NCBI GenBank assembly: GCA_947499125.1
Contig: CANMMP010000001.1
Span: 496,001 to 560,000 of the forward strand
DNA length: 64,000 nt
Reading direction: 5' to 3'
Source of the DNA: an uncultured Pontibacter sp.
GTDB taxonomy: Bacteria > Bacteroidota > Bacteroidia > Cytophagales > Hymenobacteraceae
Part shown: in pieces, positions 1 through 64,000 of the stretch
Numbering within the stretch: the first letter of the stretch is position 1
How the letters are laid out: each line of letters starts with the position of its first letter
Notes under the pieces: generated by a model
Database searches by the model: none
Told to the model about the DNA's origin: nothing
The model's input: the letters and a program-made list of their open reading frames with translations, nothing else
Translations under genes and position numbers: made by a program

Positions 1-280
1 GTATTCGTGCCAATTTACGGATACGTGTTGTCTTCAGGTAAACCACTAGATCAACAAGCATATCCTGGTGGTCTTCGGTGCTAACATCTGTCAGCTGGCT
101 CAGGCTCGAATCTATCAGCAGGTTTTTAATATCGTAATGACGAAGGGTATCGATCATTTTTTGAATTGAGTAGTTTATCTCAGGCAGGGTAATACCACTA
201 AGGTCAGGCCATTTTACTTTCAGCACATCCCCCACTACATCATATTCCAACGAAATCAACCCATCTTTATGAAGTTGCAT
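1..280 (-). CDS. Partial hypothetical protein, possibly STAS/SpoIIAA-like (cut by left edge)
   Basis: The reading frame opens at an ATG (complement of 278-280) and runs off the left edge after 93 codons, so the C-terminus is missing. The visible protein starts MQLHKDGLISLEYD, has alternating strands and helices, and contains the stretch IKNLLIDSSL. That pattern is like the small SpoIIAA/STAS-like proteins common in Bacteroidota, which usually mediate protein-protein regulation. The family call is inference from overall pattern only; no catalytic motif is visible. Confidence 0.5.
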   Translation of the reverse strand, partial: MQLHKDGLISLEYDVVGDVLKVKWPDLSGITLPEINYSIQKMIDTLRHYDIKNLLIDSSLSQLTDVSTEDHQDMLVDLVVYLKTTRIRKLARI

Positions 281-400
281 ACAGCTTAAAATGTATTTGG
301 ATACGATAAAGATACATATTTAAATGCGCTTTATTAAATGAGATCTAAATTAAATAGGCTTATTAAAATTTAACAAGGTTAAAAATAAGATGTTAAAAAC

Positions 401-430
401 AAAAAAGGCAGCCTCTCGGCTGCCTTTTTC
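401..430 (-). terminator. Rho-independent terminator after the S8 protease gene
   Basis: Inverted repeat GGCAGCC-tctc-GGCTGCC flanked by an A-run on the left and a T-run on the right, so it can act in either direction. It lies just beyond the stop codon of the leftward protease gene. Confidence 0.8.
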
Positions 431-462
431 TCTACTTTAAACTTAAGCAAACAAACAGTTGA

Positions 463-1686
463 TTAGTTGTGTGCAATCGGATCAGCATTGCCATCCGGGT
501 CGTTATTTACAGTTCCATCGTAAGTGATGTTACCCAACAGTAACAAACCTGCTACGTGTGGAGACGCCATAGACGTACCGCTGATAGTGTTATAAGCACC
601 ACCTTTCCAGGTAGACTTAATGCTAACACCAGGAGCGCAAACATCTACCGGAGGGTTGCCATAGTTAGAGAACGAAGCAAATCTGTCGTTAATATCCATT
701 GCTGATACCGTATAGATGTTGCTGTGGTTAGCACGCGCCGGAGATGAGTTGTTAGCATGAGTGCTTTCGTTACCGGCAGCCAGTGCAAACTTAACGCCTT
801 TAGAAGCTGCAGCTATAACTGCATCATCAAGTGCCTGCGAAGTTGGTCCGCCTAAGCTCATGTTAGCTACATCACCAGCACCTGCGTTAGCAGCTACATA
901 GTCTACGCCACCAATAACGCCAGAGTAAGAACCGCTACCACGCGAGTCAAGTACTTTAACGGCAACAACTGTGGCACCGTAAGCTACGCCTACTACACCA
1001 ATACCATTACCTTTAATAGCACCAATAGTACCGGCTACGTGTGTACCGTGGCCATTACCGTCATCAGCGCTACCAGCATCTCTGCCAGAAGTAAACATTG
1101 TTACGCTTCTTGCTACGTCTACATTCAGGTCTGGGTGATCCAGGTCGATACCAGAGTCGATAACCCAGGCAGTTTTACCTGCACCGCTGGCTGAACCAAC
1201 ACGGGTAATACCGTAAGGAATTTCTTCGCCAGCAGAACCGCCACCACCTGGCTTGGTTGGTTTGGCAAGAGCTATTACTCTATCCTGCTCAATGTAAGCA
1301 ATACGCTCATCACCACGAAGTCTTTCAACATCAGCAGGAGTAAGTTTAGCAACTACGCCTACTAATGCTTTACCATAAGCACGCTCTATAGCAACGTCAG
1401 AGATATTATTTTCTGCAAAAACATCCACACCAACCTGGCGTGCTCTCTCAACACTCTGCTCATATGTAGCGCCGGCATCCATACGTAGTGTACCCTTATT
1501 GAACACTACAATGTACTGTCCGTCTATAAGCGCACCATTCTGAGCATTGCTCTCTACCTGATCCTGGGTAGCTACTGCGTCTACATTTTCAGAGTCGCAG
1601 GCTGTAAATGTGCAGGATACTGCCAGAACAGCTGTGCCGAATAGCAGTGAGCGCATTGTGTTGCGGATTTGTAAGGTGTTTTTCAT
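463..1686 (-). CDS. S8 family subtilisin-like serine protease, lipoprotein, with I9 propeptide
   Basis: 407-residue secreted subtilase. The N-terminus (about 1-30) is a hydrophobic signal ending in a Cys (C25 or C30), consistent with lipidation. Residues about 55-140 look like an inhibitor_I9 propeptide (YIVVFNKG, AYIEQD). The catalytic triad is visible: D177 (VIDSG), H213 (GHGTH) and S372 (GTSMASPH), with N306 (AAGN) as oxyanion residue. The protein ends shortly after the Ser helix and has no obvious T9SS sorting domain. A box shared with two M57 protease genes lies just upstream. Function as a general extracytoplasmic protease is inferred from the family. Confidence 0.93.
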   Translation of the reverse strand: MKNTLQIRNTMRSLLFGTAVLAVSCTFTACDSENVDAVATQDQVESNAQNGALIDGQYIVVFNKGTLRMDAGATYEQSVERARQVGVDVFAENNISDVAIERAYGKALVGVVAKLTPADVERLRGDERIAYIEQDRVIALAKPTKPGGGGSAGEEIPYGITRVGSASGAGKTAWVIDSGIDLDHPDLNVDVARSVTMFTSGRDAGSADDGNGHGTHVAGTIGAIKGNGIGVVGVAYGATVVAVKVLDSRGSGSYSGVIGGVDYVAANAGAGDVANMSLGGPTSQALDDAVIAAASKGVKFALAAGNESTHANNSSPARANHSNIYTVSAMDINDRFASFSNYGNPPVDVCAPGVSIKSTWKGGAYNTISGTSMASPHVAGLLLLGNITYDGTVNNDPDGNADPIAHN

Positions 1687-2143
1687 ACTAGTTTTAAGGT
1701 GTTAAAGTGAAAAAAAAATTAAAGTGTTAAGGTTAGTTTGTGTGTTATTAGGAGCGTTTGAAAATCTAATATATCAATTCCAAAAGTTAATGTCAAGTAT
1801 AGTTATTAGTATATATGTAGTATCGGGCATACAAAATCGGTTCTTGGAACAGTATAATCTACCTGTACAGCCTCTGACGGCTATAGATGTTAAAACATTA
1901 AAAAAAATGATATTTTTTACATCTACAGTGCTTACATTGGCCATTCATATGTAGTTGACTACCAATTAAAAGCGATGTAGAGGCATATACGGCTACTTAC
2001 CTTTATTTAGTTGTATCAAAATCAACCCATATTAAAAAAATTCAATTAGCTTAACTTTATACTTTAAATTGCATATTCGCTTATTTGGATTAAAATATGT
2101 AGCTTAATGCTGCTTAATGTAAACCAGAAACATATCTCTTACT
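1687..2143. other. 457-bp divergent intergenic region (S8 protease / cyclophilin)
   Basis: AT-rich spacer between divergently transcribed genes. It holds the protease leader box at 1694-1710 and several TATASTT-type 7-mers. A 76-codon open frame on the plus strand has low-complexity AT-rich content and no recognisable protein, so it is not called. No RNA gene was recognised. Confidence 0.6.
1694..1710 (-). promoter_or_regulatory. Shared protease leader box, copy 1
   Basis: Read in the gene direction the sequence is TCACTTTAACACCTTAA, ending 7 bp before the start codon of the S8 protease. The same core ACTTTAACACCT occurs just before the ATG of both M57 protease genes (11725-11739 and 16178-16194). 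It may be a conserved 5' UTR or translation signal; its function is unknown. Confidence 0.5.
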
Positions 2144-2887
2144 ATGAAATTTTCTTTAAAAAGTATAGTACTTTTTTCTGCCCTGGCCATGCAGGCAGCT
2201 TGTAACACGCCTGCAGAGGAGCAGGTTACTACCGAAACTGAAGAAGTGGAAACAGAGCCGGGCATGGCGCCTATTACTAATGATAATGTAACTGAGGTAC
2301 TGACCGCCTATGCCGAAAACAACCCGGATAGTATAGCTGTAATAAGCACACGCCATGGTAATATAAAGGTTAAACTGTATAAAGACACCCCACTCCATCG
2401 TGCCAATTTTGTGCGCTTAACCAAAACCGGCTTTTACGACCAGGGCGAATTTTACAGGGTGCTGAAAGGGTTTGCCGTGCAGGGCGGCGATTCCGATAAC
2501 CGAACTATGAAGCAGACTGCCTACAAAATTCCACAGGAACTGCACCGGAAGTATATACATAAAAAAGGGGCGCTTGCCATGGCCCGCTACGGCGAAGACA
2601 TTAACCCCGAAAAAGAATCATCATCGCATAACTTTTACATTGTACAAGGCGAGCCTGTACCGTTGCACGAGATCAGGTTGTATGAAGAACAGCATGGCAT
2701 AAAGTATACACCCGAGGAAATTAAGTTTTACCAGGAAGTTGGCGGAGAACCTTCGCTGGATATGGAGTATACCGTTTTTGGGGAGGTAATAGAAGGCCTT
2801 GAGGTTGTAGACAAAATAGCAAATGAGCCTGTGGATGCGAGCAACTGGCCAAGGAAATCAGTAATGCATACTATAAAAGTAGAGTAA
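2144..2887 (+). CDS. Cyclophilin-type peptidyl-prolyl cis-trans isomerase, lipoprotein
   Basis: 247 residues. The signal peptide ends in a lipobox-like AMQAAC with C20, followed by an acidic linker (about 21-60). The cyclophilin fold follows: VISTRHGNIKVKLYKDTPLHRANFV is split by the catalytic region, then FYRVLKGFAVQGGD (active-site Arg, Phe, Gln), and YTVFGEVIEGLEVVDKIA at the end. Members catalyse prolyl isomerisation during protein folding; the lipid anchor places this one in the periplasm or at the outer membrane. It is followed by a terminator and is monocistronic. Confidence 0.93.
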   Translation: MKFSLKSIVLFSALAMQAACNTPAEEQVTTETEEVETEPGMAPITNDNVTEVLTAYAENNPDSIAVISTRHGNIKVKLYKDTPLHRANFVRLTKTGFYDQGEFYRVLKGFAVQGGDSDNRTMKQTAYKIPQELHRKYIHKKGALAMARYGEDINPEKESSSHNFYIVQGEPVPLHEIRLYEEQHGIKYTPEEIKFYQEVGGEPSLDMEYTVFGEVIEGLEVVDKIANEPVDASNWPRKSVMHTIKVE

Positions 2888-2910
2888 GTTTATAGATGTG
2901 TAAAAGCATA

Positions 2911-2945
2911 AAAAAAGGCGCTGCAGTATTTGCAGCGCCTTTTTG
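2911..2945 (+). terminator. Rho-independent terminator between convergent genes
   Basis: Stem AAAGGCGCTGCA / TGCAGCGCCTTT with a short loop, an A-run before and a T-run after. It sits between the rightward cyclophilin gene and the leftward M13 peptidase gene and can serve both. Confidence 0.85.
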
Positions 2946-2960
2946 TTTACCGTTTTATAG

Positions 2961-5051
2961 TTACCATATCTTAACACGGTTATTTTCAGCCTGGAACATT
3001 TTGTCGCCTTGTTCGCAGCCAAAAGCCTCGTAAAACTGTGGCATGTTTGATACAGGACCATTGGTACGGAACCTACCCGGTGAGTGCGGATCGGTCAGTA
3101 TCTGCTGGTTTTGAGCTTCGTCGCGCATATTTACACGCCAGATCTGGGCCCAGGCCAGGAAGAAACGCTGCTCTGGCGTAAAGCCAGCTATCTCGCCCGG
3201 ATGGTTTTTCTCCAACGCTTTTTGCAGTGCAGTATAAGCAATGTTAAGTCCGCCAATGTCAGCTATGTTTTCGCCCATGGTCAGTTTGCCGTTCACGTGC
3301 AGGTTATCAAGTACAGTATAGGCGCTGTATTGTTTGTCAACCATCTCGGCACGGGCATTAAACTTCTCTAAGTCTTCTTTTGTCCACCAGTCTTTCAGGT
3401 TGCCTTCAAAATCATACTTGGCGCCCTGGTCGTCGAAACCGTGTGTTAGTTCGTGCCCGATCACGGCACCCATTCCGCCATAGTTAACAGCATCATCGGC
3501 ATTCGGGTCGAAGAAAGGAGGTTGCAGAATACCGGCCGGGAACACTATCTCGTTCATGCTTGGGTTATAGTAGGCATTAACCGTAGGCGGCGACATAAAC
3601 CATTCGTTACGGTCAACGGGCTGGCCGATCTTGCCAATGTTCTTTCTGAAACTGAACTGGTTCGCCTGCATCACATTCGCAGCAAAAGAATTACGAGATA
3701 CATCAAGCCCTTTATAGTCTTCCCACTTATCCGGGTAGCCAATTTTTACGGCAAATGCATTTAACTTTTGCAGTGCGCGCTCTTTCGTTTCATCGCTCAT
3801 CCATTCCAAATCGCGCACGTGTTCTTTAAATGCCTCCTGCAGGTTGTTCACCATTTCCAGTGCTTTCGTTTTAGCCTCCGGCGAGAATGTTTTCTGTACA
3901 TATAACTGGCCCAGGGCCTCTCCTACTGCACCATCGGTGGCACGCAATACACGTTTCCAACGGGGCTGTATCTCTTTAGCGCCATTCAGTACTTTACCAT
4001 AAAAGTTGAAGTTCTCATTCACAAAGTTCTCGCTCAGGTAAGGCGACATAGAACGGGCCAGGTGCCATTGGGTATAAGTCTTCCAGTCGTTTAGCGGCAC
4101 AGACTTAAGCATACCATTCAGTTCTTTAAAGAAAGCCGGCTGACCAACTATGATCTCTTTTGAAGCATCAGCACCCATTGTTTTAAGCAACTGTGTGATC
4201 TTCATGTTCGGGTTCTGCTTTGCGAACTCCTGTATACTCACTTTATTATAGTTTGCATACGGGTCGCGCAGTTCTACTCTTGTTCTGGAGGCTTTGGCTA
4301 AACGTGTTTCCATATTCAGCACTGTACTCGCTTTCTTCTGAGCGGCTGCAGCATCATCGCCAAGTAACTGGAACATGTTCTGCAGGTGTTTCTGGTATTC
4401 CGTCCGGATCGTTTTAGAACGCGCATCATCTTTCAGATAATAATCACGGTCTGGGAGGCCTAAGCCGCCTTGCATGGCCCAGAGCGCATATTGTGTACTG
4501 ATCTTGTCGTCCTGGGTAACATACATACTATAGTAGCCGCTCATGCCTTTGCTTTTCAGGTCGGCAACTGTATTTAGCAGTTCGTCGGTTGTTTTAACGG
4601 CGGCTATTTTATCGAGTGCTGGTTTTATAGGTGTCATCCCTGCCTGGTTCACGGCTACCGAGTCCATGCCCGCAGCATAAAAATCACCTACCAGTTGCCC
4701 AGCCGAGCCTTTGGTAGCTGTTGTGTTAGATGATGCCTCGTTCAGCAGTTCCCGTAAAACTTTATTGTTCTTCTCAGCCAGCTCGTTAAAAGAGCCCCAA
4801 CGACTTTCGGATGCAGGTATAGGGTTGTTCTTAACCCATCCACCATTCGCATACTGGTAAAAATCTTCGCAGGGGTTTACTGTGGTGTCCAGGTTGGCAA
4901 GTTCGATACCCTGCCCCATGTTCATTTCGGTGGTAGTAGTAGAGGTGGTTGCTGTGGCTGATGTGTCATCCTGGGTAGTAGAGCTGCTACAACCCGAAAA
5001 TAATAAGCCAGCCACCGCTGCCGATGAGAGCAATAAATTTCTATTTTTCAT
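2961..5051 (-). CDS. M13 family (neprilysin/PepO-like) zinc metallopeptidase, lipoprotein
   Basis: 696 residues from the ATG at 5051, chosen because it gives a signal peptide MKNRNLLLSSAAVAGLLFSGC with lipid-acceptor C21; an upstream start would bury this. The zinc site HELTH is at H533-H537 with E534 catalytic, and the third ligand is E594 in GENIADIGG. NAYYNPSMNEIVFPAGILQPP is the usual M13 substrate-binding region, split here only by wording. These enzymes cleave oligopeptides on the amino side of hydrophobic residues. Length is typical for bacterial PepO. The gene stands alone, divergent from the MtfA-like gene. Confidence 0.94.
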   Translation of the reverse strand: MKNRNLLLSSAAVAGLLFSGCSSSTTQDDTSATATTSTTTTEMNMGQGIELANLDTTVNPCEDFYQYANGGWVKNNPIPASESRWGSFNELAEKNNKVLRELLNEASSNTTATKGSAGQLVGDFYAAGMDSVAVNQAGMTPIKPALDKIAAVKTTDELLNTVADLKSKGMSGYYSMYVTQDDKISTQYALWAMQGGLGLPDRDYYLKDDARSKTIRTEYQKHLQNMFQLLGDDAAAAQKKASTVLNMETRLAKASRTRVELRDPYANYNKVSIQEFAKQNPNMKITQLLKTMGADASKEIIVGQPAFFKELNGMLKSVPLNDWKTYTQWHLARSMSPYLSENFVNENFNFYGKVLNGAKEIQPRWKRVLRATDGAVGEALGQLYVQKTFSPEAKTKALEMVNNLQEAFKEHVRDLEWMSDETKERALQKLNAFAVKIGYPDKWEDYKGLDVSRNSFAANVMQANQFSFRKNIGKIGQPVDRNEWFMSPPTVNAYYNPSMNEIVFPAGILQPPFFDPNADDAVNYGGMGAVIGHELTHGFDDQGAKYDFEGNLKDWWTKEDLEKFNARAEMVDKQYSAYTVLDNLHVNGKLTMGENIADIGGLNIAYTALQKALEKNHPGEIAGFTPEQRFFLAWAQIWRVNMRDEAQNQQILTDPHSPGRFRTNGPVSNMPQFYEAFGCEQGDKMFQAENNRVKIW

Positions 5052-5268
5052 ATGGTGTTTGTTTGGTGAATCTCCTCTAAGTTGATATTTCCTTTTAAAC
5101 CAGGTCATCAGGAATAATACTGTATTTATAGTTTATAGTTACTTTTAGGCCTCTCTTGTACTTTAGGTAATCAATTGCACACATAGTGTCAGCTACCGAA
5201 AAGTATAGCTTTACCTATTTAGTTTCGGTAAACTATAGTTGTAATGTACCTTTACCAAAAACCTGATT

Positions 5269-6144
5269 ATGCTGCTTCTGTTTCGCCTGATATTTTTAGC
5301 CATTTTGATCTGGATGGGTTATTCCAGCAGCGTGCCGATGCCGCTAGTTATACTGGCAGCTGCAGCGTTTTATGTTATTGATCTTTATGTAAAATACAGG
5401 ATAGATGAGGCAGATAGTTTAAACACGATCGACTTATTACGGACTACACTGCGCCAGCACCCGACACCATACTATCTAAATCTGACGCCAACACAGCGCC
5501 TGCAGTTTGAAGAACGTGTGATCCGGTTTATACTTCAGAAAGAGTTTATAGCGCGTGGCGAAGGCATGAAAGTAACCACTGAGATGAAGGTAAAAATAGC
5601 TGCCTGTGCCGTACAACTTACCTTTGGTCTAAAGGAACTCTACTTCACTCATTTCAAGAAAATTCTGCTCTACCCCGATCGCTATTATTCTACTATTTAC
5701 AAACAATACCATTGTGGTGAAGTGAATATGCGTGGGCTGATCGTGCTCTCGTGGCGCGATTTTGAAGCCGGAAACGTAAACAACGAAGATGGCCTTAACC
5801 TCGGTTTGCACGAGATGGCTCATGCCCTGCACCTGGAAAATGGCATACAAAACGAAGAGTATGATTTCCTGAACAGGGAATATCTGCGCTGCTGGACACG
5901 CTTATCCGAAGCGGAGCTTATGCGCTTTCAGGTTGAGAAGAGCATTTTTAAAAGGCTTTGCGCTGCTCCTGACGAACATGAATTCTTTGCTGTGGCGGTA
6001 GAACTGTTTTTCGAATTGCCATTGCTGCTCAAACAACAGCACCCTGAGATCTATAACTCGCTGGCAAACCTATTGAACCAGAGCCCGGCAGACAGTAAGA
6101 CAATCATCCTATCAAACGAAAGTGCACTCCACCAGATTTCATAG
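5269..6144 (+). CDS. MtfA-like zinc peptidase (M90 family)
   Basis: 291 residues. Two hydrophobic segments (about 2-20 and 24-42) suggest N-terminal membrane anchoring, which E. coli MtfA lacks. The zinc motif HEMAH is at H181-H185 with E182, and EHEFFAVAVE supplies the expected third glutamate near residue 247. In E. coli MtfA sequesters the Mlc repressor and controls PTS glucose uptake; whether a comparable partner exists here is unknown. Sequence just upstream contains TACCTTTA, one base away from the Bacteroidota -7 consensus TAnnTTTG. Confidence 0.85.
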   Translation: MLLLFRLIFLAILIWMGYSSSVPMPLVILAAAAFYVIDLYVKYRIDEADSLNTIDLLRTTLRQHPTPYYLNLTPTQRLQFEERVIRFILQKEFIARGEGMKVTTEMKVKIAACAVQLTFGLKELYFTHFKKILLYPDRYYSTIYKQYHCGEVNMRGLIVLSWRDFEAGNVNNEDGLNLGLHEMAHALHLENGIQNEEYDFLNREYLRCWTRLSEAELMRFQVEKSIFKRLCAAPDEHEFFAVAVELFFELPLLLKQQHPEIYNSLANLLNQSPADSKTIILSNESALHQIS

Positions 6145-6163
6145 CAAGCCTATAACTATAAAT

Positions 6164-6200
6164 AAAAAACGCCCCTGCTAAAGTATAGCCGGGGCGTTTT
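6164..6200 (+). terminator. Rho-independent terminator
   Basis: Stem ACGCCCC / GGGGCGT with an approximately 15-nt loop, preceded by an A-run and followed by TTTT. It lies between convergent mtfA-like and S9 peptidase genes. Confidence 0.75.
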
Positions 6201-6219
6201 GGGTTAGATCAGTTTATAC

Positions 6220-8676
6220 TTACTGTACCTGGCGGTTCTTTACATAAGTATTCAGCCAGGTATCCATTTCCCAGAGCATGTGCAGGATTGATTCTTTCGC
6301 TGCATAGCCATGGCTTTCGTGTGGCAGGAAAACCAGGCGGGTAGTTGCGCCATGGCCTTTCAGTGCATTGTAAAAACGCTCGCTTTGTATCGGGAAAGTA
6401 CCTGAGTTGTTATCGGCCTCCCCGTGAATAAGCAGTATCGGTTCGTTTACTTTATCGGCAAAAGAGAACGGCGACATTCTGAAATATACTTCCGGAGCCT
6501 GCCAGTAAGTACGCTCCTCCTGCTGGAAACCAAATGGTGTAAGTGTACGGTTGTAAGCACCGCTACGGGCAATACCGGCAGCAAACAGGTCGGAGTGCGC
6601 CAGTAAGTTAGCCGTCATAAAAGCGCCATACGAATGCCCTCCTACTGCAATGCGTTTCGGATCGGCCACACCCATACTTACTACTTTATCGATGGCTGCT
6701 TTTGCGCTGGCTACCAATTGCTCGTTATAAGTATCGTTCGGCTGGGCATCACCTTCCCCAACTATAGGCATATCTGTTCTGTCAAGTATAGCATAGCCTT
6801 GCGTTACCCAAAACAAAGGAGAACCGGAACTGATGCGTGTAAACTCGTAAGGTGAGCTTTTTACCTGGCCGGCGGTTGCTGCATTCTTAAACTCGCGTGG
6901 GTAAGCCCACATCAGCATGGGTAGCGGTCCATCGCTTTTCTTATAGCCTTTTGGCAAGTATAAAACGGCATTAAGTTTCACGCCATCGTTTCGTTCGTAC
7001 TGCAGCATTTCTTTCTGCACACCTTCCAGTTGCGGTGTTGGATGCGGGAAAGAAGTTACCTGTGTCAGTTTCTTTTTACCCAGGTCGCGCACAAAGTAGT
7101 TAGGCGGGTCGTTCTCTGATTCTCTTCTCGTAATGATCTGCTTTTTATCCAGGTCGATGATATCGATCGGGCGTTCGTAGTAAGGAGCCTGGGAACGGAA
7201 CAGGATAGTTGCCTTTTTCGACTTCAGGTTATACTCGCTCAGGAACGGACGATTGCCTTCCGGAGAACCTCCTTCTGAGATCATGTAAATGTGCTGGCCT
7301 TTTTTATCGGTCAACAACACACTGCGGCCATACTTGTTCTTAGTAAATACCGGTGAGCCCGGGTCGTTATAGTTGTCTTCGTAAGAACGCTCTATCAACA
7401 CAGTTGCCTTGGCTGGCTTGGCCGTATTTACCATCGTTACGCGTTCGGTCCGTGTTTTCCACCAGCGCTCGTTTACCAGGGCGATCTTATCACCCCACTG
7501 CACGCCACGGTATCTATACTTTGTTTTTGCAAGCTCGGCAGGCTTTGCAGAGAATGGCGCATCCAAAGTATAAACTATATCGCGTACATCCACTTCCTTG
7601 TTTGCATCACCGTCATCCTGCGCCTCGGCCCAGTAAAGGGTAGCCGGTTTATCAGGGCGCCAGTTATAGCTGCGCGGGCCTTTTGCCACGGCATCAAAGG
7701 CTATCGGAATGTCTTCAGCCAACGGAAGTTTAGCCAGCTGTTTTACTAATTTACCATCACGGTCCCAAACCTCTACATTATAAGGAAAGTAGTAATGCGG
7801 AACCAGGTATGAGTATGGTTTCTGTATAGTTTGCACCAGCAGGTACTCACCATCCGGCGATATTTCCATACTTTTCACGATGCCCGGCTTACCTATAGGT
7901 TGCTGTTCGCCATCTATAGTTACCAGTTTAAGCTGGGTTTGCATGTAGTAATCGAAAAGCTGCTCGTCGTTGCGGTTCTTCAGCAGATCCTGGTAGGTGC
8001 GTGATGGCTTAACTTTACCGATGTTCTGCTGTATAGTTGGGCCGACCGGAGCAAGACCAGTTTTCGGCTTATCACCGCGCTTCTCGTCGATAAACTTAAC
8101 TACTAACCCTTTGCTGTCAGATGTCCACTCGAAGGGGCTGCCGCTATAGGCATCGTTTATAGTTGCATTGGTCAGCTTTTTTGCCTGCTTACTGTTAATA
8201 TCAGCAATCCATAGTTCGATGCCGTTATCTACAGTGTTGGTAAAGGCAATATACTTTTCGTCCGGAGACCAGGTGATATTGCCTAAACGTGCATTTTGCG
8301 GAAGCCCGGAGAGCTGGCTTTCCTGGCCGCCGTTAACCTGCTTTAATTTTATGTTGCTGATAAACGACCCGCGACTTCTGCCGTTAGTTGCCGGGTTTAT
8401 CCGAAGCCCGGCCAACCTGCTTTCGGGTTGTGCCAGTTCATCTATACCTGCGTAACCAGGGCGCTCCAGCAATAACATTAAGTTGCCTTTAGAGTTGATG
8501 TTTACCAGTGGTGTAGCTGGTGCATCAATAATGTCGGCGATAGCTTTAGGTGGTCGCTGGTAGGTTAAGCTCAGGTCCTGGTTATCTTGCGCAGAGGCAA
8601 AAGGTACAGGCGAACCACCTAACAGCAATAAGCCCAGTAGCGCTATACCTGCTGTTTTGGTTTTGTTAAGGATCAT
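6220..8676 (-). CDS. S9 family prolyl oligopeptidase-type serine peptidase (glutamyl endopeptidase-like)
   Basis: 818 residues with a signal peptide (about 1-29, ending FASAQ). Residues about 80-540 form beta-propeller-type repeats (for example ITWSPDEKYIAF, MEISPDGEYLLV). The C-terminal alpha/beta hydrolase domain has nucleophile S682 in GGHSYGAF, acid D755 in GEADNN and His in HESHGY (H786/H789). Length and the GGHSYGAF context resemble the plant-type glutamyl endopeptidase branch of S9. Probably a periplasmic peptidase; substrate not predictable. Single gene, no partner. Confidence 0.92.
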   Translation of the reverse strand: MILNKTKTAGIALLGLLLLGGSPVPFASAQDNQDLSLTYQRPPKAIADIIDAPATPLVNINSKGNLMLLLERPGYAGIDELAQPESRLAGLRINPATNGRSRGSFISNIKLKQVNGGQESQLSGLPQNARLGNITWSPDEKYIAFTNTVDNGIELWIADINSKQAKKLTNATINDAYSGSPFEWTSDSKGLVVKFIDEKRGDKPKTGLAPVGPTIQQNIGKVKPSRTYQDLLKNRNDEQLFDYYMQTQLKLVTIDGEQQPIGKPGIVKSMEISPDGEYLLVQTIQKPYSYLVPHYYFPYNVEVWDRDGKLVKQLAKLPLAEDIPIAFDAVAKGPRSYNWRPDKPATLYWAEAQDDGDANKEVDVRDIVYTLDAPFSAKPAELAKTKYRYRGVQWGDKIALVNERWWKTRTERVTMVNTAKPAKATVLIERSYEDNYNDPGSPVFTKNKYGRSVLLTDKKGQHIYMISEGGSPEGNRPFLSEYNLKSKKATILFRSQAPYYERPIDIIDLDKKQIITRRESENDPPNYFVRDLGKKKLTQVTSFPHPTPQLEGVQKEMLQYERNDGVKLNAVLYLPKGYKKSDGPLPMLMWAYPREFKNAATAGQVKSSPYEFTRISSGSPLFWVTQGYAILDRTDMPIVGEGDAQPNDTYNEQLVASAKAAIDKVVSMGVADPKRIAVGGHSYGAFMTANLLAHSDLFAAGIARSGAYNRTLTPFGFQQEERTYWQAPEVYFRMSPFSFADKVNEPILLIHGEADNNSGTFPIQSERFYNALKGHGATTRLVFLPHESHGYAAKESILHMLWEMDTWLNTYVKNRQVQ

Positions 8677-8933
8677 ATGAGATAGTTTTGTTTGTAGTGC
8701 TTAGATAGTTACCAAGTATAAAAGTTTAATGTAAGATAGCTAAAACTTACCTATAGTTTGGGCTTGATCGGGTGATAACTTCATAGCTCTACCTCTATAA
8801 AACCAAACGCACCAGATGATATTTATAGCTGAGCTGATCATTTAAACTATAGATTAGCCTGCTTGTATTAACTTTGTTATTTATCTTTTTACAGCGTATC
8901 ACTGTATACAGTATCTACACGTATTTATACTTC

Positions 8934-9215
8934 ATGAGCAAAAATTTTGAGACACCCGAAAAGGTGATATATGTATGCACAGGCAGCAAGTGCAAGAAAA
9001 AAGGCGGCAAAGAGAATGGCAAAGCCCTGCGCAACCTGATAAAAGAAAGCGGACTGAAAGGTCGTGTGGAAGTGGTGAAAACAGAATGCACCGATCGCTG
9101 CGACTTTGCCCCTGTTATGTGCTTTCAGCCGGATAATTACTGGATGCACCACGTAACCGAACATCAGGCTATGCAGGCTTTTAACGAACATATAATCGGA
9201 AAACAGAACAAGTAA
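8934..9215 (+). CDS. Thioredoxin-like [2Fe-2S] ferredoxin
   Basis: 93 residues from the ATG at 8934 (MSKNFETPEKV); the open frame extends further upstream but only this start leaves a standard N-terminus. CTGSKCKKKGG gives the first Cys pair, ECTDRCDFAPVMCF gives the later ones, the pattern of thioredoxin-fold ferredoxins related to the NuoE C-terminal domain. Electron partner unknown. A TAACTTTG -7-like box lies at 8869-8876. Confidence 0.87.
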   Translation: MSKNFETPEKVIYVCTGSKCKKKGGKENGKALRNLIKESGLKGRVEVVKTECTDRCDFAPVMCFQPDNYWMHHVTEHQAMQAFNEHIIGKQNK

Positions 9216-9258
9216 AAAAGAGAAAGCCTTTGGTTTGGGACCAAAGGCTTTCTCTTTA
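9215..9258 (+). terminator. Rho-independent terminator, bidirectional
   Basis: Near-perfect inverted repeat AAAGAGAAAGCCTTTGG / CCAAAGGCTTTCTCTTT with a short loop, lying between the convergent ferredoxin and ferritin genes. Confidence 0.88.
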
Positions 9259-9273
9259 AGTTATAGGTTATAC

Positions 9274-9804
9274 TTAGTAAGTATCTTCGTATTTGATCTT
9301 CGGAACACGCTTATCAATTTCATATAAACCTGTTCCTTCTTCACCGATCACATCAAACAGTTCGAGGGCACGGCGGGCTACATATTCCTCTTCTATCTGC
9401 TCTTTCAGGAACCACTGCAGGAACGTGAAAGTAACATAATCTTTCGATTTCTGGCAACGGTCTGCTATGCGGTTAAAAGACTGCGTAACGGCTATTTCCT
9501 GCTGCAGCGCCTGCTCAAACACACCTCTCAGTGATTCAAACTCTATCTGTATGTTGGTGATATCCGGCGAAACGGCACGGCCGCCCATGTCGGATACATA
9601 TTTAAATAAACGTAGCATGTGCTCACGTTCTTCATCAGATTGCTTTTTAAAATAACCGCCGCTAAAATCAAAACCGTTGCGGTCGCACCACGCACTCATG
9701 GCAAGGTACATAGCCGAAGCTTCGCCTTCCATTTTGATCTGTTCGTTCAGTACTTTTTCTATCTCCTCGGTAAGCGAGGTTCTTAATCTCAATAAGTCTT
9801 TCAT
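9274..9804 (-). CDS. ftnA: Ferritin (non-haem, FtnA type)
   Basis: 176 residues from the ATG at 9804 (MKDLLRLRTSLTEEI). The four-helix ferritin pattern has the ferroxidase residues expected: a glutamate in the first helix (EQIKMEGEAS), EEREHM with the E-x-x-H pair near residues 59-62, and QEIAVTQSFN and LQWFLKEQIEEE in later helices. Ferritins oxidise Fe(II) and store iron as a 24-mer cage in the cytoplasm. No binding site for an iron regulator was recognised directly upstream, but an iron-box-like dyad lies 0.6 kb away at 10394. Confidence 0.93.
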   Translation of the reverse strand: MKDLLRLRTSLTEEIEKVLNEQIKMEGEASAMYLAMSAWCDRNGFDFSGGYFKKQSDEEREHMLRLFKYVSDMGGRAVSPDITNIQIEFESLRGVFEQALQQEIAVTQSFNRIADRCQKSKDYVTFTFLQWFLKEQIEEEYVARRALELFDVIGEEGTGLYEIDKRVPKIKYEDTY

Positions 9805-9940
9805 AAGGTATGGGCATTTTTTCGGGTTGGAAATCTGAAGACGCTTTGTGTCATAAAGCACCCCTTACTCATACTTAAAAATAGACATTATGTTGTAGAA
9901 ACAACCCCTGGAGCGGAAATATGGAAGCAGTCTAAATAAA

Positions 9941-9966
9941 AAAAGCACAGGCTAACCTGTGCTATA
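9941..9966 (-). terminator. Rho-independent terminator
   Basis: Perfect stem AGCACAGG-ctaa-CCTGTGCT at 9944-9963, with a T-run on the leftward strand (A-run on the plus strand just left of it). It ends the leftward 127-residue gene. Confidence 0.8.
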
Positions 9967-9989
9967 CTATAGTATAATTATACCTTATG

Positions 9990-10373
9990 TTAAGCCAACT
10001 GGGCGTATAAACGTTCGTGCAGCATGCTGTTCAGTTCCAATACAAAGCGGGCCCCGCCAAGTAATTCTTTAAAATTAAACACCTCCTGCAGCGATAGCAC
10101 ATACAGTTTGTCGCAGCCAAAAACAGTTATCAGTTCAAAGTCGGCGTCGCGGCCGGTGCGGGTTGCCATGCTACCAAGGTCTATACTATCAACGGCCTTT
10201 TTAAGGCGCAGAAAAGCATCTACTTTAAGCGTAGTTACTGAACCATCAAAATCAACTATAAGCCGATTGGTTCTGTCGCTCTGGTAAACTGCTCCGTAAA
10301 CGGTAGTAAAAATTTCCTGCAGGTCTGTGGTAATCTGCATCTTCTCCCCTAACTTCACTTGTGGCTGATTCAT
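9990..10373 (-). CDS. Hypothetical protein, 127 residues
   Basis: Not recognised. The sequence MNQPQVKLGEKMQITTDL offers two starts (M1 and M12). It is a soluble alpha/beta protein with no signal, membrane segment or cysteine cluster, and contains RLIVDFDGS and ELITVFGCDKLYVLS. It is divergent from the cupin gene across a 68-bp promoter region containing a strong dyad, so both may share a regulator. Real coding status is supported by the terminator at its end and typical codon use. Confidence 0.75.
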   Translation of the reverse strand: MNQPQVKLGEKMQITTDLQEIFTTVYGAVYQSDRTNRLIVDFDGSVTTLKVDAFLRLKKAVDSIDLGSMATRTGRDADFELITVFGCDKLYVLSLQEVFNFKELLGGARFVLELNSMLHERLYAQLA

Positions 10374-10393
10374 AATACTACAAATGTATAGCC

Positions 10394-10414
10394 TATTTAG
10401 ACTAAGTCCAAATA
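10394..10414. promoter_or_regulatory. 21-bp dyad, putative operator in a divergent promoter
   Basis: TATTTAGACTAAGTCCAAATA reads as its own reverse complement apart from the central base and one mismatched pair. It sits in the 68-bp gap between the divergent 127-residue gene and the cupin gene. The length and sequence are like operators of metal-dependent repressors (Fur/DtxR class); that assignment is inference. Confidence 0.55.
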
Positions 10415-10441
10415 AATTTTAATGATCTATATCATCTAAGT

Positions 10442-10813
10442 ATGGAATCGATAGAAAAAGTAAACCTACAGGATAAATTTAAGCAGATACCTGATTTCTG
10501 GAATCCGCGGATAGCCGGCGAATTAAACGGGCAGCAGGTAAAACTGGCAAAGTTTAAAGGCGCTTTCGACTGGCACCATCACGAACACGAAGATGAGTTT
10601 TTTTTGGTAGTGAGCGGCAGCTTTGAGATGCATTTGCGAGATAAGGTAGTTACCCTGCAACCGGGCGAATTTATAGTTATACCTCGCGGTGTAGAGCACA
10701 GGCCTGTTGCCCCAACCGAGGCGGAAGTACTTATGTTTGAGCCGGCATCAACTATAAATACCGGCAACCTGACAGACAGCGAAAAAACCCGCACCAACCT
10801 GGACCGGATCTGA
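10442..10813 (+). CDS. Cupin domain protein
   Basis: 123 residues, a single small cupin barrel. Metal-binding motif 1 is WHHHEHEDEFF (His 45-49 and Glu 52), motif 2 is PGEFIVIPRGVEHRPVA with H86. Such proteins bind a divalent metal and act as isomerases, dioxygenases or small-molecule sensors; the substrate cannot be told. Shares a divergent promoter region with the preceding gene. Confidence 0.88.
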   Translation: MESIEKVNLQDKFKQIPDFWNPRIAGELNGQQVKLAKFKGAFDWHHHEHEDEFFLVVSGSFEMHLRDKVVTLQPGEFIVIPRGVEHRPVAPTEAEVLMFEPASTINTGNLTDSEKTRTNLDRI

Positions 10814-10845
10814 AGTATAAACTCATTTAAACTATAAACCTGTAA

Positions 10846-10888
10846 AAGCAAAGCAGCTCCAACCTTTCGGCCGGAACTGCTTTGTTTG
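10846..10888 (+). terminator. Rho-independent terminator, bidirectional
   Basis: Inverted repeat CAAAGCAGCTCC / GGAACTGCTTTG (one mismatch) around a 12-nt loop, followed by TTTGTTTT. Lies between convergent cupin and M57 protease genes. Confidence 0.78.
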
Positions 10889-10916
10889 TTTTAAGGTGTA
10901 GTTAAGGTGTTGTTGC

Positions 10917-11717
10917 TTAGTACAGGTAGTCTAAAGCAGTTTTGTCGTTCGCGTTGAACGGACGGTTCTGGCCAGAGCCGATGCAAGCAAGCATCCATGA
11001 GTTAGGATCCTGCGTTGTAGGCGTGCCTGGTATGTGAACTGCACCTACTGTAGAAGCACCTTCGTTGGTATAAGAACCACCGCAAGAATAGCTACGATCC
11101 ATGTAGTCAGTGTGACGGAAACCGATGCAGTGACCGATCTCGTGTGCAAGGATAGTTGCGAACCAGGCCTGGTTAGGGTTAGAACCGATGTAACGGGTAG
11201 CTACCTTAATGCTGTTGTATGGGTTACCGTTTGTAGGGAAACCAGCAGAAGCAAGGTACTGAGCGTTTTTAGGAGCAGCAACAATGTGGATGTTACCACC
11301 TGAAGATACACGGCTCATAGAAATAGTAAGGCCTTCGGCATTGTAACGGTTGATCGCTTCTTCCAGGGCAGTTACGTAAGTTGACGGTAACTTAGGATCG
11401 ATAGAGATGGTAATGTTACGGCCCGTTCCTGCATTTACCAGGTTAGTAGTACGGTACTGCTCAGACTCGCCAACGCGAAGCGCCATCGTATTGTGCGCCG
11501 AAGTCAGGTCAGACTCAGACAGGAAAATATCACCTTCCACTACATAACCACCATCTACCTTCTCAACGCCTTTGTTGTAAAAACCAAGCTGAGAGATCTG
11601 GGTTAATACGCTCTCAGAAACTTCTGCCTGAGATGTAACTTCTTCTTCCTGCTGGCAAGAAGAGAAACCAATAGTTGTAGCAAGGGCTGCTACTGCGAGT
11701 AAACGTGTTACTTTCAT
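10917..11717 (-). CDS. M57 (HEIGH) zinc metalloprotease, lipoprotein, paralogue 1
   Basis: 266 residues. Signal peptide with lipobox GFSSC (C21). The zinc motif is HEIGHCIGFRH: H192, E193, H196 and H202, the extended metzincin-type spacing, followed by TDYMDRSYSCGG. Family members are secreted proteases of Bacteroidota and Myxococcota, often called dual-action HEIGH metallopeptidases. A close paralogue of equal length is at 15371-16174; their C-terminal 110 residues are largely identical. The leader box ACTTTAACACCT precedes the start. Substrate unknown. Confidence 0.92.
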   Translation of the reverse strand: MKVTRLLAVAALATTIGFSSCQQEEEVTSQAEVSESVLTQISQLGFYNKGVEKVDGGYVVEGDIFLSESDLTSAHNTMALRVGESEQYRTTNLVNAGTGRNITISIDPKLPSTYVTALEEAINRYNAEGLTISMSRVSSGGNIHIVAAPKNAQYLASAGFPTNGNPYNSIKVATRYIGSNPNQAWFATILAHEIGHCIGFRHTDYMDRSYSCGGSYTNEGASTVGAVHIPGTPTTQDPNSWMLACIGSGQNRPFNANDKTALDYLY

Positions 11718-11724
11718 AAATTTT

Positions 11725-11739
11725 TTAAGGTGTTAAAGT
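11725..11739 (-). promoter_or_regulatory. Shared protease leader box, copy 2
   Basis: In gene orientation ACTTTAACACCTTAA, ending 7 bp before the ATG of M57 protease 1. Same core as at 1694-1710 and 16178-16194. Confidence 0.5.
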
Positions 11740-11954
11740 TAAACATTTGGGTAATGTATACGTCTGTTTTAGCTAATACAAGCATTTAAACCAATATTTT
11801 AACGTGTTTTAACATCAATCTTATAACATCAATTTAATTGTATAATTATACCATTAAGCATATAACAAAACCTATCCGATTCGAGTTAAAACATCAATTT
11901 TACGGCCCCAAATGCCACTTTATACTTGTTACTCAAACCTATAGCTAACAGCAA

Positions 11955-11990
11955 AAAAAAAGCCTGCTACAAATAAGTAGCAGGCTCGGA
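11955..11990 (-). terminator. Rho-independent terminator of yicC
   Basis: Perfect stem AGCCTGCTAC-aaataa-GTAGCAGGCT (11961-11986); the A-run on its left becomes a U-run in the leftward transcript. Confidence 0.85.
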
Positions 11991-12010
11991 TTGTTAACTA
12001 TAAGTATAGC

Positions 12011-12892
12011 TTATAATATGTTGTTGATCTGTTCTTTTATTTTCTCCAGTTCTTCCTTCATTTCTACCACGTGGTGCTGTATAGTGGCATCGTTCGCTTT
12101 AGAGCCTATCGTGTTTATCTCTCTGCCAATCTCCTGCGAAATAAAGCCCAGTTTTTTACCGGTTGGCTCCGGCAGGTAAACAGTTTCGGTAAAGTAATGC
12201 AGGTGGTTCACTAAACGTACTTTTTCTTCAGCAATGTCCAGCTTCTCCATATAGTATATCATCTCCTGCTCAAACCTGTTCTTATCAAAATGCTCGGCTG
12301 ATGAAAGCTCTGCCATGTGGCCTTTGATACGGGTACGGATCTGCTCCATGCGCACCGGGTCATGCTTTTCTATTTCAGCCAGCAGTATCCGTATCTTATC
12401 TATATAAGACATTATCTCGGTTGTCAAGGCTTTGCCTTCGTCGTTACGGAAACTCATAATGTTATCTATGGCTTCCTGAACAAGAGGCTGTACCTGCTCC
12501 CAGGCCGCATCATCATCGCTATCTTCCACCTGGTCCTGCAGCAGCACTTCGGGCATGTGCAGCGCTAACCTGAACAGGTCGTTCTTTGAGCCACCTACTG
12601 CATCGGCTGCTTCTTCAAGCTCGTGATAATAAGTTTTCAGCAACTCTTTATTTATAGAGCTTTTAGCTTTCTGCGCTTTGTTCTTTACATAATCCACACT
12701 AACACTCACCTTACCACGCACCAGCGCTTTCTGCAACATGTTCCTGATCTCATATTCTTTGTCAGATAAAAACCTGGGAAGTCTAACGCTCAGGTCCATA
12801 CTTTTAGAATTCAGGGATCTGATTTCTACTGAAATGCAGTACTGGTCTGTGTCGAGTCGGGCGCTACCGAACCCGGTCATGGATTGCAACAT
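12011..12892 (-). CDS. yicC: YicC/YloC family endoribonuclease
   Basis: 293 residues, the normal length. The N-terminus MLQSMTGFGSA and the C-terminus ending GREINTIGSKANDATIQHHV are the family's hallmark segments; EVRSLNSK-like EIRSLNSKSMDLSVRLP is also present. YicC proteins are stress-linked endoribonucleases, often next to gmk in other bacteria; gmk is not next to it here on the visible side (convergent M57 gene downstream, divergent purQ upstream). Confidence 0.94.
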   Translation of the reverse strand: MLQSMTGFGSARLDTDQYCISVEIRSLNSKSMDLSVRLPRFLSDKEYEIRNMLQKALVRGKVSVSVDYVKNKAQKAKSSINKELLKTYYHELEEAADAVGGSKNDLFRLALHMPEVLLQDQVEDSDDDAAWEQVQPLVQEAIDNIMSFRNDEGKALTTEIMSYIDKIRILLAEIEKHDPVRMEQIRTRIKGHMAELSSAEHFDKNRFEQEMIYYMEKLDIAEEKVRLVNHLHYFTETVYLPEPTGKKLGFISQEIGREINTIGSKANDATIQHHVVEMKEELEKIKEQINNIL

Positions 12893-12984
12893 AAGCTAAT
12901 TGTATTGGTATGGGGGCAAATTAACTATAAATGTTGGGTTTTACGATAAGATACCGTTAAAAGCTACGGAAAGGCAGGCTTTGC

Positions 12985-13017
12985 TTTGTTGCTTCTATAT
13001 ATTTTTATTTACCTTTG
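12985..13017 (+). promoter_or_regulatory. purQ promoter of Bacteroidota type
   Basis: -33 element TTTG at 12985-12988, a 21-bp spacer, and -7 element TACCTTTG at 13010-13017, matching the consensus TTTG-N19-21-TAnnTTTG. The start codon of purQ begins only 4 bp after the -7 box, so the transcript would have almost no leader. Confidence 0.6.
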
Positions 13018-13021
13018 ATGT

Positions 13022-13714
13022 ATGAAATTTGGTGTAGTCGTTTTCCCGGGGTCCAACTGCGACCAAGACCTGGTAGATGCCCTAAGCGTGGGTATGCAGC
13101 AGGAAGTTGTAAAACTATGGCACAAAGACCACGACCTGCAGGGTTGTGACTTTATACTGTTGCCAGGCGGATTTTCGTACGGTGATTACCTGCGTTCAGG
13201 TGCTATTGCCCGCTTCTCTCCTATTATGCAGGAAGTGGTGCAGCACGCAAACAAAGGTGGCTACGTAATGGGCATTTGCAATGGTTTCCAGATACTGACA
13301 GAAGCAGGTTTGTTGCCTGGTGCGCTGTTGCGTAATGTTGGCCAGAAGTTTATCTGCGATAATGTATACATTAAACCGGTAAGCACCAGCTTGCTGCCAA
13401 CCCGCCACCTCGACGTAAATAAAGCCTACAAAATACCGGTAGCACACGGCGAAGGCCGCTACCACGCCGATAGAGACACGCTGCGCAAACTGGAAGACAA
13501 CGGCCAGATCATGTTTAAGTATAGCAGCAACGTAGCCGATACACACGAAATGTATAACATAAACGGCAGCTTACTGAACATTGCAGGTGTAGCCAACGAA
13601 CAGAAAAACGTATTTGGTATGATGCCACACCCGGAACGCGCCGTAGACACTGAGTTGGGCAACACCGATGGCCGTGCTATTTTCGAATCTATACTTGATA
13701 TGGTGAATGCTTAA
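13022..13714 (+). CDS. purQ: Phosphoribosylformylglycinamidine synthase, glutaminase subunit PurQ
   Basis: 230 residues. Class I glutamine amidotransferase: N-terminus KFGVVVFPGSNCDQD, nucleophile C86 in GICNGFQ, and the His/Glu of the triad in MPHPERAVD near residues 205-207. It supplies ammonia from glutamine to the PurL/PurS complex converting FGAR to FGAM in purine synthesis. A separate purQ means this organism has the split enzyme, or an additional subunit; purL is not in the window. Monocistronic with its own promoter and terminator. Confidence 0.95.
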   Translation: MKFGVVVFPGSNCDQDLVDALSVGMQQEVVKLWHKDHDLQGCDFILLPGGFSYGDYLRSGAIARFSPIMQEVVQHANKGGYVMGICNGFQILTEAGLLPGALLRNVGQKFICDNVYIKPVSTSLLPTRHLDVNKAYKIPVAHGEGRYHADRDTLRKLEDNGQIMFKYSSNVADTHEMYNINGSLLNIAGVANEQKNVFGMMPHPERAVDTELGNTDGRAIFESILDMVNA

Positions 13715-13737
13715 TAAGCTTATACTATAAATCTATA

Positions 13738-13769
13738 AAGGCCCGGGAGTTTATACTTCCGGGCCTTTG
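13738..13769 (+). terminator. Rho-independent terminator, bidirectional
   Basis: Strong stem AAAGGCCCGGGA / TTCCGGGCCTTT with a loop containing tttatac, between convergent purQ and mscL. Confidence 0.88.
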
Positions 13770-13791
13770 TAATTATAAGAAGATAGTTCTT

Positions 13792-14226
13792 TTATTTCGC
13801 TGCGATCTGGCGAAGCGTGTCGCGCATTTCGGTAAGCAATACTTCTTCTTTGGTTGGTGCCGGCGGCGTAGATGGCGCAGCGGCTTTTTTACGCATTAAG
13901 CGGTTCATTCCTTTTACAAGCATAAAGATTACAAACGCCAGAATAATAAAGCTGATAACCTCCGTCACAAAGTTACCCCAGGCAAAAACAGCACCTATAG
14001 CACGGGCTTCTTCCAGTGGCAACCCTTCCGGTATATCATCCGATAGTGGCACATACAGGTTTGTAAAATCGACATCGCCTATAACTTTGCCTATCAGTGG
14101 CATAAGCAGGTCATTTACAACGGAGTTTACTATACGTCCGAACGCGGCACCGATGATCACACCAATGGCCAGGTCCATAACATTGCCACGCATGGCAAAC
14201 TCCTTAAATTCTTTCATCATGCTCAT
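13792..14226 (-). CDS. mscL: Large-conductance mechanosensitive channel MscL
   Basis: 144 residues. [23 protein letters not shown] is the N-terminal helix and TM1, with the pore-lining glycine/alanine pattern [19 protein letters not shown] (parts only). A periplasmic loop is followed by TM2 ([21 protein letters not shown]) and a C-terminal helix rich in charged residues. Homopentameric channel that opens on hypo-osmotic membrane tension. The start could be M1 or M4. Confidence 0.95.
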
Positions 14227-14521
14227 AAATAAGGGCTTTTTTGGTTAAATAAATAGATATAAAACTATAAGATCAATCCTGATAATATTAAGTAAGGTAA
14301 ATATAGCACTATCTGCCAGTTATCAATGCGTTTAAGTAAAAACTAGCAGGCTATTTATTCTCAAACACCACCACTTTATTGCACTTTATAGTTCTATCTC
14401 AACCAGATTCTTCCGGTATCTCCATATTAATGTTTTAATTATTACAGCAATAGTGATATGTGTCATTTTTAATCTGTCTAAATATCAGCAACTTACGCTT
14501 TTACCACACTTATTAGCTGCT

Positions 14522-14785
14522 ATGAAAAACTTAGATCAAGCTGTGAACGAAGTATTAGGGCACCAGATAAGCACCTTACAAGCACGAAAGTTCTTTTTTA
14601 ACCTTTATGAGTATCTGTTACTGAATGACACCGACACCTTTTTAGATACTTTAGATTACAAAATGCACCTGTTAGCAAATGATAATGAAGCTATCAGATA
14701 CAATGTATTTAAGTATATGATGCAGAATATGGTTGGTAAAAACCGAAAGAAATTAATAGCACTCTGCCCAGGTTGCCCAGCCTGA
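14522..14785 (+). CDS. Hypothetical small protein, 87 residues
   Basis: Not recognised. From the ATG at 14522 the product MKNLDQAVNEVLGHQIS is a soluble, mostly helical protein rich in Asn, Leu and Tyr, with no signal or membrane segment and a C-terminus ending CPGCPA. The longer open frame upstream has no good start. Codon use is AT-richer than its neighbours. Coding status is plausible but not certain. Confidence 0.55.
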   Translation: MKNLDQAVNEVLGHQISTLQARKFFFNLYEYLLLNDTDTFLDTLDYKMHLLANDNEAIRYNVFKYMMQNMVGKNRKKLIALCPGCPA

Positions 14786-14944
14786 AAGTATAAGATTATC
14801 TCCTAAAGTATAGTTTTAGCAGCCAGATAACTTAATCTTACATAAAGCACTTATAAGTATAGGAGGACAGGCCAAACTATGGCATAGCATTTACGACATT
14901 AGGAAAACAATATATAGTTATTCTCAACCCTAATGTTATACCTT

Positions 14945-15301
14945 ATGAAAAAAGCTTTTCTACTCCTGTTACTTATTTGTAGCAGCATTTCAGTAGCCTT
15001 TGCTCAACAGCAAACACCCACCGCAACTGTAAGTATAAACCAAAACACCGAATACGTGAGTGTAAGTGTGCGAAGCTTCCTGATTCGTAAAAACTATAGC
15101 GCTTACCTTAACTATGGAGATGGCGACTCGCGGAGCGGCAACATTTTAGACGCATCCGGGGAAAAACGTGAGTTCACTAATTCGATGGGTGTTTTAAAAT
15201 ACCTGAGTCAGCAGGGATGGCAATTTGTAGCTTATATTCCGGATGATGAAGGCAAGATATCTGAGGATCGCTTCCTGATGAAAAGAGACATGGCTCAATA
15301 A
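14945..15301 (+). CDS. Hypothetical secreted protein, 118 residues
   Basis: Start at 14945 gives a classical signal peptide MKKAFLLLLLICSSISVAFA with cleavage before QQQ. The mature part (about 97 residues) has beta-rich sequence and the segment GVLKYLSQQGWQFVAYIPDD, resembling small exported Bacteroidota proteins of unknown role. It is followed by a terminator and convergent with M57 protease 2. Confidence 0.75.
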   Translation: MKKAFLLLLLICSSISVAFAQQQTPTATVSINQNTEYVSVSVRSFLIRKNYSAYLNYGDGDSRSGNILDASGEKREFTNSMGVLKYLSQQGWQFVAYIPDDEGKISEDRFLMKRDMAQ

Positions 15302-15311
15302 TACATTAAAT

Positions 15312-15348
15312 AAAAAACGCCCCCAGCCTAAAGCTGAGGGCGTTTAAT
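15312..15348 (+). terminator. Rho-independent terminator, bidirectional
   Basis: Stem AACGCCC-CAGC / GCTG-GGGCGTT around ctaaa, with A-run before and TTTAAT after. Confidence 0.78.
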
Positions 15349-15370
15349 AAAACTAACCTAATGTTTTAAC

Positions 15371-16174
15371 TTAGTACAAGTAGTTAAGTGCAGTTCTGTC
15401 GTTTGAGTTAAAGTAACGGTTCTGACCAGAGCCGATACAAGCCAGCATCCATGAGTTTGGATCGGCGCCTGTTGGCGTACCCGGTATGTGGATAGCACCT
15501 ACCGACGAAGAACCTTCGTTATAGTATGAGCCACCGCAAGAGTAGCTACGGTTCATATAATCTGTGTGGCGGAAACCGATGCAGTGACCAATTTCGTGTG
15601 CAAGTATAGTAGCCAGGTAGTTAGTGCCCGGGTTAGAACCTAAGTAAGAAGAGTTAACCTGCACTCTGTTATATGGGTTGCCACCTGAAGGGAAACCGGC
15701 AGATGCCAGGTAGCTTGAACCGCTTGGCGCTTTCGTGATCAGGATGTTATACCCTGAAGATACGCGTCTGAATTTCATGCGCAGTCCTTCGGCATTGTAA
15801 CGACGGATAGCCTCGTCTACAGCTGCTACATAAGAGTAAGGAAGGCTTGTAGAAATGGCCACGTTAATAGTACGCGATGAGCCCACATTTACCAGGTTTG
15901 ATGTACGGTACTGCTCCGATTCCCCAACTCGTAGCGCCTGTACCATTGCCTGCTCACTTAGTTCTTTTTCAGTAAGCAAGATGTCGCCTTCTATCAGGTA
16001 ACCTTCATCTGTTTTCTGAACGTTGTCGGTGTTAAAGCCCATTTGCGCAATGCGCGACTTTTCCATTTCCGATACTTCGTTCTTAGCGACAGCATTTTCG
16101 TCTTTCTGGTCGCAGGCAGTAAAGCACAGCGCCATAGCCAGAGCAGGCAGCAGGAGTAAATTTTTAATTTTCAT
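15371..16174 (-). CDS. M57 (HEIGH) zinc metalloprotease, lipoprotein, paralogue 2
   Basis: 267 residues, with lipobox CFTAC (C21) and zinc motif HEIGHCIGFRH (H193, E194, H197, H203). Differs from paralogue 1 mainly in the acidic N-terminal 60 residues and at scattered positions; segments such as RVGESEQYRT, DPNSWMLACIGSGQNR and SAGFP are the same in both. Probably arose by gene duplication with five genes now between the copies. Role as exported protease is inferred from family. Confidence 0.92.
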   Translation of the reverse strand: MKIKNLLLLPALAMALCFTACDQKDENAVAKNEVSEMEKSRIAQMGFNTDNVQKTDEGYLIEGDILLTEKELSEQAMVQALRVGESEQYRTSNLVNVGSSRTINVAISTSLPYSYVAAVDEAIRRYNAEGLRMKFRRVSSGYNILITKAPSGSSYLASAGFPSGGNPYNRVQVNSSYLGSNPGTNYLATILAHEIGHCIGFRHTDYMNRSYSCGGSYYNEGSSSVGAIHIPGTPTGADPNSWMLACIGSGQNRYFNSNDRTALNYLY

Positions 16175-16177
16175 GTG

Positions 16178-16194
16178 TTTAGGTGTTAAAGTGA
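16178..16194 (-). promoter_or_regulatory. Shared protease leader box, copy 3
   Basis: In gene orientation TCACTTTAACACCTAAA, ending 3 bp before the ATG of M57 protease 2; one base differs from copy 1. Confidence 0.5.
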
Positions 16195-16754
16195 ATAATA
16201 TGTTAAGTGAGAAAATCCGGTTTAAAACACATTCTTATAGTTCAATCTGACTTGCCTGCTCTTGCTGCGCAGCGGTAAACCGGAACCTCTACCCGGCTTA
16301 CACTACGCTGCAATAATCCCCTTACTATAAGACCTTTACACTACAAACATATTTACATAACTTACCCTTACAAAGGAAGATTTAGAGATGGAAGTAACAT
16401 GGTAAAATGATGTAACCCAACAAATTAAAATTAAGTAGCGCCTTCGTTTAATCACAATCATATTTTATACTTATAGTACAACCCAACACATCAGCAGCAT
16501 TTCTAAAACCTGCCTTAAAACGCTGTAAAGCAACTTTAACAGTTAATTGTATATTTCCGGGCATTTTTGCGGTGTTTTGAACCAGATAAAGAGAAGCGAG
16601 AAATATTTAGGGAAGAAACAGGGCAAAAAGTAACACTTAAAGCATCAAAAAAGACCTGAAAAACTTATTATTTTACCCCTAAACAGCGAAATATTTTATA
16701 GTTGCACTTAATAAAGGGTAACAACTCCCAAAAAAGCAGGGCGTATACCTGTTC
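16195..16754. other. 560-bp intergenic region, no gene seen
   Basis: Divergent spacer between M57 protease 2 and the GNAT gene. AT-rich with no recognisable ORF or RNA. TATAGTTG at 16697-16704 is one base from the -7 consensus and could drive the GNAT gene. Confidence 0.55.
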
Positions 16755-17039
16755 ATGGAAAAACAGATATTACACGACAAAAAAGAAATGCGCTTTTACG
16801 TGCCTTTTGGCGACGAAGAGGCCGAACTTACCTATAACTTCACCGAAGACAACCATATGGACCTGGAGCATACCTTTGTTCCCGAAAGTGCACGGGGCCA
16901 GGGTATAGCCCAAAAATTAGCGCGTCACAGCCTAGACTATGCCCGCGAAAACAACCACAAAGCAATTGCCTCATGCCCTGTAGTGGAGACTTTTGTAAAG
17001 CGAAACCCCGAGTATAACGACATGATGTTGTGGCCATAG
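16755..17039 (+). CDS. Small GNAT-family N-acetyltransferase (YjdJ/Gtn10-like)
   Basis: 94 residues, the length of the minimal GNAT family. The acetyl-CoA loop is VPESARGQGIAQKL (residues 42-54) and the C-terminus IASCPVVETFVKRNPEY is typical of this group. Members acetylate small molecules or protein termini; substrate unknown. Single gene upstream of pepD. Confidence 0.88.
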   Translation: MEKQILHDKKEMRFYVPFGDEEAELTYNFTEDNHMDLEHTFVPESARGQGIAQKLARHSLDYARENNHKAIASCPVVETFVKRNPEYNDMMLWP

Positions 17040-17153
17040 CATTGGCTATACTTAAATTATAAGGTTAGTTGGCCTAAATTTTCGGATATTTGCTTTTAGT
17101 ATAAGCCCATTAAACCTGTGGCCAACCTTGTATGCTGCAGCTAAAACTACACT

Positions 17154-18617
17154 ATGAACCAAGATATCAGAAACCTGGAGCCAAAAGCGCTCTGGAACCA
17201 CTTTGCCGACCTTAACGCTGTCCCACGCCCTTCTAAAAAAGAGGAAAGAGTTATTCAGTTTGTAAAAGACTTTGGCAACAACCTGGGCCTCGAAACTTTT
17301 GAGGACGAAGTAGGCAATGTGATCATTAAAAAGCCGGCCACTCCCGGTATGGAAAACCGCCAGACCATACTGCTGCAAAGTCACCTGGATATGGTGCACC
17401 AGAAAAATGCTGATACCGAATTCGATTTTGATAAGCAGGGAATAGAAATGTTTATTGAAAGTGACTGGGTAAAAGCAAAAGGCACTACACTGGGTGCAGA
17501 CAACGGTATAGGCGTAGCAACTATAATGGCACTGCTTTCTTCTAAAGACATTCCTCACCCTCCGTTAGAAGCCCTTTTTACAATTGATGAAGAAACCGGG
17601 ATGACTGGAGCATTAGGCTTAAAAGGTGGCTTGCTTGATGCTACCATTATGCTGAACCTGGATACCGAAGACGACCGTGAACTGACGATTGGCTGCGCAG
17701 GCGGCATCGATATTACAGCTACCGGCAACTATACTTCGGAGCAGGTAAAAGGCAATGCAAGTGGTTTCCGGGTGAGCATTAAAGGGCTTACGGGTGGCCA
17801 CTCCGGTATGGATATTCACCTGGGCCGGGGCAATGCAAATAAACTTATGAACCGCATTTTGCTTGGCGCTACCGAAGAGTTTGGCCTGCAGATAAGTGAA
17901 ATAGACGGTGGCAGCCTTCGGAATGCTATCCCGCGTGAGTCGTTTGCTGTAGTAGCTGTGCCACAGGAAAGCTCTGAGAAGTTTAAGGCATTTATAAAAG
18001 AGCAGAAAGCTATTTTAACGCAGGAATACAGCACAACTGACCCTAACCTGGAAGTGCTTTTAGAAGATGCCTCCACTCCTACTGAGGTATTAAATAAGGA
18101 AGATCAGTATAAGATATTGCGTAGCATTTATGCCTGCCCTAATGGTATCTACCGCCTCAGCCCTGATATTGAGAACCTGGTACAAACATCAAATAACGTA
18201 GCGCGTGTTCTGGTAAAAGATGGCAAGTATAAAGTGCTGTGCCTTACCCGTAGCTCAGTTGACAGCGAAAAGGACGATATGGCTACCGCTATAAAAAGCA
18301 CCTTCGAGCTGGCCGGTGCGAATGTATCACTTAGCGGCTCTTACCCCGGCTGGACGCCAAAACCTGGTGCCGGTATTGTAAAACTGATGACCGAACTATA
18401 CCGCGAGTCTTTTGATGAGGAGCCGGATGTAAATGCCTGCCATGCCGGCCTGGAGTGCGGTATAGTAGGTGCCAACTACCCCGATATGGAAATGATCTCG
18501 TTTGGCCCGAACATTCGCGGTGCGCACTCTCCCGACGAAAAAGTGCAGATCAGTTCGGTTCAGAAATACTGGGGATTTTTGCTTGAAACGCTGGAACGTA
18601 TTCCTGTTAAAGTATAA
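17154..18617 (+). CDS. pepD: Aminoacyl-histidine dipeptidase (M20C, PepD/carnosinase-like)
   Basis: 487 residues, standard for PepD. Metal and catalytic motifs are in order: LLQSHLDMVHQ (His, Asp), LGADNGIGVA (bridging Asp), DEETGMTGA (catalytic and metal Glu) and NLDTEDD; the lid domain has GGHSGMDIH; the last His ligand lies in IRGAHSPDEKV. Cytosolic dizinc exopeptidase that hydrolyses Xaa-His and other dipeptides. Ends at a terminator. Confidence 0.96.
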   Translation: MNQDIRNLEPKALWNHFADLNAVPRPSKKEERVIQFVKDFGNNLGLETFEDEVGNVIIKKPATPGMENRQTILLQSHLDMVHQKNADTEFDFDKQGIEMFIESDWVKAKGTTLGADNGIGVATIMALLSSKDIPHPPLEALFTIDEETGMTGALGLKGGLLDATIMLNLDTEDDRELTIGCAGGIDITATGNYTSEQVKGNASGFRVSIKGLTGGHSGMDIHLGRGNANKLMNRILLGATEEFGLQISEIDGGSLRNAIPRESFAVVAVPQESSEKFKAFIKEQKAILTQEYSTTDPNLEVLLEDASTPTEVLNKEDQYKILRSIYACPNGIYRLSPDIENLVQTSNNVARVLVKDGKYKVLCLTRSSVDSEKDDMATAIKSTFELAGANVSLSGSYPGWTPKPGAGIVKLMTELYRESFDEEPDVNACHAGLECGIVGANYPDMEMISFGPNIRGAHSPDEKVQISSVQKYWGFLLETLERIPVKV

Positions 18618-18642
18618 ACTTTTACACCTGATAATTAGTTTT

Positions 18643-18676
18643 GAAAGCACCTGCTACAACAGGTGCTTTCTTTTTA
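18643..18676 (+). terminator. Rho-independent terminator of pepD
   Basis: Perfect stem GAAAGCACCTG-ctacaa-CAGGTGCTTTC followed by TTTTT. The T-run merges with the -7 box of the next gene. Confidence 0.88.
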
Positions 18677-18682
18677 TATTTG
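18675..18682 (+). promoter_or_regulatory. Candidate -7 box TATATTTG before the YczE-like gene
   Basis: TATATTTG matches TAnnTTTG and ends 5 bp before the ATG at 18688; no good -33 TTTG is present at the right distance, partly because the pepD terminator occupies that position. If used, the transcript would be nearly leaderless. Confidence 0.35.
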
Positions 18683-18687
18683 CCCCC

Positions 18688-19329
18688 ATGAAAACCTGGA
18701 TAACGCGTTATAGTTTCTTTTTTGCTGGTCTGTTACTATTCGGCTTTGCCAACGCGATGGCTGTGAAAGTAAAATACCTCGGCCTGCATCCGTGGGAGGT
18801 GCTACATGTTTCGCTTTTCCAGAAGTTTGGTTTTAGCATTGGCACCTGGAGCGTACTCGTTGGCCTGGCATTGATCTCAGTTGCCTGGTTCGTGAACCGT
18901 AAGTATATTAATATCGGTACTTTCCTGAACACCTTGCTTATCGGCCCATTCATGGATTTTTTCCTGTGGCTCGATATTATACCTGAAGCCACAAACGCCT
19001 GGCAGGATTATGCGCAGTTATTCACGGCTATACTTATATCCAGCGTGGCTGGCGGTCTGTATGTGGCAGGTGGCGTGGGCGCTGGTCCGCGCGATGGATT
19101 TATGCTTTCCTTATCTGAGCGGACAAGGCTTTCCGTTAGCCAGGCCAGGATCGCAGTGGAATGTGTGGTCTTATTAATAGGTTTTTCACTTGGAGGACCG
19201 ATAGGCGTTATTACATTCCTGTATACTTTTATTCAGAGCCCGATCTTCCAGGTAACCTTGCGCTGGTTCCAGAAACTACTTATCTACCTGACCGATGAAA
19301 CAGCTAAGCAAGTACAGGTTAAAGGTTAA
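18688..19329 (+). CDS. YczE/YitT-type integral membrane protein
   Basis: 213 residues from the ATG at 18688; the longer upstream frame overlaps pepD and has no membrane-protein start. Five or so hydrophobic segments are visible (for example FFAGLLLFGFANAMAV, WSVLVGLALISVAWFV, LFTAILISSVAGGLYVAG). The motif GVGAGPRDGFML is characteristic of the YczE/YyaS/YitT group. Function unknown; YczE affects lipopeptide secretion in Bacillus, which need not apply. Confidence 0.85.
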   Translation: MKTWITRYSFFFAGLLLFGFANAMAVKVKYLGLHPWEVLHVSLFQKFGFSIGTWSVLVGLALISVAWFVNRKYINIGTFLNTLLIGPFMDFFLWLDIIPEATNAWQDYAQLFTAILISSVAGGLYVAGGVGAGPRDGFMLSLSERTRLSVSQARIAVECVVLLIGFSLGGPIGVITFLYTFIQSPIFQVTLRWFQKLLIYLTDETAKQVQVKG

Positions 19330-19427
19330 GCTGACTTAAGTTCTCGCTTTTATCAACTATAAGAAAACTATAAGTATAGCCTGGTTGTGTAAAGTATAAA
19401 CTATAGTTTCGGAATTGTCCAGGATGC

Positions 19428-19889
19428 TTATTTCAGAGCCTCAAAGCTATACCTGGCATCACTCCAGAATTCATCCAGAGCAATGATACGGGGCTTAAAG
19501 AAGGAGATAAGTTCGGGCCAGTCGTCCTGGTTAAACACATTTACTTTTGGTAACTCCTTATAGATTCGGCTTACCGTTCTTCCGTCGTCATCCATACTAT
19601 GCAATTCCCATTCCCACTCCTCTCCTAAGATTTCGTGCAGCAGGGTTTTTAACTCCAAAAACTGCTCAAAGTATAATTCCTGTATATCGGGGTCAGGGTG
19701 CGTGAGTTCTATACCTATAGTTGCGGTCTTCTTTTCGGCGCGCATTCTAAAGTACACATGTTTAAAGCCGGTCTTATAGTTCGACCAGTTTGTGCGGTAT
19801 CCGTCGGCGGAAAGCTGCGGGGCAATATATTGTCCGAAAGCGGTCCAGAAAGCCTGTCTTATCTGGGAAGCCTGTTCACGTGTGTACAT
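19428..19889 (-). CDS. DUF4268 domain protein
   Basis: 153 residues. The N-terminus REQASQIRQAFWTAFGQYI and the central segment ELYFEQFLELKTLLHEIL with EWEWELHSMDDDGRTVSRIYKEL (parts) are the signature of DUF4268 proteins, standing alone here rather than at the end of a restriction-type protein. Acidic, soluble, no catalytic motif known. Confidence 0.85.
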   Translation of the reverse strand: MYTREQASQIRQAFWTAFGQYIAPQLSADGYRTNWSNYKTGFKHVYFRMRAEKKTATIGIELTHPDPDIQELYFEQFLELKTLLHEILGEEWEWELHSMDDDGRTVSRIYKELPKVNVFNQDDWPELISFFKPRIIALDEFWSDARYSFEALK

Positions 19890-19944
19890 ACCACAAAATT
19901 GGTAATTCCTCCCGACAATCAGAAACGGAGCAGGAAAGTATAGT

Positions 19945-22122
19945 TTAAAAGTTATGGTTCTCTTTTAATGCCTGTTCGGCTAACTTCGGTTGATTTACTG
20001 TTTTAGAATGCAGCACAACAATAGAACGACCGACCACTTCCAGGGATTTGCTCGCACCATACGTTTCACCGTTCTTATCGAAATGCCCGGTGGCTGTATC
20101 TATAATTTTGCTCCACCTGGTACCATACTTTTTAGGCGGCAGCTTAAATTTAAGCGAGTCGTAATGGGCATTAAAAATAACATAAAAATCGTCATCAATA
20201 ATATGCTCCCCTTTTGGCCCGACGCTGCGAAGGCCGTGCCCATTTAAGTAAACGCCCAGCGATTTGGCAAAATCATGGTTCCAGTGTTCATCGTCCATTT
20301 CAATACCATCCGGCAAAAACCAGGCTATATCCTCTACACCAACACCTTTAATAGGTTGCCCCTGAAACCAGCGACGACGGCAGAAAACCGGGTGGCTTTT
20401 ACGGAGCTTAATGAGCTTTCTTGTAAACTTGAGCAGTTCCTTGTCGGCTGCAGCCCAGTTCAACCACGACACTTCGTTATCCTGGCAATAAGCATTGTTG
20501 TTACCATTCTGAGTGCGGCTGATCTCGTCCCCGGCAACCATCATGGGCACACCCTGAGACAGGAAAAGTGTGGTCAGGAAGTTTCGTTTTTGCCGTTGCC
20601 GCAACTCAAGTATAGATTTGTCGTCGGTTGGCCCTTCTACCCCACAGTTCCAGGACCTGTTGTGGCTTTCACCATCGTTATTGTCTTCGCCGTTCGCCAA
20701 ATTGTGCTTCTCGTTATAAGAAACCAGGTCGTGCAAGGTAAAACCATCGTGGGCAGTTATAAAATTTATACTTGCTGTGGGGCGGCGGTAGTCGTCCCGG
20801 TACAGGTCTGAGCTACCGGTAAAGCGTTCGGCAAATTCAGCTAACATACTATCTGCGCCGCGCCAGTAATCGCGCATACAATCACGGTATTTTCCGTTCC
20901 ACTCCGTCCAGCCGGCCGGGAAGTTGCCTACCTGGTAGCCGCCTTCGCCCACATCCCAGGGTTCAGCAATAAGCTTTACCTGCGATATAACCGGGTCCTG
21001 GTGAATGATATCAAAGAAAGAACCAAGCTTATCGACGCCATGCAGTTCGCGGGCTAAGGCCGAAGCCAGGTCAAAACGGAAGCCATCTACGTGCATTTCC
21101 AGTATCCAGTAGCGCAGGCTGTCCATTATTAAACGGAGCACACTTGGCAGGCTTGAATTCAGAGTATTACCGGTTCCGGTATAGTCCATGTAAAACCGCT
21201 TGTTATCTTCTGTCAGGCGGTAATACGAGGCGTTGTCTATTCCTTTAAAAGATAGGGTTGGCCCCAAGTGGTTGCCTTCGGAAGTATGGTTATACACCAC
21301 ATCCAGAATTACTTCTATACCTGCTTTATGAAACTCCTTGACCATACTTTTAAACTCAGTGACCTGCTCGCCGAGGTTTCCGCTGCTACTATAGCGCACA
21401 TCCGGTGCAAAAAATCCTATAGAGTTATATCCCCAGTAATTTGTAAGCCCTTTCTCTATTAAATAACGGTCGGTTACAAAATGGTGGATCGGCATTAGTT
21501 CGATGGCAGTTATACCTAATTCCAGCAGGTAGTTTATAGTTACCGGGTGAGCCAGTGCGGCATAGGTTCCTCGGATCTCTTCAGGTATGTCAGGGTGCGT
21601 TTGTGTAAAGCCTTTAACATGGGCCTCATAGATAATAGATTTATAGTATGGGATGTTGGGTTTCTTATCTCCCTCCCAATCAAAACTTTCGTCTATAACA
21701 ACTGCTTTAGGTATAAAAGGAGCGCTGTCCGTTTTACTAAAACTCAGGTCTTCGTTCTTATCACCAACCTCATAACCAAACAGTGAATCGTGCCAGTCTA
21801 TAGTTCCGGAAATTGCTTTTGCATAAGGGTCGAGCAGTAGTTTATTTGCGTTATACCGATGTCCGTTTTCCGGATCGTAAGTACCATGTACTCGGTAACC
21901 GTATAGTTGGCCAGGCTTAATTTTGGGCAGGTATGCATGCCAGATCTGGTGCGTACGCTCTACCAATTTTATCTTTGCAGACTCTTTTTCGCTGTTGGTA
22001 TCATCAAACAGGCATAGCTCCACACTGGTGGCATTATCAGCATATATTGCAAAATTAACTCCCTCTCCATCCCAGGTGGCACCCAACGGATATGGGCTTC
22101 CCGGATATACAGCTACATTCAT
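19945..22122 (-). CDS. glgX: Glycogen debranching enzyme GlgX (GH13)
   Basis: 725 residues from the ATG at 22122 (MNVAVYPGSPYPLGATW). Residues about 10-100 form a CBM48 domain. The GH13 barrel has DVVYNHT (region I), nucleophile D351 in GFRFDLASAL (region II), acid E387 in AEPWDVG (region III) and TAHDGFTLHDL (region IV). SWNCGVEGPT and the C-terminal beta domain are typical of GlgX. The enzyme removes short alpha-1,6 branches from limit glycogen. No other glg genes are adjacent. Confidence 0.96.
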   Translation of the reverse strand: MNVAVYPGSPYPLGATWDGEGVNFAIYADNATSVELCLFDDTNSEKESAKIKLVERTHQIWHAYLPKIKPGQLYGYRVHGTYDPENGHRYNANKLLLDPYAKAISGTIDWHDSLFGYEVGDKNEDLSFSKTDSAPFIPKAVVIDESFDWEGDKKPNIPYYKSIIYEAHVKGFTQTHPDIPEEIRGTYAALAHPVTINYLLELGITAIELMPIHHFVTDRYLIEKGLTNYWGYNSIGFFAPDVRYSSSGNLGEQVTEFKSMVKEFHKAGIEVILDVVYNHTSEGNHLGPTLSFKGIDNASYYRLTEDNKRFYMDYTGTGNTLNSSLPSVLRLIMDSLRYWILEMHVDGFRFDLASALARELHGVDKLGSFFDIIHQDPVISQVKLIAEPWDVGEGGYQVGNFPAGWTEWNGKYRDCMRDYWRGADSMLAEFAERFTGSSDLYRDDYRRPTASINFITAHDGFTLHDLVSYNEKHNLANGEDNNDGESHNRSWNCGVEGPTDDKSILELRQRQKRNFLTTLFLSQGVPMMVAGDEISRTQNGNNNAYCQDNEVSWLNWAAADKELLKFTRKLIKLRKSHPVFCRRRWFQGQPIKGVGVEDIAWFLPDGIEMDDEHWNHDFAKSLGVYLNGHGLRSVGPKGEHIIDDDFYVIFNAHYDSLKFKLPPKKYGTRWSKIIDTATGHFDKNGETYGASKSLEVVGRSIVVLHSKTVNQPKLAEQALKENHNF

Positions 22123-22527
22123 ATAAGTTATCAGGTTTATAAAGGAGCCAGGGATAAATCCAAAACTATAGCTCCACTGCACCTATTATACTTTGTTGCA
22201 GGTAAATAGTTAAGCAGCCCAAGCCTTGCTATTGTATTCAGGTTTATAGTTCGGAAACACTTATAGCGTATATATTTTACTTATACTTTCTATAGTTACT
22301 TATACTTTTAACAAGTCCCCTCAACTATACTATAATTGCAGTATTTAACTCCTGCATGCAAGGCACCCGGAATGGTATCCGCTCATTCACAATAGATTAA
22401 GCATAAAACACAGGCATATAACTATTTCAAACCAAACATAAACAAACTAATATTTTTTTTACCTTTTTAAATTGATACCGTATATAACTTTAATATTCAG
22501 ATTATTTCATTTACAGAAGGGGGAAGT
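22123..22527. other. 405-bp intergenic region, divergent promoters
   Basis: AT-rich spacer between glgX and the CBS protein with a dense cluster of TATACTT/TATAGTT 7-mers around 22180-22330. TAACTTTA near 22485 is one base from the -7 consensus for the CBS gene. No ORF or RNA seen. Confidence 0.55.
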
Positions 22528-22965
22528 ATGGGAACTGTACGATGCATTCTGCAGAAAAAACAAGGTGATATTATCTCTGTAGATCCGGAAACCACTGTAT
22601 ATAGCGCGCTCGAGAAGATGGAAGAAAACCATGTAGGCTCGCTGGTAGTGTTAGATAATGGTCGTTTTGCCGGTATCATTACTGAACGCGACTATGCCCG
22701 AAAAGTGATCCTGAAAGGCAAGGCATCCAAAGAAACCCTTGTAAAAGAGATCATGAGCGAACACCCTGTTATAGTTACCCCCGACACGACCATGGAGCAA
22801 TGCATGGCTCTCATGACAAGTAAATACATCCGGCACCTGCCCGTTTTTGATAACAAAGAATTGGTTGGCCTTGTCTCTATCGGGGATATTGTAAAATACA
22901 TGATAGAAGAACAGCAATTTATTATAGAAGAGCTGGAGCATTACATTACCGGCCACCAGGAATAG
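22528..22965 (+). CDS. Tandem CBS domain protein
   Basis: 145 residues made of two CBS motifs, about 12-65 (DIISVDPETTVYSALEKM to GIITERDYARKV) and about 80-135 (VTPDTTMEQCMALM to LVGLVSIGDIVKYM). Such proteins bind adenosine nucleotides and regulate partner enzymes or channels. It lies 72 bp before nuoA on the same strand, so co-transcription with complex I is possible but unproven. Confidence 0.93.
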   Translation: MGTVRCILQKKQGDIISVDPETTVYSALEKMEENHVGSLVVLDNGRFAGIITERDYARKVILKGKASKETLVKEIMSEHPVIVTPDTTMEQCMALMTSKYIRHLPVFDNKELVGLVSIGDIVKYMIEEQQFIIEELEHYITGHQE

Positions 22966-23037
22966 AAGATACGCAGCTCTTTGCTGCACATAAGTATAAA
23001 GTACCCATTATTAATTATTGGAGCTAACCGAAACACT

Positions 23038-23466
23038 ATGGAAGTTTCAGAGGAGCATGTTATGCCATTGTGGCCCCTGCTGGTGTACGGTGCCATTGTG
23101 CTGAGCCTGGTCGGAGCTATACTTGGCCTGTCGTTTATACTTGGCCAGCGTGGCAAAGGCCGCGCTATGAACGAGCCTTACGAAGGCGGTATAGTTAGCG
23201 AAGGTTCAGCACGTATGCGTTTTTCTTCGCAATTTTATATGGTAGCCATGCTCTTTGTGATATTTGACGTGGAGACAGTATTTATACTTTCATGGGCAAT
23301 TGCTTTCAGAGAATTAGGTTGGTATGGGTACGCTGGTGTAGCTATGTTTATGGTGATGCTGGTAGTGGTACTGATCTACGAATGGCGAATGGGCGCTCTC
23401 GACTTCGGTCCGGACGGAAAGAAGATACTCGCGGCCTACAAACGCATGCAAAAGCCGGCCGTCTGA
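23038..23466 (+). CDS. nuoA: NADH-quinone oxidoreductase subunit A
   Basis: 142 residues from the ATG at 23038, the better of two starts because it leaves the standard short N-terminus before TM1. Three TM segments; MNEPYEGGI-type loop (here GRAMNEPYEGGIV) and FDVETVFILSWA match the conserved NuoA signatures. Part of the proton-pumping membrane arm near the quinone site. First gene of the 13-gene nuo cluster. Confidence 0.95.
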   Translation: MEVSEEHVMPLWPLLVYGAIVLSLVGAILGLSFILGQRGKGRAMNEPYEGGIVSEGSARMRFSSQFYMVAMLFVIFDVETVFILSWAIAFRELGWYGYAGVAMFMVMLVVVLIYEWRMGALDFGPDGKKILAAYKRMQKPAV

Positions 23467-23579
23467 TTTTCTGATAAAATACTATCTGACAAAAGACAAC
23501 AAGCATACAAATACGCAACCTATAACCCCTACCCTCACCCTGATGCACTGACGATACCATAACTCAAACCTCTACGCCT

Positions 23580-24218
23580 ATGAAATGGTGGCTTAGTAAA
23601 CCAGACGAACCTGCAAATGCGGTAAAGGGCACAAGCTCTTACGAAGAAACCGTGCAGCAAAGTATAATGCTCACCACCGTGCAGGACCTGGTAGCCTGGG
23701 GACGTAAAAATTCCATGTGGCCGTTCCATTTTGGTTTGAGTTGCTGTTTTGTAGAAATGGCCACCTCCATGACACCCAAGTATGATGTGGCCCGTTTTGG
23801 TGCTGAAGTTATCCGTGGTACTCCCCGCGAAGCCGATGTAATGATCATTGCCGGTACTGTTTTCATTAAGATGGCACCCATTATAAAGCGTCTGCATGAG
23901 CAGATGATGGAACCGAAATGGGTGATATCGATGGGCTCCTGTGCCAACTCCGGCGGCATGTACGACATTTATAGTGTGGTGCAGGGCGTTGATAAGTTTT
24001 TACCTGTAGATGTATATGTACCTGGTTGTCCTCCCCGCCCCGATGCCTTTATGGAAGGCCTGATGCTGCTGGCTGAAAGTGTCGGAAAAGAACGTCGCCC
24101 ACTCAGCTGGACCATAGGCGACCAGGGAGTTGTAAGACCTGAAAAGATAGAAGTGAAAGCACGCAAACGTGAGCGCTGGGATGAAATGACAGAGTTCCGG
24201 TCGCCGGATGAAATATAA
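23580..24218 (+). CDS. nuoB: NADH-quinone oxidoreductase subunit B
   Basis: 212 residues. Ligands of cluster N2 are visible in [17 protein letters not shown] and [11 protein letters not shown]2 passes electrons to ubiquinone/menaquinone. Starts 113 bp after nuoA; followed by a small hairpin repeat and a DUF4242 gene rather than directly by nuoC. Confidence 0.97.
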
Positions 24219-24233
24219 GAGTCAGAAGTAATG

Positions 24234-24263
24234 ACCTCACAGTATCTTCCAGACCTGTGAGTG
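24234..24263. repeat. Short dispersed-type hairpin between nuoB and the DUF4242 gene
   Basis: Inverted repeat CTCACAG (24236-24242) / CTGTGAG (24254-24260). It resembles the degraded ACCTCACAGG/CCTGTGAGGT hairpins scattered in many Bacteroidota genomes; that comparison is from memory. Confidence 0.45.
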
Positions 24264-24287
24264 TCTCTAACAATAAAGTATAAAGTT

Positions 24288-24560
24288 ATGCCTAAATATG
24301 TAATAGAGCGGGAAATTCCGGATGCAGGTAAGTTATCTGCTGAAGAGCTAAAAGGTATTTCACAAGCATCTTGTGGAGTATTAAGCAACATGGGACCAAA
24401 AATTCAGTGGGTGCATAGCTATGTTACAGATAACAAGATCTATTGCATTTACAATGCTCCTAACGAAGAAATGGTACGGGAACATGCTAAACAAGGTGGT
24501 TTTCCAGCCAATTCAGTGAGTGAAGTAAAGAATATAATAGACCCGGTAACGGCAGAGTAA
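24288..24560 (+). CDS. DUF4242 protein embedded in the nuo operon
   Basis: 90 residues from the ATG at 24288. MPKYVIEREIPDAGKLS, WVHSYVTDNKIYCIYNAPN and REHAKQGGFPANSV are diagnostic of DUF4242 (SCO4226-type small ferredoxin-fold proteins, for which nickel binding has been described). It has no role known in complex I. It lies between nuoB and nuoCD, 69 bp after the first and 93 bp before the second, so it is probably co-transcribed with complex I genes. Confidence 0.88.
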   Translation: MPKYVIEREIPDAGKLSAEELKGISQASCGVLSNMGPKIQWVHSYVTDNKIYCIYNAPNEEMVREHAKQGGFPANSVSEVKNIIDPVTAE

Positions 24561-24653
24561 GCAAAATAACAACAAGCATATTTACCATAATAAAACAACT
24601 ATAGAATTAGAATGACTTAACATTTACTGGTCCCCTCAACAAAGAACTTGGCC

Positions 24654-26405
24654 ATGGAAAACAACAGCAGCACACTACTACAGCTACAGACACGCTACGG
24701 CGAAGACACCTTCACGCAGCAGACAACCAAAGATGAGATGCTCACGCTTTGGGTGCCAATGGATAAAATTGTGGATGTGCTGACCTTCTTAAAGAAAGAA
24801 GTTACCGAGCCATTTAAGCTGCTGTTTGACCTGACAGCTATAGATGAACGGACCAAAAACCGTGGTGCCAACCATGTTCCAAAATCCAGTTTTACGCTGG
24901 TTTACCACCTTTTCTCTTTCACTCGCAATGAGTTTATCCGCCTAAAAGTAGGGTTGGTTGGTGATTTCCCGACGGCGCCCAGTATAAGCAGCTTGTGGGC
25001 CAATGCCAACTGGTACGAGCGTGAAGTATACGATATGTTCGGCATCCGTTTCTCAGGCCATCCGCACATGTCGCGCATACTCATGCCACGCACCTGGGTA
25101 GGCCATCCGCTTCGCAAAGAGCATCCTGCCCGCGCCACCGAAATGGGTCCCTTCCAGTTATATGATGATAAAGTAGACCTGGAGCAGGCAGCCCTAAAAT
25201 TTAACCCCGAAGAGTGGGGACTACAACGCCAGAGCGACGACAGCGACTTCATGTTCCTGAACATTGGTCCTCAGCACCCCGGCACACATGGCGTTCTCCG
25301 GATTATACTTCAACTGGATGGTGAAGACATTGTAGATGCCATTCCTGATATTGGTTTCCACCACCGTGGCGCCGAAAAAATGGGTGAACGCCAGTCTTGG
25401 CACACTTATATTCCTTACACTGATAGAATCGACTACCTGGGCGGCGTAATGAACAACCTGGCTTATTTGCAGGGCGTCGAAAAACTGGCAGGTATAGAAG
25501 TACCGGAACGGGTAAAGTATATCCGTGTCATGCTCTGCGAACTCTTCCGGATTGCCAGCCACCTGGTTTGGTACGGCACCTTTGCACAGGACATTGGGCA
25601 GCTCTCCCCTGTTTTCTACATGTTCTCCGACCGCGAAAAGATCTTCGATATTATAGAAGGCATCTGTGGCGGACGTATGCACCCGAACTGGTTTAGAATT
25701 GGCGGTGTAGCGCAGGACCTGCCAAAAGGCTGGGAAGCGCTGGTGCAAAGTTTCATCGACTACTTCCCTAAACGACTGAAGGAATACGACAACATGGTGA
25801 TGAAGAACAGCATCTTCAAAGCCCGCACAGTTGGTATCGGAATTTTTACTCTGGAAGAAGCGATAGAATGGGGCGTAACCGGACCAAACCTGCGCGCCTG
25901 TGGCATGGACTGGGATTTCCGTAAGAAGCGACCTTACTCCGGCTACGAAATGTTTGATTTTGAAGTACCAACTGCCAGCAATGGCGACTGCTACGACCGG
26001 GCTATAGTTCGCGTAGCCGAGATGCGTCAGAGTTTACGCATTGTGGAGCAGTGCCTGAAGAATATGCCGGATGGTCCGTTCAAATCCGATCATCCGCTTA
26101 CCACACCGCCAGTAAAGAAGAATACCATGCACGATATTGAAACGCTCATCACACACTTTTTAGGTGTGAGTTGGGGACCAGTTATACCTGCCGGAGAAGC
26201 CATGAGCTGCATAGAAGCAACCAAAGGAGCCAACGGCTACTACCTGACCAGCGATGGCAATACATCTCCATACCGGGTACGCATCCGGACTCCATCGTTC
26301 CCACACATGCAAATGCTCCCTTACATCAGCAAAGGGTACACCGTAGCCGACCTGCTGTCTATACTTGGAGCAATGGATTACGTGCTGGCAGATATTGATA
26401 GGTAA
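24654..26405 (+). CDS. nuoCD: NADH-quinone oxidoreductase fused subunit C/D
   Basis: 583 residues; ATG at 24654 preferred to a TTG two codons earlier. Residues about 1-185 are the NuoC (30 kDa) domain ([23 protein letters not shown]); about 195-583 are NuoD (49 kDa) with [23 protein letters not shown], and [10 protein letters not shown] at the end. The fusion is known in several phyla including Bacteroidota. NuoD forms the quinone pocket. An approximately 115-bp repeat element separates it from nuoE. Confidence 0.96.
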
Positions 26406-26438
26406 GAGTTAGAGAGTTATAAATGTCATAAGTATAAA

Positions 26439-26553
26439 ACTGTCCCCTTGAGGGGACTATAGGGGTGTTAAGGACGGCTAAAACCCTAACAGCTTTAACT
26501 ATAAAACAAATCTGCAGGTGTAAACACCCCTGTGGTCCCCTCAAGGGGACAGT
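26439..26553. repeat. 115-bp palindromic repeat element, copy 1 (nuoCD-nuoE gap)
   Basis: Ends are inverted repeats of about 30 bp: left ACTGTCCCCTTGAGGGGAC then tataGGGGTGT, right the complement of the same with two or three changes. Each end is itself a small hairpin (GTCCCC/GGGGAC). The internal approximately 55 bp is also conserved with copy 2 at 32169-32283. There is no ORF, so it looks like a MITE or a paired REP-type element. Confidence 0.85.
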
Positions 26554-26597
26554 TAAAAAACAACAATTTAACCATCAACAATTTAGCAATTAAAGCC

Positions 26598-27062
26598 ATG
26601 CTTACTGCTGAAGAGAAACATCAGATAGACCATGAAATAAGCCTGGTGCCGGCACCTAAAAATGCCTGTATCGAAGCGCTTAAAATTGTGCAGCATAACT
26701 ATGGCTGGGTGTCAGATGAGAGCCTGAAAGATGTAGCCGACTATGTGGGCATGTCTTCAGCAGAGCTCGACAGCGTAGCTACTTTCTACAACCTTATCTT
26801 CCGTAGACCGGTTGGCCGGCACGTAATCCTGCTCTGCGACAGCATCAGCTGTTATGTGATGGGCTACGATGGTATAAAAGAAGCACTGCACGAAAAACTA
26901 AACATACAGTACGGCCAGACCACAGCAGACGACCGCTTTACTTTGCTACCAAACTGCTGCCTTGGCACCTGCGATTGTGCCCCTGCCCTTATGATTGACA
27001 ACGATTTGTACCGTAACCTGACGGTGGAACAACTGGATGAGATTCTGAACAAGTATACTTAA
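26598..27062 (+). CDS. nuoE: NADH-quinone oxidoreductase subunit E
   Basis: 154 residues from the ATG at 26598 (MLTAEEKHQI); upstream in-frame sequence belongs to the repeat element. The N1a [2Fe-2S] ligands are in LLCDSISCY and PNCCLGTCDCAP. Part of the NADH-oxidising module with NuoF. Confidence 0.96.
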   Translation: MLTAEEKHQIDHEISLVPAPKNACIEALKIVQHNYGWVSDESLKDVADYVGMSSAELDSVATFYNLIFRRPVGRHVILLCDSISCYVMGYDGIKEALHEKLNIQYGQTTADDRFTLLPNCCLGTCDCAPALMIDNDLYRNLTVEQLDEILNKYT

Positions 27063-27079
27063 CCCAAACAAGCGGGCCT

Positions 27080-28381
27080 ATGGAGAAGCCGCTTACCCAA
27101 CACATTGTACCCGGTCGCGCACCGCTCAGCTTAAAAGAGTATGAGAAGGTGGGCGGTTACCAGTCTGTGCGTAAGATCCTGAAGGAAATGACGCCACAAG
27201 AAGTACAGGCACTGGTAAAGGAATCGGACCTGAAAGGCCGTGGCGGAGCTGGTTTTAACACCGGCTTAAAATGGAGCTTTGTACCCATGGGGCCGGATGC
27301 TGCCACACCCAAATATCTGGTTGCCAACGCCGACGAAATGGAACCCGGCACCTTTAAAGACCGGGTGTTGCTGGAAGGAAATCCGCACCAGCTGATAGAA
27401 GGCATGATCGTGGCCGCTTATGCCATACAGGCAAGTATAAGCTATGTCTTCCTGCGCTGGGCTTATAAAGTTGCTGCCCGCGAAATCACCAAAGCCATAC
27501 AGGAAGCCTACGACGCGGGTTACTTAGGTCAGAATATATTGGGCTCCGGCTTTAACCTGGACATGCACCTGCACACCGGTGTTGGGCGCTATATGTGCGG
27601 CGAAGAAACTGCTTTACTAAATGCCCTGGAAGGCAAACGAGCCAACCCAAGAGCCAAGCCGCCTTTCCCACAGGTAAGCGGTTTGTTTGGTAAGCCAACT
27701 ATAGTTAACAACGTGGAGACACTTTGCTGCCTGCCCCACATTGTAAACAACGGAGCCGAATGGTTTAAGAAACTGGGTCTAACTGTTGATGCCGGTACCA
27801 AGCTTTTTGGAGTGAGTGGAAGAGTTAAAACGCCGGGCTGCTGGGAACTGCCGATGGGCACCACTATACGCGAGATACTGGAAGACTATGCCGGCGGCAT
27901 GCAGGATGGTTACCTGTTCCGGGGACTTTTACCTGGGGGCGCATCTACAGACTTCTTAGTAGAAGAACACCTGGACTTGCCCATGGACTATCCTTCCATC
28001 CAAGCAGCAGGCAGTCGTTTGGGTACAGGCACCATGATCATAATGGATGACCAGACCTGCCCGGTTGGCTTTACTTTAAACCTGATGCATTTCTTTGCAC
28101 AGGAGTCCTGTGGTTTCTGTACACCTTGCCGCGAAGGCCTGCCTTGGGTAGAGCGAATATTGTTAGCCATAGACAAAGGCGAAGGCAAACCTGAACACCT
28201 GCTTACACTCGATTTCCATACCAAATACCTTGGCCCCGGCAACACATTCTGTGCGTTGGCACCCGGCGCCATGGAACCCCTGCAGAGCGCTCTGAAATAC
28301 TTCAGAGAAGATTTTGAACGGCACATTCACGAACACCACTGTCCCTGGAGCAAAGCAAAAGCATGGCAACCATCTATATAG
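27080..28381 (+). CDS. nuoF: NADH-quinone oxidoreductase subunit F
   Basis: 433 residues. GRGGAGFNTGLKW is the FMN/NADH-binding glycine-rich loop, NADEMEPGTFKDR follows, and ESCGFCTPCREG plus a later Cys bind cluster N3. Accepts hydride from NADH. Starts 17 bp after nuoE and its 3' end overlaps nuoG by 19 bp, implying coupled translation. Confidence 0.97.
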   Translation: MEKPLTQHIVPGRAPLSLKEYEKVGGYQSVRKILKEMTPQEVQALVKESDLKGRGGAGFNTGLKWSFVPMGPDAATPKYLVANADEMEPGTFKDRVLLEGNPHQLIEGMIVAAYAIQASISYVFLRWAYKVAAREITKAIQEAYDAGYLGQNILGSGFNLDMHLHTGVGRYMCGEETALLNALEGKRANPRAKPPFPQVSGLFGKPTIVNNVETLCCLPHIVNNGAEWFKKLGLTVDAGTKLFGVSGRVKTPGCWELPMGTTIREILEDYAGGMQDGYLFRGLLPGGASTDFLVEEHLDLPMDYPSIQAAGSRLGTGTMIIMDDQTCPVGFTLNLMHFFAQESCGFCTPCREGLPWVERILLAIDKGEGKPEHLLTLDFHTKYLGPGNTFCALAPGAMEPLQSALKYFREDFERHIHEHHCPWSKAKAWQPSI

Positions 28382-31098
28382 ATAACACCCCCTTCGAAGT
28401 ACCGACCGGAAAGAACCTATTGGAGACTTGCCTGACGCTGGGCCAGGACCTGCCCTACTTCTGCTGGCACCCGGCCATGGGCTCTATCGGAGCCTGCCGC
28501 CAGTGTGCGGTTAAGGTTTATAAAGACGAGAACGACACCAAAGGCAAGCTCTTTATGTCGTGTATGGAGCAGGTGCGCGATGGCATGCGGATATCTATAG
28601 TTGACCCGGAAGCGAAAGAATTCAGGGCACATGTAATTGGCTGGCTGATGACCAACCACCCCCACGATTGCGCTGTGTGCGACGAAGGCGGAGCCTGCCA
28701 CCTGCAGGACATGACCGTGATGACCGGCCACAACTATAGAAACTATACGTTTGACAAACGAACCTATAAAAACCAGTACTTAGGCCCGTTCCTGAACCAC
28801 GAAATGAACCGCTGCATACAGTGCTACCGCTGCGTGCGCTACTATAAAGATTATGCAGGCGGAAAAGATCTGGATGTGTTTGCAGCCCATAACCATTTAT
28901 ACTTTGGTCGTGCCGAAGATGGCGTTTTGGAAAGTGAGTTCAGCGGAAACCTGGCAGAAGTTTGCCCAACCGGTGTATTTACTGACAAGACTTTAAAGCA
29001 ACATTATACCCGCAAATGGGATCTGACGATGGCGCCGTCGGTTTGCCATCACTGCAGCCTGGGTTGTAACACTACTGCCGGCGAGCGTTACGGCACCTTG
29101 CGCAGCATCACTAACCGGTATAATGGGGAAGTGAACGGCTACTTCCTGTGCGACCGCGGCCGCTTTGGCTATGAACACGTGAACAGTGTGAGCCGCATCC
29201 GCAAATCATTAGTGCGCAGCAACCTTCCCGAAGCAACAGACAAGTACACTGCTCTACAGGCTGCCGTACAGGCCATCAGGCAAGGCAGTATTATCGGCAT
29301 TGGATCGGCACGAGCATCGCTGGAGTCAAACTTTATGCTGAAGACCTTAGTGGGAGAAGATAATTTCCATCATGGGGTATCGGATACAGAACATGACCTG
29401 ACTGAGCTCTCATTGAAGATTCTGAAGGAAAGCAGTGCCCGGACTCCAAGTATGCAGGAGGTGGAGCAAGCGGATGCTGTATTTATACTTGGCGAAGACC
29501 TGACCAACACCGCTCCTATGCTGGCTTTAGCTGTGCGACAAGCAGTACGGCAGGAACCATTACTGGAGCAGGTATCAAAAGCAAACATCCCGGTTTGGCA
29601 GGATGCGGCAGTGCGCGAACTGGTGCAAACCGACTCAGGGCCTTTGTTCATTGCCACGCCTACCACTACAAAACTCGACGAACTGGCTACCCAAACATAC
29701 TTTGCTGATCCGGATGCCATTGCACGATTAGGCTTTGCGGTTGCTAACATCATCTACCCTGAATCTCCGGGTGTAAGTGGGCTGAAAAATGATGACATGC
29801 ACCTGGCCCAGCAAATAGCAGATGCCTTGATGAAAGCGAAGAACCCGGTAGTGATTTCCGGAACATCCACAGGCAGCGAAGCAATACTTAAGGCAGCAGC
29901 CAATATTGCCAACTCACTCATAGCCAAAGAAAAAGCAGCAGGTATAGTTCTTACCTTACCATCAAGTAACAGCATGGGACTTGCCATGCTGGGTGGGCAC
30001 CGCTTACAATCTGCTTTCGAAGCTATTGAAAATAACTATGCTGATACAGTTATCATATTAGAGAATGACCTGTACCGCCACGCCAGCGAAGGCACTGTCA
30101 CCAACTTCCTGAAGTCGTGTAAAAAAGTGATCGTACTGGATTACCTGCATAATGCTACTACCGAACAGGCAGATGTGCTTTTAGCAACCGGCGCTTTCTC
30201 TGAAGCAGATGGTACACTTGTCAATAATGAAGGCCGAGCGCAACGCTTTTACCAGGTACACCCTACCGAAGAAGACATACAGGAAAGCTGGCGCTGGCTG
30301 GGTGAACTCGGAACTATAGTTGCCCACGACCAGATCAGCTGGTGGCATGGATACGATGATATTCTGAGTGCTATAGTTAAAGAACATCCCGAAATGAAAG
30401 GGCTGGAGATGGTAACACCACCATCCGATTTCAGAATAGCAGGGCAAAAGATACCACGTGCTCCGCATCGTTTCAGCGGGCGAACTGCTATGCGGGCCAA
30501 TATTAATGTAAGTGAGCCAAAACCTGCCGAAGATCCTGATTCGCCGCTTTCCTATACTATGGAAGGTTATCGCGGGCAGCCACCTTCGTCTATGATCCCA
30601 TTTTTCTGGGCTCCGGGCTGGAACTCGAACCAGGCGGTAAACAAATACCAGCAGGAAGTAGGCGGACACCTGAAAGGCGGTGACCCGGGTATCAGATTGA
30701 TCGAACCAGATCCGGAACATCAGTTTTCGTTCTCGGCGGCTGTTTCTGAAAAGTTTAATCCGATGGATGGGCACCTGTTTATACTTCCGATGCACCACAC
30801 ATTCGGGTCTGAAGAACTGAGTGCACAATCTGCTTCTGTTCAGGAACGCATACCAGAACCTTATATAGCCATTAACACCGACGATGCACTACGCATGAAG
30901 CTAGACGAAGGTCAGCTGATGCCATTTGCCATAGAAGGACAGCTCTACCAGTTGCCAGTTAAATTAAGCCCAACTATAGCCAGTGGTACAGCTGGCTTAC
31001 CTGTTGGCTTGCCTGGAGTACCATTTGCCGAATTACCTGCCTGGGCCATACTTAACCGAGAACTGCAATGGAAGCCGCAGCACCAAACTACTTTCTGA
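28363..31098 (+). CDS. nuoG: NADH-quinone oxidoreductase subunit G, with N7-type cysteines
   Basis: 911 residues. N-terminal [2Fe-2S] cysteines C34, C45, C48 and C67; H99, C103, C106 and C112 for N5; C151, C154, C157 and C200 for N4. A further set C227, C230, C234 and C262 (VCHHCSLGC ... FLCDRG) fits the off-pathway N7 cluster found in only some bacteria. The rest is a molybdopterin-oxidoreductase-like fold without active-site function. Overlaps nuoF and, by 31 bp, nuoH. Confidence 0.95.
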
Positions 31099-32030
31099 TC
31101 ATCGGTGGTGTATTATTCGTGATGCTGAACGTAGCAGCAGCACTTATCTGGATAGAACGCCGCATGCTCGCACTCTGGCAGGACCGCTATGGTCCTAACC
31201 GTGCCGGTCCGTTTGGTCTGCTCATAATTGCCGCCGACTCTCTAAAGCTGTTCTTCAAGCAGGACTGGACCCCGCCATTTGCTGATAAACCGGTTTTTGT
31301 GCTGGCTCCGGCTATAGTTGTAGTAAGCGTGCTGCTAAGTTTTGTAGTGATACCATTTGCGCCCGGAATTATAGTTGCTGACCTGAACATTGGGTTACTG
31401 TTTTTCCTGGCGATGTCGTCGATGGGTGCTTATAGTATAATCCTGGGTGGTTGGGCATCTAATAACAAGTATAGTTTACTGGGTGCCATGCGCGGTGCGG
31501 CACAGATGATTTCTTACGAAGTTTTTATGGGACTTGCACTGATGGGTGTGGTGCTGATGGCCGGCTCTTTCAACCTGCGAGAGATCGTGGAAGCACAAAG
31601 TGGTTTATGGTTTTTCATTCCGCAGATCCTGGGCTTTGTCATCTTCTTTATAGCCGGCATCGCCGAAACGCACCGCCTGCCCTTAGATATTCCAGAAGCA
31701 GAAAGCGAACTGATCGCCGGTTTCCATTCGGAGTATTCAGGTATGAAATTCGGGATGTTCTTTATCGGGGAATACATGGGCATTACGCTCATTTCCTGTA
31801 TGGTGGTAACGCTATACTTCGGCGGCTGGCTAGGCCCTGATTTTCTACCGCCTATCGTGTGGTTCATCATAAAAGTAGCAGCTTTCCTGATGATCTTCAT
31901 CCTGCTCCGCGCATCCATGCCACGGCCAAGATATGACCAGTTAATGGAGTTTGGCTGGAAGATATTATTGCCACTCACGTTGCTGAATCTGATGGTAACT
32001 GCAGCAGTGGTTCTGTGGCTGGAAGGGTGA
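31068..32030 (+). CDS. nuoH: NADH-quinone oxidoreductase subunit H
   Basis: 320 residues, about eight TM segments. [25 protein letters not shown] and [27 protein letters not shown] (each conserved in NuoH) are present in the expected order; only their cores are quoted here for identification. It links the quinone site to the proton pumps. Starts inside the 3' end of nuoG; followed by two repeat elements before nuoI. Confidence 0.96.
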
Positions 32031-32071
32031 GTTTTGAATATTAATTGAATGAATGAGTGAATAAAAGTAAC

Positions 32072-32146
32072 TGTCATTTCGAGCCTAAGCGAGAAATCTA
32101 ATACAGCTTATAGTTGAGATAGATCTCTCCTATCGTCGAGATGACA
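32072..32146. repeat. 75-bp hairpin repeat with TGTCATTTCGAG ends
   Basis: Left arm TGTCATTTCGAGCCTAAGCG continuing AGAAATCT; right arm is an imperfect reverse complement ending CGAGATGACA. A single arm of the same family, opposite orientation, lies at 38903-38931. The GTCATTTCGAGC...GAGAAATCT sequence is widespread as an intergenic repeat in Bacteroidota. Confidence 0.75.
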
Positions 32147-32168
32147 GAAGAATAAAGTAGTAGCAGAG

Positions 32169-32283
32169 ACTGTCCCCTTGAGGGGACTATAGGGGTGTAA
32201 AGGACGGCTGAAACCCCAACTGCTTAAACTATAAAACAAATCCGCAGGTGTAAACACCCCTGTGGTCCCCTTAAGGGTACAGT
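32169..32283. repeat. 115-bp palindromic repeat element, copy 2 (nuoH-nuoI gap)
   Basis: Same length as copy 1 (26439-26553) and same orientation, differing at about ten positions. Its right end has two changes (TTAAGGGTAC for TCAAGGGGAC), which weaken the terminal hairpin. It ends 23 bp before the nuoI start. Confidence 0.85.
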
Positions 32284-32306
32284 AAAATATAAAGAAAGGA
32301 GCAGCT

Positions 32307-32822
32307 ATGTTTAGTTTGATGCGCAGTATGTGGCTCACATTTCTGCATGCATTTCATAAGCGGGACACGATACTGTACCCCGAGCAGAAAGCGATACTTC
32401 CGACCCGTTGGCGCGGCCGTATTGTGCTGTCGCGCGACCCCGACGGTGGCGAACGCTGCGTAGCCTGCAATCTATGCGCTGTAGCCTGCCCTGTAGATTG
32501 TATCTCGCTGCAGGCAACCGAAGACGAGACGGGCCGCCGCTATCCAGACTTTTTCCGAATCAACTTTTCGCGCTGCATTTTCTGTGGCTACTGCGAAGAC
32601 GCCTGCCCTACTTACGCCATCCAACTCATACCTGATTTTGAAATGGGTGAATACAACCGCCAGAACCTGGTGTATGAGAAAAAAGACCTGCTGATAAACG
32701 GCCAGGGCAAGTACCACGGCTACAACTACTATAAAGTGGCGGGTATGGCCATCGGCGGAAAAGACAAAGGCGAAGCTGAAAATGAGCGACCGCCGGTAGA
32801 TGTTAAAAGCTTAATCCCTTAA
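32307..32822 (+). CDS. nuoI: NADH-quinone oxidoreductase subunit I
   Basis: 171 residues. Two [4Fe-4S] motifs: C51, C54, C57, C61 ([11 protein letters not shown]) and C90, C93, C96, C100 ([11 protein letters not shown]), for clusters N6a and N6b leading to N2. Preceded by the sequence AAAGGAGC, an unusually clear Shine-Dalgarno for this window, perhaps because the repeat insertion separated it from nuoH. Confidence 0.96.
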
Positions 32823-32826
32823 GGCT

Positions 32827-33372
32827 ATGGAACTGACATTTTACATAGCGGCGGCTGTTGCCACACTCGCTACCATCATGACGATAACCCGCTACAACAT
32901 CATCCATGCGCTGCTATACTTAGTGGTTTCTTTCCTGGCGGTGGCAGTAGTATTCTTCACGCTGGGTGCTCCGTTTATGGCTGCCCTTGAGATCATCATT
33001 TACGCCGGAGCTATAGTTGTACTTATCATCTTCGTGATCATGATGCTGAACCTGACGCATGAAGATGTAGAGCATGAAAAAGCATGGCTCACTCCTAAGG
33101 TTTGGGTTGGTCCGGCTATACTTTCTGCGGTGCTGCTGGCTGAGCTGGCTTATATCATTCTGTCACCAGACACACTGCCAACGGAAGCCTTAGTAGCCGT
33201 AGATGCCAGAGTGGTGGGCCTATCGTTGTACGGGCCTTATATGCTGGGCGTGCAGCTGTGTGGTATACTTTTGATGGCCGGTATAGTTGGCGCTTACCAC
33301 CTTGGCCGCCAGAAGAAAAAAGTGGTACACCGGTTCTTACAACCAAAAGAAGAAAGGAGCGCTGCCATATGA
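32827..33372 (+). CDS. nuoJ: NADH-quinone oxidoreductase subunit J
   Basis: 181 residues with five TM segments; EIIIYAGAIVVLIIFVIMMLN is the conserved TM3 region of NuoJ. Four bp after nuoI; its stop overlaps the nuoK start (ATGA). Confidence 0.95.
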   Translation: MELTFYIAAAVATLATIMTITRYNIIHALLYLVVSFLAVAVVFFTLGAPFMAALEIIIYAGAIVVLIIFVIMMLNLTHEDVEHEKAWLTPKVWVGPAILSAVLLAELAYIILSPDTLPTEALVAVDARVVGLSLYGPYMLGVQLCGILLMAGIVGAYHLGRQKKKVVHRFLQPKEERSAAI

Positions 33373-33677
33373 CATCTGCACACATGGAAGCTGCTTTGAT
33401 GCTGGCCGGTGTACTTTTTATGCTGGGCCTGATCAGCGTGCTCATTCGCCGCAACATCATCTTCATGCTCATTTCTGTGGAGATCATGCTGAACGCTGCC
33501 GGACTGGCTTTTATAGTTGCCGGCACCAAATGGGTACAGCCCGACGGACAGGTGATGTTCATTTTTATACTGACCATGGCTGCTGCCGAAGTATCGGTGG
33601 GGCTAGCGCTTATACTTCAAATCTATCACCAGCTCAAAACCCTGGACAGTGATGCCGCTAACTTAATGAAAGGATAA
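33369..33677 (+). CDS. nuoK: NADH-quinone oxidoreductase subunit K
   Basis: 102 residues from the ATG at 33369 that overlaps the nuoJ stop codon; the longer upstream frame is inside nuoJ and is not used. Three TM segments with conserved glutamates (SVEIMLNAAGLAF and MAAAEVSVGLALIL) of the antiporter-like pathway. Confidence 0.95.
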   Translation: MTSAHMEAALMLAGVLFMLGLISVLIRRNIIFMLISVEIMLNAAGLAFIVAGTKWVQPDGQVMFIFILTMAAAEVSVGLALILQIYHQLKTLDSDAANLMKG

Positions 33678-33683
33678 CCGACT

Positions 33684-35567
33684 ATGGAAAATCTACTCTG
33701 GCTTATACCTGCGCTGCCATTTCTGGGAGCACTGCTGCTGATACTTTTTGGTACTCGCTTGTCGCGCACCTTGGTTGCTATACTTGGCGTGGGCAGCGTG
33801 GCTGTTTCAGCACTTATCACCATACTTTTAGGTCTGGAATTTCTGAGCAACCGGCCGGAGTTTTACCACCAGGAAGTGTGGCAGTGGTTTAGTGTAGCTG
33901 GCTTTACGCCTTCCATCGCTTTCCATATCGATGCACTTTCGATGGTGTTCATTTTCGTCATCACATTTGTAGGGGCGCTCATCCATTTATATGCCACCTC
34001 CTACATGGCCGATGACCAGGATTTCTCACGCTTCTTTGCAAGTATGAATTTGTTTGTAGGCTCTATGCTGATGCTGGTAATGGCCGATAACCTGCTGCTG
34101 TTATACTTAGGCTGGGAAGGTGTGGGTTTGTGTTCTTACCTGCTCATCGGGTTCTGGTACAAAGAGCCGGCCAACGGCTATGCAGCCCGGAAAGCTTTCA
34201 TTATCACCCGCGTTGGCGACACAGCCATGGCAATTGGCTTGTTTATGTTGTTCCAGGCTTTCGGTACGCTGCATATACAAACTATACTTACTGAAGCACC
34301 TGAAGCCTGGAGTGTAGGCTCACAAATGGCCGTTATAGTTGCGCTGCTGCTGGGTGGTGCGGTAGGCAAATCCGGTCAGTTGCCGCTGCAAACCTGGTTA
34401 CCCGATGCCATGGCTGGTCCAACGCCGGTTTCTGCGCTGATACACGCGGCTACTATGGTTACGGCCGGTGTGTATTTGATCGCGCGTATGTACGTCATTT
34501 TTGAACTGGCTCCGCTGGTTCAAACTATAGTTGCCATAGTTGGCGCTATTACACTGCTCTTGGCTGGCTTCTCTGCCCTTACCCAATACGACCTGAAACG
34601 GGTACTCGCCTACTCCACCATCAGCCAGATCGGTTACATGTTCTTAGCTTTAGGAGTTGGAGCCTGGTCGGCTGGTATTTTCCATTTCATGATCCATGGG
34701 TTCTTTAAGGCATTGCTTTTCCTGTGTGCCGGTGCAATTATTATGGCGCTGCATCATGAGCAGGACATGCGTAAAATGGGTGGCCTGCGCCACAAAATGC
34801 CCGTCGTGTACTGGACCTTCCTGATAGGCGCTGCATCACTGGCAGCACTTCCCATAATCACTGCAGGCTTCTATAGTAAAGACCAGATCCTGTGGTATGC
34901 GCTGGCTGGTGAGTACGGAAATACCTGGCTATACTTAGCTGGTTTGGTGGGTGCTTTTATCACGTCCATTTATACTTTCCGGATGGTATTCATGACCTTT
35001 TTCGGGGAGAGTAAAACACACCTGGAGCATCCGCCGGGCAAAGTCATTACTATACCGCTCATCATTTTGGCTATACTTTCTTTGGTAGGTGGTTTTATTG
35101 AGTTACCACACAACTTCCCGCACGTTACTTTATTTTCCGACGTAATGGCACCTGTACTTCCGGGTATCTATGCAAATGAAGGACTGGCTGCAAACGAATG
35201 GATGTTCCAGTTGGTAGCTGCTATAGTTTCGTTGGGTGGTGTGTTTGTAGCTTACCTATTCTACATCAAAAGTCCGCAGCTACTTACAAGTATAGAACGC
35301 TCTGGTTTTGCAATGGCGTTGCACCGTTTCTGGCATTCGGGCTGGGGCTTCGATGCGTTGTACGATGTACTGATTGCGCGGCCATATGTGTTCATCTCCA
35401 AACTTAACAAACGCGACTTTATTGACAGTTTTTATACCGGGCTTGCCCGCCTTGCCGAAGGCTTCCATGTGATGTTCTCGGAGACGCAGAATGGTATACT
35501 TCGCAACTATGTGGCCGGCATTGTGGTCGGCGCGATCATGATTTTAACTATAAGCCTGTTCCTATGA
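33684..35567 (+). CDS. nuoL: NADH-quinone oxidoreductase subunit L
   Basis: 627 residues, about 16 TM segments. Proton-channel signatures are WEGVGLCSYLLIGFW, KSGQLPLQTWLPDAMAGPTP (conserved Lys and the discontinuous helix) and HAATMVTAGVYL. The C-terminal lateral helix region is present. Distal proton pump. Starts 6 bp after nuoK and overlaps nuoM by 4 bp. Confidence 0.96.
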   Translation: MENLLWLIPALPFLGALLLILFGTRLSRTLVAILGVGSVAVSALITILLGLEFLSNRPEFYHQEVWQWFSVAGFTPSIAFHIDALSMVFIFVITFVGALIHLYATSYMADDQDFSRFFASMNLFVGSMLMLVMADNLLLLYLGWEGVGLCSYLLIGFWYKEPANGYAARKAFIITRVGDTAMAIGLFMLFQAFGTLHIQTILTEAPEAWSVGSQMAVIVALLLGGAVGKSGQLPLQTWLPDAMAGPTPVSALIHAATMVTAGVYLIARMYVIFELAPLVQTIVAIVGAITLLLAGFSALTQYDLKRVLAYSTISQIGYMFLALGVGAWSAGIFHFMIHGFFKALLFLCAGAIIMALHHEQDMRKMGGLRHKMPVVYWTFLIGAASLAALPIITAGFYSKDQILWYALAGEYGNTWLYLAGLVGAFITSIYTFRMVFMTFFGESKTHLEHPPGKVITIPLIILAILSLVGGFIELPHNFPHVTLFSDVMAPVLPGIYANEGLAANEWMFQLVAAIVSLGGVFVAYLFYIKSPQLLTSIERSGFAMALHRFWHSGWGFDALYDVLIARPYVFISKLNKRDFIDSFYTGLARLAEGFHVMFSETQNGILRNYVAGIVVGAIMILTISLFL

Positions 35568-37159
35568 TACTCGTCTGGCTGATTGTGATACTGATGGCTG
35601 GCGGACTGCTGGCCTGGCTCTCTAAAAAAGTAAACCCAGAGATTCCGCGCTGGGTTGCTTTGGGTGCTGTGTTACTCGATCTTATACTTATAGTTTATCT
35701 CTGGATCAATTCTAAGACAACTGCTGATTCTGCCTGGCTGCTGAGTTATGATGTTCCCTGGATTCCGCAATGGGGCGTGAGCTTTAGCCTGGCTTTGGAT
35801 GGACTGAGTTTACTGATGCTGGTGCTTACTTTCTTCCTAGGCTTGTTAGCAGTGCTCATCTCCTGGAAAGAGATCAAAAACAAAGTTGGTTTTTTTCATT
35901 TTAATTTGCTTTGGGTACTAGCCGGCATTACAGGCGTTTTCCTGACCATGGACCTGTTCCTGTTCTACTTTTTCTGGGAAGTGATGCTGATACCGATGTA
36001 CTTCTTGATCGGGGTTTGGGGCCACGAAAACCGCACCTACGCTGCTTATAAATTCTTCCTCTTCACTCAGGCAAGCGGACTGCTCATGTTGCTGGCTATA
36101 CTTGGTTTATACTTCATCCACGGCTCAGGAACAGGTAATTATACTTTTAACTACTTTGAGCTTCTCAACACACCGCTTGCTCCGGATGCCGCACGCTTGC
36201 TGATGTTCGGTTTCCTGGCTGCGTTCCTGGTAAAGTTACCTGTAGTGCCATTTCATTCGTGGCTGCCCGATGCGCACTCACAGGCACCAACTGCTGGTAG
36301 TCTTATACTTGCCGGACTGCTTCTTAAAACCGGTGCTTATGGTTTGCTGCGTTTTGTACTTCCACTCTTCCCGACTGCCACCGTAGAGTTTGCTCCCTGG
36401 GCGATGTTGTTGGGCGTGATCGGCATTATTTACGGGGCTATAGTTGCGTACTCCCAAACCGACCTGAAAAGGTTGGTAGCTTATACTTCGGTGAGCCACA
36501 TGGGCTTTGTGATATTGGGCGTATTTGCCTTTAACGAATGGGCGCTGCAGGGCGTGGTAATGCAGATGATCGCGCACGGACTGAGTACCGGTGCACTTTT
36601 TATACTTGCCGGCTTCCTGTACGAACGCATCCATACCCGAGACATTACGCAAATGGGTGGCTTCTGGGCCAAAGCTCCTAAGATGGGAGTGATTGCCTTG
36701 GTATTTGTCATGGCATCACTTGGACTTCCGGGACTAGGTAATTTTATCGCTGAGTTCTTAACCTTAGTAGGATCCTGGCAGGCAGATAACTGGCTTACTG
36801 TATTTGCAACTATAGGCTTGGTGCTGGCAACTGCTTACTCGCTGCGCATCATGCAGAAAGTGTTTTACGAGCCCGGCCCACAACGCGAATCCTTCCGCGA
36901 CCTGAGCTTCCGGGAAATGCTGATAGCCGTTCCACTCGTGCTTGGCCTGTTATTCCTCGGCCTGTACCCTCAACCGGTATTGGACATGGCGCAACCAGCT
37001 ATCAAAGAGCAATTACAAGCTTATACATCGCCGGAGCCAACTATAGCCGAGCCCAAAACTGCGGTTGTACAGCAACCTAAGGCAACTATAAATGCAAACC
37101 AAATAGCTTTAAATCAGCGTGCATTTTCAAATCTCCAGATCTTCAAATCTCCAAATTAA
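35564..37159 (+). CDS. nuoM: NADH-quinone oxidoreductase subunit M
   Basis: 531 residues, about 14 TM segments. FFWEVMLIPMYFLIG, VKLPVVPFHSWLPDAHSQAP and VAYTSVSHMGFVILG are diagnostic. The C-terminal tail (about 490-531) is a hydrophilic extension rich in Pro, Gln and Asn beyond the last membrane helix. The start overlaps the nuoL stop (ATGA). Confidence 0.96.
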   Translation: MILVWLIVILMAGGLLAWLSKKVNPEIPRWVALGAVLLDLILIVYLWINSKTTADSAWLLSYDVPWIPQWGVSFSLALDGLSLLMLVLTFFLGLLAVLISWKEIKNKVGFFHFNLLWVLAGITGVFLTMDLFLFYFFWEVMLIPMYFLIGVWGHENRTYAAYKFFLFTQASGLLMLLAILGLYFIHGSGTGNYTFNYFELLNTPLAPDAARLLMFGFLAAFLVKLPVVPFHSWLPDAHSQAPTAGSLILAGLLLKTGAYGLLRFVLPLFPTATVEFAPWAMLLGVIGIIYGAIVAYSQTDLKRLVAYTSVSHMGFVILGVFAFNEWALQGVVMQMIAHGLSTGALFILAGFLYERIHTRDITQMGGFWAKAPKMGVIALVFVMASLGLPGLGNFIAEFLTLVGSWQADNWLTVFATIGLVLATAYSLRIMQKVFYEPGPQRESFRDLSFREMLIAVPLVLGLLFLGLYPQPVLDMAQPAIKEQLQAYTSPEPTIAEPKTAVVQQPKATINANQIALNQRAFSNLQIFKSPN

Positions 37160-37165
37160 AAAGAT

Positions 37166-38632
37166 ATGAGCCAGACTGATTTTTTATACCTGATGCCGCT
37201 GCTGATCCTCACATTTGCAGTGCTTGTCTCTATGCTGGTGATTGCTGCATGGCGCAACCATAAGATAATTTATATTATCACTCTGGTGTCTTTTATCGCG
37301 GCCTTTGGCTCTTTATTTCAACTACGTACAACCACTGCTTATGTAATTGAGCCCATGTTTGTGATTGATGGTTTTGGCGTGTTCTATATCGGGATGATAC
37401 TGCTGACTTCGCTGCTCGTGAGTATGCTATCGTATGCCTATTTTGAGCAGCGCGAAGAGCGGAAAGAAGAATACTACCTGCTGCTGGTGCTTGCTACGCT
37501 GGGTGCTTGCGTGTTGGTTATAAGTACGCACTTTGCATCGCTGTTCCTGGGCCTGGAAATTCTCAGTATCTCGCTTTACGCACTTATACCTTACCTACGC
37601 ACCCGTCCCCGCTCCGACGAAGCTGGTATCAAATACCTTATTCTTGCTGCCTTCTCATCTGCCTTTATGTTGTTCGGGATGGCGCTGGTATACTTCAGCA
37701 CCGGCACGATGGTGTTTTCTGGATTGGCTCAAAGTATAACCGGTATGCAGGAATTACCGCTGCTGTTGCTTACAGGTATAGGTATGATGCTGATCGGTGT
37801 TGGCTTTAAGCTTGGCATTGTGCCGTTCCATATGTGGACGCCCGATGTTTATCAAGGCGCACCTGCTCCTGTTACAGCTTTTATTGCCACGGTTTCTAAG
37901 GGTGGAGTGCTGGGCTTGCTGATCCGTTTCTTTATGGAAGTAGATGGTTTCCGTTACCCGGTTTTGGTTACGATCTTAACTATAGTTGCCATTGCTTCTA
38001 TGTTTGCCGGCAACCTGCTGGCGCTTATGCAAAAGAACGTCAAACGTATCCTGGCCTATTCTTCTATCTCGCACTTAGGTTACATTTTAGTGGCCTTTAT
38101 GGCAGGTAACCAGATGGGCGTAGAAGCTGTGACCTTTTACCTGGTAGCCTATTTTATAACTAGTGTAGGAGCTTTTGGTGTGGTGGCGATGCTCTCAGAT
38201 AAGAACAGTGATGCTGAGCTACTGGACGATTATAAAGGACTGCTCTGGCGTCGCCCATGGACGGCTGCTGTATTCTCGGCTATGCTTTTGTCTTTGGCAG
38301 GTATTCCGCTAACGGCCGGTTTTGTTGGTAAGTTCTACATTATAGCAGCGGGTATAAATGACCAACTATGGCTACTGGTGGCAATGCTGGTACTAAACAG
38401 CGTGATAGGCTTATACTACTACATTAAAATCATTGCGGTCATGTTCCAGCAACCGGAAATTGAGCCCGAGCCAAGAGCCAGGTTACGACCATCTATTTAT
38501 GTAGCCAGTGTCGGTACGTTGGCTGTGTTAGGTTTATTGCTGGTGTATGTTGGTGTATTTCCGTCGGGTTTGGTACAGTTGATACAGAATGTGTTGGTGA
38601 GTGTTCCGGAAATAGTTAGTAATTCTCGCTGA
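37166..38632 (+). CDS. nuoN: NADH-quinone oxidoreductase subunit N
   Basis: 488 residues, about 14 TM segments. LGLEILSISLYALI, KLGIVPFHMWTPDVYQGAP and AYSSISHLGYILVAF are the NuoN signatures. Last gene of the operon, 6 bp after nuoM; no simple terminator follows, instead a block of dispersed repeats. Confidence 0.95.
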   Translation: MSQTDFLYLMPLLILTFAVLVSMLVIAAWRNHKIIYIITLVSFIAAFGSLFQLRTTTAYVIEPMFVIDGFGVFYIGMILLTSLLVSMLSYAYFEQREERKEEYYLLLVLATLGACVLVISTHFASLFLGLEILSISLYALIPYLRTRPRSDEAGIKYLILAAFSSAFMLFGMALVYFSTGTMVFSGLAQSITGMQELPLLLLTGIGMMLIGVGFKLGIVPFHMWTPDVYQGAPAPVTAFIATVSKGGVLGLLIRFFMEVDGFRYPVLVTILTIVAIASMFAGNLLALMQKNVKRILAYSSISHLGYILVAFMAGNQMGVEAVTFYLVAYFITSVGAFGVVAMLSDKNSDAELLDDYKGLLWRRPWTAAVFSAMLLSLAGIPLTAGFVGKFYIIAAGINDQLWLLVAMLVLNSVIGLYYYIKIIAVMFQQPEIEPEPRARLRPSIYVASVGTLAVLGLLLVYVGVFPSGLVQLIQNVLVSVPEIVSNSR

Positions 38633-38667
38633 TTTCCTGGCTATAGTTCTATAGTTGCTGATGGTCA

Positions 38668-38763
38668 TCCCCCTGCCCCCTTCAAAGGGGGACTTTCTGC
38701 TATATTTTTATAGTTGACGTATTAACCCACCCCCACCCCTCCCAGGAGGGGAATTTCTGCTGT
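38668..38763. repeat. Two related G/C-run hairpin repeat units after nuoN
   Basis: Hairpins CCCCCTTCAAAGGGGG (38676-38691) and CCCCTCCCAGGAGGGG (38736-38751), each followed by TTTCTGCTRTA and spaced about 60 bp. They look like two diverged copies of one repeat unit of the type common between Bacteroidota genes; the first might double as the nuo terminator. Confidence 0.65.
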
Positions 38764-38839
38764 AGATGCAGATTGCCTGTATTTCTATAATTATAAACCA
38801 AGAGTAAGTATCCGAGACCTGTACCTACGGAAAGGTGTT

Positions 38840-38863
38840 GTAGAGACACAATACTTTGTGTCT
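38840..38863. repeat. GTAGAGAC-type short hairpin repeat
   Basis: AGACACAA-tac-TTTGTGTCT, 24 bp with flanks. Similar GTAGAGACGCAA...TTGCGTCTC hairpins are a common dispersed repeat in Bacteroidota; family assignment is from memory. Confidence 0.6.
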
Positions 38864-38902
38864 TGTTTCGTGTTGTAACTCGAAACAACTATAAGTCAAA
38901 TA

Positions 38903-38931
38903 AGATTTCTCGACTAACGCTCGAAATGACA
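38903..38931. repeat. Single arm of the TGTCATTTCGAG repeat family
   Basis: Reverse complement reads TGTCATTTCGAGCGTTAGTC then GAGAAATCT, closely matching the left arm of the element at 32072-32146. Confidence 0.75.
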
Positions 38932-38993
38932 ATAGAGGTAACTATAATCAAAGACAAATTTTTCTTGCTGACCGGGATGAAGATTAACTAAAA

Positions 38994-39026
38994 CAAAAAA
39001 GACTCCTGAAACAGGAGCCTTTTTAT
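38994..39026 (-). terminator. Rho-independent terminator of hemA
   Basis: Stem GACTCCTG-aaa-CAGGAGCC bracketed by A-run and T-run, 21 bp beyond the hemA stop codon. Confidence 0.82.
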
Positions 39027-39046
39027 ATATTCACCTATACTAAACT

Positions 39047-40309
39047 CTAAACTTTTTCTTTTTCTAAACTAAACAAGGCTGCTAATCCTTCTACTAATGC
39101 CTCCGACTCACCGCGCATACAGGCGGCTTTCAACTCTAAAGCAGGTAGTTTTACAATTTTGTTCAGGATGTTTTTAGTTAACGTTTCTACTACTTCTCTT
39201 TCCGCTTCGCCTAAACTTTTAAAGTAGCGGTTCAATTCCTGCTGACGAATTTCTTCAAGCTTGCTCTTAAACTGCTGTAGTGCCGGCGACATGGCCATTT
39301 CGCGGGTCCAGGTGCTGAACTCTGCCATAGCATCTGCTATGATCTGCTGCACTTGTGGAATGGCTGCCATGCGAATTTCCAGAGCCTCTGAGGCGCGGTT
39401 TTTAATCGTATCAACATTGTATAATTCAACTCCCGGAATCTCCTCTAAAGCGCTATCAATACTGCGCGGCATAGATAGGTCCAGGAAGAATTTCGGGGTA
39501 TTTATGCCCTGCTTTTCTACTACTTCTTTATAGATGAAGAAACAATCGCCGGGCACAGACGAGATAACCACATCTGCTTTAGCAATTTCTTCCCACACGT
39601 TTTCCCAATACACCGCTGTGGCGTTTGTTTTCTCGGCTAAAGCCTGTGCTTTGTGGTGCGTGCGGTTAACAATAACCACGTTATTTATAGTTGATTTCTG
39701 GAAGTTATCACACACATTCGCCCCAATCTCTCCTACCCCGATCATCAACACACGTGGATTAACCAGATCAGCGATCAGTTCTTCTACCAACTCTACTGTG
39801 GCATACGATACTGAAGCGGCGCCATCGAAAAAGGCAGTCTCGTTAAATACCTGCTTGTTGGTAGCAAAAATGGTGTGCAGCAAACGGTGCAGGAACGGAC
39901 CAGCCATGTTGGCATCCGCCGACCACTGGTAGGCTTTCTTCACCTGGTTCAGTATCTGCATATCGCCAACTACCTGCGACTCCAGGCCAAGGCCAACATA
40001 AAACAAATGCTGCACAGCCTGCGCTGAGTCAGTGATATGCTTAAAGTAGGGAGTTATCTTTTTGGTAGCTACAAAGCCCCTTTCCATCGCAATTAACTTT
40101 ATAATTGCCTGGTCCAGTTCTTTATCGGAGCTATAGTATACTTCGGTGCGGTTGCAGGTCGAAAGTACCAGCACATCCTGTGCATCTGTAAAATCCTTTA
40201 TTTTATCTAACAGGTTACGGCAACCGATCTCGTTCAGGGCTACCGCTTCACGCACATTAATAGGCGCATGTTTGTAAGATAATGTGAGGGCTTTAAAGTT
40301 GTTTTGCAT
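39047..40309 (-). CDS. hemA: Glutamyl-tRNA reductase
   Basis: 420 residues. Catalytic C52 is in STCNRTE; the NADPH Rossmann motif is MIGVGEIGANVCDNF; the C-terminal helical dimerisation domain ends LAALFSLEKEKV. First step of C5-pathway tetrapyrrole synthesis (glutamyl-tRNA to glutamate semialdehyde). Alone on the strand, between complex I and the putative haem-sensor operon. Confidence 0.96.
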   Translation of the reverse strand: MQNNFKALTLSYKHAPINVREAVALNEIGCRNLLDKIKDFTDAQDVLVLSTCNRTEVYYSSDKELDQAIIKLIAMERGFVATKKITPYFKHITDSAQAVQHLFYVGLGLESQVVGDMQILNQVKKAYQWSADANMAGPFLHRLLHTIFATNKQVFNETAFFDGAASVSYATVELVEELIADLVNPRVLMIGVGEIGANVCDNFQKSTINNVVIVNRTHHKAQALAEKTNATAVYWENVWEEIAKADVVISSVPGDCFFIYKEVVEKQGINTPKFFLDLSMPRSIDSALEEIPGVELYNVDTIKNRASEALEIRMAAIPQVQQIIADAMAEFSTWTREMAMSPALQQFKSKLEEIRQQELNRYFKSLGEAEREVVETLTKNILNKIVKLPALELKAACMRGESEALVEGLAALFSLEKEKV

Positions 40310-40404
40310 CTTGGTCTTTCAGATTACCATGCAAAATTGCGAAATGCTACTCAACAGAAACATGACGATAGTCACTTATCGAAAAGATTGATGTCAATTT
40401 TAAT

Positions 40405-40453
40405 AAAAAACTATAGCCCAGCCTTCATTTTCAGAAAGCCGGGCTATAGTTTA
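40405..40453 (-). terminator. Rho-independent terminator of the signalling operon
   Basis: Inverted repeat AACTATAGCCC / GGGCTATAGTT with further pairing inside (AGCC/GGCT-like), and TTTTTT on the leftward side. Lies just beyond the end of the amber-interrupted small ORF. Confidence 0.75.
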
Positions 40454-40470
40454 TAGTATAAAGCGAAATC

Positions 40471-40683
40471 CTATTGTGTTTGCTTCTTGAGTTTAAAATA
40501 TCGTGATATTATAAATACGTCTAGAGTAATAGCTATAGCAACTATAAAATCCTAGAAAATAAGACCTTCAGTACCTAAGTTTTTAAATTGGGGCCGTACA
40601 ATCTTTTTATATAACAATCCGAAGTAACCAATAATCATAACTATACTTACTCCTAAATAGATAGATACTATTACTTTCTTCAT
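40471..40683 (-). pseudogene. Small two-helix membrane protein interrupted by an in-frame TAG
   Basis: From the ATG at 40683 the frame reads 43 codons (starting MKKVIVSIYLGVSIVMIIGY), then TAG at 40554-40552, then continues in the same frame for 26 codons (DFIVAIAITLDVFIISRYFK...) to a second TAG at 40473-40471. Both halves are hydrophobic with charged ends, giving TM1 (about 4-24) and TM2 (about 46-61). It starts 17 bp after the receiver-Crp gene on the same strand and is followed by a terminator. Either a recent nonsense mutation, a truncated one-helix product, or amber readthrough. Function unknown. Confidence 0.6.
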
Positions 40684-40700
40684 ACCTGTTGCTATACAGT

Positions 40701-41762
40701 TCAATTCCGCATTTTGGCCAGCTTCGCAGAATCAAGTATAAAGATACGGCTGCCCTGGCTATCGATCAGCTTTTCGTCTTTAAAGTCGGCTAAAGTTCGG
40801 ATAACGGTCTCTTTGGAAGCACCAACTATACTGGCCAGGTCTTCGCGGGTAATGCTGATCTGGGTTTTGTCGCCGGCCTGTTGCTGGTATTGTTTCTCTA
40901 CTAGAAGCAAAGCCTCAGCCACACGTTTGCGCACCGAGTTATAAGCCAGTTTCAGCAAGCGTTCTTCGCGGTCGGCCAGGTTATCCGAAAGTATCTTGAT
41001 GAATTTGTTAGCGATATCGCGGTTATGGTTCAGCAGCGAGAAAAAGTCTTCTTTAGGTATAATGTATACTTCCGAATCTTCGAGCGAAACAGCCGACTCG
41101 CGGTATGGTTGCTCTTCCAGTAGATCCAGGTAACCTATAAAGTCGCCGTCTTTGTAAAGGTTGGTAATGTACTCGCGGCCTTCTTCGTTTGCCTTAAAAG
41201 TTTTGATCTTTCCTTTGTTCAGGAAGTATAATGCAGTTGGTCGGTAACCTTCCATAAACAGGTGCTGCTTTTTCTTAAACACCGTAACTTTCCGCTTATC
41301 CGACAGCAGTTTATTCAGGTCTTCGAAGCCGCGTGCTTCCTGTATAAAGTTGTCGATGCCCTCTACGTTCTTAGTGAATTCTGCTTTCAGAATATCGTTC
41401 TTTTTCAAACGCATTTCCACTGCATCCAACAGTTCCAGGTCGTCGAAAGGTTTGGTCAGGTAATCATCGGCACCCAGGTTCATACCTTTTCTAAAATCTT
41501 CTTTTTCAGATTTGGCTGTCAGGAAAATGAACGGAATACTGGATGTTGAAGGATTTTTACTGAGCATGTGCAGCACACCATAGCCATCGAGCTGAGGCAT
41601 CATAATGTCGCAAATTATCAGGTCTGGATGCTCGTTTTTGGCCAGCTCAACGCCTACTTTTCCGTTCTCAGCTTCCAGTACGTTATAGTTTGCCAGCGTC
41701 AGTATTTCGGCAGTATTTTCTCTGATCTCCTGATTGTCTTCTATCAGCAATATTTTTTTCAT
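40701..41762 (-). CDS. Receiver-Crp/Fnr fusion transcriptional regulator
   Basis: 353 residues. Receiver domain about 1-120 with phospho-acceptor D52 (LIICDIMMPQLDGYG) and K103-region LTKPF. A cyclic-nucleotide-binding-type domain is at about 150-265 (LYFLNKGKIKTF, DFIGYLDLL) and a Crp-type helix-turn-helix at about 285-350 (ITREDLASIVGASKETVIRTLADF). This joins phosphorelay input directly to Crp-type DNA binding. Two bp after the upstream hybrid kinase gene, so certainly co-transcribed. No Fe-S cysteines of Fnr type are seen. Confidence 0.93.
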   Translation of the reverse strand: MKKILLIEDNQEIRENTAEILTLANYNVLEAENGKVGVELAKNEHPDLIICDIMMPQLDGYGVLHMLSKNPSTSSIPFIFLTAKSEKEDFRKGMNLGADDYLTKPFDDLELLDAVEMRLKKNDILKAEFTKNVEGIDNFIQEARGFEDLNKLLSDKRKVTVFKKKQHLFMEGYRPTALYFLNKGKIKTFKANEEGREYITNLYKDGDFIGYLDLLEEQPYRESAVSLEDSEVYIIPKEDFFSLLNHNRDIANKFIKILSDNLADREERLLKLAYNSVRKRVAEALLLVEKQYQQQAGDKTQISITREDLASIVGASKETVIRTLADFKDEKLIDSQGSRIFILDSAKLAKMRN

Positions 41763-41764
41763 GG

Positions 41765-42997
41765 TTATGCTGTTGTTGGGTGTTTAGGGAATGTTATCCG
41801 GAATGTAGTTCCTTCGTTTAGTTCACTTTCGTAAGTTAAGGTGCCGCCCATAATATCTACGTAGCGGTTTACTATGTTTAGCCCCAGTCCGGTACCCTGT
41901 ATGTTGGTTACGTTCTGGGCCCTGAAAAACGGTGTAAATAAGTGCACTTTATCTGCATCCGGAATGCCAATACCCTGGTCTTTCACAGTTAGTTTTATAC
42001 CTGAATTTACTTCAGTATTAATAAATATCTGCTTGCCTTCGCCCGAATATTTGCTTGCATTAGATAACAGGTTCAGCAGGATATTTTTCATCAGTTGTTT
42101 ATCCAGCGTAACTTCTGTTTCTGGTCCGGTGTGGGTATAGTTTATCTTCTGTCCCAGCTTTACGAGCCCCTGCATTTCATCTACCACTTCAGCAGTAAAT
42201 TCATTCAGATCGAAAGTAGTAGGTACATTGTAAATCTTACCTTCCTCAATTCGGCTTATCGACAAGAAATCATTCAGGATGGTAGTAAGGTGACTTACTG
42301 CATTTTTGATACGTTCTACATGCTTCTGCCGCTTTTCGTCGTCGTCGGTAGTTTTATACTTGCTGATGAGCGAAGCCGACGACAGCACTGTACTGAGCGG
42401 CGTACGGAATTCATGTGAAGCTATAGTTACAAACCTCGACTTCAGTTCGTGTAGTTCTTTCTCTTTCTGTAAAGCCTTGCGTATCTCTACTTGTGCATCG
42501 TACAGGCTTCGGTTGGTTTCTTCCAGCTTTTTAACAGCTTCGCCCAGTTCGCGGGTACGGGCATCTACGCGCTGCTCCAGTTCGGAATTCAGCTTTTGAA
42601 TCTCGGCCAGGTTTTTGGCGTGCTCTATACTATAACGTATGGCTCGCTCCAGGCTAAACGGATCAAAAGTACCTTTTACCAAATAATCCGAAGCACCAAC
42701 GCGCATGGCTTTTTCGTCTGTTTCGCGGTCACTCTGGCCGGTTAAAAGTATAAACGGAGCCATACTTCCACCTTCTACGGCCTGGGTTATCAGTTCAAGG
42801 CCATCGTGCGCACCCAACCTGAAATCGACAAGGTAAATATCGTGCTTTCCCTCCTTTATCAGATCCAGTGCTTCGCTGAAAGAGGAAGACCAGTCCAGCA
42901 GGAAGTTACGCCCCGGGATATCTTCTATCGTATCGCGGGTAATGATAAAGTCATCTTCATCATCGTCTATCAGCAGTACACGTATCTTATCAGGCAA
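41765..42997 (-). CDS. Receiver-histidine kinase hybrid
   Basis: 410 residues. N-terminal receiver with D58 (YLVDFRLGAHDG), a coiled coil (about 125-185), HisKA with H195 in ASHEFRTPLS and a HATPase_c domain (NLLSNASKYS, DQGIGIP, GTGLGLNIV). No membrane segment or sensor domain, so it probably takes phosphate from another kinase and relays it to the receiver-Crp protein encoded next. Confidence 0.93.
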   Translation of the reverse strand: MPDKIRVLLIDDDEDDFIITRDTIEDIPGRNFLLDWSSSFSEALDLIKEGKHDIYLVDFRLGAHDGLELITQAVEGGSMAPFILLTGQSDRETDEKAMRVGASDYLVKGTFDPFSLERAIRYSIEHAKNLAEIQKLNSELEQRVDARTRELGEAVKKLEETNRSLYDAQVEIRKALQKEKELHELKSRFVTIASHEFRTPLSTVLSSASLISKYKTTDDDEKRQKHVERIKNAVSHLTTILNDFLSISRIEEGKIYNVPTTFDLNEFTAEVVDEMQGLVKLGQKINYTHTGPETEVTLDKQLMKNILLNLLSNASKYSGEGKQIFINTEVNSGIKLTVKDQGIGIPDADKVHLFTPFFRAQNVTNIQGTGLGLNIVNRYVDIMGGTLTYESELNEGTTFRITFPKHPTTA

Positions 42998-43066
42998 AGC
43001 TTATGTTAGTTTAAAGTCGGGAGTTAAAAAGTTCTGAAGTACAAACTATGGATTGCAATAAACGAA

Positions 43067-43519
43067 CTATGGCTTTGGCAATTCTACTATCTCGAACCAG
43101 TATTTGCTCAGGGTCTTCATCACATCAACCAGCGAACCAAAGGTTACCGGTTTGGTTATGAAGGAGCTTACACCCAGGTCGTAGGTGCGCAGAATATCTT
43201 CTTCCGCTTTTGATGTGGTCAGCACCACTACCGGTATCATACGTAGTTGGTCCTGCGATTTTATTTCCTTCAGGGCTTCACGACCATCTTTTTTAGGCAT
43301 GTTCAGATCCAGAAGTATAAGCCCGGGAGTCGGATACTTATCTTTGTCGTTAAACTTGCCTCTGTTGTTCAGGTAGTCCATCAGTTCTTCCCCGTTCTCA
43401 ACAAACTCGATGTGGTTATTCAGGCGGCTTTCTTCCAGCGCGTCTTTCACCAGCATGCGGTCTTCGGCATCATCGTCGGCAATAAGTATAATAATCGATC
43501 TTTTGTTCGGATTCATCAT
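43067..43519 (-). CDS. Single-domain response regulator (Rcp1/CheY-like)
   Basis: 150 residues, receiver only. Acidic pair DDD near 15-17, acceptor D71 (LILLDLNMPKKDG), VLTTS switch Thr and FITKP Lys. The long loop before the acceptor is typical of the phytochrome-partner Rcp1 group. Only 7 bp after the PAS kinase gene, so it is its likely partner. Confidence 0.94.
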   Translation of the reverse strand: MMNPNKRSIIILIADDDAEDRMLVKDALEESRLNNHIEFVENGEELMDYLNNRGKFNDKDKYPTPGLILLDLNMPKKDGREALKEIKSQDQLRMIPVVVLTTSKAEEDILRTYDLGVSSFITKPVTFGSLVDVMKTLSKYWFEIVELPKP

Positions 43520-43526
43520 TCTGTAT

Positions 43527-45068
43527 TTAATCCTGTAGGTGTTTTTTTGCTAAGGTAATAATAAATCGGGTGCCTTCCCCGGGTTTGCTTTTGGCTGTAA
43601 TATCGCCGCCATGGCGCACAGCTATTTTACGGCAAACTGCCAGTCCTATGCCCGATCCTTCGTACTTCTGCCCTTCCAGGCGCTGGAAAATGTTAAAGAT
43701 TCGGTCCAGATACTTTTCATCGAAACCAATGCCATTATCTTCTATACATATCTCCACCATTTCGTCGCCGGGCGTTGAGGTAAGGTGCGCGTGCCGTTGC
43801 ACTCCTCTGGAGGAAATAGACACGACAGGAGCTACACCTTCCTTATGAAACTTAATGGCATTGCTGATCAGGTTCTGGAATAACTGCCGCATCTGGGTAG
43901 GCTCGCCTTCAATAACCGGCAACGGCGACCTCACGATCTGTGCACTGGTTTGCTCTATCGTAACTTCCAGGTCTGAAAGCACTTCGGTCAGAATTTTATC
44001 GAGGTTTACTTTTACAAAAGCCTTCGATTTACTTGTCACCCTCGAGAAATCAAGCAGGTCATTTATCAGGTTCTGCATACGCGCAGCAGCGTTTAACATC
44101 CTGTCGATGTAGTCTTTGCCCTGGTCACTCAGCTTGTCATATTCTTTGGTTTTCAGGCGGTCGCCGAAGGCCTGTATCTTGCGCAACGGTTCCTGCAGAT
44201 CATGCGACGACACGTAGGCAAAATCCTGTAGTTCGCGGTTACTACGTTCCAGTTCGGCAGCATAACGGCGCAGGCGTTCTTCACTTACTTTCTGGCTTGT
44301 AATATCATGCACAAAACCGGTGTATACTTTCCGGTCGGCCAGCTGCACTTCGCTTATACTTAAAAAGAAAGGGAAAACTGTTCCATCCTTGCGCAAGCCC
44401 GATACTTCGCGGCCAATACCAATGATATGCGCTTCGCCGGTTTCGTGGTAGCGTTGCATGTAGGCATCGTGCAGGCTGCTGTCGGGTTCAGGCATCAGCA
44501 TACTTATATTGCGCCCCATTAACTCACTTTCGTGGTAGCCAAACAGCTTTTGTGCCGATGGGTTTATCATTTCCATAATACCGCGTGTGCTGATGGTAAT
44601 AATACCGTCAACTGCCGTCTTTATAATGGAGTTGAACTTGTTCTCGCTTTCGCGTAAGGCGGCTTCGGTCTTTTTAAGCTCGGTGATGTCGTGAACAATG
44701 CCTGTAAATATCTGCTTGTCCTTCAGCCTTACCTCGCTTATACTTAGCAGGAAAGGAAAAATAGTACCGTCTTTCTTTTTGCCAAGCACTTCGCGGCCAA
44801 TACCAATTATCTGGCCTATACCTGTGTCGTGATAGTTTTGGATGTATACATCGTGCAGGCTCTTGTCCGGCTCGGGCATCAGCATTTTTATATTCTGCCC
44901 GATCACCTCCTCCGGTTCGAAGCCAAAAATATGAGCAGCTGCGGGGTTCATGGTTTCTACCCTCCCCCGGTTATCGATCGTGATGATACCATCGATAGCC
45001 GTATCGATGATCGCTTTCAGGCGGGCCTGGCTGTCGAGGCTATAGATGTTGTCCTGGTTCTCTTCCAA
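43527..45068 (-). CDS. Tandem-PAS histidine kinase with FixL-type haem residues
   Basis: 513 residues, starting at TTG (45068); only four sense codons precede it before a stop, none ATG or GTG. PAS1 (about 15-130) and PAS2 (about 140-258) are clear duplicates. PAS2 carries H200 (SLHDAY), R206, H214, I215, R220, L236 and I238, the residues that hold haem in Bradyrhizobium FixL. PAS1 keeps the His (H72) and Arg (R92) but has N78 and Q86 at the other two. HisKA has H289 in VSSHDLQEPLR, then HATPase (NLISNAIKFH, GSGIGLAVC). No TM segments, so it is cytosolic. Probably an O2/gas or redox sensor; haem binding is inference. Confidence 0.9.
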   Translation of the reverse strand: MEENQDNIYSLDSQARLKAIIDTAIDGIITIDNRGRVETMNPAAAHIFGFEPEEVIGQNIKMLMPEPDKSLHDVYIQNYHDTGIGQIIGIGREVLGKKKDGTIFPFLLSISEVRLKDKQIFTGIVHDITELKKTEAALRESENKFNSIIKTAVDGIITISTRGIMEMINPSAQKLFGYHESELMGRNISMLMPEPDSSLHDAYMQRYHETGEAHIIGIGREVSGLRKDGTVFPFFLSISEVQLADRKVYTGFVHDITSQKVSEERLRRYAAELERSNRELQDFAYVSSHDLQEPLRKIQAFGDRLKTKEYDKLSDQGKDYIDRMLNAAARMQNLINDLLDFSRVTSKSKAFVKVNLDKILTEVLSDLEVTIEQTSAQIVRSPLPVIEGEPTQMRQLFQNLISNAIKFHKEGVAPVVSISSRGVQRHAHLTSTPGDEMVEICIEDNGIGFDEKYLDRIFNIFQRLEGQKYEGSGIGLAVCRKIAVRHGGDITAKSKPGEGTRFIITLAKKHLQD

Positions 45069-45352
45069 TGCAAACTTATTTTACTAAATATAACTACTCT
45101 GCATCAAATGGCAAAGCAGGCACTTAGTTACTAAACTTATAACAATTGCCTGAAATTACGCTTTTTGGCGCTTCGGGGCTATTATTCAACTATAAATCAT
45201 GTCAGCAGATATGAAAAAATAACTATATACACAAGAACATAAGTCAGTTTTAGTATTGATGCTGCTCATAGGTGGTTGGTTTGTACTTCTATAGCTTGCG
45301 CCTCAAATCTCCGGCTCCAGCCATAAATTTTATACTTTATAAAAGTCACACC

Positions 45353-47182
45353 ATGTCTCTTAAAACGCCGCACAACTTTCATTTGCCTGTTATGGGCCTT
45401 GCCTTTTCCATCGACTCGCCACTTAAGGTAGCGCGTTTCGGAATATCGTCAGTCGTATCGCTTAGCGACGATAGCCTGCTGGAACATACCCGTTCTCACT
45501 ACGCTAACCTGTACAACAAGCCTTACCAACCTATAACAGACAAAGAAGAAGACTACCGCGCCAACCGTACAACAGCTTTCCTGAACCTGCTGCACGAGAT
45601 AGTGGAAGAGCAAATGGCGGCGCTTAAATTGCAGGACTTTACACCAGACGCAGAGCTCAGCAAATATTTTACTTTACTTCCGGAAGATGCTCCACTAAAA
45701 CTGAAGTATAACAAGATGCTGCAAACTTCGGATGAAGCACTGCGTCAGCAACTACAAACCGAACTGCGCAATAGCCTGGTGGCCGGTAAAATTGATGTAA
45801 ACATCATGACCAAACTGGACAAGACCAACTATGACAAGTCCGGTGCGCCATTACCAGCAGAATTTAGCGATGCCCTGGCAGCACTGCGTGGTTTTACAAA
45901 TAGTAAAGTACAGGCATCAGTAGTATTTTCGGCTGGTATGAACATGAGACTTTTCGCTTACCTGGAGCAGTTTCCGTGCTTTTTACCTAATGCCAAAGGC
46001 GACTACGACAAGTCTGTCATCATAAAAGTAAGTGATTACCGCTCGGCTATGGTTCAGGGTAAGATCCTGGCAAAAAAAGGCATCTGGGTTTCAGAATACC
46101 GCATTGAGTCGGGCTTAAACTGTGGCGGACATGCTTTTGCTACCGATGGCTACCTGATAGGCCCGATCCTGCAGGAATTTAAAGAGAACAGGGAAGCGCT
46201 GCGATCAGAACTTTATAGTTTATACAGCTCTGCGCTGGCAAGTAAAGGCATACACGTACCGGGCGAGATTCCGGGGCAGCGTATTACCATGCAAGGTGGT
46301 ATTGGCACAGCCGACGAGCACAACTTCCTGCTTCGTTATTATGGCCTGGACGCTACTGGCTGGGGCACTCCTTTCCTGCTTGTGCCGGAAGCTACCACGG
46401 TTGACGAACCAACTTTACAACAGTTATCTGATGCCAGAGGGGAGGATTTATACCTGAGCCCTATATCGCCGTTGGGTGTTCCGTTTAATGCCCTGCGTGG
46501 TACCAGCAGCGAGCAGCTAAAACAAATGCGCATCGATAAAGGGAAGCCAGGCAGCCCATGTGTTAAAAAGCACCTTGTATCGAACACCGAATTCACGACA
46601 GAGCCTATCTGCACAGCTTCACGCAAATACCAGCGCCGTAAGCTGGAGCAACTACAAGAGCAGCTCGATACGCTGGCTATAACTCCCGAAAACTATAAAG
46701 CCGAAGAAATAGCCGTACTGGCAAAAGAATGCTTATGCGAAGGACTTGCCAACTCAGCCTTACAGATATTTAACATTGGTAAAAAGGCAGCCAACACAGC
46801 CGTAACTATTTGCCCGGGGCCAAACTTGGCTTACTTTTCCGGTATATTTAAATTACATGAAATGGTTGGCCACATTTATGGCCGGTTTAACGCCCTAAAT
46901 AAGAGCTACCGCCCGCACATGTTCGTGAACGAGCTTAAAATGTACATCGATTACTGGAAGAACAAGAAAGCGGAGCAACTGGAAACCATGACTGATAAGC
47001 AGGAAAAATACCTGCAGAACTTCTGGCAGAATATGCAGGAAGGTATAAGTTACTATAAAACAATAGTGCCCGAATTATTCAGAGAGCAGCTTGAGCGACA
47101 GGTAATTTTATTTGATGAGCTACTTGAAGCAGAAGATTTTTTACAGCAGATCAGCTTAAAACGAGCACAGGTACTGGCCTAA
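45353..47182 (+). CDS. Conserved unknown protein, 609 residues, cysteine-containing
   Basis: Start at 45353 (MSLKTPHNFHLP) preferred because the upstream frame is AT-rich spacer. No family is assigned with confidence. The middle has alpha/beta barrel-like motifs (SVIIKVSDYRSAMVQGK, SGLNCGGHAFATDGYL, GWGTPFLLVPEA) recalling FMN-binding nitronate monooxygenase/glutamate-synthase-type barrels. A C-terminal set of cysteines (C403, C420, C460, C462, C487; also C257) could bind metal or Fe-S. The tail is helical. Eight bp before queD, so the two form an operon and may share a pterin or deazapurine pathway. Confidence 0.75.
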   Translation: MSLKTPHNFHLPVMGLAFSIDSPLKVARFGISSVVSLSDDSLLEHTRSHYANLYNKPYQPITDKEEDYRANRTTAFLNLLHEIVEEQMAALKLQDFTPDAELSKYFTLLPEDAPLKLKYNKMLQTSDEALRQQLQTELRNSLVAGKIDVNIMTKLDKTNYDKSGAPLPAEFSDALAALRGFTNSKVQASVVFSAGMNMRLFAYLEQFPCFLPNAKGDYDKSVIIKVSDYRSAMVQGKILAKKGIWVSEYRIESGLNCGGHAFATDGYLIGPILQEFKENREALRSELYSLYSSALASKGIHVPGEIPGQRITMQGGIGTADEHNFLLRYYGLDATGWGTPFLLVPEATTVDEPTLQQLSDARGEDLYLSPISPLGVPFNALRGTSSEQLKQMRIDKGKPGSPCVKKHLVSNTEFTTEPICTASRKYQRRKLEQLQEQLDTLAITPENYKAEEIAVLAKECLCEGLANSALQIFNIGKKAANTAVTICPGPNLAYFSGIFKLHEMVGHIYGRFNALNKSYRPHMFVNELKMYIDYWKNKKAEQLETMTDKQEKYLQNFWQNMQEGISYYKTIVPELFREQLERQVILFDELLEAEDFLQQISLKRAQVLA

Positions 47183-47190
47183 ACCAACCT

Positions 47191-47640
47191 ATGGATTACA
47201 TCAGATTAACGCGCCAGTTTACGTTTGAGACTGCGCACGCTTTGCTTAACTATAATGGCCCGTGCAAAAACGTGCACGGGCATTCTTACAGGTTGCAGGT
47301 AACTATACTTGGCCAGCCCAATACAACTATAACCGACCCAACCTATGGCATGGTACTGGACTTCGGGGATCTGAAAAGACTGGTACAGGAAATTATAGTT
47401 GCTCCGTTCGACCACGCCCTTATACTTAGGCAAGATACGGACGCCGAGCTTTTGAACGTACTGCAGAAGCTAAACCACAAACTGGTACTTACCGCCTACC
47501 AGCCAACCTGCGAAAACATGTTGATCGATTTTAAAAATAAACTGATCGGCAAACTACCTGAAAGTATAAAGCTTCACAGCCTGCGCCTCTGGGAAACCGA
47601 GAACTCCTTTGCTGAATGGTACGCATCGGACAACGGTTGA
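47191..47640 (+). CDS. queD: 6-carboxytetrahydropterin synthase family (QueD/PTPS-like)
   Basis: 149 residues. Zinc ligands H16, H29 and H31 (FETAHAL, NVHGH), candidate catalytic C25 (NGPCKN), and PTCENMLIDF and LWETENSFAEW near the end with the pterin-binding Glu. QueD converts dihydroneopterin triphosphate to carboxytetrahydropterin for queuosine; some relatives make tetrahydrobiopterin precursors, and the sequence alone does not separate these. Second gene of a two-gene operon. Confidence 0.9.
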   Translation: MDYIRLTRQFTFETAHALLNYNGPCKNVHGHSYRLQVTILGQPNTTITDPTYGMVLDFGDLKRLVQEIIVAPFDHALILRQDTDAELLNVLQKLNHKLVLTAYQPTCENMLIDFKNKLIGKLPESIKLHSLRLWETENSFAEWYASDNG

Positions 47641-47823
47641 GTATAACGTTTTACAGGATAAGTTCTAATATCAATTTTCATCATTATACTATAGAATATT
47701 GGTTTTAAGCATCATTTAAGCAGCTTTCGCAACTAAACAAAACTTTAATCGTTGCAGGTAAATATAGGTTTTCAAAGATTTAACTATCTAAACTGAAAGC
47801 TTTTATACTTAAAATATGTAGCA

Positions 47824-49260
47824 ATGAAAAAGTTATCGATAACGTGTTTAGTTACCGGCATATTCATGCTCTTTAACTCCTGCTCTACCAACCCGGTAAC
47901 AGGTAAAAAAGAGGTCATGCTGATGTCGGAAGAGCAGGAACTGGCAATGGGCCAGCAAGCAGACCCCCAGATCGTAGCCCAGTTCGGGATGTACGAAAAC
48001 CCAACTTTGCAGCGGTTTATAGATGAGAAAGGCCAGCAAATGGCTGCTGTTTCGCATCGCAGCAATATCAAATACGATTTTAAAATAGTAGACTCTCCTG
48101 TTATAAATGCCTTTGCTGTACCTGGTGGCTATGTATACTTTACGCGCGGTATAATGGCACACTTTAACAATGAGGCACAGTTTGCCGGTGTACTTGGTCA
48201 CGAAATTGGCCACGTTGCTGCACGCCATTCGGCGCAACAACAAAGTAAATCGGTGCTGAGCCAGGTTGGTTTAATTGCCGGTATGATCATGGTGCCGGAA
48301 CTTGCCCAGTTTGGTAACGAAGCCATGCAGGGACTTGGACTTCTCTTCTTAAAATTCGGCCGTGACGATGAACGCGAATCTGACCGTTTAGGTGTTGAAT
48401 ACTCAACTAAAATTGGCTATGATGCTGATGAAATGGCCGACTTCTTTTTAACCTTACAGCGTAAGCAGCAGGAAAGTGGCCAGGCTATACCTACTTTTAT
48501 GAGCACCCACCCCGACCCGGGCGATCGCTATAATACGGTGCAGGAGTTAGCAACCCAGTGGAAGAAAAAAGAGAATGCTACAAACCTGGAAGTAGGCCGT
48601 AACTCGTACCTGCGCATGATCGATGGAATGGTATATGGCGAAGACCCTAAGCAAGGCTTTGTTGAGAACCAGATCTTCTATCATCCGGAGCTTAAGTTCC
48701 AGTTCCCGATACCAAATGGCTGGAAATACATGAACTCGCCACAGGTTTTCCAGATGAGCCCGGAAGATGGAAAGGCCCTTATGAACCTGACACTGGCACC
48801 TGGTTCTTCGCTGGAAGATGCCGCCCGCCAGACCTTAGAAGCTTACAAACTGACTGCAGTTGAATCGAAGAACGTATCTGTGAACGGCAATAACGCCCTG
48901 GCTTTAGTTGCCGATCAGGTGCAGGAACAAGGTACTATCCGGACGCTAACTTATTTTATACAATATGGTGGCAACATTTATAGTATTATGGGTATTACAA
49001 CGGCCAACGATTTCAACAACTATTTTAATACCTTCTCAAACACGATGACCAACTTTAAGCAGCTCACAGATTCAGAGAAGATAAACCGTCAACCTGAGCG
49101 TATTCGTATCAAAACTGTAGCTCAAAATACTACGCTGCAACAAGCGCTTCAGTCGTTTGGTATGAAAAATGACCGATTGGAAGAAATAGCAGTACTTAAC
49201 GGCATGCAACTAAGCGACCGATTAGATAAAGGCATGCTTATAAAAGTAGTCTCTAAATAA
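47824..49260 (+). CDS. M48 family metalloprotease lipoprotein (BepA/LoiP-like) with C-terminal LysM-like tail
   Basis: 478 residues. Lipobox LFNSC gives C20, followed by STNPVTGKKE typical of these proteases. Zinc motif HEIGH is H126-H130 with E127; DERESD near 182-187 gives the third ligand. Residues about 280-410 are an extra domain (FPIPNGWKYMNSPQVFQMSP). The last 45 residues (TTLQQALQSFG to IKVVSK) look like a LysM-type repeat. Members handle outer-membrane protein quality control. Ends at a strong terminator. Confidence 0.92.
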   Translation: MKKLSITCLVTGIFMLFNSCSTNPVTGKKEVMLMSEEQELAMGQQADPQIVAQFGMYENPTLQRFIDEKGQQMAAVSHRSNIKYDFKIVDSPVINAFAVPGGYVYFTRGIMAHFNNEAQFAGVLGHEIGHVAARHSAQQQSKSVLSQVGLIAGMIMVPELAQFGNEAMQGLGLLFLKFGRDDERESDRLGVEYSTKIGYDADEMADFFLTLQRKQQESGQAIPTFMSTHPDPGDRYNTVQELATQWKKKENATNLEVGRNSYLRMIDGMVYGEDPKQGFVENQIFYHPELKFQFPIPNGWKYMNSPQVFQMSPEDGKALMNLTLAPGSSLEDAARQTLEAYKLTAVESKNVSVNGNNALALVADQVQEQGTIRTLTYFIQYGGNIYSIMGITTANDFNNYFNTFSNTMTNFKQLTDSEKINRQPERIRIKTVAQNTTLQQALQSFGMKNDRLEEIAVLNGMQLSDRLDKGMLIKVVSK

Positions 49261-49276
49261 ATATATTGATCCTCAT

Positions 49277-49316
49277 AAAAATGGCCGGCTATAGTTTTAT
49301 AGCCGGCCATTTTGTT
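49277..49316 (+). terminator. Rho-independent terminator
   Basis: Long stem AAAATGGCCGGCTATA / TATAGCCGGCCATTTT with a tiny loop; the loop side contains TATAGTT. Confidence 0.88.
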
Positions 49317-49484
49317 TTATAGGTTTGATACCATTATGGGGTGTTGTAACTTCTTAAAAGCACTTTAAGGATTTGTAATCCGATTTTATACTTTGCCAGT
49401 TCTAATGTCGAACCTAAAAGCCGGATTTTAATTCTGATAGTAAGTGCTTCGGGATTACAAATACCGAAGAGCAGTAAAATACAA

Positions 49485-51416
49485 TTATCCTATCTGGCTT
49501 TCCAAGTCCTCTACTACCAGCATTTGTTCTTCCCAGGCGGCGTTGGTCTTTTCGAGTTCTTTCTGAACGGCTTCAAACTTAAGCGAAGCTTCCTGCAGCA
49601 GATCCGGGTTACCATAAACATTTGGGTCTGCTAATTCAGCTTCGCATTTGGCGCGTTCCTCTTCGAGTTGTTGTACTTGCTTCTCTACTTCGGCTAGTTT
49701 TTTATTTGCCTGTTTTAGCTGATTATTTAACTGGTTTGTTTCGTTATTGCTGCGGGCTTGTTTTGTCTCCTGCTTTTTAGGAGCCGGTGCTGCTGCGGCT
49801 GCCTGTAACTTGGCTGCTTTTTCGCGCTTCTCCTGAAAAGCTTCGTACTCGTGGTAAGTCCCAGGGTATTCCTTTAACTGGTAATCCTCGATGTACCAGA
49901 TCTTGGTAGCCACATTTTCCACAAAGTAACGGTCGTGCGATATGACTACAAATGTACCTTCGTACTGTTCCAGGGCTTGTATCAGTATGTTAACAGACTG
50001 CATATCAAGGTGGTTCGTAGGTTCATCTAGCATCAGGAAATTGGCTTCTGAGATAAGCGTTTTAGCCAACGCTACCCTACTCTTCTCACCACCTGACAGT
50101 ACTTTTATCTTCTTGAAAACCTCATCGCCAGTGAAAAGGAAAGAACCAAGCAGCGTTCGCAATTCCATTTCGGTTTTGCCCGAGCCTGCCTGCTGTAATT
50201 CCTGCAACATTTCGTTGTCTACATTCAGAGCTTCCAGCTGGTGCTGCGCATAAAACGACATGATAACATTGTGACCCAGTTCGCGCTTGCCTTTTATAGG
50301 TTCGGTGCCGGCTATAATGCGCAACAACGTAGATTTACCTTTACCATTCGCACCGATCAGGGCTATTTTATCGCCGCGCTCGATGTGCACATTCGTATCC
50401 CGGAAAATAACTTTATCGCCGTAGGCTTTGCTCATATGCTCCAGGCGCAGAATATGGCGACCGGGCTGCACATTAAACCGGAAACTGAAATTTACTTTTG
50501 CCGCATCTGGTGCAACTTCTTCAATAAGCTCCATACGTTCGAGCTGCTTCATGCGGCTTTGTGCCTGCTTGGCCTTGGTAGCTTTTGCTTTAAAGCGTTC
50601 AATAAAACGCTCTGTCTGCCTGATATGGGCTTGTTGGTTCTCGTAAGCGCCTTTTTGTATCTCGTTGCGCATAGCTTTTTCTTCTACATAAAAGCTATAG
50701 TTGCCCGGGTAGTAGTTAAGCTTTGCGCCAGAAACCTCCACCGTTACATTGGTAGTGCGGTCCAGAAACTCGCGGTCGTGCGATACGATCACAACGGCTC
50801 CTTCGAAACGCTCCAGGTAAGATTCCAGCCACTTGATGGATGGTAAGTCGAGGTGGTTGGTAGGTTCGTCGAGCAGCAACAGCGATGGTTTTTGCAAAAG
50901 TATTTTAGCCAGCATTACACGCATGCGCCACCCACCCGAAAACGATGAAAGTGACTGCTGTAACTCTTCGGTACTAAAACCTAGTCCTTCCAGTATCGCC
51001 TCGGCCTCGGCCTGCATACTATAGCCACCCAGTGCTTCAAAGCGTTCCTGCATGTCGGCCAGTTTCTGCACCAGGTTATCATGGAAGTTGTGCTCAAATT
51101 CAATAAGTATCTTATCAATTTCAGTCTGCAGACTGATCGCTTCCTCAAATGCCTGCATCGCTACCGAAAGTATACTTTCGTGCGTTTCGTAGCTAAGCAA
51201 ATCCTGGTTCAGGAAACCGATCGTGGTCTCCTTACTCATATGTATGCTGCCACCATCCGGCTTATACTCGCCAACTAAAATGCGCAGCAACGTCGATTTA
51301 CCGGTACCGTTCAGGCCTATCAGTCCGATCTTATCTTTCGGGCGGATGTGCAGGTTGGCATCCTGGTACATAGGGCGGCTGCCGAAATGGAAATTGAGGT
51401 TGTTTATTGATACCAT
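49485..51416 (-). CDS. ABC-F family ATPase (Uup/EttA-like)
   Basis: 643 residues with two ABC domains and no membrane part. Walker A GLNGTGKST and GANGKGKST; signatures FSGGWRMR and LSGGEKSR; Walker B LLLLDEPTNHLD and LMLDEPTNHLD. The inter-domain linker (about 240-300) is basic and helical. A coiled-coil C-terminal domain (about 560-643) matches Uup. ABC-F proteins act on the ribosomal E-site; this housekeeping-like form need not give drug resistance. A -7 box TACCTTTG is at 51442-51449 (leftward). Confidence 0.94.
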   Translation of the reverse strand: MVSINNLNFHFGSRPMYQDANLHIRPKDKIGLIGLNGTGKSTLLRILVGEYKPDGGSIHMSKETTIGFLNQDLLSYETHESILSVAMQAFEEAISLQTEIDKILIEFEHNFHDNLVQKLADMQERFEALGGYSMQAEAEAILEGLGFSTEELQQSLSSFSGGWRMRVMLAKILLQKPSLLLLDEPTNHLDLPSIKWLESYLERFEGAVVIVSHDREFLDRTTNVTVEVSGAKLNYYPGNYSFYVEEKAMRNEIQKGAYENQQAHIRQTERFIERFKAKATKAKQAQSRMKQLERMELIEEVAPDAAKVNFSFRFNVQPGRHILRLEHMSKAYGDKVIFRDTNVHIERGDKIALIGANGKGKSTLLRIIAGTEPIKGKRELGHNVIMSFYAQHQLEALNVDNEMLQELQQAGSGKTEMELRTLLGSFLFTGDEVFKKIKVLSGGEKSRVALAKTLISEANFLMLDEPTNHLDMQSVNILIQALEQYEGTFVVISHDRYFVENVATKIWYIEDYQLKEYPGTYHEYEAFQEKREKAAKLQAAAAAPAPKKQETKQARSNNETNQLNNQLKQANKKLAEVEKQVQQLEEERAKCEAELADPNVYGNPDLLQEASLKFEAVQKELEKTNAAWEEQMLVVEDLESQIG

Positions 51417-51441
51417 GGTGTAATTTTCTGCTTCGGAAGTG

Positions 51442-51449
51442 CAAAGGTA
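51442..51449 (-). promoter_or_regulatory. -7 box of the ABC-F gene
   Basis: On the leftward strand TACCTTTG, an exact match to TAnnTTTG, 25 bp before the start codon. No clear TTTG at the -33 position. Confidence 0.45.
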
Positions 51450-51608
51450 CTTATTTTAAAGCATTTTGCCGTGCGGCAGTATTTACTTACAACCGGATAT
51501 GCCCGGGCAAGCTAAACAAATAAGCCGCTGCACCGTTTTACCTGTGGTATGTATACTCTTTTGTTAAGATGAACAGAAGAAGTATGATCCTCAATTTTAG
51601 CTGATAAT

Positions 51609-52160
51609 ATGATCGCGATCACTTCGCTTTTAGATAAGACACATTCTGAACGTGTAACAGAACTGCAGGAGCACCTTGACCGTCGCTTTGGCCTGAATGG
51701 CGTAAAAGTTACCCCCTACCCGCACCTGACACTGTTAACGGCTGAAATACCTGACATGGAAGAGCTGAAAGAATACCTGGAGCAGACTTGCCTCGAGATA
51801 AACTCCTTCAGCATTCGTACAACCGGTCTGGGCATCTTCCCGGGAGATACGCCTGTTATTTATATTCCGGTTTTGCGCACGCCGCCACTAAACCAGTTAC
51901 ACGGCAAACTGCACCGCGATGTATCAGAAATGAGCAGCGAAATGGGCTTATACTATAACCCGAATATGTGGCTGCCTCACATCTCGCTGGCCCTCGGCGA
52001 TACCTCCCGTGAAATGTTGGGTCCGGTACTGTCTTTCCTGTGCAACTATAACTTTAACTGGGAGATCAATATAGACAACATTACCCTGCTCGAGAAGTGC
52101 GGCGATTACTTTTTAAAGAAGGATGAGTATAAGCTAGGCCGCCACGAACTCATAGAATAA
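51609..52160 (+). CDS. 2H phosphoesterase (2'-5' RNA ligase family)
   Basis: 183 residues with the two catalytic H-x-T/S motifs, H39-L-T41 (PHLTLL) and H124-I-S126 (PHISLALG), in a symmetric bilobal arrangement. Relatives act on 2',3'-cyclic phosphates or RNA ends. Substrate unknown; no RNA repair genes adjacent. Confidence 0.88.
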   Translation: MIAITSLLDKTHSERVTELQEHLDRRFGLNGVKVTPYPHLTLLTAEIPDMEELKEYLEQTCLEINSFSIRTTGLGIFPGDTPVIYIPVLRTPPLNQLHGKLHRDVSEMSSEMGLYYNPNMWLPHISLALGDTSREMLGPVLSFLCNYNFNWEINIDNITLLEKCGDYFLKKDEYKLGRHELIE

Positions 52161-52507
52161 AGCTTTTCTTATATTATTTACAACTCCGAAACCCTTAGAA
52201 GGCCGCAATTTATCTTCTAAACAAAGTTCTATTCCCTTAAACACACCAGTTTATACTTTACTGTATAATTTAGGTGCTGCCTTTCTGTTTTTATACTTTC
52301 CGCACTTTTAAATAAATGCTCTCACAGCCTATCTACTAAGTATAAACCAATTTTAATATAATTTTAATGTAGTGTAATACAATTTTTACCAACCCCGGTT
52401 TTTATAGTACCGTACCTTACTAAAGGTTAACTGTTTCTGAAGCTCATTTTGACCAGTTATCTCCTTTTCAAGCGAACATTCTAATTGTATTATCAACTAT
52501 AAAAACT
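52161..52507. other. 347-bp spacer upstream of the catalase
   Basis: AT-rich, with TATASTT-type 7-mers around 52250 and no ORF. A TTTTG at 52447-52451 could be a -33 element but no matching -7 box follows. No OxyR-type site could be identified with confidence. Confidence 0.5.
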
Positions 52508-54700
52508 ATGGAAGAGCAAAAGCCAAACAAATCACCTCATTTTGTAAACGAGAACAGCAAAAATAAACAGCTGGAAGACTTCCGGAACGACAATGAAGGG
52601 GAGTATATGACCACCGACCAGGGCATTGGTGTAAGCCACACCGATGATTCTTTAAAAACTGGCTCCCGCGGACCAACTATTATGGAAGATTTCCACTTCC
52701 GCGAGAAAATGACCCACTTCGACCACGAGCGTATACCTGAGCGTGTTGTACATGCCCGTGGGGCCGGAGCACACGGTTATTTCCAGCCATACGAGTCGAT
52801 GGCGGAGTATACAAAAGCCAAGTTCTTATCAGATCCCAACACTAAGACTCCCGTTTTTGCCCGCTTCTCTACCGTGGTAGGTTCCCGTGGTTCTGCTGAT
52901 ACGGTGCGTGATGTGCGTGGCTTTGCTGTTAAGTTTTATACTGAAGAAGGTAACTACGACCTGGTAGGCAACAACATGCCTCCTTTCTTTATACAGGATG
53001 CCATTAAATTCCCGGACCTGGTGCACTCTATTAAACCCGATCCGGACAACGACATGCCACAGGCTTCGGCGGCACACGATACCTTCTGGGATTTTGCTTC
53101 GCTGATGCCTGAAACGACACACCTGATCATGTGGGTACTCTCGGACAGAGCCATTCCGCGCAGCTTCCGAATGATGGAAGGATTTGGCGTACATACTTTC
53201 CGTTTTATAAATGAAGCGGGTAAAGCAAGGTTTGTTAAGTTCCATTGGCGCCCGATGCTGGGCACGCATTCTATGGTGTGGGACGAGGCGCAGAAAGTTG
53301 CCGGTAAAGATCCTGATTGGTTACGCCGCGACCTGTGGGAAGCTATAGACATGGGCGAGTATCCTGAATTTGAACTGGCCGTGCAGATTGTAGAAGAAGA
53401 AGACGAGTTTAAGTTTGATTTTGACCTGCTGGACGCCACAAAGCTTATACCTGAAGAACTGGTACCGCTAAAACCTATTGGCAAAATGGTACTGAACCGC
53501 AACCCGGATAACTTCTTTGCTGAAACCGAACAGGCAGCTTTCCACCCGGGCAACCTGGTGCCGGGCATCGATGTAACGAACGACCCGCTGCTGCAAGGCC
53601 GCCTTTTCTCTTACCTCGATACACAGATAAACCGCTTTACCAGCACTAACTTTAGCGAAGTACCTATAAACCGACCTGTTTGCCCGGTGCATAACCACCA
53701 GCAGGACGGCTTTATGCGACAGAGAATAAATAAAGGTAAAGCAAACTACTTCCCGAACTCTATTGGCAATGGCTGCCCTATGATGACCCCGGAAAACATG
53801 GGCGGTTACATGCATTATATGGAACGCATAGATGGCCAGAAAATACGGGCACGCAGCGAAAGCTTTAACGACCACTTCAGTCAGCCTGCTATGTTCTGGA
53901 ACTCACTGACCGAACCGGAAAAACAACACATTGTAAGTGCAGCCCATTTTGAGCTTGGTAAAGTAGAGAACAAAGAAATAAGACGCAGACAGCTAGTGCA
54001 TTTCCACCACGTAAATCCTGATTTTGCAAAACGTGTGGCAGCAGGTATAGGTGTTGAAGTACCAGAAGATAAATCTGTAACGCTGACCGGCAACTACGAA
54101 AGCAACAAGGCTTCGGAGAAGATGAAAAAAGGCAAATCTGTTAAAGAATCGCCGGCGGTAAGCATGGAAAAGAACAAAGTTAAAACTGCTAAAAGCCGCA
54201 AAGTAGCCATCCTGATAGAAGACGGTTTTGACTGCAACGAACTGATGCAGGTAAAGCAGGCTATAAAAGACGCAGGAGCGCATGCCAAGATCATTTCTAA
54301 AACTTTAGGCAAACGCACTTCATCTACAGGCGAACAGGTTGAGGTTGATAAAAACCACGTAACTACGGCCTCTATTATGTTTGATGCTGTTTATGTGCCC
54401 GATGGCGAGAAAAGTATAGCTGCCATGATGAAAGAAGGCGATGCGCTACACTTTTTAAGCGAAGCATTTAAGCACTGCAAACCTATAGCCACATCCGGCC
54501 ATGGTATAGCCTTGCTCGATCGTGCTTTTATTACAGGTATAAATGTAGCCAACAGCAATGCGGGCCAGGTTGTATCTGATAAAGGCGTAGTAACGGCAGG
54601 ATCGGACGCTGAGGCGGATGAGTTTGCTGTTAAGTTTATAGATGCCATTAAAATGCATCGCTTCTGGGACCGTGAAATGAAGGACACTGTTCCAGCATAA
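52508..54700 (+). CDS. katE: Large-subunit (clade 2) catalase with DJ-1/PfpI-like C-terminal domain
   Basis: 730 residues, the large-catalase length. Distal His is in VVHARGAGAHGYF (approximately H77), Asn in DLVGNNMPPFF, and the proximal haem-ligand Tyr in RLFSYLDTQINR. After about 555 residues a Lys-rich linker leads to a flavodoxin/DJ-1-like domain (KVAILIEDGFDCNELMQVK) as in E. coli HPII. Dismutates H2O2. Monocistronic with terminator. Confidence 0.96.
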   Translation: MEEQKPNKSPHFVNENSKNKQLEDFRNDNEGEYMTTDQGIGVSHTDDSLKTGSRGPTIMEDFHFREKMTHFDHERIPERVVHARGAGAHGYFQPYESMAEYTKAKFLSDPNTKTPVFARFSTVVGSRGSADTVRDVRGFAVKFYTEEGNYDLVGNNMPPFFIQDAIKFPDLVHSIKPDPDNDMPQASAAHDTFWDFASLMPETTHLIMWVLSDRAIPRSFRMMEGFGVHTFRFINEAGKARFVKFHWRPMLGTHSMVWDEAQKVAGKDPDWLRRDLWEAIDMGEYPEFELAVQIVEEEDEFKFDFDLLDATKLIPEELVPLKPIGKMVLNRNPDNFFAETEQAAFHPGNLVPGIDVTNDPLLQGRLFSYLDTQINRFTSTNFSEVPINRPVCPVHNHQQDGFMRQRINKGKANYFPNSIGNGCPMMTPENMGGYMHYMERIDGQKIRARSESFNDHFSQPAMFWNSLTEPEKQHIVSAAHFELGKVENKEIRRRQLVHFHHVNPDFAKRVAAGIGVEVPEDKSVTLTGNYESNKASEKMKKGKSVKESPAVSMEKNKVKTAKSRKVAILIEDGFDCNELMQVKQAIKDAGAHAKIISKTLGKRTSSTGEQVEVDKNHVTTASIMFDAVYVPDGEKSIAAMMKEGDALHFLSEAFKHCKPIATSGHGIALLDRAFITGINVANSNAGQVVSDKGVVTAGSDAEADEFAVKFIDAIKMHRFWDREMKDTVPA

Positions 54701-54720
54701 ACTATACGTAGTATAAACTA

Positions 54721-54760
54721 AAAGCGGCTGCAAGTATAAACCTGCAGCCGCTTTTTTTAT
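54721..54760 (+). terminator. Rho-independent terminator, bidirectional
   Basis: Stem AAAGCGGCTGCA / TGCAGCCGCTTT with an approximately 10-nt loop, followed by TTTT, between convergent genes. Confidence 0.85.
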
Positions 54761-54779
54761 AGGTATAGTTCAGTTAAAC

Positions 54780-55751
54780 TTACATATCCAGCACTATCGC
54801 GAAGATGAGTGGCGCTACTATAGTTGCATCCGATTCAATTACAAACTTAGGCGTTTCCTTACCTAATTTACCCCAGGTAATTTTCTCGTTCGGCACAGCA
54901 CCTGAGTATGAACCATAGCTGGTCGTAGAGTCAGATATCTGGGCAAAGTAGCCCCAAAGCGGAACGTTGGTACGCTGAAGATCCTGGTGCAGCATCGGTA
55001 CAACACAGATCGGGAAGTCGCCGGCAATACCGCCACCGATCTGGAAGAAACCTACTGTAGACTCGTCTTTCGCATTGTTTGTATACCAGTCAGCCAGGTA
55101 GATCATGTACTGAATACCGGTTTTCATGGTATGCACATTTTTGATGTCGCCGGCTATAACGTGACCTGCATAAATGTTACCTAAGGTTGAGTCTTCCCAG
55201 CCCGGGCAGATGATCGGCAGGTTCTTTTTGGCAGCTTCCAGCATCCAGCTGTTCTTCGGATCTATCTGGTAGTACTGCTCCAGGTCGCCTGATAACAGTA
55301 TCTGGTAAAAGAACTCGTGCGGAAAATACTGCTTGCCTTCCTGGTCGGCTTTCTCCCAGAATTTAAGTACCGTGTGCTCGATACGGCGCATTGCCTCTTC
55401 TTCCGGAATACAGGTATCGGTTACGCGGTTCATGTGGCGCTCCAGCAGGGCTTCCTCATCAGCAGCCGACAGCTCGCGGTAATTTGGTACGCGCTCGTAA
55501 AAGTCGTGTGCTACCAGGTTAAAGATATCTTCTTCGAGGTTGGCACCGGTACACGAAATAGCATGCACTTTATCCTGGCGGATCATCTCGGCAAGTATAA
55601 TGCCCAGCTCAGCCGTAGACATAGCGCCTGCCAGCGTTATCATCATTTTGCCACCATTGTTCAGGTGGGTTTTATAACCTTCGGCAGCGTCTATCACAGA
55701 GGCCGCGTTAAAGTGCTTGTAGTGTTTCTTTAGAAATTCAGATACATTCAT
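54780..55751 (-). CDS. Deoxyhypusine synthase-like protein
   Basis: 323 residues from the ATG at 55751 (MNVSEFLKKHYKHF). The NAD/spermidine-binding segments SCTGANLEEDIFNLVAHDFY and SGAVPNEKITWGKLG match deoxyhypusine synthase, and the catalytic Lys is K295 in WGK. Bacteria lack eIF5A, so the substrate is probably a free amine; bacterial relatives include homospermidine synthase-like enzymes. Stands alone; no polyamine gene next to it. Confidence 0.9.
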   Translation of the reverse strand: MNVSEFLKKHYKHFNAASVIDAAEGYKTHLNNGGKMMITLAGAMSTAELGIILAEMIRQDKVHAISCTGANLEEDIFNLVAHDFYERVPNYRELSAADEEALLERHMNRVTDTCIPEEEAMRRIEHTVLKFWEKADQEGKQYFPHEFFYQILLSGDLEQYYQIDPKNSWMLEAAKKNLPIICPGWEDSTLGNIYAGHVIAGDIKNVHTMKTGIQYMIYLADWYTNNAKDESTVGFFQIGGGIAGDFPICVVPMLHQDLQRTNVPLWGYFAQISDSTTSYGSYSGAVPNEKITWGKLGKETPKFVIESDATIVAPLIFAIVLDM

Positions 55752-55939
55752 AGTTTGTAGCGTAAAGCCAATACTGCCTTTTATGGCAGTTTGAGGCGGC
55801 AATTTAAAACTAATTTCGATATTGGTTTTTAGTTATTCGTTATTCGATTGCATAAGGTTAAAAATGCCTGTATAAAACTCTTTTAACCAGCGTTATCCGA
55901 ACAGAAGGATCAACTATAAAACCGAAAGATTAAACTACC

Positions 55940-56482
55940 CTACTCGCCTGGCTTTTCGATGATCAGGTTATGGTTGGTATAGATACAGATATCGGCCGCA
56001 ATATTCAGGGCTTCGCGCACCATCTCTTCTGCTGATAAATGCGGGGCGTGCTTTTTAAGGGCAAGCGCAGCGGCATGGGCAAACATGCTCCCCGACCCGA
56101 TGGCAGCGATCTGGTGATCTGGCTCCAGCACATCGCCTGTTCCCGAAATAATCAGAAGCTCTTCGCTATTGGCTACTACCATCATGGCTTCCAGTTTGCG
56201 CAGGTACTGGTCTTTTCGCCAGTCTTTGGCCAACTCTATGGCAGCGCGTTTCATGTTTTGCTGGTACGAGTTCAGTTTTTCTTCGAAGCGCTCGAGCAAA
56301 GTAAAAGCATCGGCAGTAGAACCGGCAAAACCTGTTACCACTTTCCCGTTAAGCAGCTTGCGTATTTTTTTAACATTGCTTTTGGCTATGTGCTTATCCA
56401 TGGTGGCCTGGCCGTCGGCGCCAAGCGCGACTTCGCCATTATGATAAATACCTAAAACGGTAGTAGATCTTATTTTGGTCAT
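55940..56482 (-). CDS. hslV: ATP-dependent protease subunit HslV
   Basis: 180 residues. The propeptide MTKIRS is followed by the N-terminal nucleophile Thr (T7) in TTVLGIYHNGEVALGADGQA, which aligns with E. coli HslV TTIVSVRRNG. GFAGSTADAFTLLERFE is the other signature. Forms the proteolytic core for HslU, which is not in the window. Confidence 0.95.
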   Translation of the reverse strand: MTKIRSTTVLGIYHNGEVALGADGQATMDKHIAKSNVKKIRKLLNGKVVTGFAGSTADAFTLLERFEEKLNSYQQNMKRAAIELAKDWRKDQYLRKLEAMMVVANSEELLIISGTGDVLEPDHQIAAIGSGSMFAHAAALALKKHAPHLSAEEMVREALNIAADICIYTNHNLIIEKPGE

Positions 56483-56666
56483 GTGCTGAGTTTAGATTTA
56501 TAGTATGTGCAGCTATAGTTTATAAGTAACTACGGCATAATTGTAAAACTACTGCAACTTCAAACAAAAAGCCAACCTAATAGTTTGTGCCAAATTGTCG
56601 GTAAGGTTCAGTTAAAGTTTGGCCTGTTTTATGCAATGGCTTATCAGAAGCAAGTATAAATTATTC

Positions 56667-57209
56667 ATGAGAGGACTTTTTCTGTTACTGGCCGGATTGC
56701 TGCTGTCGTGGGGCAGCATGGCGCAAACATTTGATGTGCTGGCTTATGAACCCGGTAAAAGACTGAACTGGCAGGATTTTAAGGGCAGGCCTAGCTATAC
56801 CGACCGCCATAAGGGAGCAGAGATAACAGTAAGCATCTTTTTAAAAATGAGGCCTACGAGTTTCTGGTCTGGGGCAATTACCTACGATGCATATGCCGTT
56901 GCTTTCCGCGACGACTCGTGGGTACGCGCCGATTACCGCGACGACTATACTTTAAAACATGAGCAGTTGCATTTTGACATCGCGCACCTGTACGCCGAGT
57001 CGCTGGAGATAGAGCTTAATAGCCTTGATAAAAAGGAGATCCGCAAACCCGGTATGGTTGAAGCTTTGCTGACCAAACACATACAACTGATGCAGGAATA
57101 CCAGGACTATTACGACCGCGACACGCATGGCGGTAACTACGCCCGCAAACAGCGTGAATGGGAAAGACGCATCCGGAATGAGCTCCGCAAAATAAACCTG
57201 GAAGTATAG
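56667..57209 (+). CDS. DUF922 putative secreted zinc protease
   Basis: 180 residues from the ATG at 56667, which gives signal peptide MRGLFLLLAGLLLSWGSMAQ; an earlier start would add about 16 residues. HExxH is H98-E99-x-x-H102 (LKHEQLHFDIA) and YDRDTHGG near 157 is the second family motif. Substrate unknown. Confidence 0.86.
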   Translation: MRGLFLLLAGLLLSWGSMAQTFDVLAYEPGKRLNWQDFKGRPSYTDRHKGAEITVSIFLKMRPTSFWSGAITYDAYAVAFRDDSWVRADYRDDYTLKHEQLHFDIAHLYAESLEIELNSLDKKEIRKPGMVEALLTKHIQLMQEYQDYYDRDTHGGNYARKQREWERRIRNELRKINLEV

Positions 57210-57455
57210 TTACAACTATAAAAATGCTACCACCACCAGGTGTGCTCTGTAAGTATAACAATCTTACAAGCATCCAGCATTTCTACTTAGTCATTCTACT
57301 CAATATCAATCACAAAACACATAATAGCATATAGTTGTAGACTTATTCCGGAACCTTTGAGGCTATACTTCCATAAGAGTAAATAGTAAAAAACTATTAT
57401 GCCGGCGGAAGGTTATAGTTTAAAGTAACTTCAGTTTCCGGCATTATACTTCGTT

Positions 57456-58409
57456 ATGCTCATTCAGATATTACTACTTATACTTGGGCTTGCCCTGCTC
57501 ATTAAAGGCGCAGACTGGCTTGTGAAAGGCGCTTCGGCACTGGCAAAACGTTATGACGTTTCAGACCTTGCTATCGGGCTTACCATTGTGGCTTTAGGTA
57601 CCTCTGCCCCCGAAATGGTCGTGAATACGTTTGCCTCCTATCAACAACACCAGGACCTGGTTTTTGGCAATATTATAGGCAGTAACAATTTTAACCTGTT
57701 TGTTATACTTGGCATTGTCGGCATTATTGCCCCTCTTACAGTACAATCCAGCACCGTCTGGAAAGAAATACCGCTTTCTTTTGTAGCTATTGTGCTCCTG
57801 TTCCTGATGGTGAACAACATCTACACCGATACTTTTATACTTAGCCGGATAGAAGGTTTTGTATTGCTTTTCATGTTTATCATGTTCCTGTGGTATGTAT
57901 ACAAACAGCTACAATCGGAGCCCGAAGACCTGGAAGTTGTTACAGCACCCATGAGTAATTTAAAGATATGGGCATTTATAGGTTTAGGATTGACCGGGCT
58001 GGTAATTGGCGGTCGGTTTGTTGTAACCACTGCTGTAGAAATGGCTACTATTTTAGGTGTAAGCGAAAAGATAATTGGCTTAACTATAGTTGCGGCGGGC
58101 ACTTCATTGCCTGAGTTGGCTACATCGTTGGTGGCTGCCTTCCGCAAAAACAGCGACATTGCGGTGGGCAACATTATCGGGTCTAATATCTTTAACCTCT
58201 TCTTTGTTGTGGCGGTAAGCGCTATAATCCGGCCTATTGCTTACGATGCTGCATTCAACACCGACCTATACATACTTGCCGGAGGTACAATTTTCCTGTT
58301 CCTGGCCATGTTTACGGGCAAACGCAAAAGGCTCGACCGGTGGGAAGCAGCCTTGTTGTTCCTCGTTTATACTGGCTACACCACCTACCTTGTTGGCCAG
58401 GAGATCTAG
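57456..58409 (+). CDS. Calcium/sodium antiporter (CaCA family, YrbG-like)
   Basis: 317 residues, ten TM segments in two inverted halves. The alpha repeats are visible: ALGTSAPEMVVN (47-58) with NIIGSNNFNLF, and AAGTSLPELATS with NIIGSNIFNLF. Exchanges Ca2+ for Na+ or H+ across the inner membrane. Monocistronic with its terminator at 58470. Confidence 0.95.
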   Translation: MLIQILLLILGLALLIKGADWLVKGASALAKRYDVSDLAIGLTIVALGTSAPEMVVNTFASYQQHQDLVFGNIIGSNNFNLFVILGIVGIIAPLTVQSSTVWKEIPLSFVAIVLLFLMVNNIYTDTFILSRIEGFVLLFMFIMFLWYVYKQLQSEPEDLEVVTAPMSNLKIWAFIGLGLTGLVIGGRFVVTTAVEMATILGVSEKIIGLTIVAAGTSLPELATSLVAAFRKNSDIAVGNIIGSNIFNLFFVVAVSAIIRPIAYDAAFNTDLYILAGGTIFLFLAMFTGKRKRLDRWEAALLFLVYTGYTTYLVGQEI

Positions 58410-58467
58410 TCCTTAAATTTTGGTTATTCATTATTAGGCAATAATTAATTACGGCTCTTCCCTATAC

Positions 58468-58507
58468 ACAAGCCCCTTCTTATCACTGAAGGGGCTTTTG
58501 TTTTTTG
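58468..58507 (+). terminator. Rho-independent terminator
   Basis: Stem AAGCCCCTT / AAGGGGCTT with an 8-9-nt loop, then TTGTTTTTT. Marks the end of host-like sequence before the McrBC module. Confidence 0.82.
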
Positions 58508-58557
58508 TACTTACAATCTGTATTATATAAACTTAAGATCGATATATTTGGCATACA

Positions 58558-58591
58558 TTTACTCCGGTTATCCCATTTACTCCGGTTATCC
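58558..58591. repeat. 18-bp tandem direct repeat upstream of mcrB
   Basis: TTTACTCCGGTTATCCCA is followed at once by TTTACTCCGGTTATCC, two head-to-tail copies ending 71 bp before the mcrB start. It could be a regulator binding pair or a trace of integration; two copies are too few for a CRISPR array. Confidence 0.7.
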
Positions 58592-58662
58592 GCTGTATTT
58601 GATAGATAGTAGGAGTAGATATTCCTGTTATACAGTAGTTGGCACCAAAAAGAAAAAACTGA

Positions 58663-61419
58663 ATGGATATAAAAGATTACGTAAAGAAATTCAACTTATC
58701 ATTTGACAATTTGAAGTCTGAACATGAAGAAGACTTCAACTCTCTTTATGAGCAAGAAAAAGAGTGGCTTGGTAATTTAGAAGACAAAGTTCATTTACTT
58801 AAAAATGAAAACAATCAAGCTGAGCTAAATGCAGTAATCAATAAATTAAAATCCGCTGATTCCTTCACTGTAAATGATTCCAAAATACTTTCGACATTTG
58901 TAAGCAAGGTTAATACAATTGTTAAAATAGCTAATCGTATCAATAACTTTAGAGAAGGGACTAAATTAGATGATGGCTCAAAATTGGAGTTATACAAATT
59001 CTTTAACTCAGTAAAGAAATCTACTGACCTCAATAGTTTCAACTTTCAATTAAACTCTAATCTAAACAACTTCTTACCTCACATTTTTTCAGTAATTAAG
59101 CATTGCCAAAATCCCAGTGAATTTCCAATTTATTACAAGTATTGGAAAAATATCGTTCGGGAGGTTCTAACTAAAGATGATGATTACGATTCAATATGTG
59201 AATTTTATAGAAGCTTTCCAGAAACAAATCGTCATTTAACTTTCGCCACATACTTGGGTACAATCGGTATTCAAATAGCTAAAAACATTAATTCTAGTGG
59301 CATCAGTGTTACGGTCGGTTCAAAGGAATACAAGTATCTGATAAAAGATGTAATCAACATTGAACGCTACAATTCAATTTTGGATGGAAATTTAAATTCA
59401 ACAAACCAGTATTTTTTGGTTGGGGCTTATTGGGAGGGATCCAATCCATCAGACCAAACAGAACGGTTTTTAAAAAATGGAATCTGGGAAAATGGTTATG
59501 ATGATAAATTCATCGAAGAAGTCAAAAAAGTTCCTGAAGGCAGTAAAATAGCAATAAAGGTAGCATTTACCAAAGAAAAGACCAAATCCGTTATGGCAAT
59601 AAAAGCCAGAGGATGTGTTTCTAAGAATTTTGGTGATGGAAAAAAGCTAGAGGTTAAATGGGAACATAATTTTTCTCCTTTTGAAGTTGACTTTTCCAGT
59701 GGATACTGGGCGACTATTAAAGAGGTTACAAATAGTGAGCACATCGATCAAATCTTTAATAGCGCACCCAAGAATAATAATACTGGTCTCTTTGAAACAG
59801 TAAAAAATAAATTCGACCATTCAGTTTTTAACAAATACATCGATACTCTAAGAAAGCTTATTTCTGAACTTCAGCTAAAGCCATTTGACGAACGTGTCGT
59901 TTATAGCATCAGGGACAATAGACTGAATTTTACTGTGGGGCAACGATATAGCCTTAATCTATACTTAAATAATTCCATAGGGGTTTATGGAGTCATTTCG
60001 AAAGAAAAGCTTCAAGAAAGTAGTGAACCATATGATGGGACACCTCCGCAACCGTTTTACAATTATTACAATGAATTTAATCCCGATCAAAACGATTGGC
60101 TCTCAATAAAAGAGGCAATTACGGATGAACTAAATAGGACAACTAAATCAGGTTATAGAAGATATAATAATTCTGATTTTGAAAGCTACGTATTCGAAAT
60201 TGAGGCGCCACAAAAAAACATGGAAGAGAAAATGAACTTTCCATTAAACACTATACTATACGGTCCTCCAGGTACTGGCAAAACATATAATACAGTTTTG
60301 AGAGCCGCAGAAATCATTGAAAATCGAAAAATCAACTCTTTTGATGAAGCACTAGAGATTTTCAAAGCCAATCTTCATGATCAAATTGAATTTATCACCT
60401 TTCATCAAAATTACAGCTATGAAGACTTCATCCAAGGACTCCGACCAGATACAGAAAACGATAAGGCATTAACATTTGAAAGAAAAGATGGGATTTTTAA
60501 GGTTATATCAGATAAAGCATTAAAAAATATTATAGCTTCAGAACAACCTCCTGTTGCTAAAAAAACATTCGAAGAAACATTCAACGAATTTGTTAATCCA
60601 CTAGTCGAAGGTGAAGTTGAAGAGATTGAAATAAAGATGAAGAAAGTATCTTACTTCATAACAGCAATCACTAACAAATCAATCGAATTTAGGAAGACCA
60701 GTGGTGGCACTGAACACACATTGAGTATTTCAACATTAAGAAAAATGTATGATGCTGAATCTGTTTTAGATATCCAAGGTCTTTCGTCTTATTACTCTCC
60801 TCTTTTGGATGAACTTCTTAAGCTTGGCAAAGACTCATCTGGCAAAAAAGAAATTACTAAAAGAAAAAACTATGTAATCATTATTGACGAAATAAACCGT
60901 GCAAATATTTCAAGAGTTTTTGGGGAGCTTATTACTCTTATTGAGCCAGACAAACGATCACATGGTAAAATTCCAATGGAAACTAAGCTGCCTTCAGGAG
61001 ATACATTTGTCGTTCCTTCAAACTTACACATCATTGGCACAATGAATACCGCTGATAAGTCTATTGCTCTTCTTGATATTGCTTTAAGAAGAAGGTTTGA
61101 GTTTATACCAATGTATCCAAAATATTCAGAGGATGGACTTAATGTTAAAAATGAAAATGTTTTAAAATCCATAAACGAATCAATTATTTCTGACAAGGGA
61201 CATGATTTCCAAATAGGTCACTCCTATTTTATGGATTCAAAAGAAGAACCTTATGATTTCAAAAAAAGAATGAATGTAAAAGTAATTCCTCTTTTATTGG
61301 AGTACTTTATGAATGATTCCAAAACAGTTACTCAAATAATTTCCAAAGCATTATTTAACATGCAATTTAGTATTGATAACGAATTTTGGCCTTTAAGAAT
61401 TACTGAAAAGAATGATTAA
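58663..61419 (+). CDS. mcrB: McrB-type AAA+ GTPase of a modification-dependent restriction system
   Basis: 918 residues. The C-terminal half is the McrB motor: Walker A GPPGTGKT (534-541), Walker B IIIDEINRAN (D742, E743) and the McrB-specific MNTADKSIALLD (from M794) with RRRFEF. The N-terminal 530 residues are long compared with E. coli McrB (about 160) and contain two possible DNA-reading domains (around 255-365 and 415-515), neither assigned. McrB binds modified cytosine DNA and translocates, with McrC cutting. DNA is AT-rich, unlike its neighbours. Confidence 0.93.
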   Translation: MDIKDYVKKFNLSFDNLKSEHEEDFNSLYEQEKEWLGNLEDKVHLLKNENNQAELNAVINKLKSADSFTVNDSKILSTFVSKVNTIVKIANRINNFREGTKLDDGSKLELYKFFNSVKKSTDLNSFNFQLNSNLNNFLPHIFSVIKHCQNPSEFPIYYKYWKNIVREVLTKDDDYDSICEFYRSFPETNRHLTFATYLGTIGIQIAKNINSSGISVTVGSKEYKYLIKDVINIERYNSILDGNLNSTNQYFLVGAYWEGSNPSDQTERFLKNGIWENGYDDKFIEEVKKVPEGSKIAIKVAFTKEKTKSVMAIKARGCVSKNFGDGKKLEVKWEHNFSPFEVDFSSGYWATIKEVTNSEHIDQIFNSAPKNNNTGLFETVKNKFDHSVFNKYIDTLRKLISELQLKPFDERVVYSIRDNRLNFTVGQRYSLNLYLNNSIGVYGVISKEKLQESSEPYDGTPPQPFYNYYNEFNPDQNDWLSIKEAITDELNRTTKSGYRRYNNSDFESYVFEIEAPQKNMEEKMNFPLNTILYGPPGTGKTYNTVLRAAEIIENRKINSFDEALEIFKANLHDQIEFITFHQNYSYEDFIQGLRPDTENDKALTFERKDGIFKVISDKALKNIIASEQPPVAKKTFEETFNEFVNPLVEGEVEEIEIKMKKVSYFITAITNKSIEFRKTSGGTEHTLSISTLRKMYDAESVLDIQGLSSYYSPLLDELLKLGKDSSGKKEITKRKNYVIIIDEINRANISRVFGELITLIEPDKRSHGKIPMETKLPSGDTFVVPSNLHIIGTMNTADKSIALLDIALRRRFEFIPMYPKYSEDGLNVKNENVLKSINESIISDKGHDFQIGHSYFMDSKEEPYDFKKRMNVKVIPLLLEYFMNDSKTVTQIISKALFNMQFSIDNEFWPLRITEKND

Positions 61420-62794
61420 CCTATTTGAATATCAAAACAAAGCAGATATTCAAGCTTCATTTGATGGCTTGGAAGGATTTCTTGATGAAATCTGGAATAG
61501 CCGTGAGAAGAATTCTTTCTATTCAAAAAATGGGAACGACAAAATAGAATCTCAGAGGTTCCTTCAATTCATTCATAAATCAAATGAGATAAAATCTAAT
61601 AAATATGTTGGCGTAATTCATTATAGAGGAAATAAAATAAACCTTTTACCAAAAATATTTTTCGATTCAAATAATAACTATACTGTTGAATCCCCGAAAC
61701 TAAATAATGAAGTAAGTCAAATACAAAACCATATTCTTTGGTGGCTAAGCTATTGTCGTAAAATTAAATTCCCCAATTATCAAGCATCTTTAGGTAGTAC
61801 AAAGAGTAGTTTTTTCGAAGTTTTAATCTACTTATTTTCAAAATATACTCGTGAACTTCTAAATACTTCCATCTATCAGCAGTATGAAGAAGTAAATCGT
61901 GAATTGTCATTTATAAAAGGGCGTTTAAACACGAACGAATACATCAATCAAAACTTAAGTACAGGTAAATGGCATAAACTTAATTGTACTTATGATGCAT
62001 TCGTTTTTGACAATAAATTCAATCGTATAATAAAGTATGTAACTACTCTTTTATTCAATAATTCCTCAGATCACGATAACAAAAAAAATTTAAGAGAAAT
62101 CCTCTTCATATTAGATGAAGTATCAGATGAAAGAGCAACAGCTGAACAATGTTCTAAAATTTCGTTCAATCCAATGTTTGGTAAGTTTGAAACTGTCCGT
62201 GATTATTGCCAGTTATTTCTCACCAATTGTGTTTCGTTTGACTATAAAAATGATTTGAAGCTCTTCGCTTTCTTGTTACCAATGGAATATATTTTTGAAG
62301 ACTTCATTTTTGGTTTCATAGATAAGGAACTTGAAGGCGTAAAGGCAAAATCTCAAAGAAGTGATACATATTTGGATGAAGACAAAACCTTCAATTTAAA
62401 ACCTGATTTATGGCTTAAAACTGATTATAAATCTCTGATTGCGGACACTAAATACAAGATTGTATATTCAGATGAGAAGGACCCCAAAAAAGGAATTTCC
62501 CAAAACGACCTTTATCAAATGCTCGCTTATGCAGTTAGGTTTGAAGTTGATGAAATCATATTGTTCTATCCTAACACAATTAAACAAAGTCAGGAACAAC
62601 AAACAGAGTTAACGATAAAGGATGCATTAGCAGCTGGAAAAGAAATATCAATTAAAGCATTTCAACTTCCAATCATTAATCATGAATTACTCGAATCGGG
62701 TTTAGAAACCAAATCTGATTTAACTGAGTTATTTGAGTCGACAAAGGATAGATTGAAAAATAAATTAGAAAAAATACTGGTGCCAACAATGTAA
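61412..62794 (+). CDS. mcrC: McrC endonuclease subunit
   Basis: 460 residues. N-terminal McrC domain (to about 260), then a PD-(D/E)xK nuclease core with D332 in LKPDLW and D345-T-K347 in IADTKYK. Overlaps mcrB by 8 bp, so the two are translated together. Low G+C like mcrB. Together they form a complete type IV restriction module with no methyltransferase, as expected. Confidence 0.93.
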   Translation: MINLFEYQNKADIQASFDGLEGFLDEIWNSREKNSFYSKNGNDKIESQRFLQFIHKSNEIKSNKYVGVIHYRGNKINLLPKIFFDSNNNYTVESPKLNNEVSQIQNHILWWLSYCRKIKFPNYQASLGSTKSSFFEVLIYLFSKYTRELLNTSIYQQYEEVNRELSFIKGRLNTNEYINQNLSTGKWHKLNCTYDAFVFDNKFNRIIKYVTTLLFNNSSDHDNKKNLREILFILDEVSDERATAEQCSKISFNPMFGKFETVRDYCQLFLTNCVSFDYKNDLKLFAFLLPMEYIFEDFIFGFIDKELEGVKAKSQRSDTYLDEDKTFNLKPDLWLKTDYKSLIADTKYKIVYSDEKDPKKGISQNDLYQMLAYAVRFEVDEIILFYPNTIKQSQEQQTELTIKDALAAGKEISIKAFQLPIINHELLESGLETKSDLTELFESTKDRLKNKLEKILVPTM

Positions 62795-62887
62795 AAAGCA
62801 CATTAAAACGTGCCATATACGAATCCGTTAACTTAAACCCTTCTACAATACAGCTACAGCCGTAAAAAGCCAATATCTCCCTTAATA

Positions 62888-62924
62888 ACAAAAACGCCTC
62901 TCCATTGCTGAAGAGGCGTTTTTT
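62888..62924 (-). terminator. Rho-independent terminator of the E2 gene
   Basis: Stem AAAACGCCTCT / AGAGGCGTTTT, T-run on the right and A-run on the left. It can stop both mcrBC and the leftward E2 gene. Confidence 0.82.
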
Positions 62925-62950
62925 ATAGGTTATAGGTTATAGGCTGAGTT

Positions 62951-64000
62951 TTATACCAGAATTCTTACCGGGTTCTCAAGCAGGTTTTTAAACGTTTGCA
63001 GGAAGGCAGAACCTACGGCTCCGTCTACTACGCGGTGGTCACAGCTAAGCGTAACTTTCATTACGTTACCGATCTGGATGTTACCGTCACGAACTACAGG
63101 CGTTTGCTTGATAGCACCAACTGCCATAATGCAGGCATCAGGCGGGTTGATGATAGCTGTAAATTCTTCGATACCGAACATGCCCAGGTTAGAGATGGTA
63201 AAGGTGTTTCCTTCCCAGTCAGATGGCTGTAGTTTTTTGTTCTTCGCCTTACCGCCCAGGTCTTTCACTTCCGCGGCTATAGCTGACAGTGATTTATAGT
63301 CTGCGTTGCGCACCACTGGTACCAGCAGGCCTTCTTCTACCGCCACAGCAACACCAATGTTGATGTGCTTGTTGTAACGGATCTTATCGCCCAGCCACGA
63401 CGAGTTAACGCCAGGGTGCTGACGTAATGCTGCAGCAGCCGCTTTAATTACCAGGTCGTTGAACGATACCTTAACCGGGGATACTTCATTTATACTTACA
63501 CGCGCATCCATTGCCTTGTCCATGTCAATTTCCATGGTCAGGTAGAAGTGTGGAGCTGAAAACTTGCTTTCAGCCAGGCGACGTGCAATTACTTTACGCA
63601 TCTGCGACACGTTCACCTCTTCGTAAGAATCGGCTGGCGCGCTTGGTATGGCAGCACCCTGAGGAGCAGCAGCCTGTGCAGGAGCAGCAGCTTTCTGAGG
63701 CGCCTCGGCACCTGGTTTAAAGTTCTCGATATCGCGCAGCACAATACGGCCACCTTCGCCGGTACCTTTTACCTGGCTCAGCTTGATGCCTTTATCTTTT
63801 GCTACTTTTTTAGCCAGCGGCGAAGCCTTAATACGGCCGCCTTCAGCAGTTTCGCCTTCGGCAGCATCGCCTGTAGCAGGCACGCTCGTTTCTTCTACTT
63901 TATCAGATGTAACTTCGTCAACACCTGCTTCAATGGCTTCGTCTGTTTTGGAATTTTCCTGGCGGTCCTGCTTACCCGATGATGCCGAATCCAGCAGGGC
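62951..64000 (-). CDS. pdhC: Dihydrolipoamide acetyltransferase (pyruvate dehydrogenase E2), 5' part missing
   Basis: The frame is open from the right edge of the window, giving 349 residues without the N-terminal lipoyl domain(s). Visible parts are an acidic/Pro-Ala linker, the E3-binding domain (KASPLAKKVAKDKGIKLSQV, about 58-95 of the visible part), a second Ala/Pro linker, and the catalytic domain ending with the active-site motif DHRVVDGAVGSAF. Transfers acetyl from lipoamide to CoA in the PDH complex. Leftward gene; the PDH E1 genes would be expected beyond the window if operonic. Confidence 0.93.
   Translation of the reverse strand, partial: ALLDSASSGKQDRQENSKTDEAIEAGVDEVTSDKVEETSVPATGDAAEGETAEGGRIKASPLAKKVAKDKGIKLSQVKGTGEGGRIVLRDIENFKPGAEAPQKAAAPAQAAAPQGAAIPSAPADSYEEVNVSQMRKVIARRLAESKFSAPHFYLTMEIDMDKAMDARVSINEVSPVKVSFNDLVIKAAAAALRQHPGVNSSWLGDKIRYNKHINIGVAVAVEEGLLVPVVRNADYKSLSAIAAEVKDLGGKAKNKKLQPSDWEGNTFTISNLGMFGIEEFTAIINPPDACIMAVGAIKQTPVVRDGNIQIGNVMKVTLSCDHRVVDGAVGSAFLQTFKNLLENPVRILV

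Follow-up and report, generated by a model that had tools for sequence, protein, structure and literature searches.

The window analysed here, a stretch of 64,000 nucleotides (positions 496,001 to 560,000 of contig CANMMP010000001.1) from the genome of an uncultured Pontibacter sp. (16 contigs, 3.98 Mb), encodes a tandem-PAS histidine kinase at the head of an operon of signalling genes (Table 1). The locus raises the question of whether a kinase of this phylum senses oxygen through haem in the manner of rhizobial FixL and, if so, which genes would respond to it. In Flavobacterium psychrophilum, oxygen limitation induces cbb3 and haem-synthesis genes (PMC9723704; this and the other papers given by PMC number are cited from the parts of their text that were available). 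No sensor for a high-affinity respiration switch in Bacteroidota was found in the literature searched, coverage of which was partial, and the open-licence literature searched held no account of a FixL-type system in Bacteroidetes or Pontibacter, an absence of little weight; as far as their available text goes, three papers, PMC4999443, PMC8510549 and PMC13430161, mention both FixL and a Bacteroidetes word, PMC8510549 doing so for FixL among its references.

Table 1. Features of the sensor operon and its surroundings in the window (positions are those of the window)
Feature	Position	Strand	Remarks
Promoter-like TTTG-N19-TATATTTA	45085..45115	-	identified by eye; immediately upstream of sensor gene
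PAS-PAS-histidine kinase (sensor)	43527..45068	-	ORF of 513 aa, TTG start; first gene of operon
PAS1, residues 13-128	44685..45032	-	H72, I87, R92, L108, I110 correspond to FixL H200, I215, R220, L236, I238
PAS2, residues 141-256	44301..44648	-	H200, R206, H214, I215, R220, L236, I238
HisKA of sensor, residues 280-346	44031..44231	-	Pfam; phospho-acceptor H289
HATPase_c of sensor, residues 389-508	43545..43904	-	Pfam
Single-domain receiver	43067..43519	-	phospho-site D71; phytochrome response regulators Rcp1, RcpA and RcpB among solved relatives near top of list
Receiver-histidine kinase	41765..42997	-	D58 in receiver, H195 in HisKA
Receiver-Crp regulator (REC-Crp)	40701..41762	-	Response_reg, cNMP_binding and HTH_Crp_2; D52
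Crp-type box, core TGAC-N4-GTCA	40362..40375	-	centred 59 bp upstream of hemA start
hemA, glutamyl-tRNA reductase	39047..40309	-	TIGR01035, 317.7 bits (cut-off 209.55); downstream of REC-Crp

Haem-pocket residues in the two PAS domains

The closest named relative of the sensor protein is found in Pontibacter fetidus (91% identity). Pfam assigns it two PAS domains, one HisKA and one HATPase_c domain in this order, i.e., the tandem-PAS architecture of the Bradyrhizobium FixL (BjFixL), both PAS domains of which are spanned by structure 8js5; bacteriophytochrome kinases are among the matches of the kinase core, and the protein appears by eye to be soluble. The promoter-like stretch upstream of the gene, which may follow the Bacteroidetes promoter consensus, is mostly kept in a five-sequence alignment. 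The alignment of PAS2 (query residues 142-267) with the haem domain of BjFixL had no gaps (E = 6e-34), and residues 121-273 of the sensor aligned without gaps to residues 120-272 of the tandem-PAS construct 8js5 (E = 4e-39); because of these gapless alignments and their E-values, we regard the likeness as homology and reject chance or artefact. The first-pass annotation had placed seven FixL-like residues in PAS2 and H72 in PAS1; all are found where it placed them, and the spacing match that it described is borne out by the gap-free alignment to BjFixL. The agreement in residue numbers, which it had put down to coincidence, follows from the PAS-PAS-kinase layout that is common to both proteins. 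Against the FixL equivalog NF041777, the sensor scored 329.8 bits, far below the curated cut-off of 850.

BjFixL is described as a water-soluble protein with a PAS-A domain, haem in PAS-B and His-291 as phosphorylation site (PMC12116688, available part). A soluble double-PAS haem kinase, which the first-pass annotation had made the input of a circuit not described from this group, is the layout of BjFixL itself. The Pontibacter sensor resembles BjFixL in its succession of tandem PAS, HisKA and HATPase domains, in the gapless homology of the haem PAS and in the correspondence of H289 to His-291, and differs from it in that the pocket core is present in both PAS domains, while BjFixL has its haem in PAS-B.

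Conservation of the pocket was assessed among 34 non-identical orthologs (window included), which were derived from 36 matches with > 70% identity and which leave the proteins of genomes G012, G023, G033, G034, G035 and G040 outside the count. The proximal His, the distal Arg and the hydrophobic triad occur together in PAS2 and likewise in PAS1, the two domains being 59% identical. All 34 orthologs retained the PAS2 core (H200, I215, R220, L236 and I or V at 238) as well as the PAS1 core (H72, I87, R92, L108 and I or V at 110), of which H72 had been noted previously and the remainder overlooked. The claim that PAS2 carries the "full" FixL set thus holds for a core of five residues and fails for the set of seven, which was found together in only 5 of the 34 orthologs (the window and four relatives with approx. 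90% identity): position 214 is H in 5 and R in 27 orthologs, and position 206, presumably the counterpart of R200 in Sinorhizobium FixL, is R in 7 and H in 21. Sinorhizobium FixL with R200 replaced by A, Q, E or H shows similar haem spectra (PMC10765370, in the text available), and the variation at position 206 is therefore no argument against haem. A further alignment comprised 56 PAS domains that are 40-91% identical to PAS1, namely 22 of the 34 PAS1 rows and 34 of 36 other rows, for which the His and a length of ≥ 100 aa were required. Of its 125 columns, 16 were invariant, and those of H200, I215, R220 and L236 were among them; as the His was pre-selected in 34 of the 56 rows, only the I215, R220 and L236 positions represent a test.

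Predicted structures were consistent with these alignments. The AlphaFold2 model of PAS1 alone (mean pLDDT 87.1) matched BjFixL haem-domain structures with Z scores of 18.9-19.6 (at best 1.4 Å rmsd over 109 residues) and Sinorhizobium FixL with a Z score of 18.3, whereas FG214, DosP and other non-FixL PAS domains reached 15 at most; since the offset is constant across the aligned ranges of PAS1 and FixL, H72 is predicted to superpose on FixL H200. In the model of the PAS1-PAS2 tandem (mean pLDDT 67.6), PAS2 matched BjFixL 2cmn with a Z score of 19.2 (1.7 Å over 116 residues), H200 falling on H200. The structure-based alignment to FixL that the first-pass annotation had proposed thus puts H200, and H72 too, on FixL H200 in these models, with no sign, at the level of alignment, of H200 pointing away from the pocket, and the His at FixL position 200 (helix F-alpha) is matched by H200 and H72 in sequence as well as in predicted fold. 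For the PAS1-PAS2 pair, Foldseek ranked the BjFixL tandem-PAS structure first, yet with an rmsd of 18 Å; the pair could not be superposed on 8js5 as a rigid body, the linker being of low confidence and the model of modest confidence.

According to Xing et al., it is primarily the His that determines haem binding in the FixL/DosP cluster, 40% of which they report to be without it (PMC10468136, available text). With 45-49% identity to BjFixL over aligned residues, the PAS domains of the sensor, we infer, belong with the FixL/DosP type (cluster 3). The frequent loss of the His in this cluster, and its presence in related PAS domains that have a different pocket, would fit a reading in which neither PAS binds haem and what is conserved is a relic of the fold; we regard this reading as very improbable, as the sensor has kept not only the presumed primary determinant but the whole pocket core, which persists from genus to genus, frequently next to cbb3 genes. 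Because sister kinases adjoining REC-Crp keep the His in a different pocket (a second PAS subtype, 13 of 19 PAS rows, with the His and without the FixL triad), the His alone is not diagnostic of haem, and we rejected it as sole evidence. Taken together, the residues of the sensor make a FixL-type haem-PAS pocket a very likely prediction. Another alternative is that PAS2 is the sole haem sensor and PAS1 a structural or dimerisation domain like PAS-A of BjFixL, which carries its haem in PAS-B (PMC12116688). The Lys that occupies PAS1 position 90 (FixL 218) in 24 of the 34 orthologs would agree with this, as would two relatives: G035, a genus member, encodes a 418-aa kinase whose only PAS domain is 76% identical to PAS2 vs. 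67% to PAS1, and in G040, an order-level relative belonging to a different family, the four-gene set includes a PAS1 that has neither the His nor the pocket. A second haem PAS can thus be dispensed with. On the other side stand the whole PAS1 core in 34/34 orthologs and a PAS1 model whose match to the haem domain of FixL is as good as that of PAS2; we consider a sensor with haem in PAS2 only to be a serious possibility, but the lesser one, and PAS1 to be probably part of the sensor as well.

The operon and its relatives in the class

The operon runs from the PAS-PAS-kinase through the receiver and the receiver-kinase to the receiver-Crp protein and is followed by hemA; the gaps within it are 7, 69 and 2 bp, and a further 391 bp separate REC-Crp from hemA. 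The four genes from sensor to REC-Crp were found in the same order and on the same strand in 26/26 loci, and hemA was located downstream of them in 22 of these 26 (L042 with an intervening 530-aa ORF). The residues expected of a phosphorelay were invariant throughout, i.e., H289 of the sensor (26/26 sequences), D15, D16, D71, T101 and K123 of the single receiver (23/23), D11, D12, D58, T86, K108 and H195 of the receiver-kinase (25/25), and E8, D9, D52, T82 and K104 of REC-Crp (26/26). No FixJ-type (receiver-LuxR) partner adjoins the sensor, its partners being the receiver, the receiver-kinase and the receiver-Crp protein. The kinase core of the receiver-kinase is a relative of PAS-kinases that adjoin REC-Crp in other genomes.

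In a sample of 395 genomes of the phylum, a relative of PAS2 (E of 1e-18 or better) was present in 98 and a relative of REC-Crp (1e-45 or better) in 56, all of the latter from the window's class or closer, so that strong PAS matches outside the class come from genomes that gave no REC-Crp relative at this cut-off. Within the class, and with the window's own genome set aside, each of the 20 genomes with a strong FixL-type PAS (E < 1e-30) also had REC-Crp, which adjoined the PAS gene in 18 and was located approx. 17 kb (G121) and approx. 14 kb (G215) from it in the other two; REC-Crp was not limited to genomes with a strong FixL-type PAS. In 15/15 class-level loci (L118-L132), the PAS forms part of a kinase that is 39-51% identical to the receiver-kinase of the window; 13 of the 15 stretches include a receiver-Crp protein (43-53% identical), which directly adjoins this kinase in each case. 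In ten of these 15 loci, the stretch also contained ccoNO, hemN or a gene for a ccoI-like ATPase (identified in representatives). Closer to the window, ccoNO, ccoP, ccoG, fixH and genes for a DsbD_2 protein and Usp directly precede the sensor operon of P. pamirensis (L039, the same region as L101), and homologous cbb3 genes are found near the sensor in L103 and L104 as well, giving 3 of 20 loci; the window's own genome has its cbb3 cluster on the same contig as the sensor, elsewhere on it.

The kinase core of the receiver-kinase type was found in 25 of 30 REC-Crp loci read and was absent in 5. These 25 loci, window included, comprise 6 with a FixL-type PAS row, 13 with the other subtype and 6 without a PAS row of sufficient length. 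The FixL-type sensor is hence one of at least two predicted inputs to REC-Crp, the other PAS subtype serving elsewhere. In the PAS tree, the FixL-type domains of the class-level pairs are placed close to both PAS domains of the sensor, and their receiver-Crp protein likewise stands beside the kinase; unlike the Pontibacter operon, these systems have two proteins rather than four, and carry a PAS on the kinase where the Pontibacter kinase has a receiver. In the Pontibacter line, the REC-Crp-side kinase thus appears to have exchanged its PAS for a receiver, with a separate PAS-PAS kinase and a receiver standing upstream. The literature searched (titles and abstract starts) held no account of the PAS-kinase/receiver-Crp pairs of the class.

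In the same tree, PAS1 and PAS2 fell into a clade of 41 rows with PAS domains of Bacteroidota (not starred, support 86/98), and BjFixL grouped with alphaproteobacteria (7 rows, 100/99). A recent transfer from rhizobia was considered and is disfavoured by this tree, which, with 116 columns and unsettled bootstrap values, gives a lean rather than proof. The long-branch row L110_PAS1 in the tree is the degenerate PAS1 of G040.

Among 37 genomes of the genus, G016 and G022 were without the sensor at the cut-off used and likewise without a ccoN over the family cut-off and without the paired promoter boxes described below; G022 contained a REC-Crp fragment (74% identical) with an internal stop. Conversely, G007 (87% complete) had the sensor and no ccoN over the cut-off. 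The joint loss of sensor, ccoN and paired boxes in two genomes is suggestive only.

A TGAY-N4-RTCA box at respiratory and haem-synthesis genes

When palindromes of 5+5 bases were counted in 64 upstream regions, AATGA-N6-TCATT ranked first with 7 regions (maxima of 2-4 in 20 rounds of letter shuffling), and the core TGAY-N4-RTCA was present in 35 of the 64 (mean of 1.44 and maximum of 6 in 200 rounds of two-base block shuffling), the motif having been found and counted on the same set, which holds many near relatives and one region twice (L039/L101). Independent support for the box therefore comes from the paired-site search with its control, the hemA count and nirK. By gene, the core was found upstream of ccoNO in 7/7, ccoI in 5/7, the sensor in 16/27 and the class-level PAS-kinase in 6/14 regions, while it was scarce before hemN (1/8) and was found in 0/1 regions of an FNR-like gene. 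Each of the ccoNO (7) and ccoI (5) regions with a box had two boxes exactly 22 bp apart, an arrangement also seen upstream of the sensor gene in L041 and L043.

Paired sites of this kind occurred four times in the window's own genome, before ccoG, ccoNO, ccoI and nirK (0 in a reversed-pattern control), the nirK product scoring over the TIGR02376 cut-off. Across 41 genomes of the genus, 141 paired sites were found as compared to 3 in the reversed-pattern control, and 39 genomes had at least one. Eight further loci had sites outside the cbb3 cluster; a nirK-type gene was located downstream in six of them (called by eye, two of the six being family-tested) and L195 and L200 were without one. Paired boxes also adjoin ccoN in another genus of the same family (G129, G223 and G443); in L177 and L184, which represent the two of these genomes with a kinase read, the partner kinase of REC-Crp is of the other PAS subtype. 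An FNR box (TTGAY-N4-RTCAA) was tried in the window's own genome and dropped, with 9 sites vs. 33 in the reversed control; its site before ccoG is half of the paired TGAY-N4-RTCA site.

Upstream of hemA, the box was present in 21 of 22 related loci and was located 45-60 bp from the start in 18 of them. Since a scan of the window alone with the 14-base box gave 7 matches, i.e., chance level (shuffled mean of 5.8), the support for the hemA box lies in its conservation: in the same loci, a single box within 300 bp was found for 25 of 155 other genes taken as background, as compared to 21/22 for hemA. Under the same rule, the sensor had a box in 15/26, a 636-aa gene divergent from the sensor in 8/9, an ABC-F gene in 2/3, genes labelled as cbb3/Usp cluster in 5/20, and the three inner operon genes in 0 cases. 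The exact box was absent from the sensor promoter of the window itself, as it was from 11 of the 27 sensor promoters, and was present in those of three of the four nearest relatives (L038, L099 and L100, not L098).

Proposed oxygen relay and alternative readings

The elements established at the level of sequence are the gene order, the intact phosphorylation sites, the conserved haem-pocket residues and the conserved boxes. We consider it probable that they make up a FixL-like, haem-based low-oxygen relay from the sensor to REC-Crp and on to cbb3, nirK and hemA, with haem binding, signal direction and the box-binding factor as its putative parts. PAS2, and probably PAS1, would bind haem b via H200 and H72, respectively, and report oxygen to the kinase core in the manner of FixL. 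Phosphate would then pass from H289 to D71 of the single receiver and/or D58 of the receiver-kinase, H195 of the latter would phosphorylate D52 of REC-Crp, and REC-Crp would bind the TGAY-N4-RTCA boxes and, when oxygen is scarce, turn on ccoNO, ccoI, ccoG, nirK and hemA. The link between sensor and REC-Crp is supported by the operon structure, the repeated adjacency elsewhere and the shared promoter box; the first-pass annotation's notion of a double-PAS sensor feeding a receiver-Crp factor stands to that extent, with two further relay proteins to be placed between them. On this reading a FixL-like sensor lies in a phylum outside the rhizobia, and the regulator probably switches high-affinity respiration, nitrite respiration and haem synthesis at low oxygen.

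The proposed circuit would work much like FixL-FixJ-FixK, with the FixJ receiver and the FixK Crp output merged in one protein. It differs from FixL-FixJ-FixK2 in having no FixJ, a fused receiver-Crp output and two extra proteins in the operon. FixLJ-FixK2 of B. diazoefficiens acts on denitrification genes including nirK (PMC6710368, available part). In layout, the relay matches NmpU-NmpT-NmpS-NmpR of Myxococcus: as in NmpRSTU and Anaeromyxobacter AfGcHK, a soluble haem kinase (here predicted), a receiver-only protein, a receiver-kinase and a receiver-transcription factor are encoded in one locus. In contrast to NmpRSTU, the haem domain here is a FixL-type PAS and not a protoglobin, the receiver-only protein has one receiver where NmpT has two, and the output is Crp-like where NmpR is NtrC-like; the two relays were likely assembled independently. 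According to the model of the authors of the M. xanthus study, NmpS is turned off when its receiver is phosphorylated by the haem kinase NmpU, and once oxygen is depleted NmpS is free to phosphorylate NmpR, the targets including cbb3 oxidase, the associated P-type ATPase and hemN (PMC11841059, in its available text). If phosphorylation switches the receiver-kinase off, as this model has it for NmpS, the PAS-PAS kinase would need to be active with oxygen bound, opposite to FixL; the kinase might be active with oxygen bound, by analogy to NmpRSTU, or without oxygen, by analogy to FixL. The single receiver is close to Rcp1, RcpA and RcpB and, with a kinase core that matches bacteriophytochrome kinases among others, recalls Cph1-Rcp1, from which the system differs in having no phytochrome photosensory domain by Pfam.

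Two alternatives concern the output of the relay and its signal. An FNR-like Crp protein (L151:16961-17710), probably an Fe-S sensor, adjoins cbb3 genes, has clustered N-terminal cysteines and has Fnr as its best NCBIfam match, below the cut-off (97.7 of 228 bits); as its recognition helix (AKETTIRLL) is nearly identical to that of REC-Crp (SKETVIRTL), this protein could be the factor on the boxes, with the sensor and relay still answering to low oxygen and REC-Crp having a different regulon. We hold this to be unlikely, though within reason, as the box at hemA behind REC-Crp in 21/22 loci and those at sensor-operon promoters (16/27) fit the operon's own regulator better. Both Crp-family factors may also bind the boxes; FixK and FnrN overlap in rhizobia. 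The placement of hemA after the operon (22/26 loci) and its box, together with the fact that cbb3 subunits are haem proteins, could be taken to mean that the PAS domains hold haem loosely and sense its supply, with the circuit tuning hemA and haem-protein genes. This we judge improbable: R220, I215, L236 and I/V238, which we take to be the distal-side residues of the FixL oxygen site, are conserved with the His in 34/34 orthologs, and among the boxed genes nirK (copper) and ccoI do not encode haem proteins.

Beyond the oxygen relay as such, a more specific scenario can be offered, which we put forward as tentative and somewhat doubtful: a dual-haem kinase with two oxygen set-points or cooperative behaviour would feed a four-step, possibly sign-inverting relay with a fused receiver-Crp output, the whole having grown within the class from a PAS-kinase/receiver-Crp pair by exchange of the PAS for a receiver, with the sensor moved to a separate kinase. 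The parts and the principle are known (FixL, Rcp1-type receivers, Crp, NmpRSTU); as far as our searches go, their combination, the second PAS with a pocket core, the receiver-Crp fusion in this role and the Bacteroidota setting are new in the literature searched. For each of the sensor, the relay, the output factor and the binding site, the Pontibacter locus offers a candidate that can be tested within one genus. Moreover, two-protein systems, four-protein systems, a four-protein system with a single PAS (G035) and one with a pocket-less first PAS (G040) form a natural series in which one can ask how phosphorelays grow and what a second haem PAS adds.

FNR-like regulator and REC-Crp

A second candidate factor for the TGAY-N4-RTCA boxes, an FNR-like Crp regulator, is encoded elsewhere in the same genome. 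When compared by sequence, its recognition helix is almost the same as that of REC-Crp, so that two O2 inputs, i.e., the FNR-like regulator and REC-Crp, may use the same boxes. The FNR-like protein carries clustered cysteines at its N-terminus, and a ccoI-like gene adjoins its gene. The genome that holds a decaying REC-Crp fragment (G022) has neither the sensor nor a cbb3 ccoN above the cut-off.

Locations of the regulators, kinases and divergent gene discussed here
Feature	Location	Strand	Remark
FNR-like Crp regulator	L151:16961-17710	-	own genome, contig C1 near 233 kb
Decaying REC-Crp fragment	G022:C1:3367096-3367515 (L228)		74% identical, internal stop codon
G040 sensor kinase	L110:8561-10102		PAS1 without His
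G035 sensor kinase, 418 aa	L109:8226-9350		one PAS
636-aa protein	window 45272-47182	+	divergent from sensor operon

PAS domains of related kinases

Among the kinases adjoining REC-Crp in loci L157-L185, there is a second PAS subtype, often with RxMGxGRDL, in which His is retained at FixL position 200, while L236 and I/V238 are replaced by V/I and L, respectively. The order-level relative G040 has the four-gene set, with a PAS1 that lacks the pocket as well as the His; in the genus member G035, the sensor kinase has a single PAS domain, not two. Strong FixL-type PAS domains were also observed in Bacteroidota genomes absent from the REC-Crp list (L133-L137 and others, all outside the class of the window).

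Neighboring genes

The 636-aa protein has relatives in 9 of the compared stretches and showed no match in Pfam or NCBIfam at a threshold of 0.001. It contains HEMVGH, which fits the pattern HExxxH, a metallopeptidase-like motif. At four class-level loci (L119, L121, L123 and L125), a gene for a D-lactate-dehydrogenase-like 2-hydroxyacid dehydrogenase (identity based on a family test of one member) is located between REC-Crp and hemN, a position hinting that fermentation genes belong to the same regulon.
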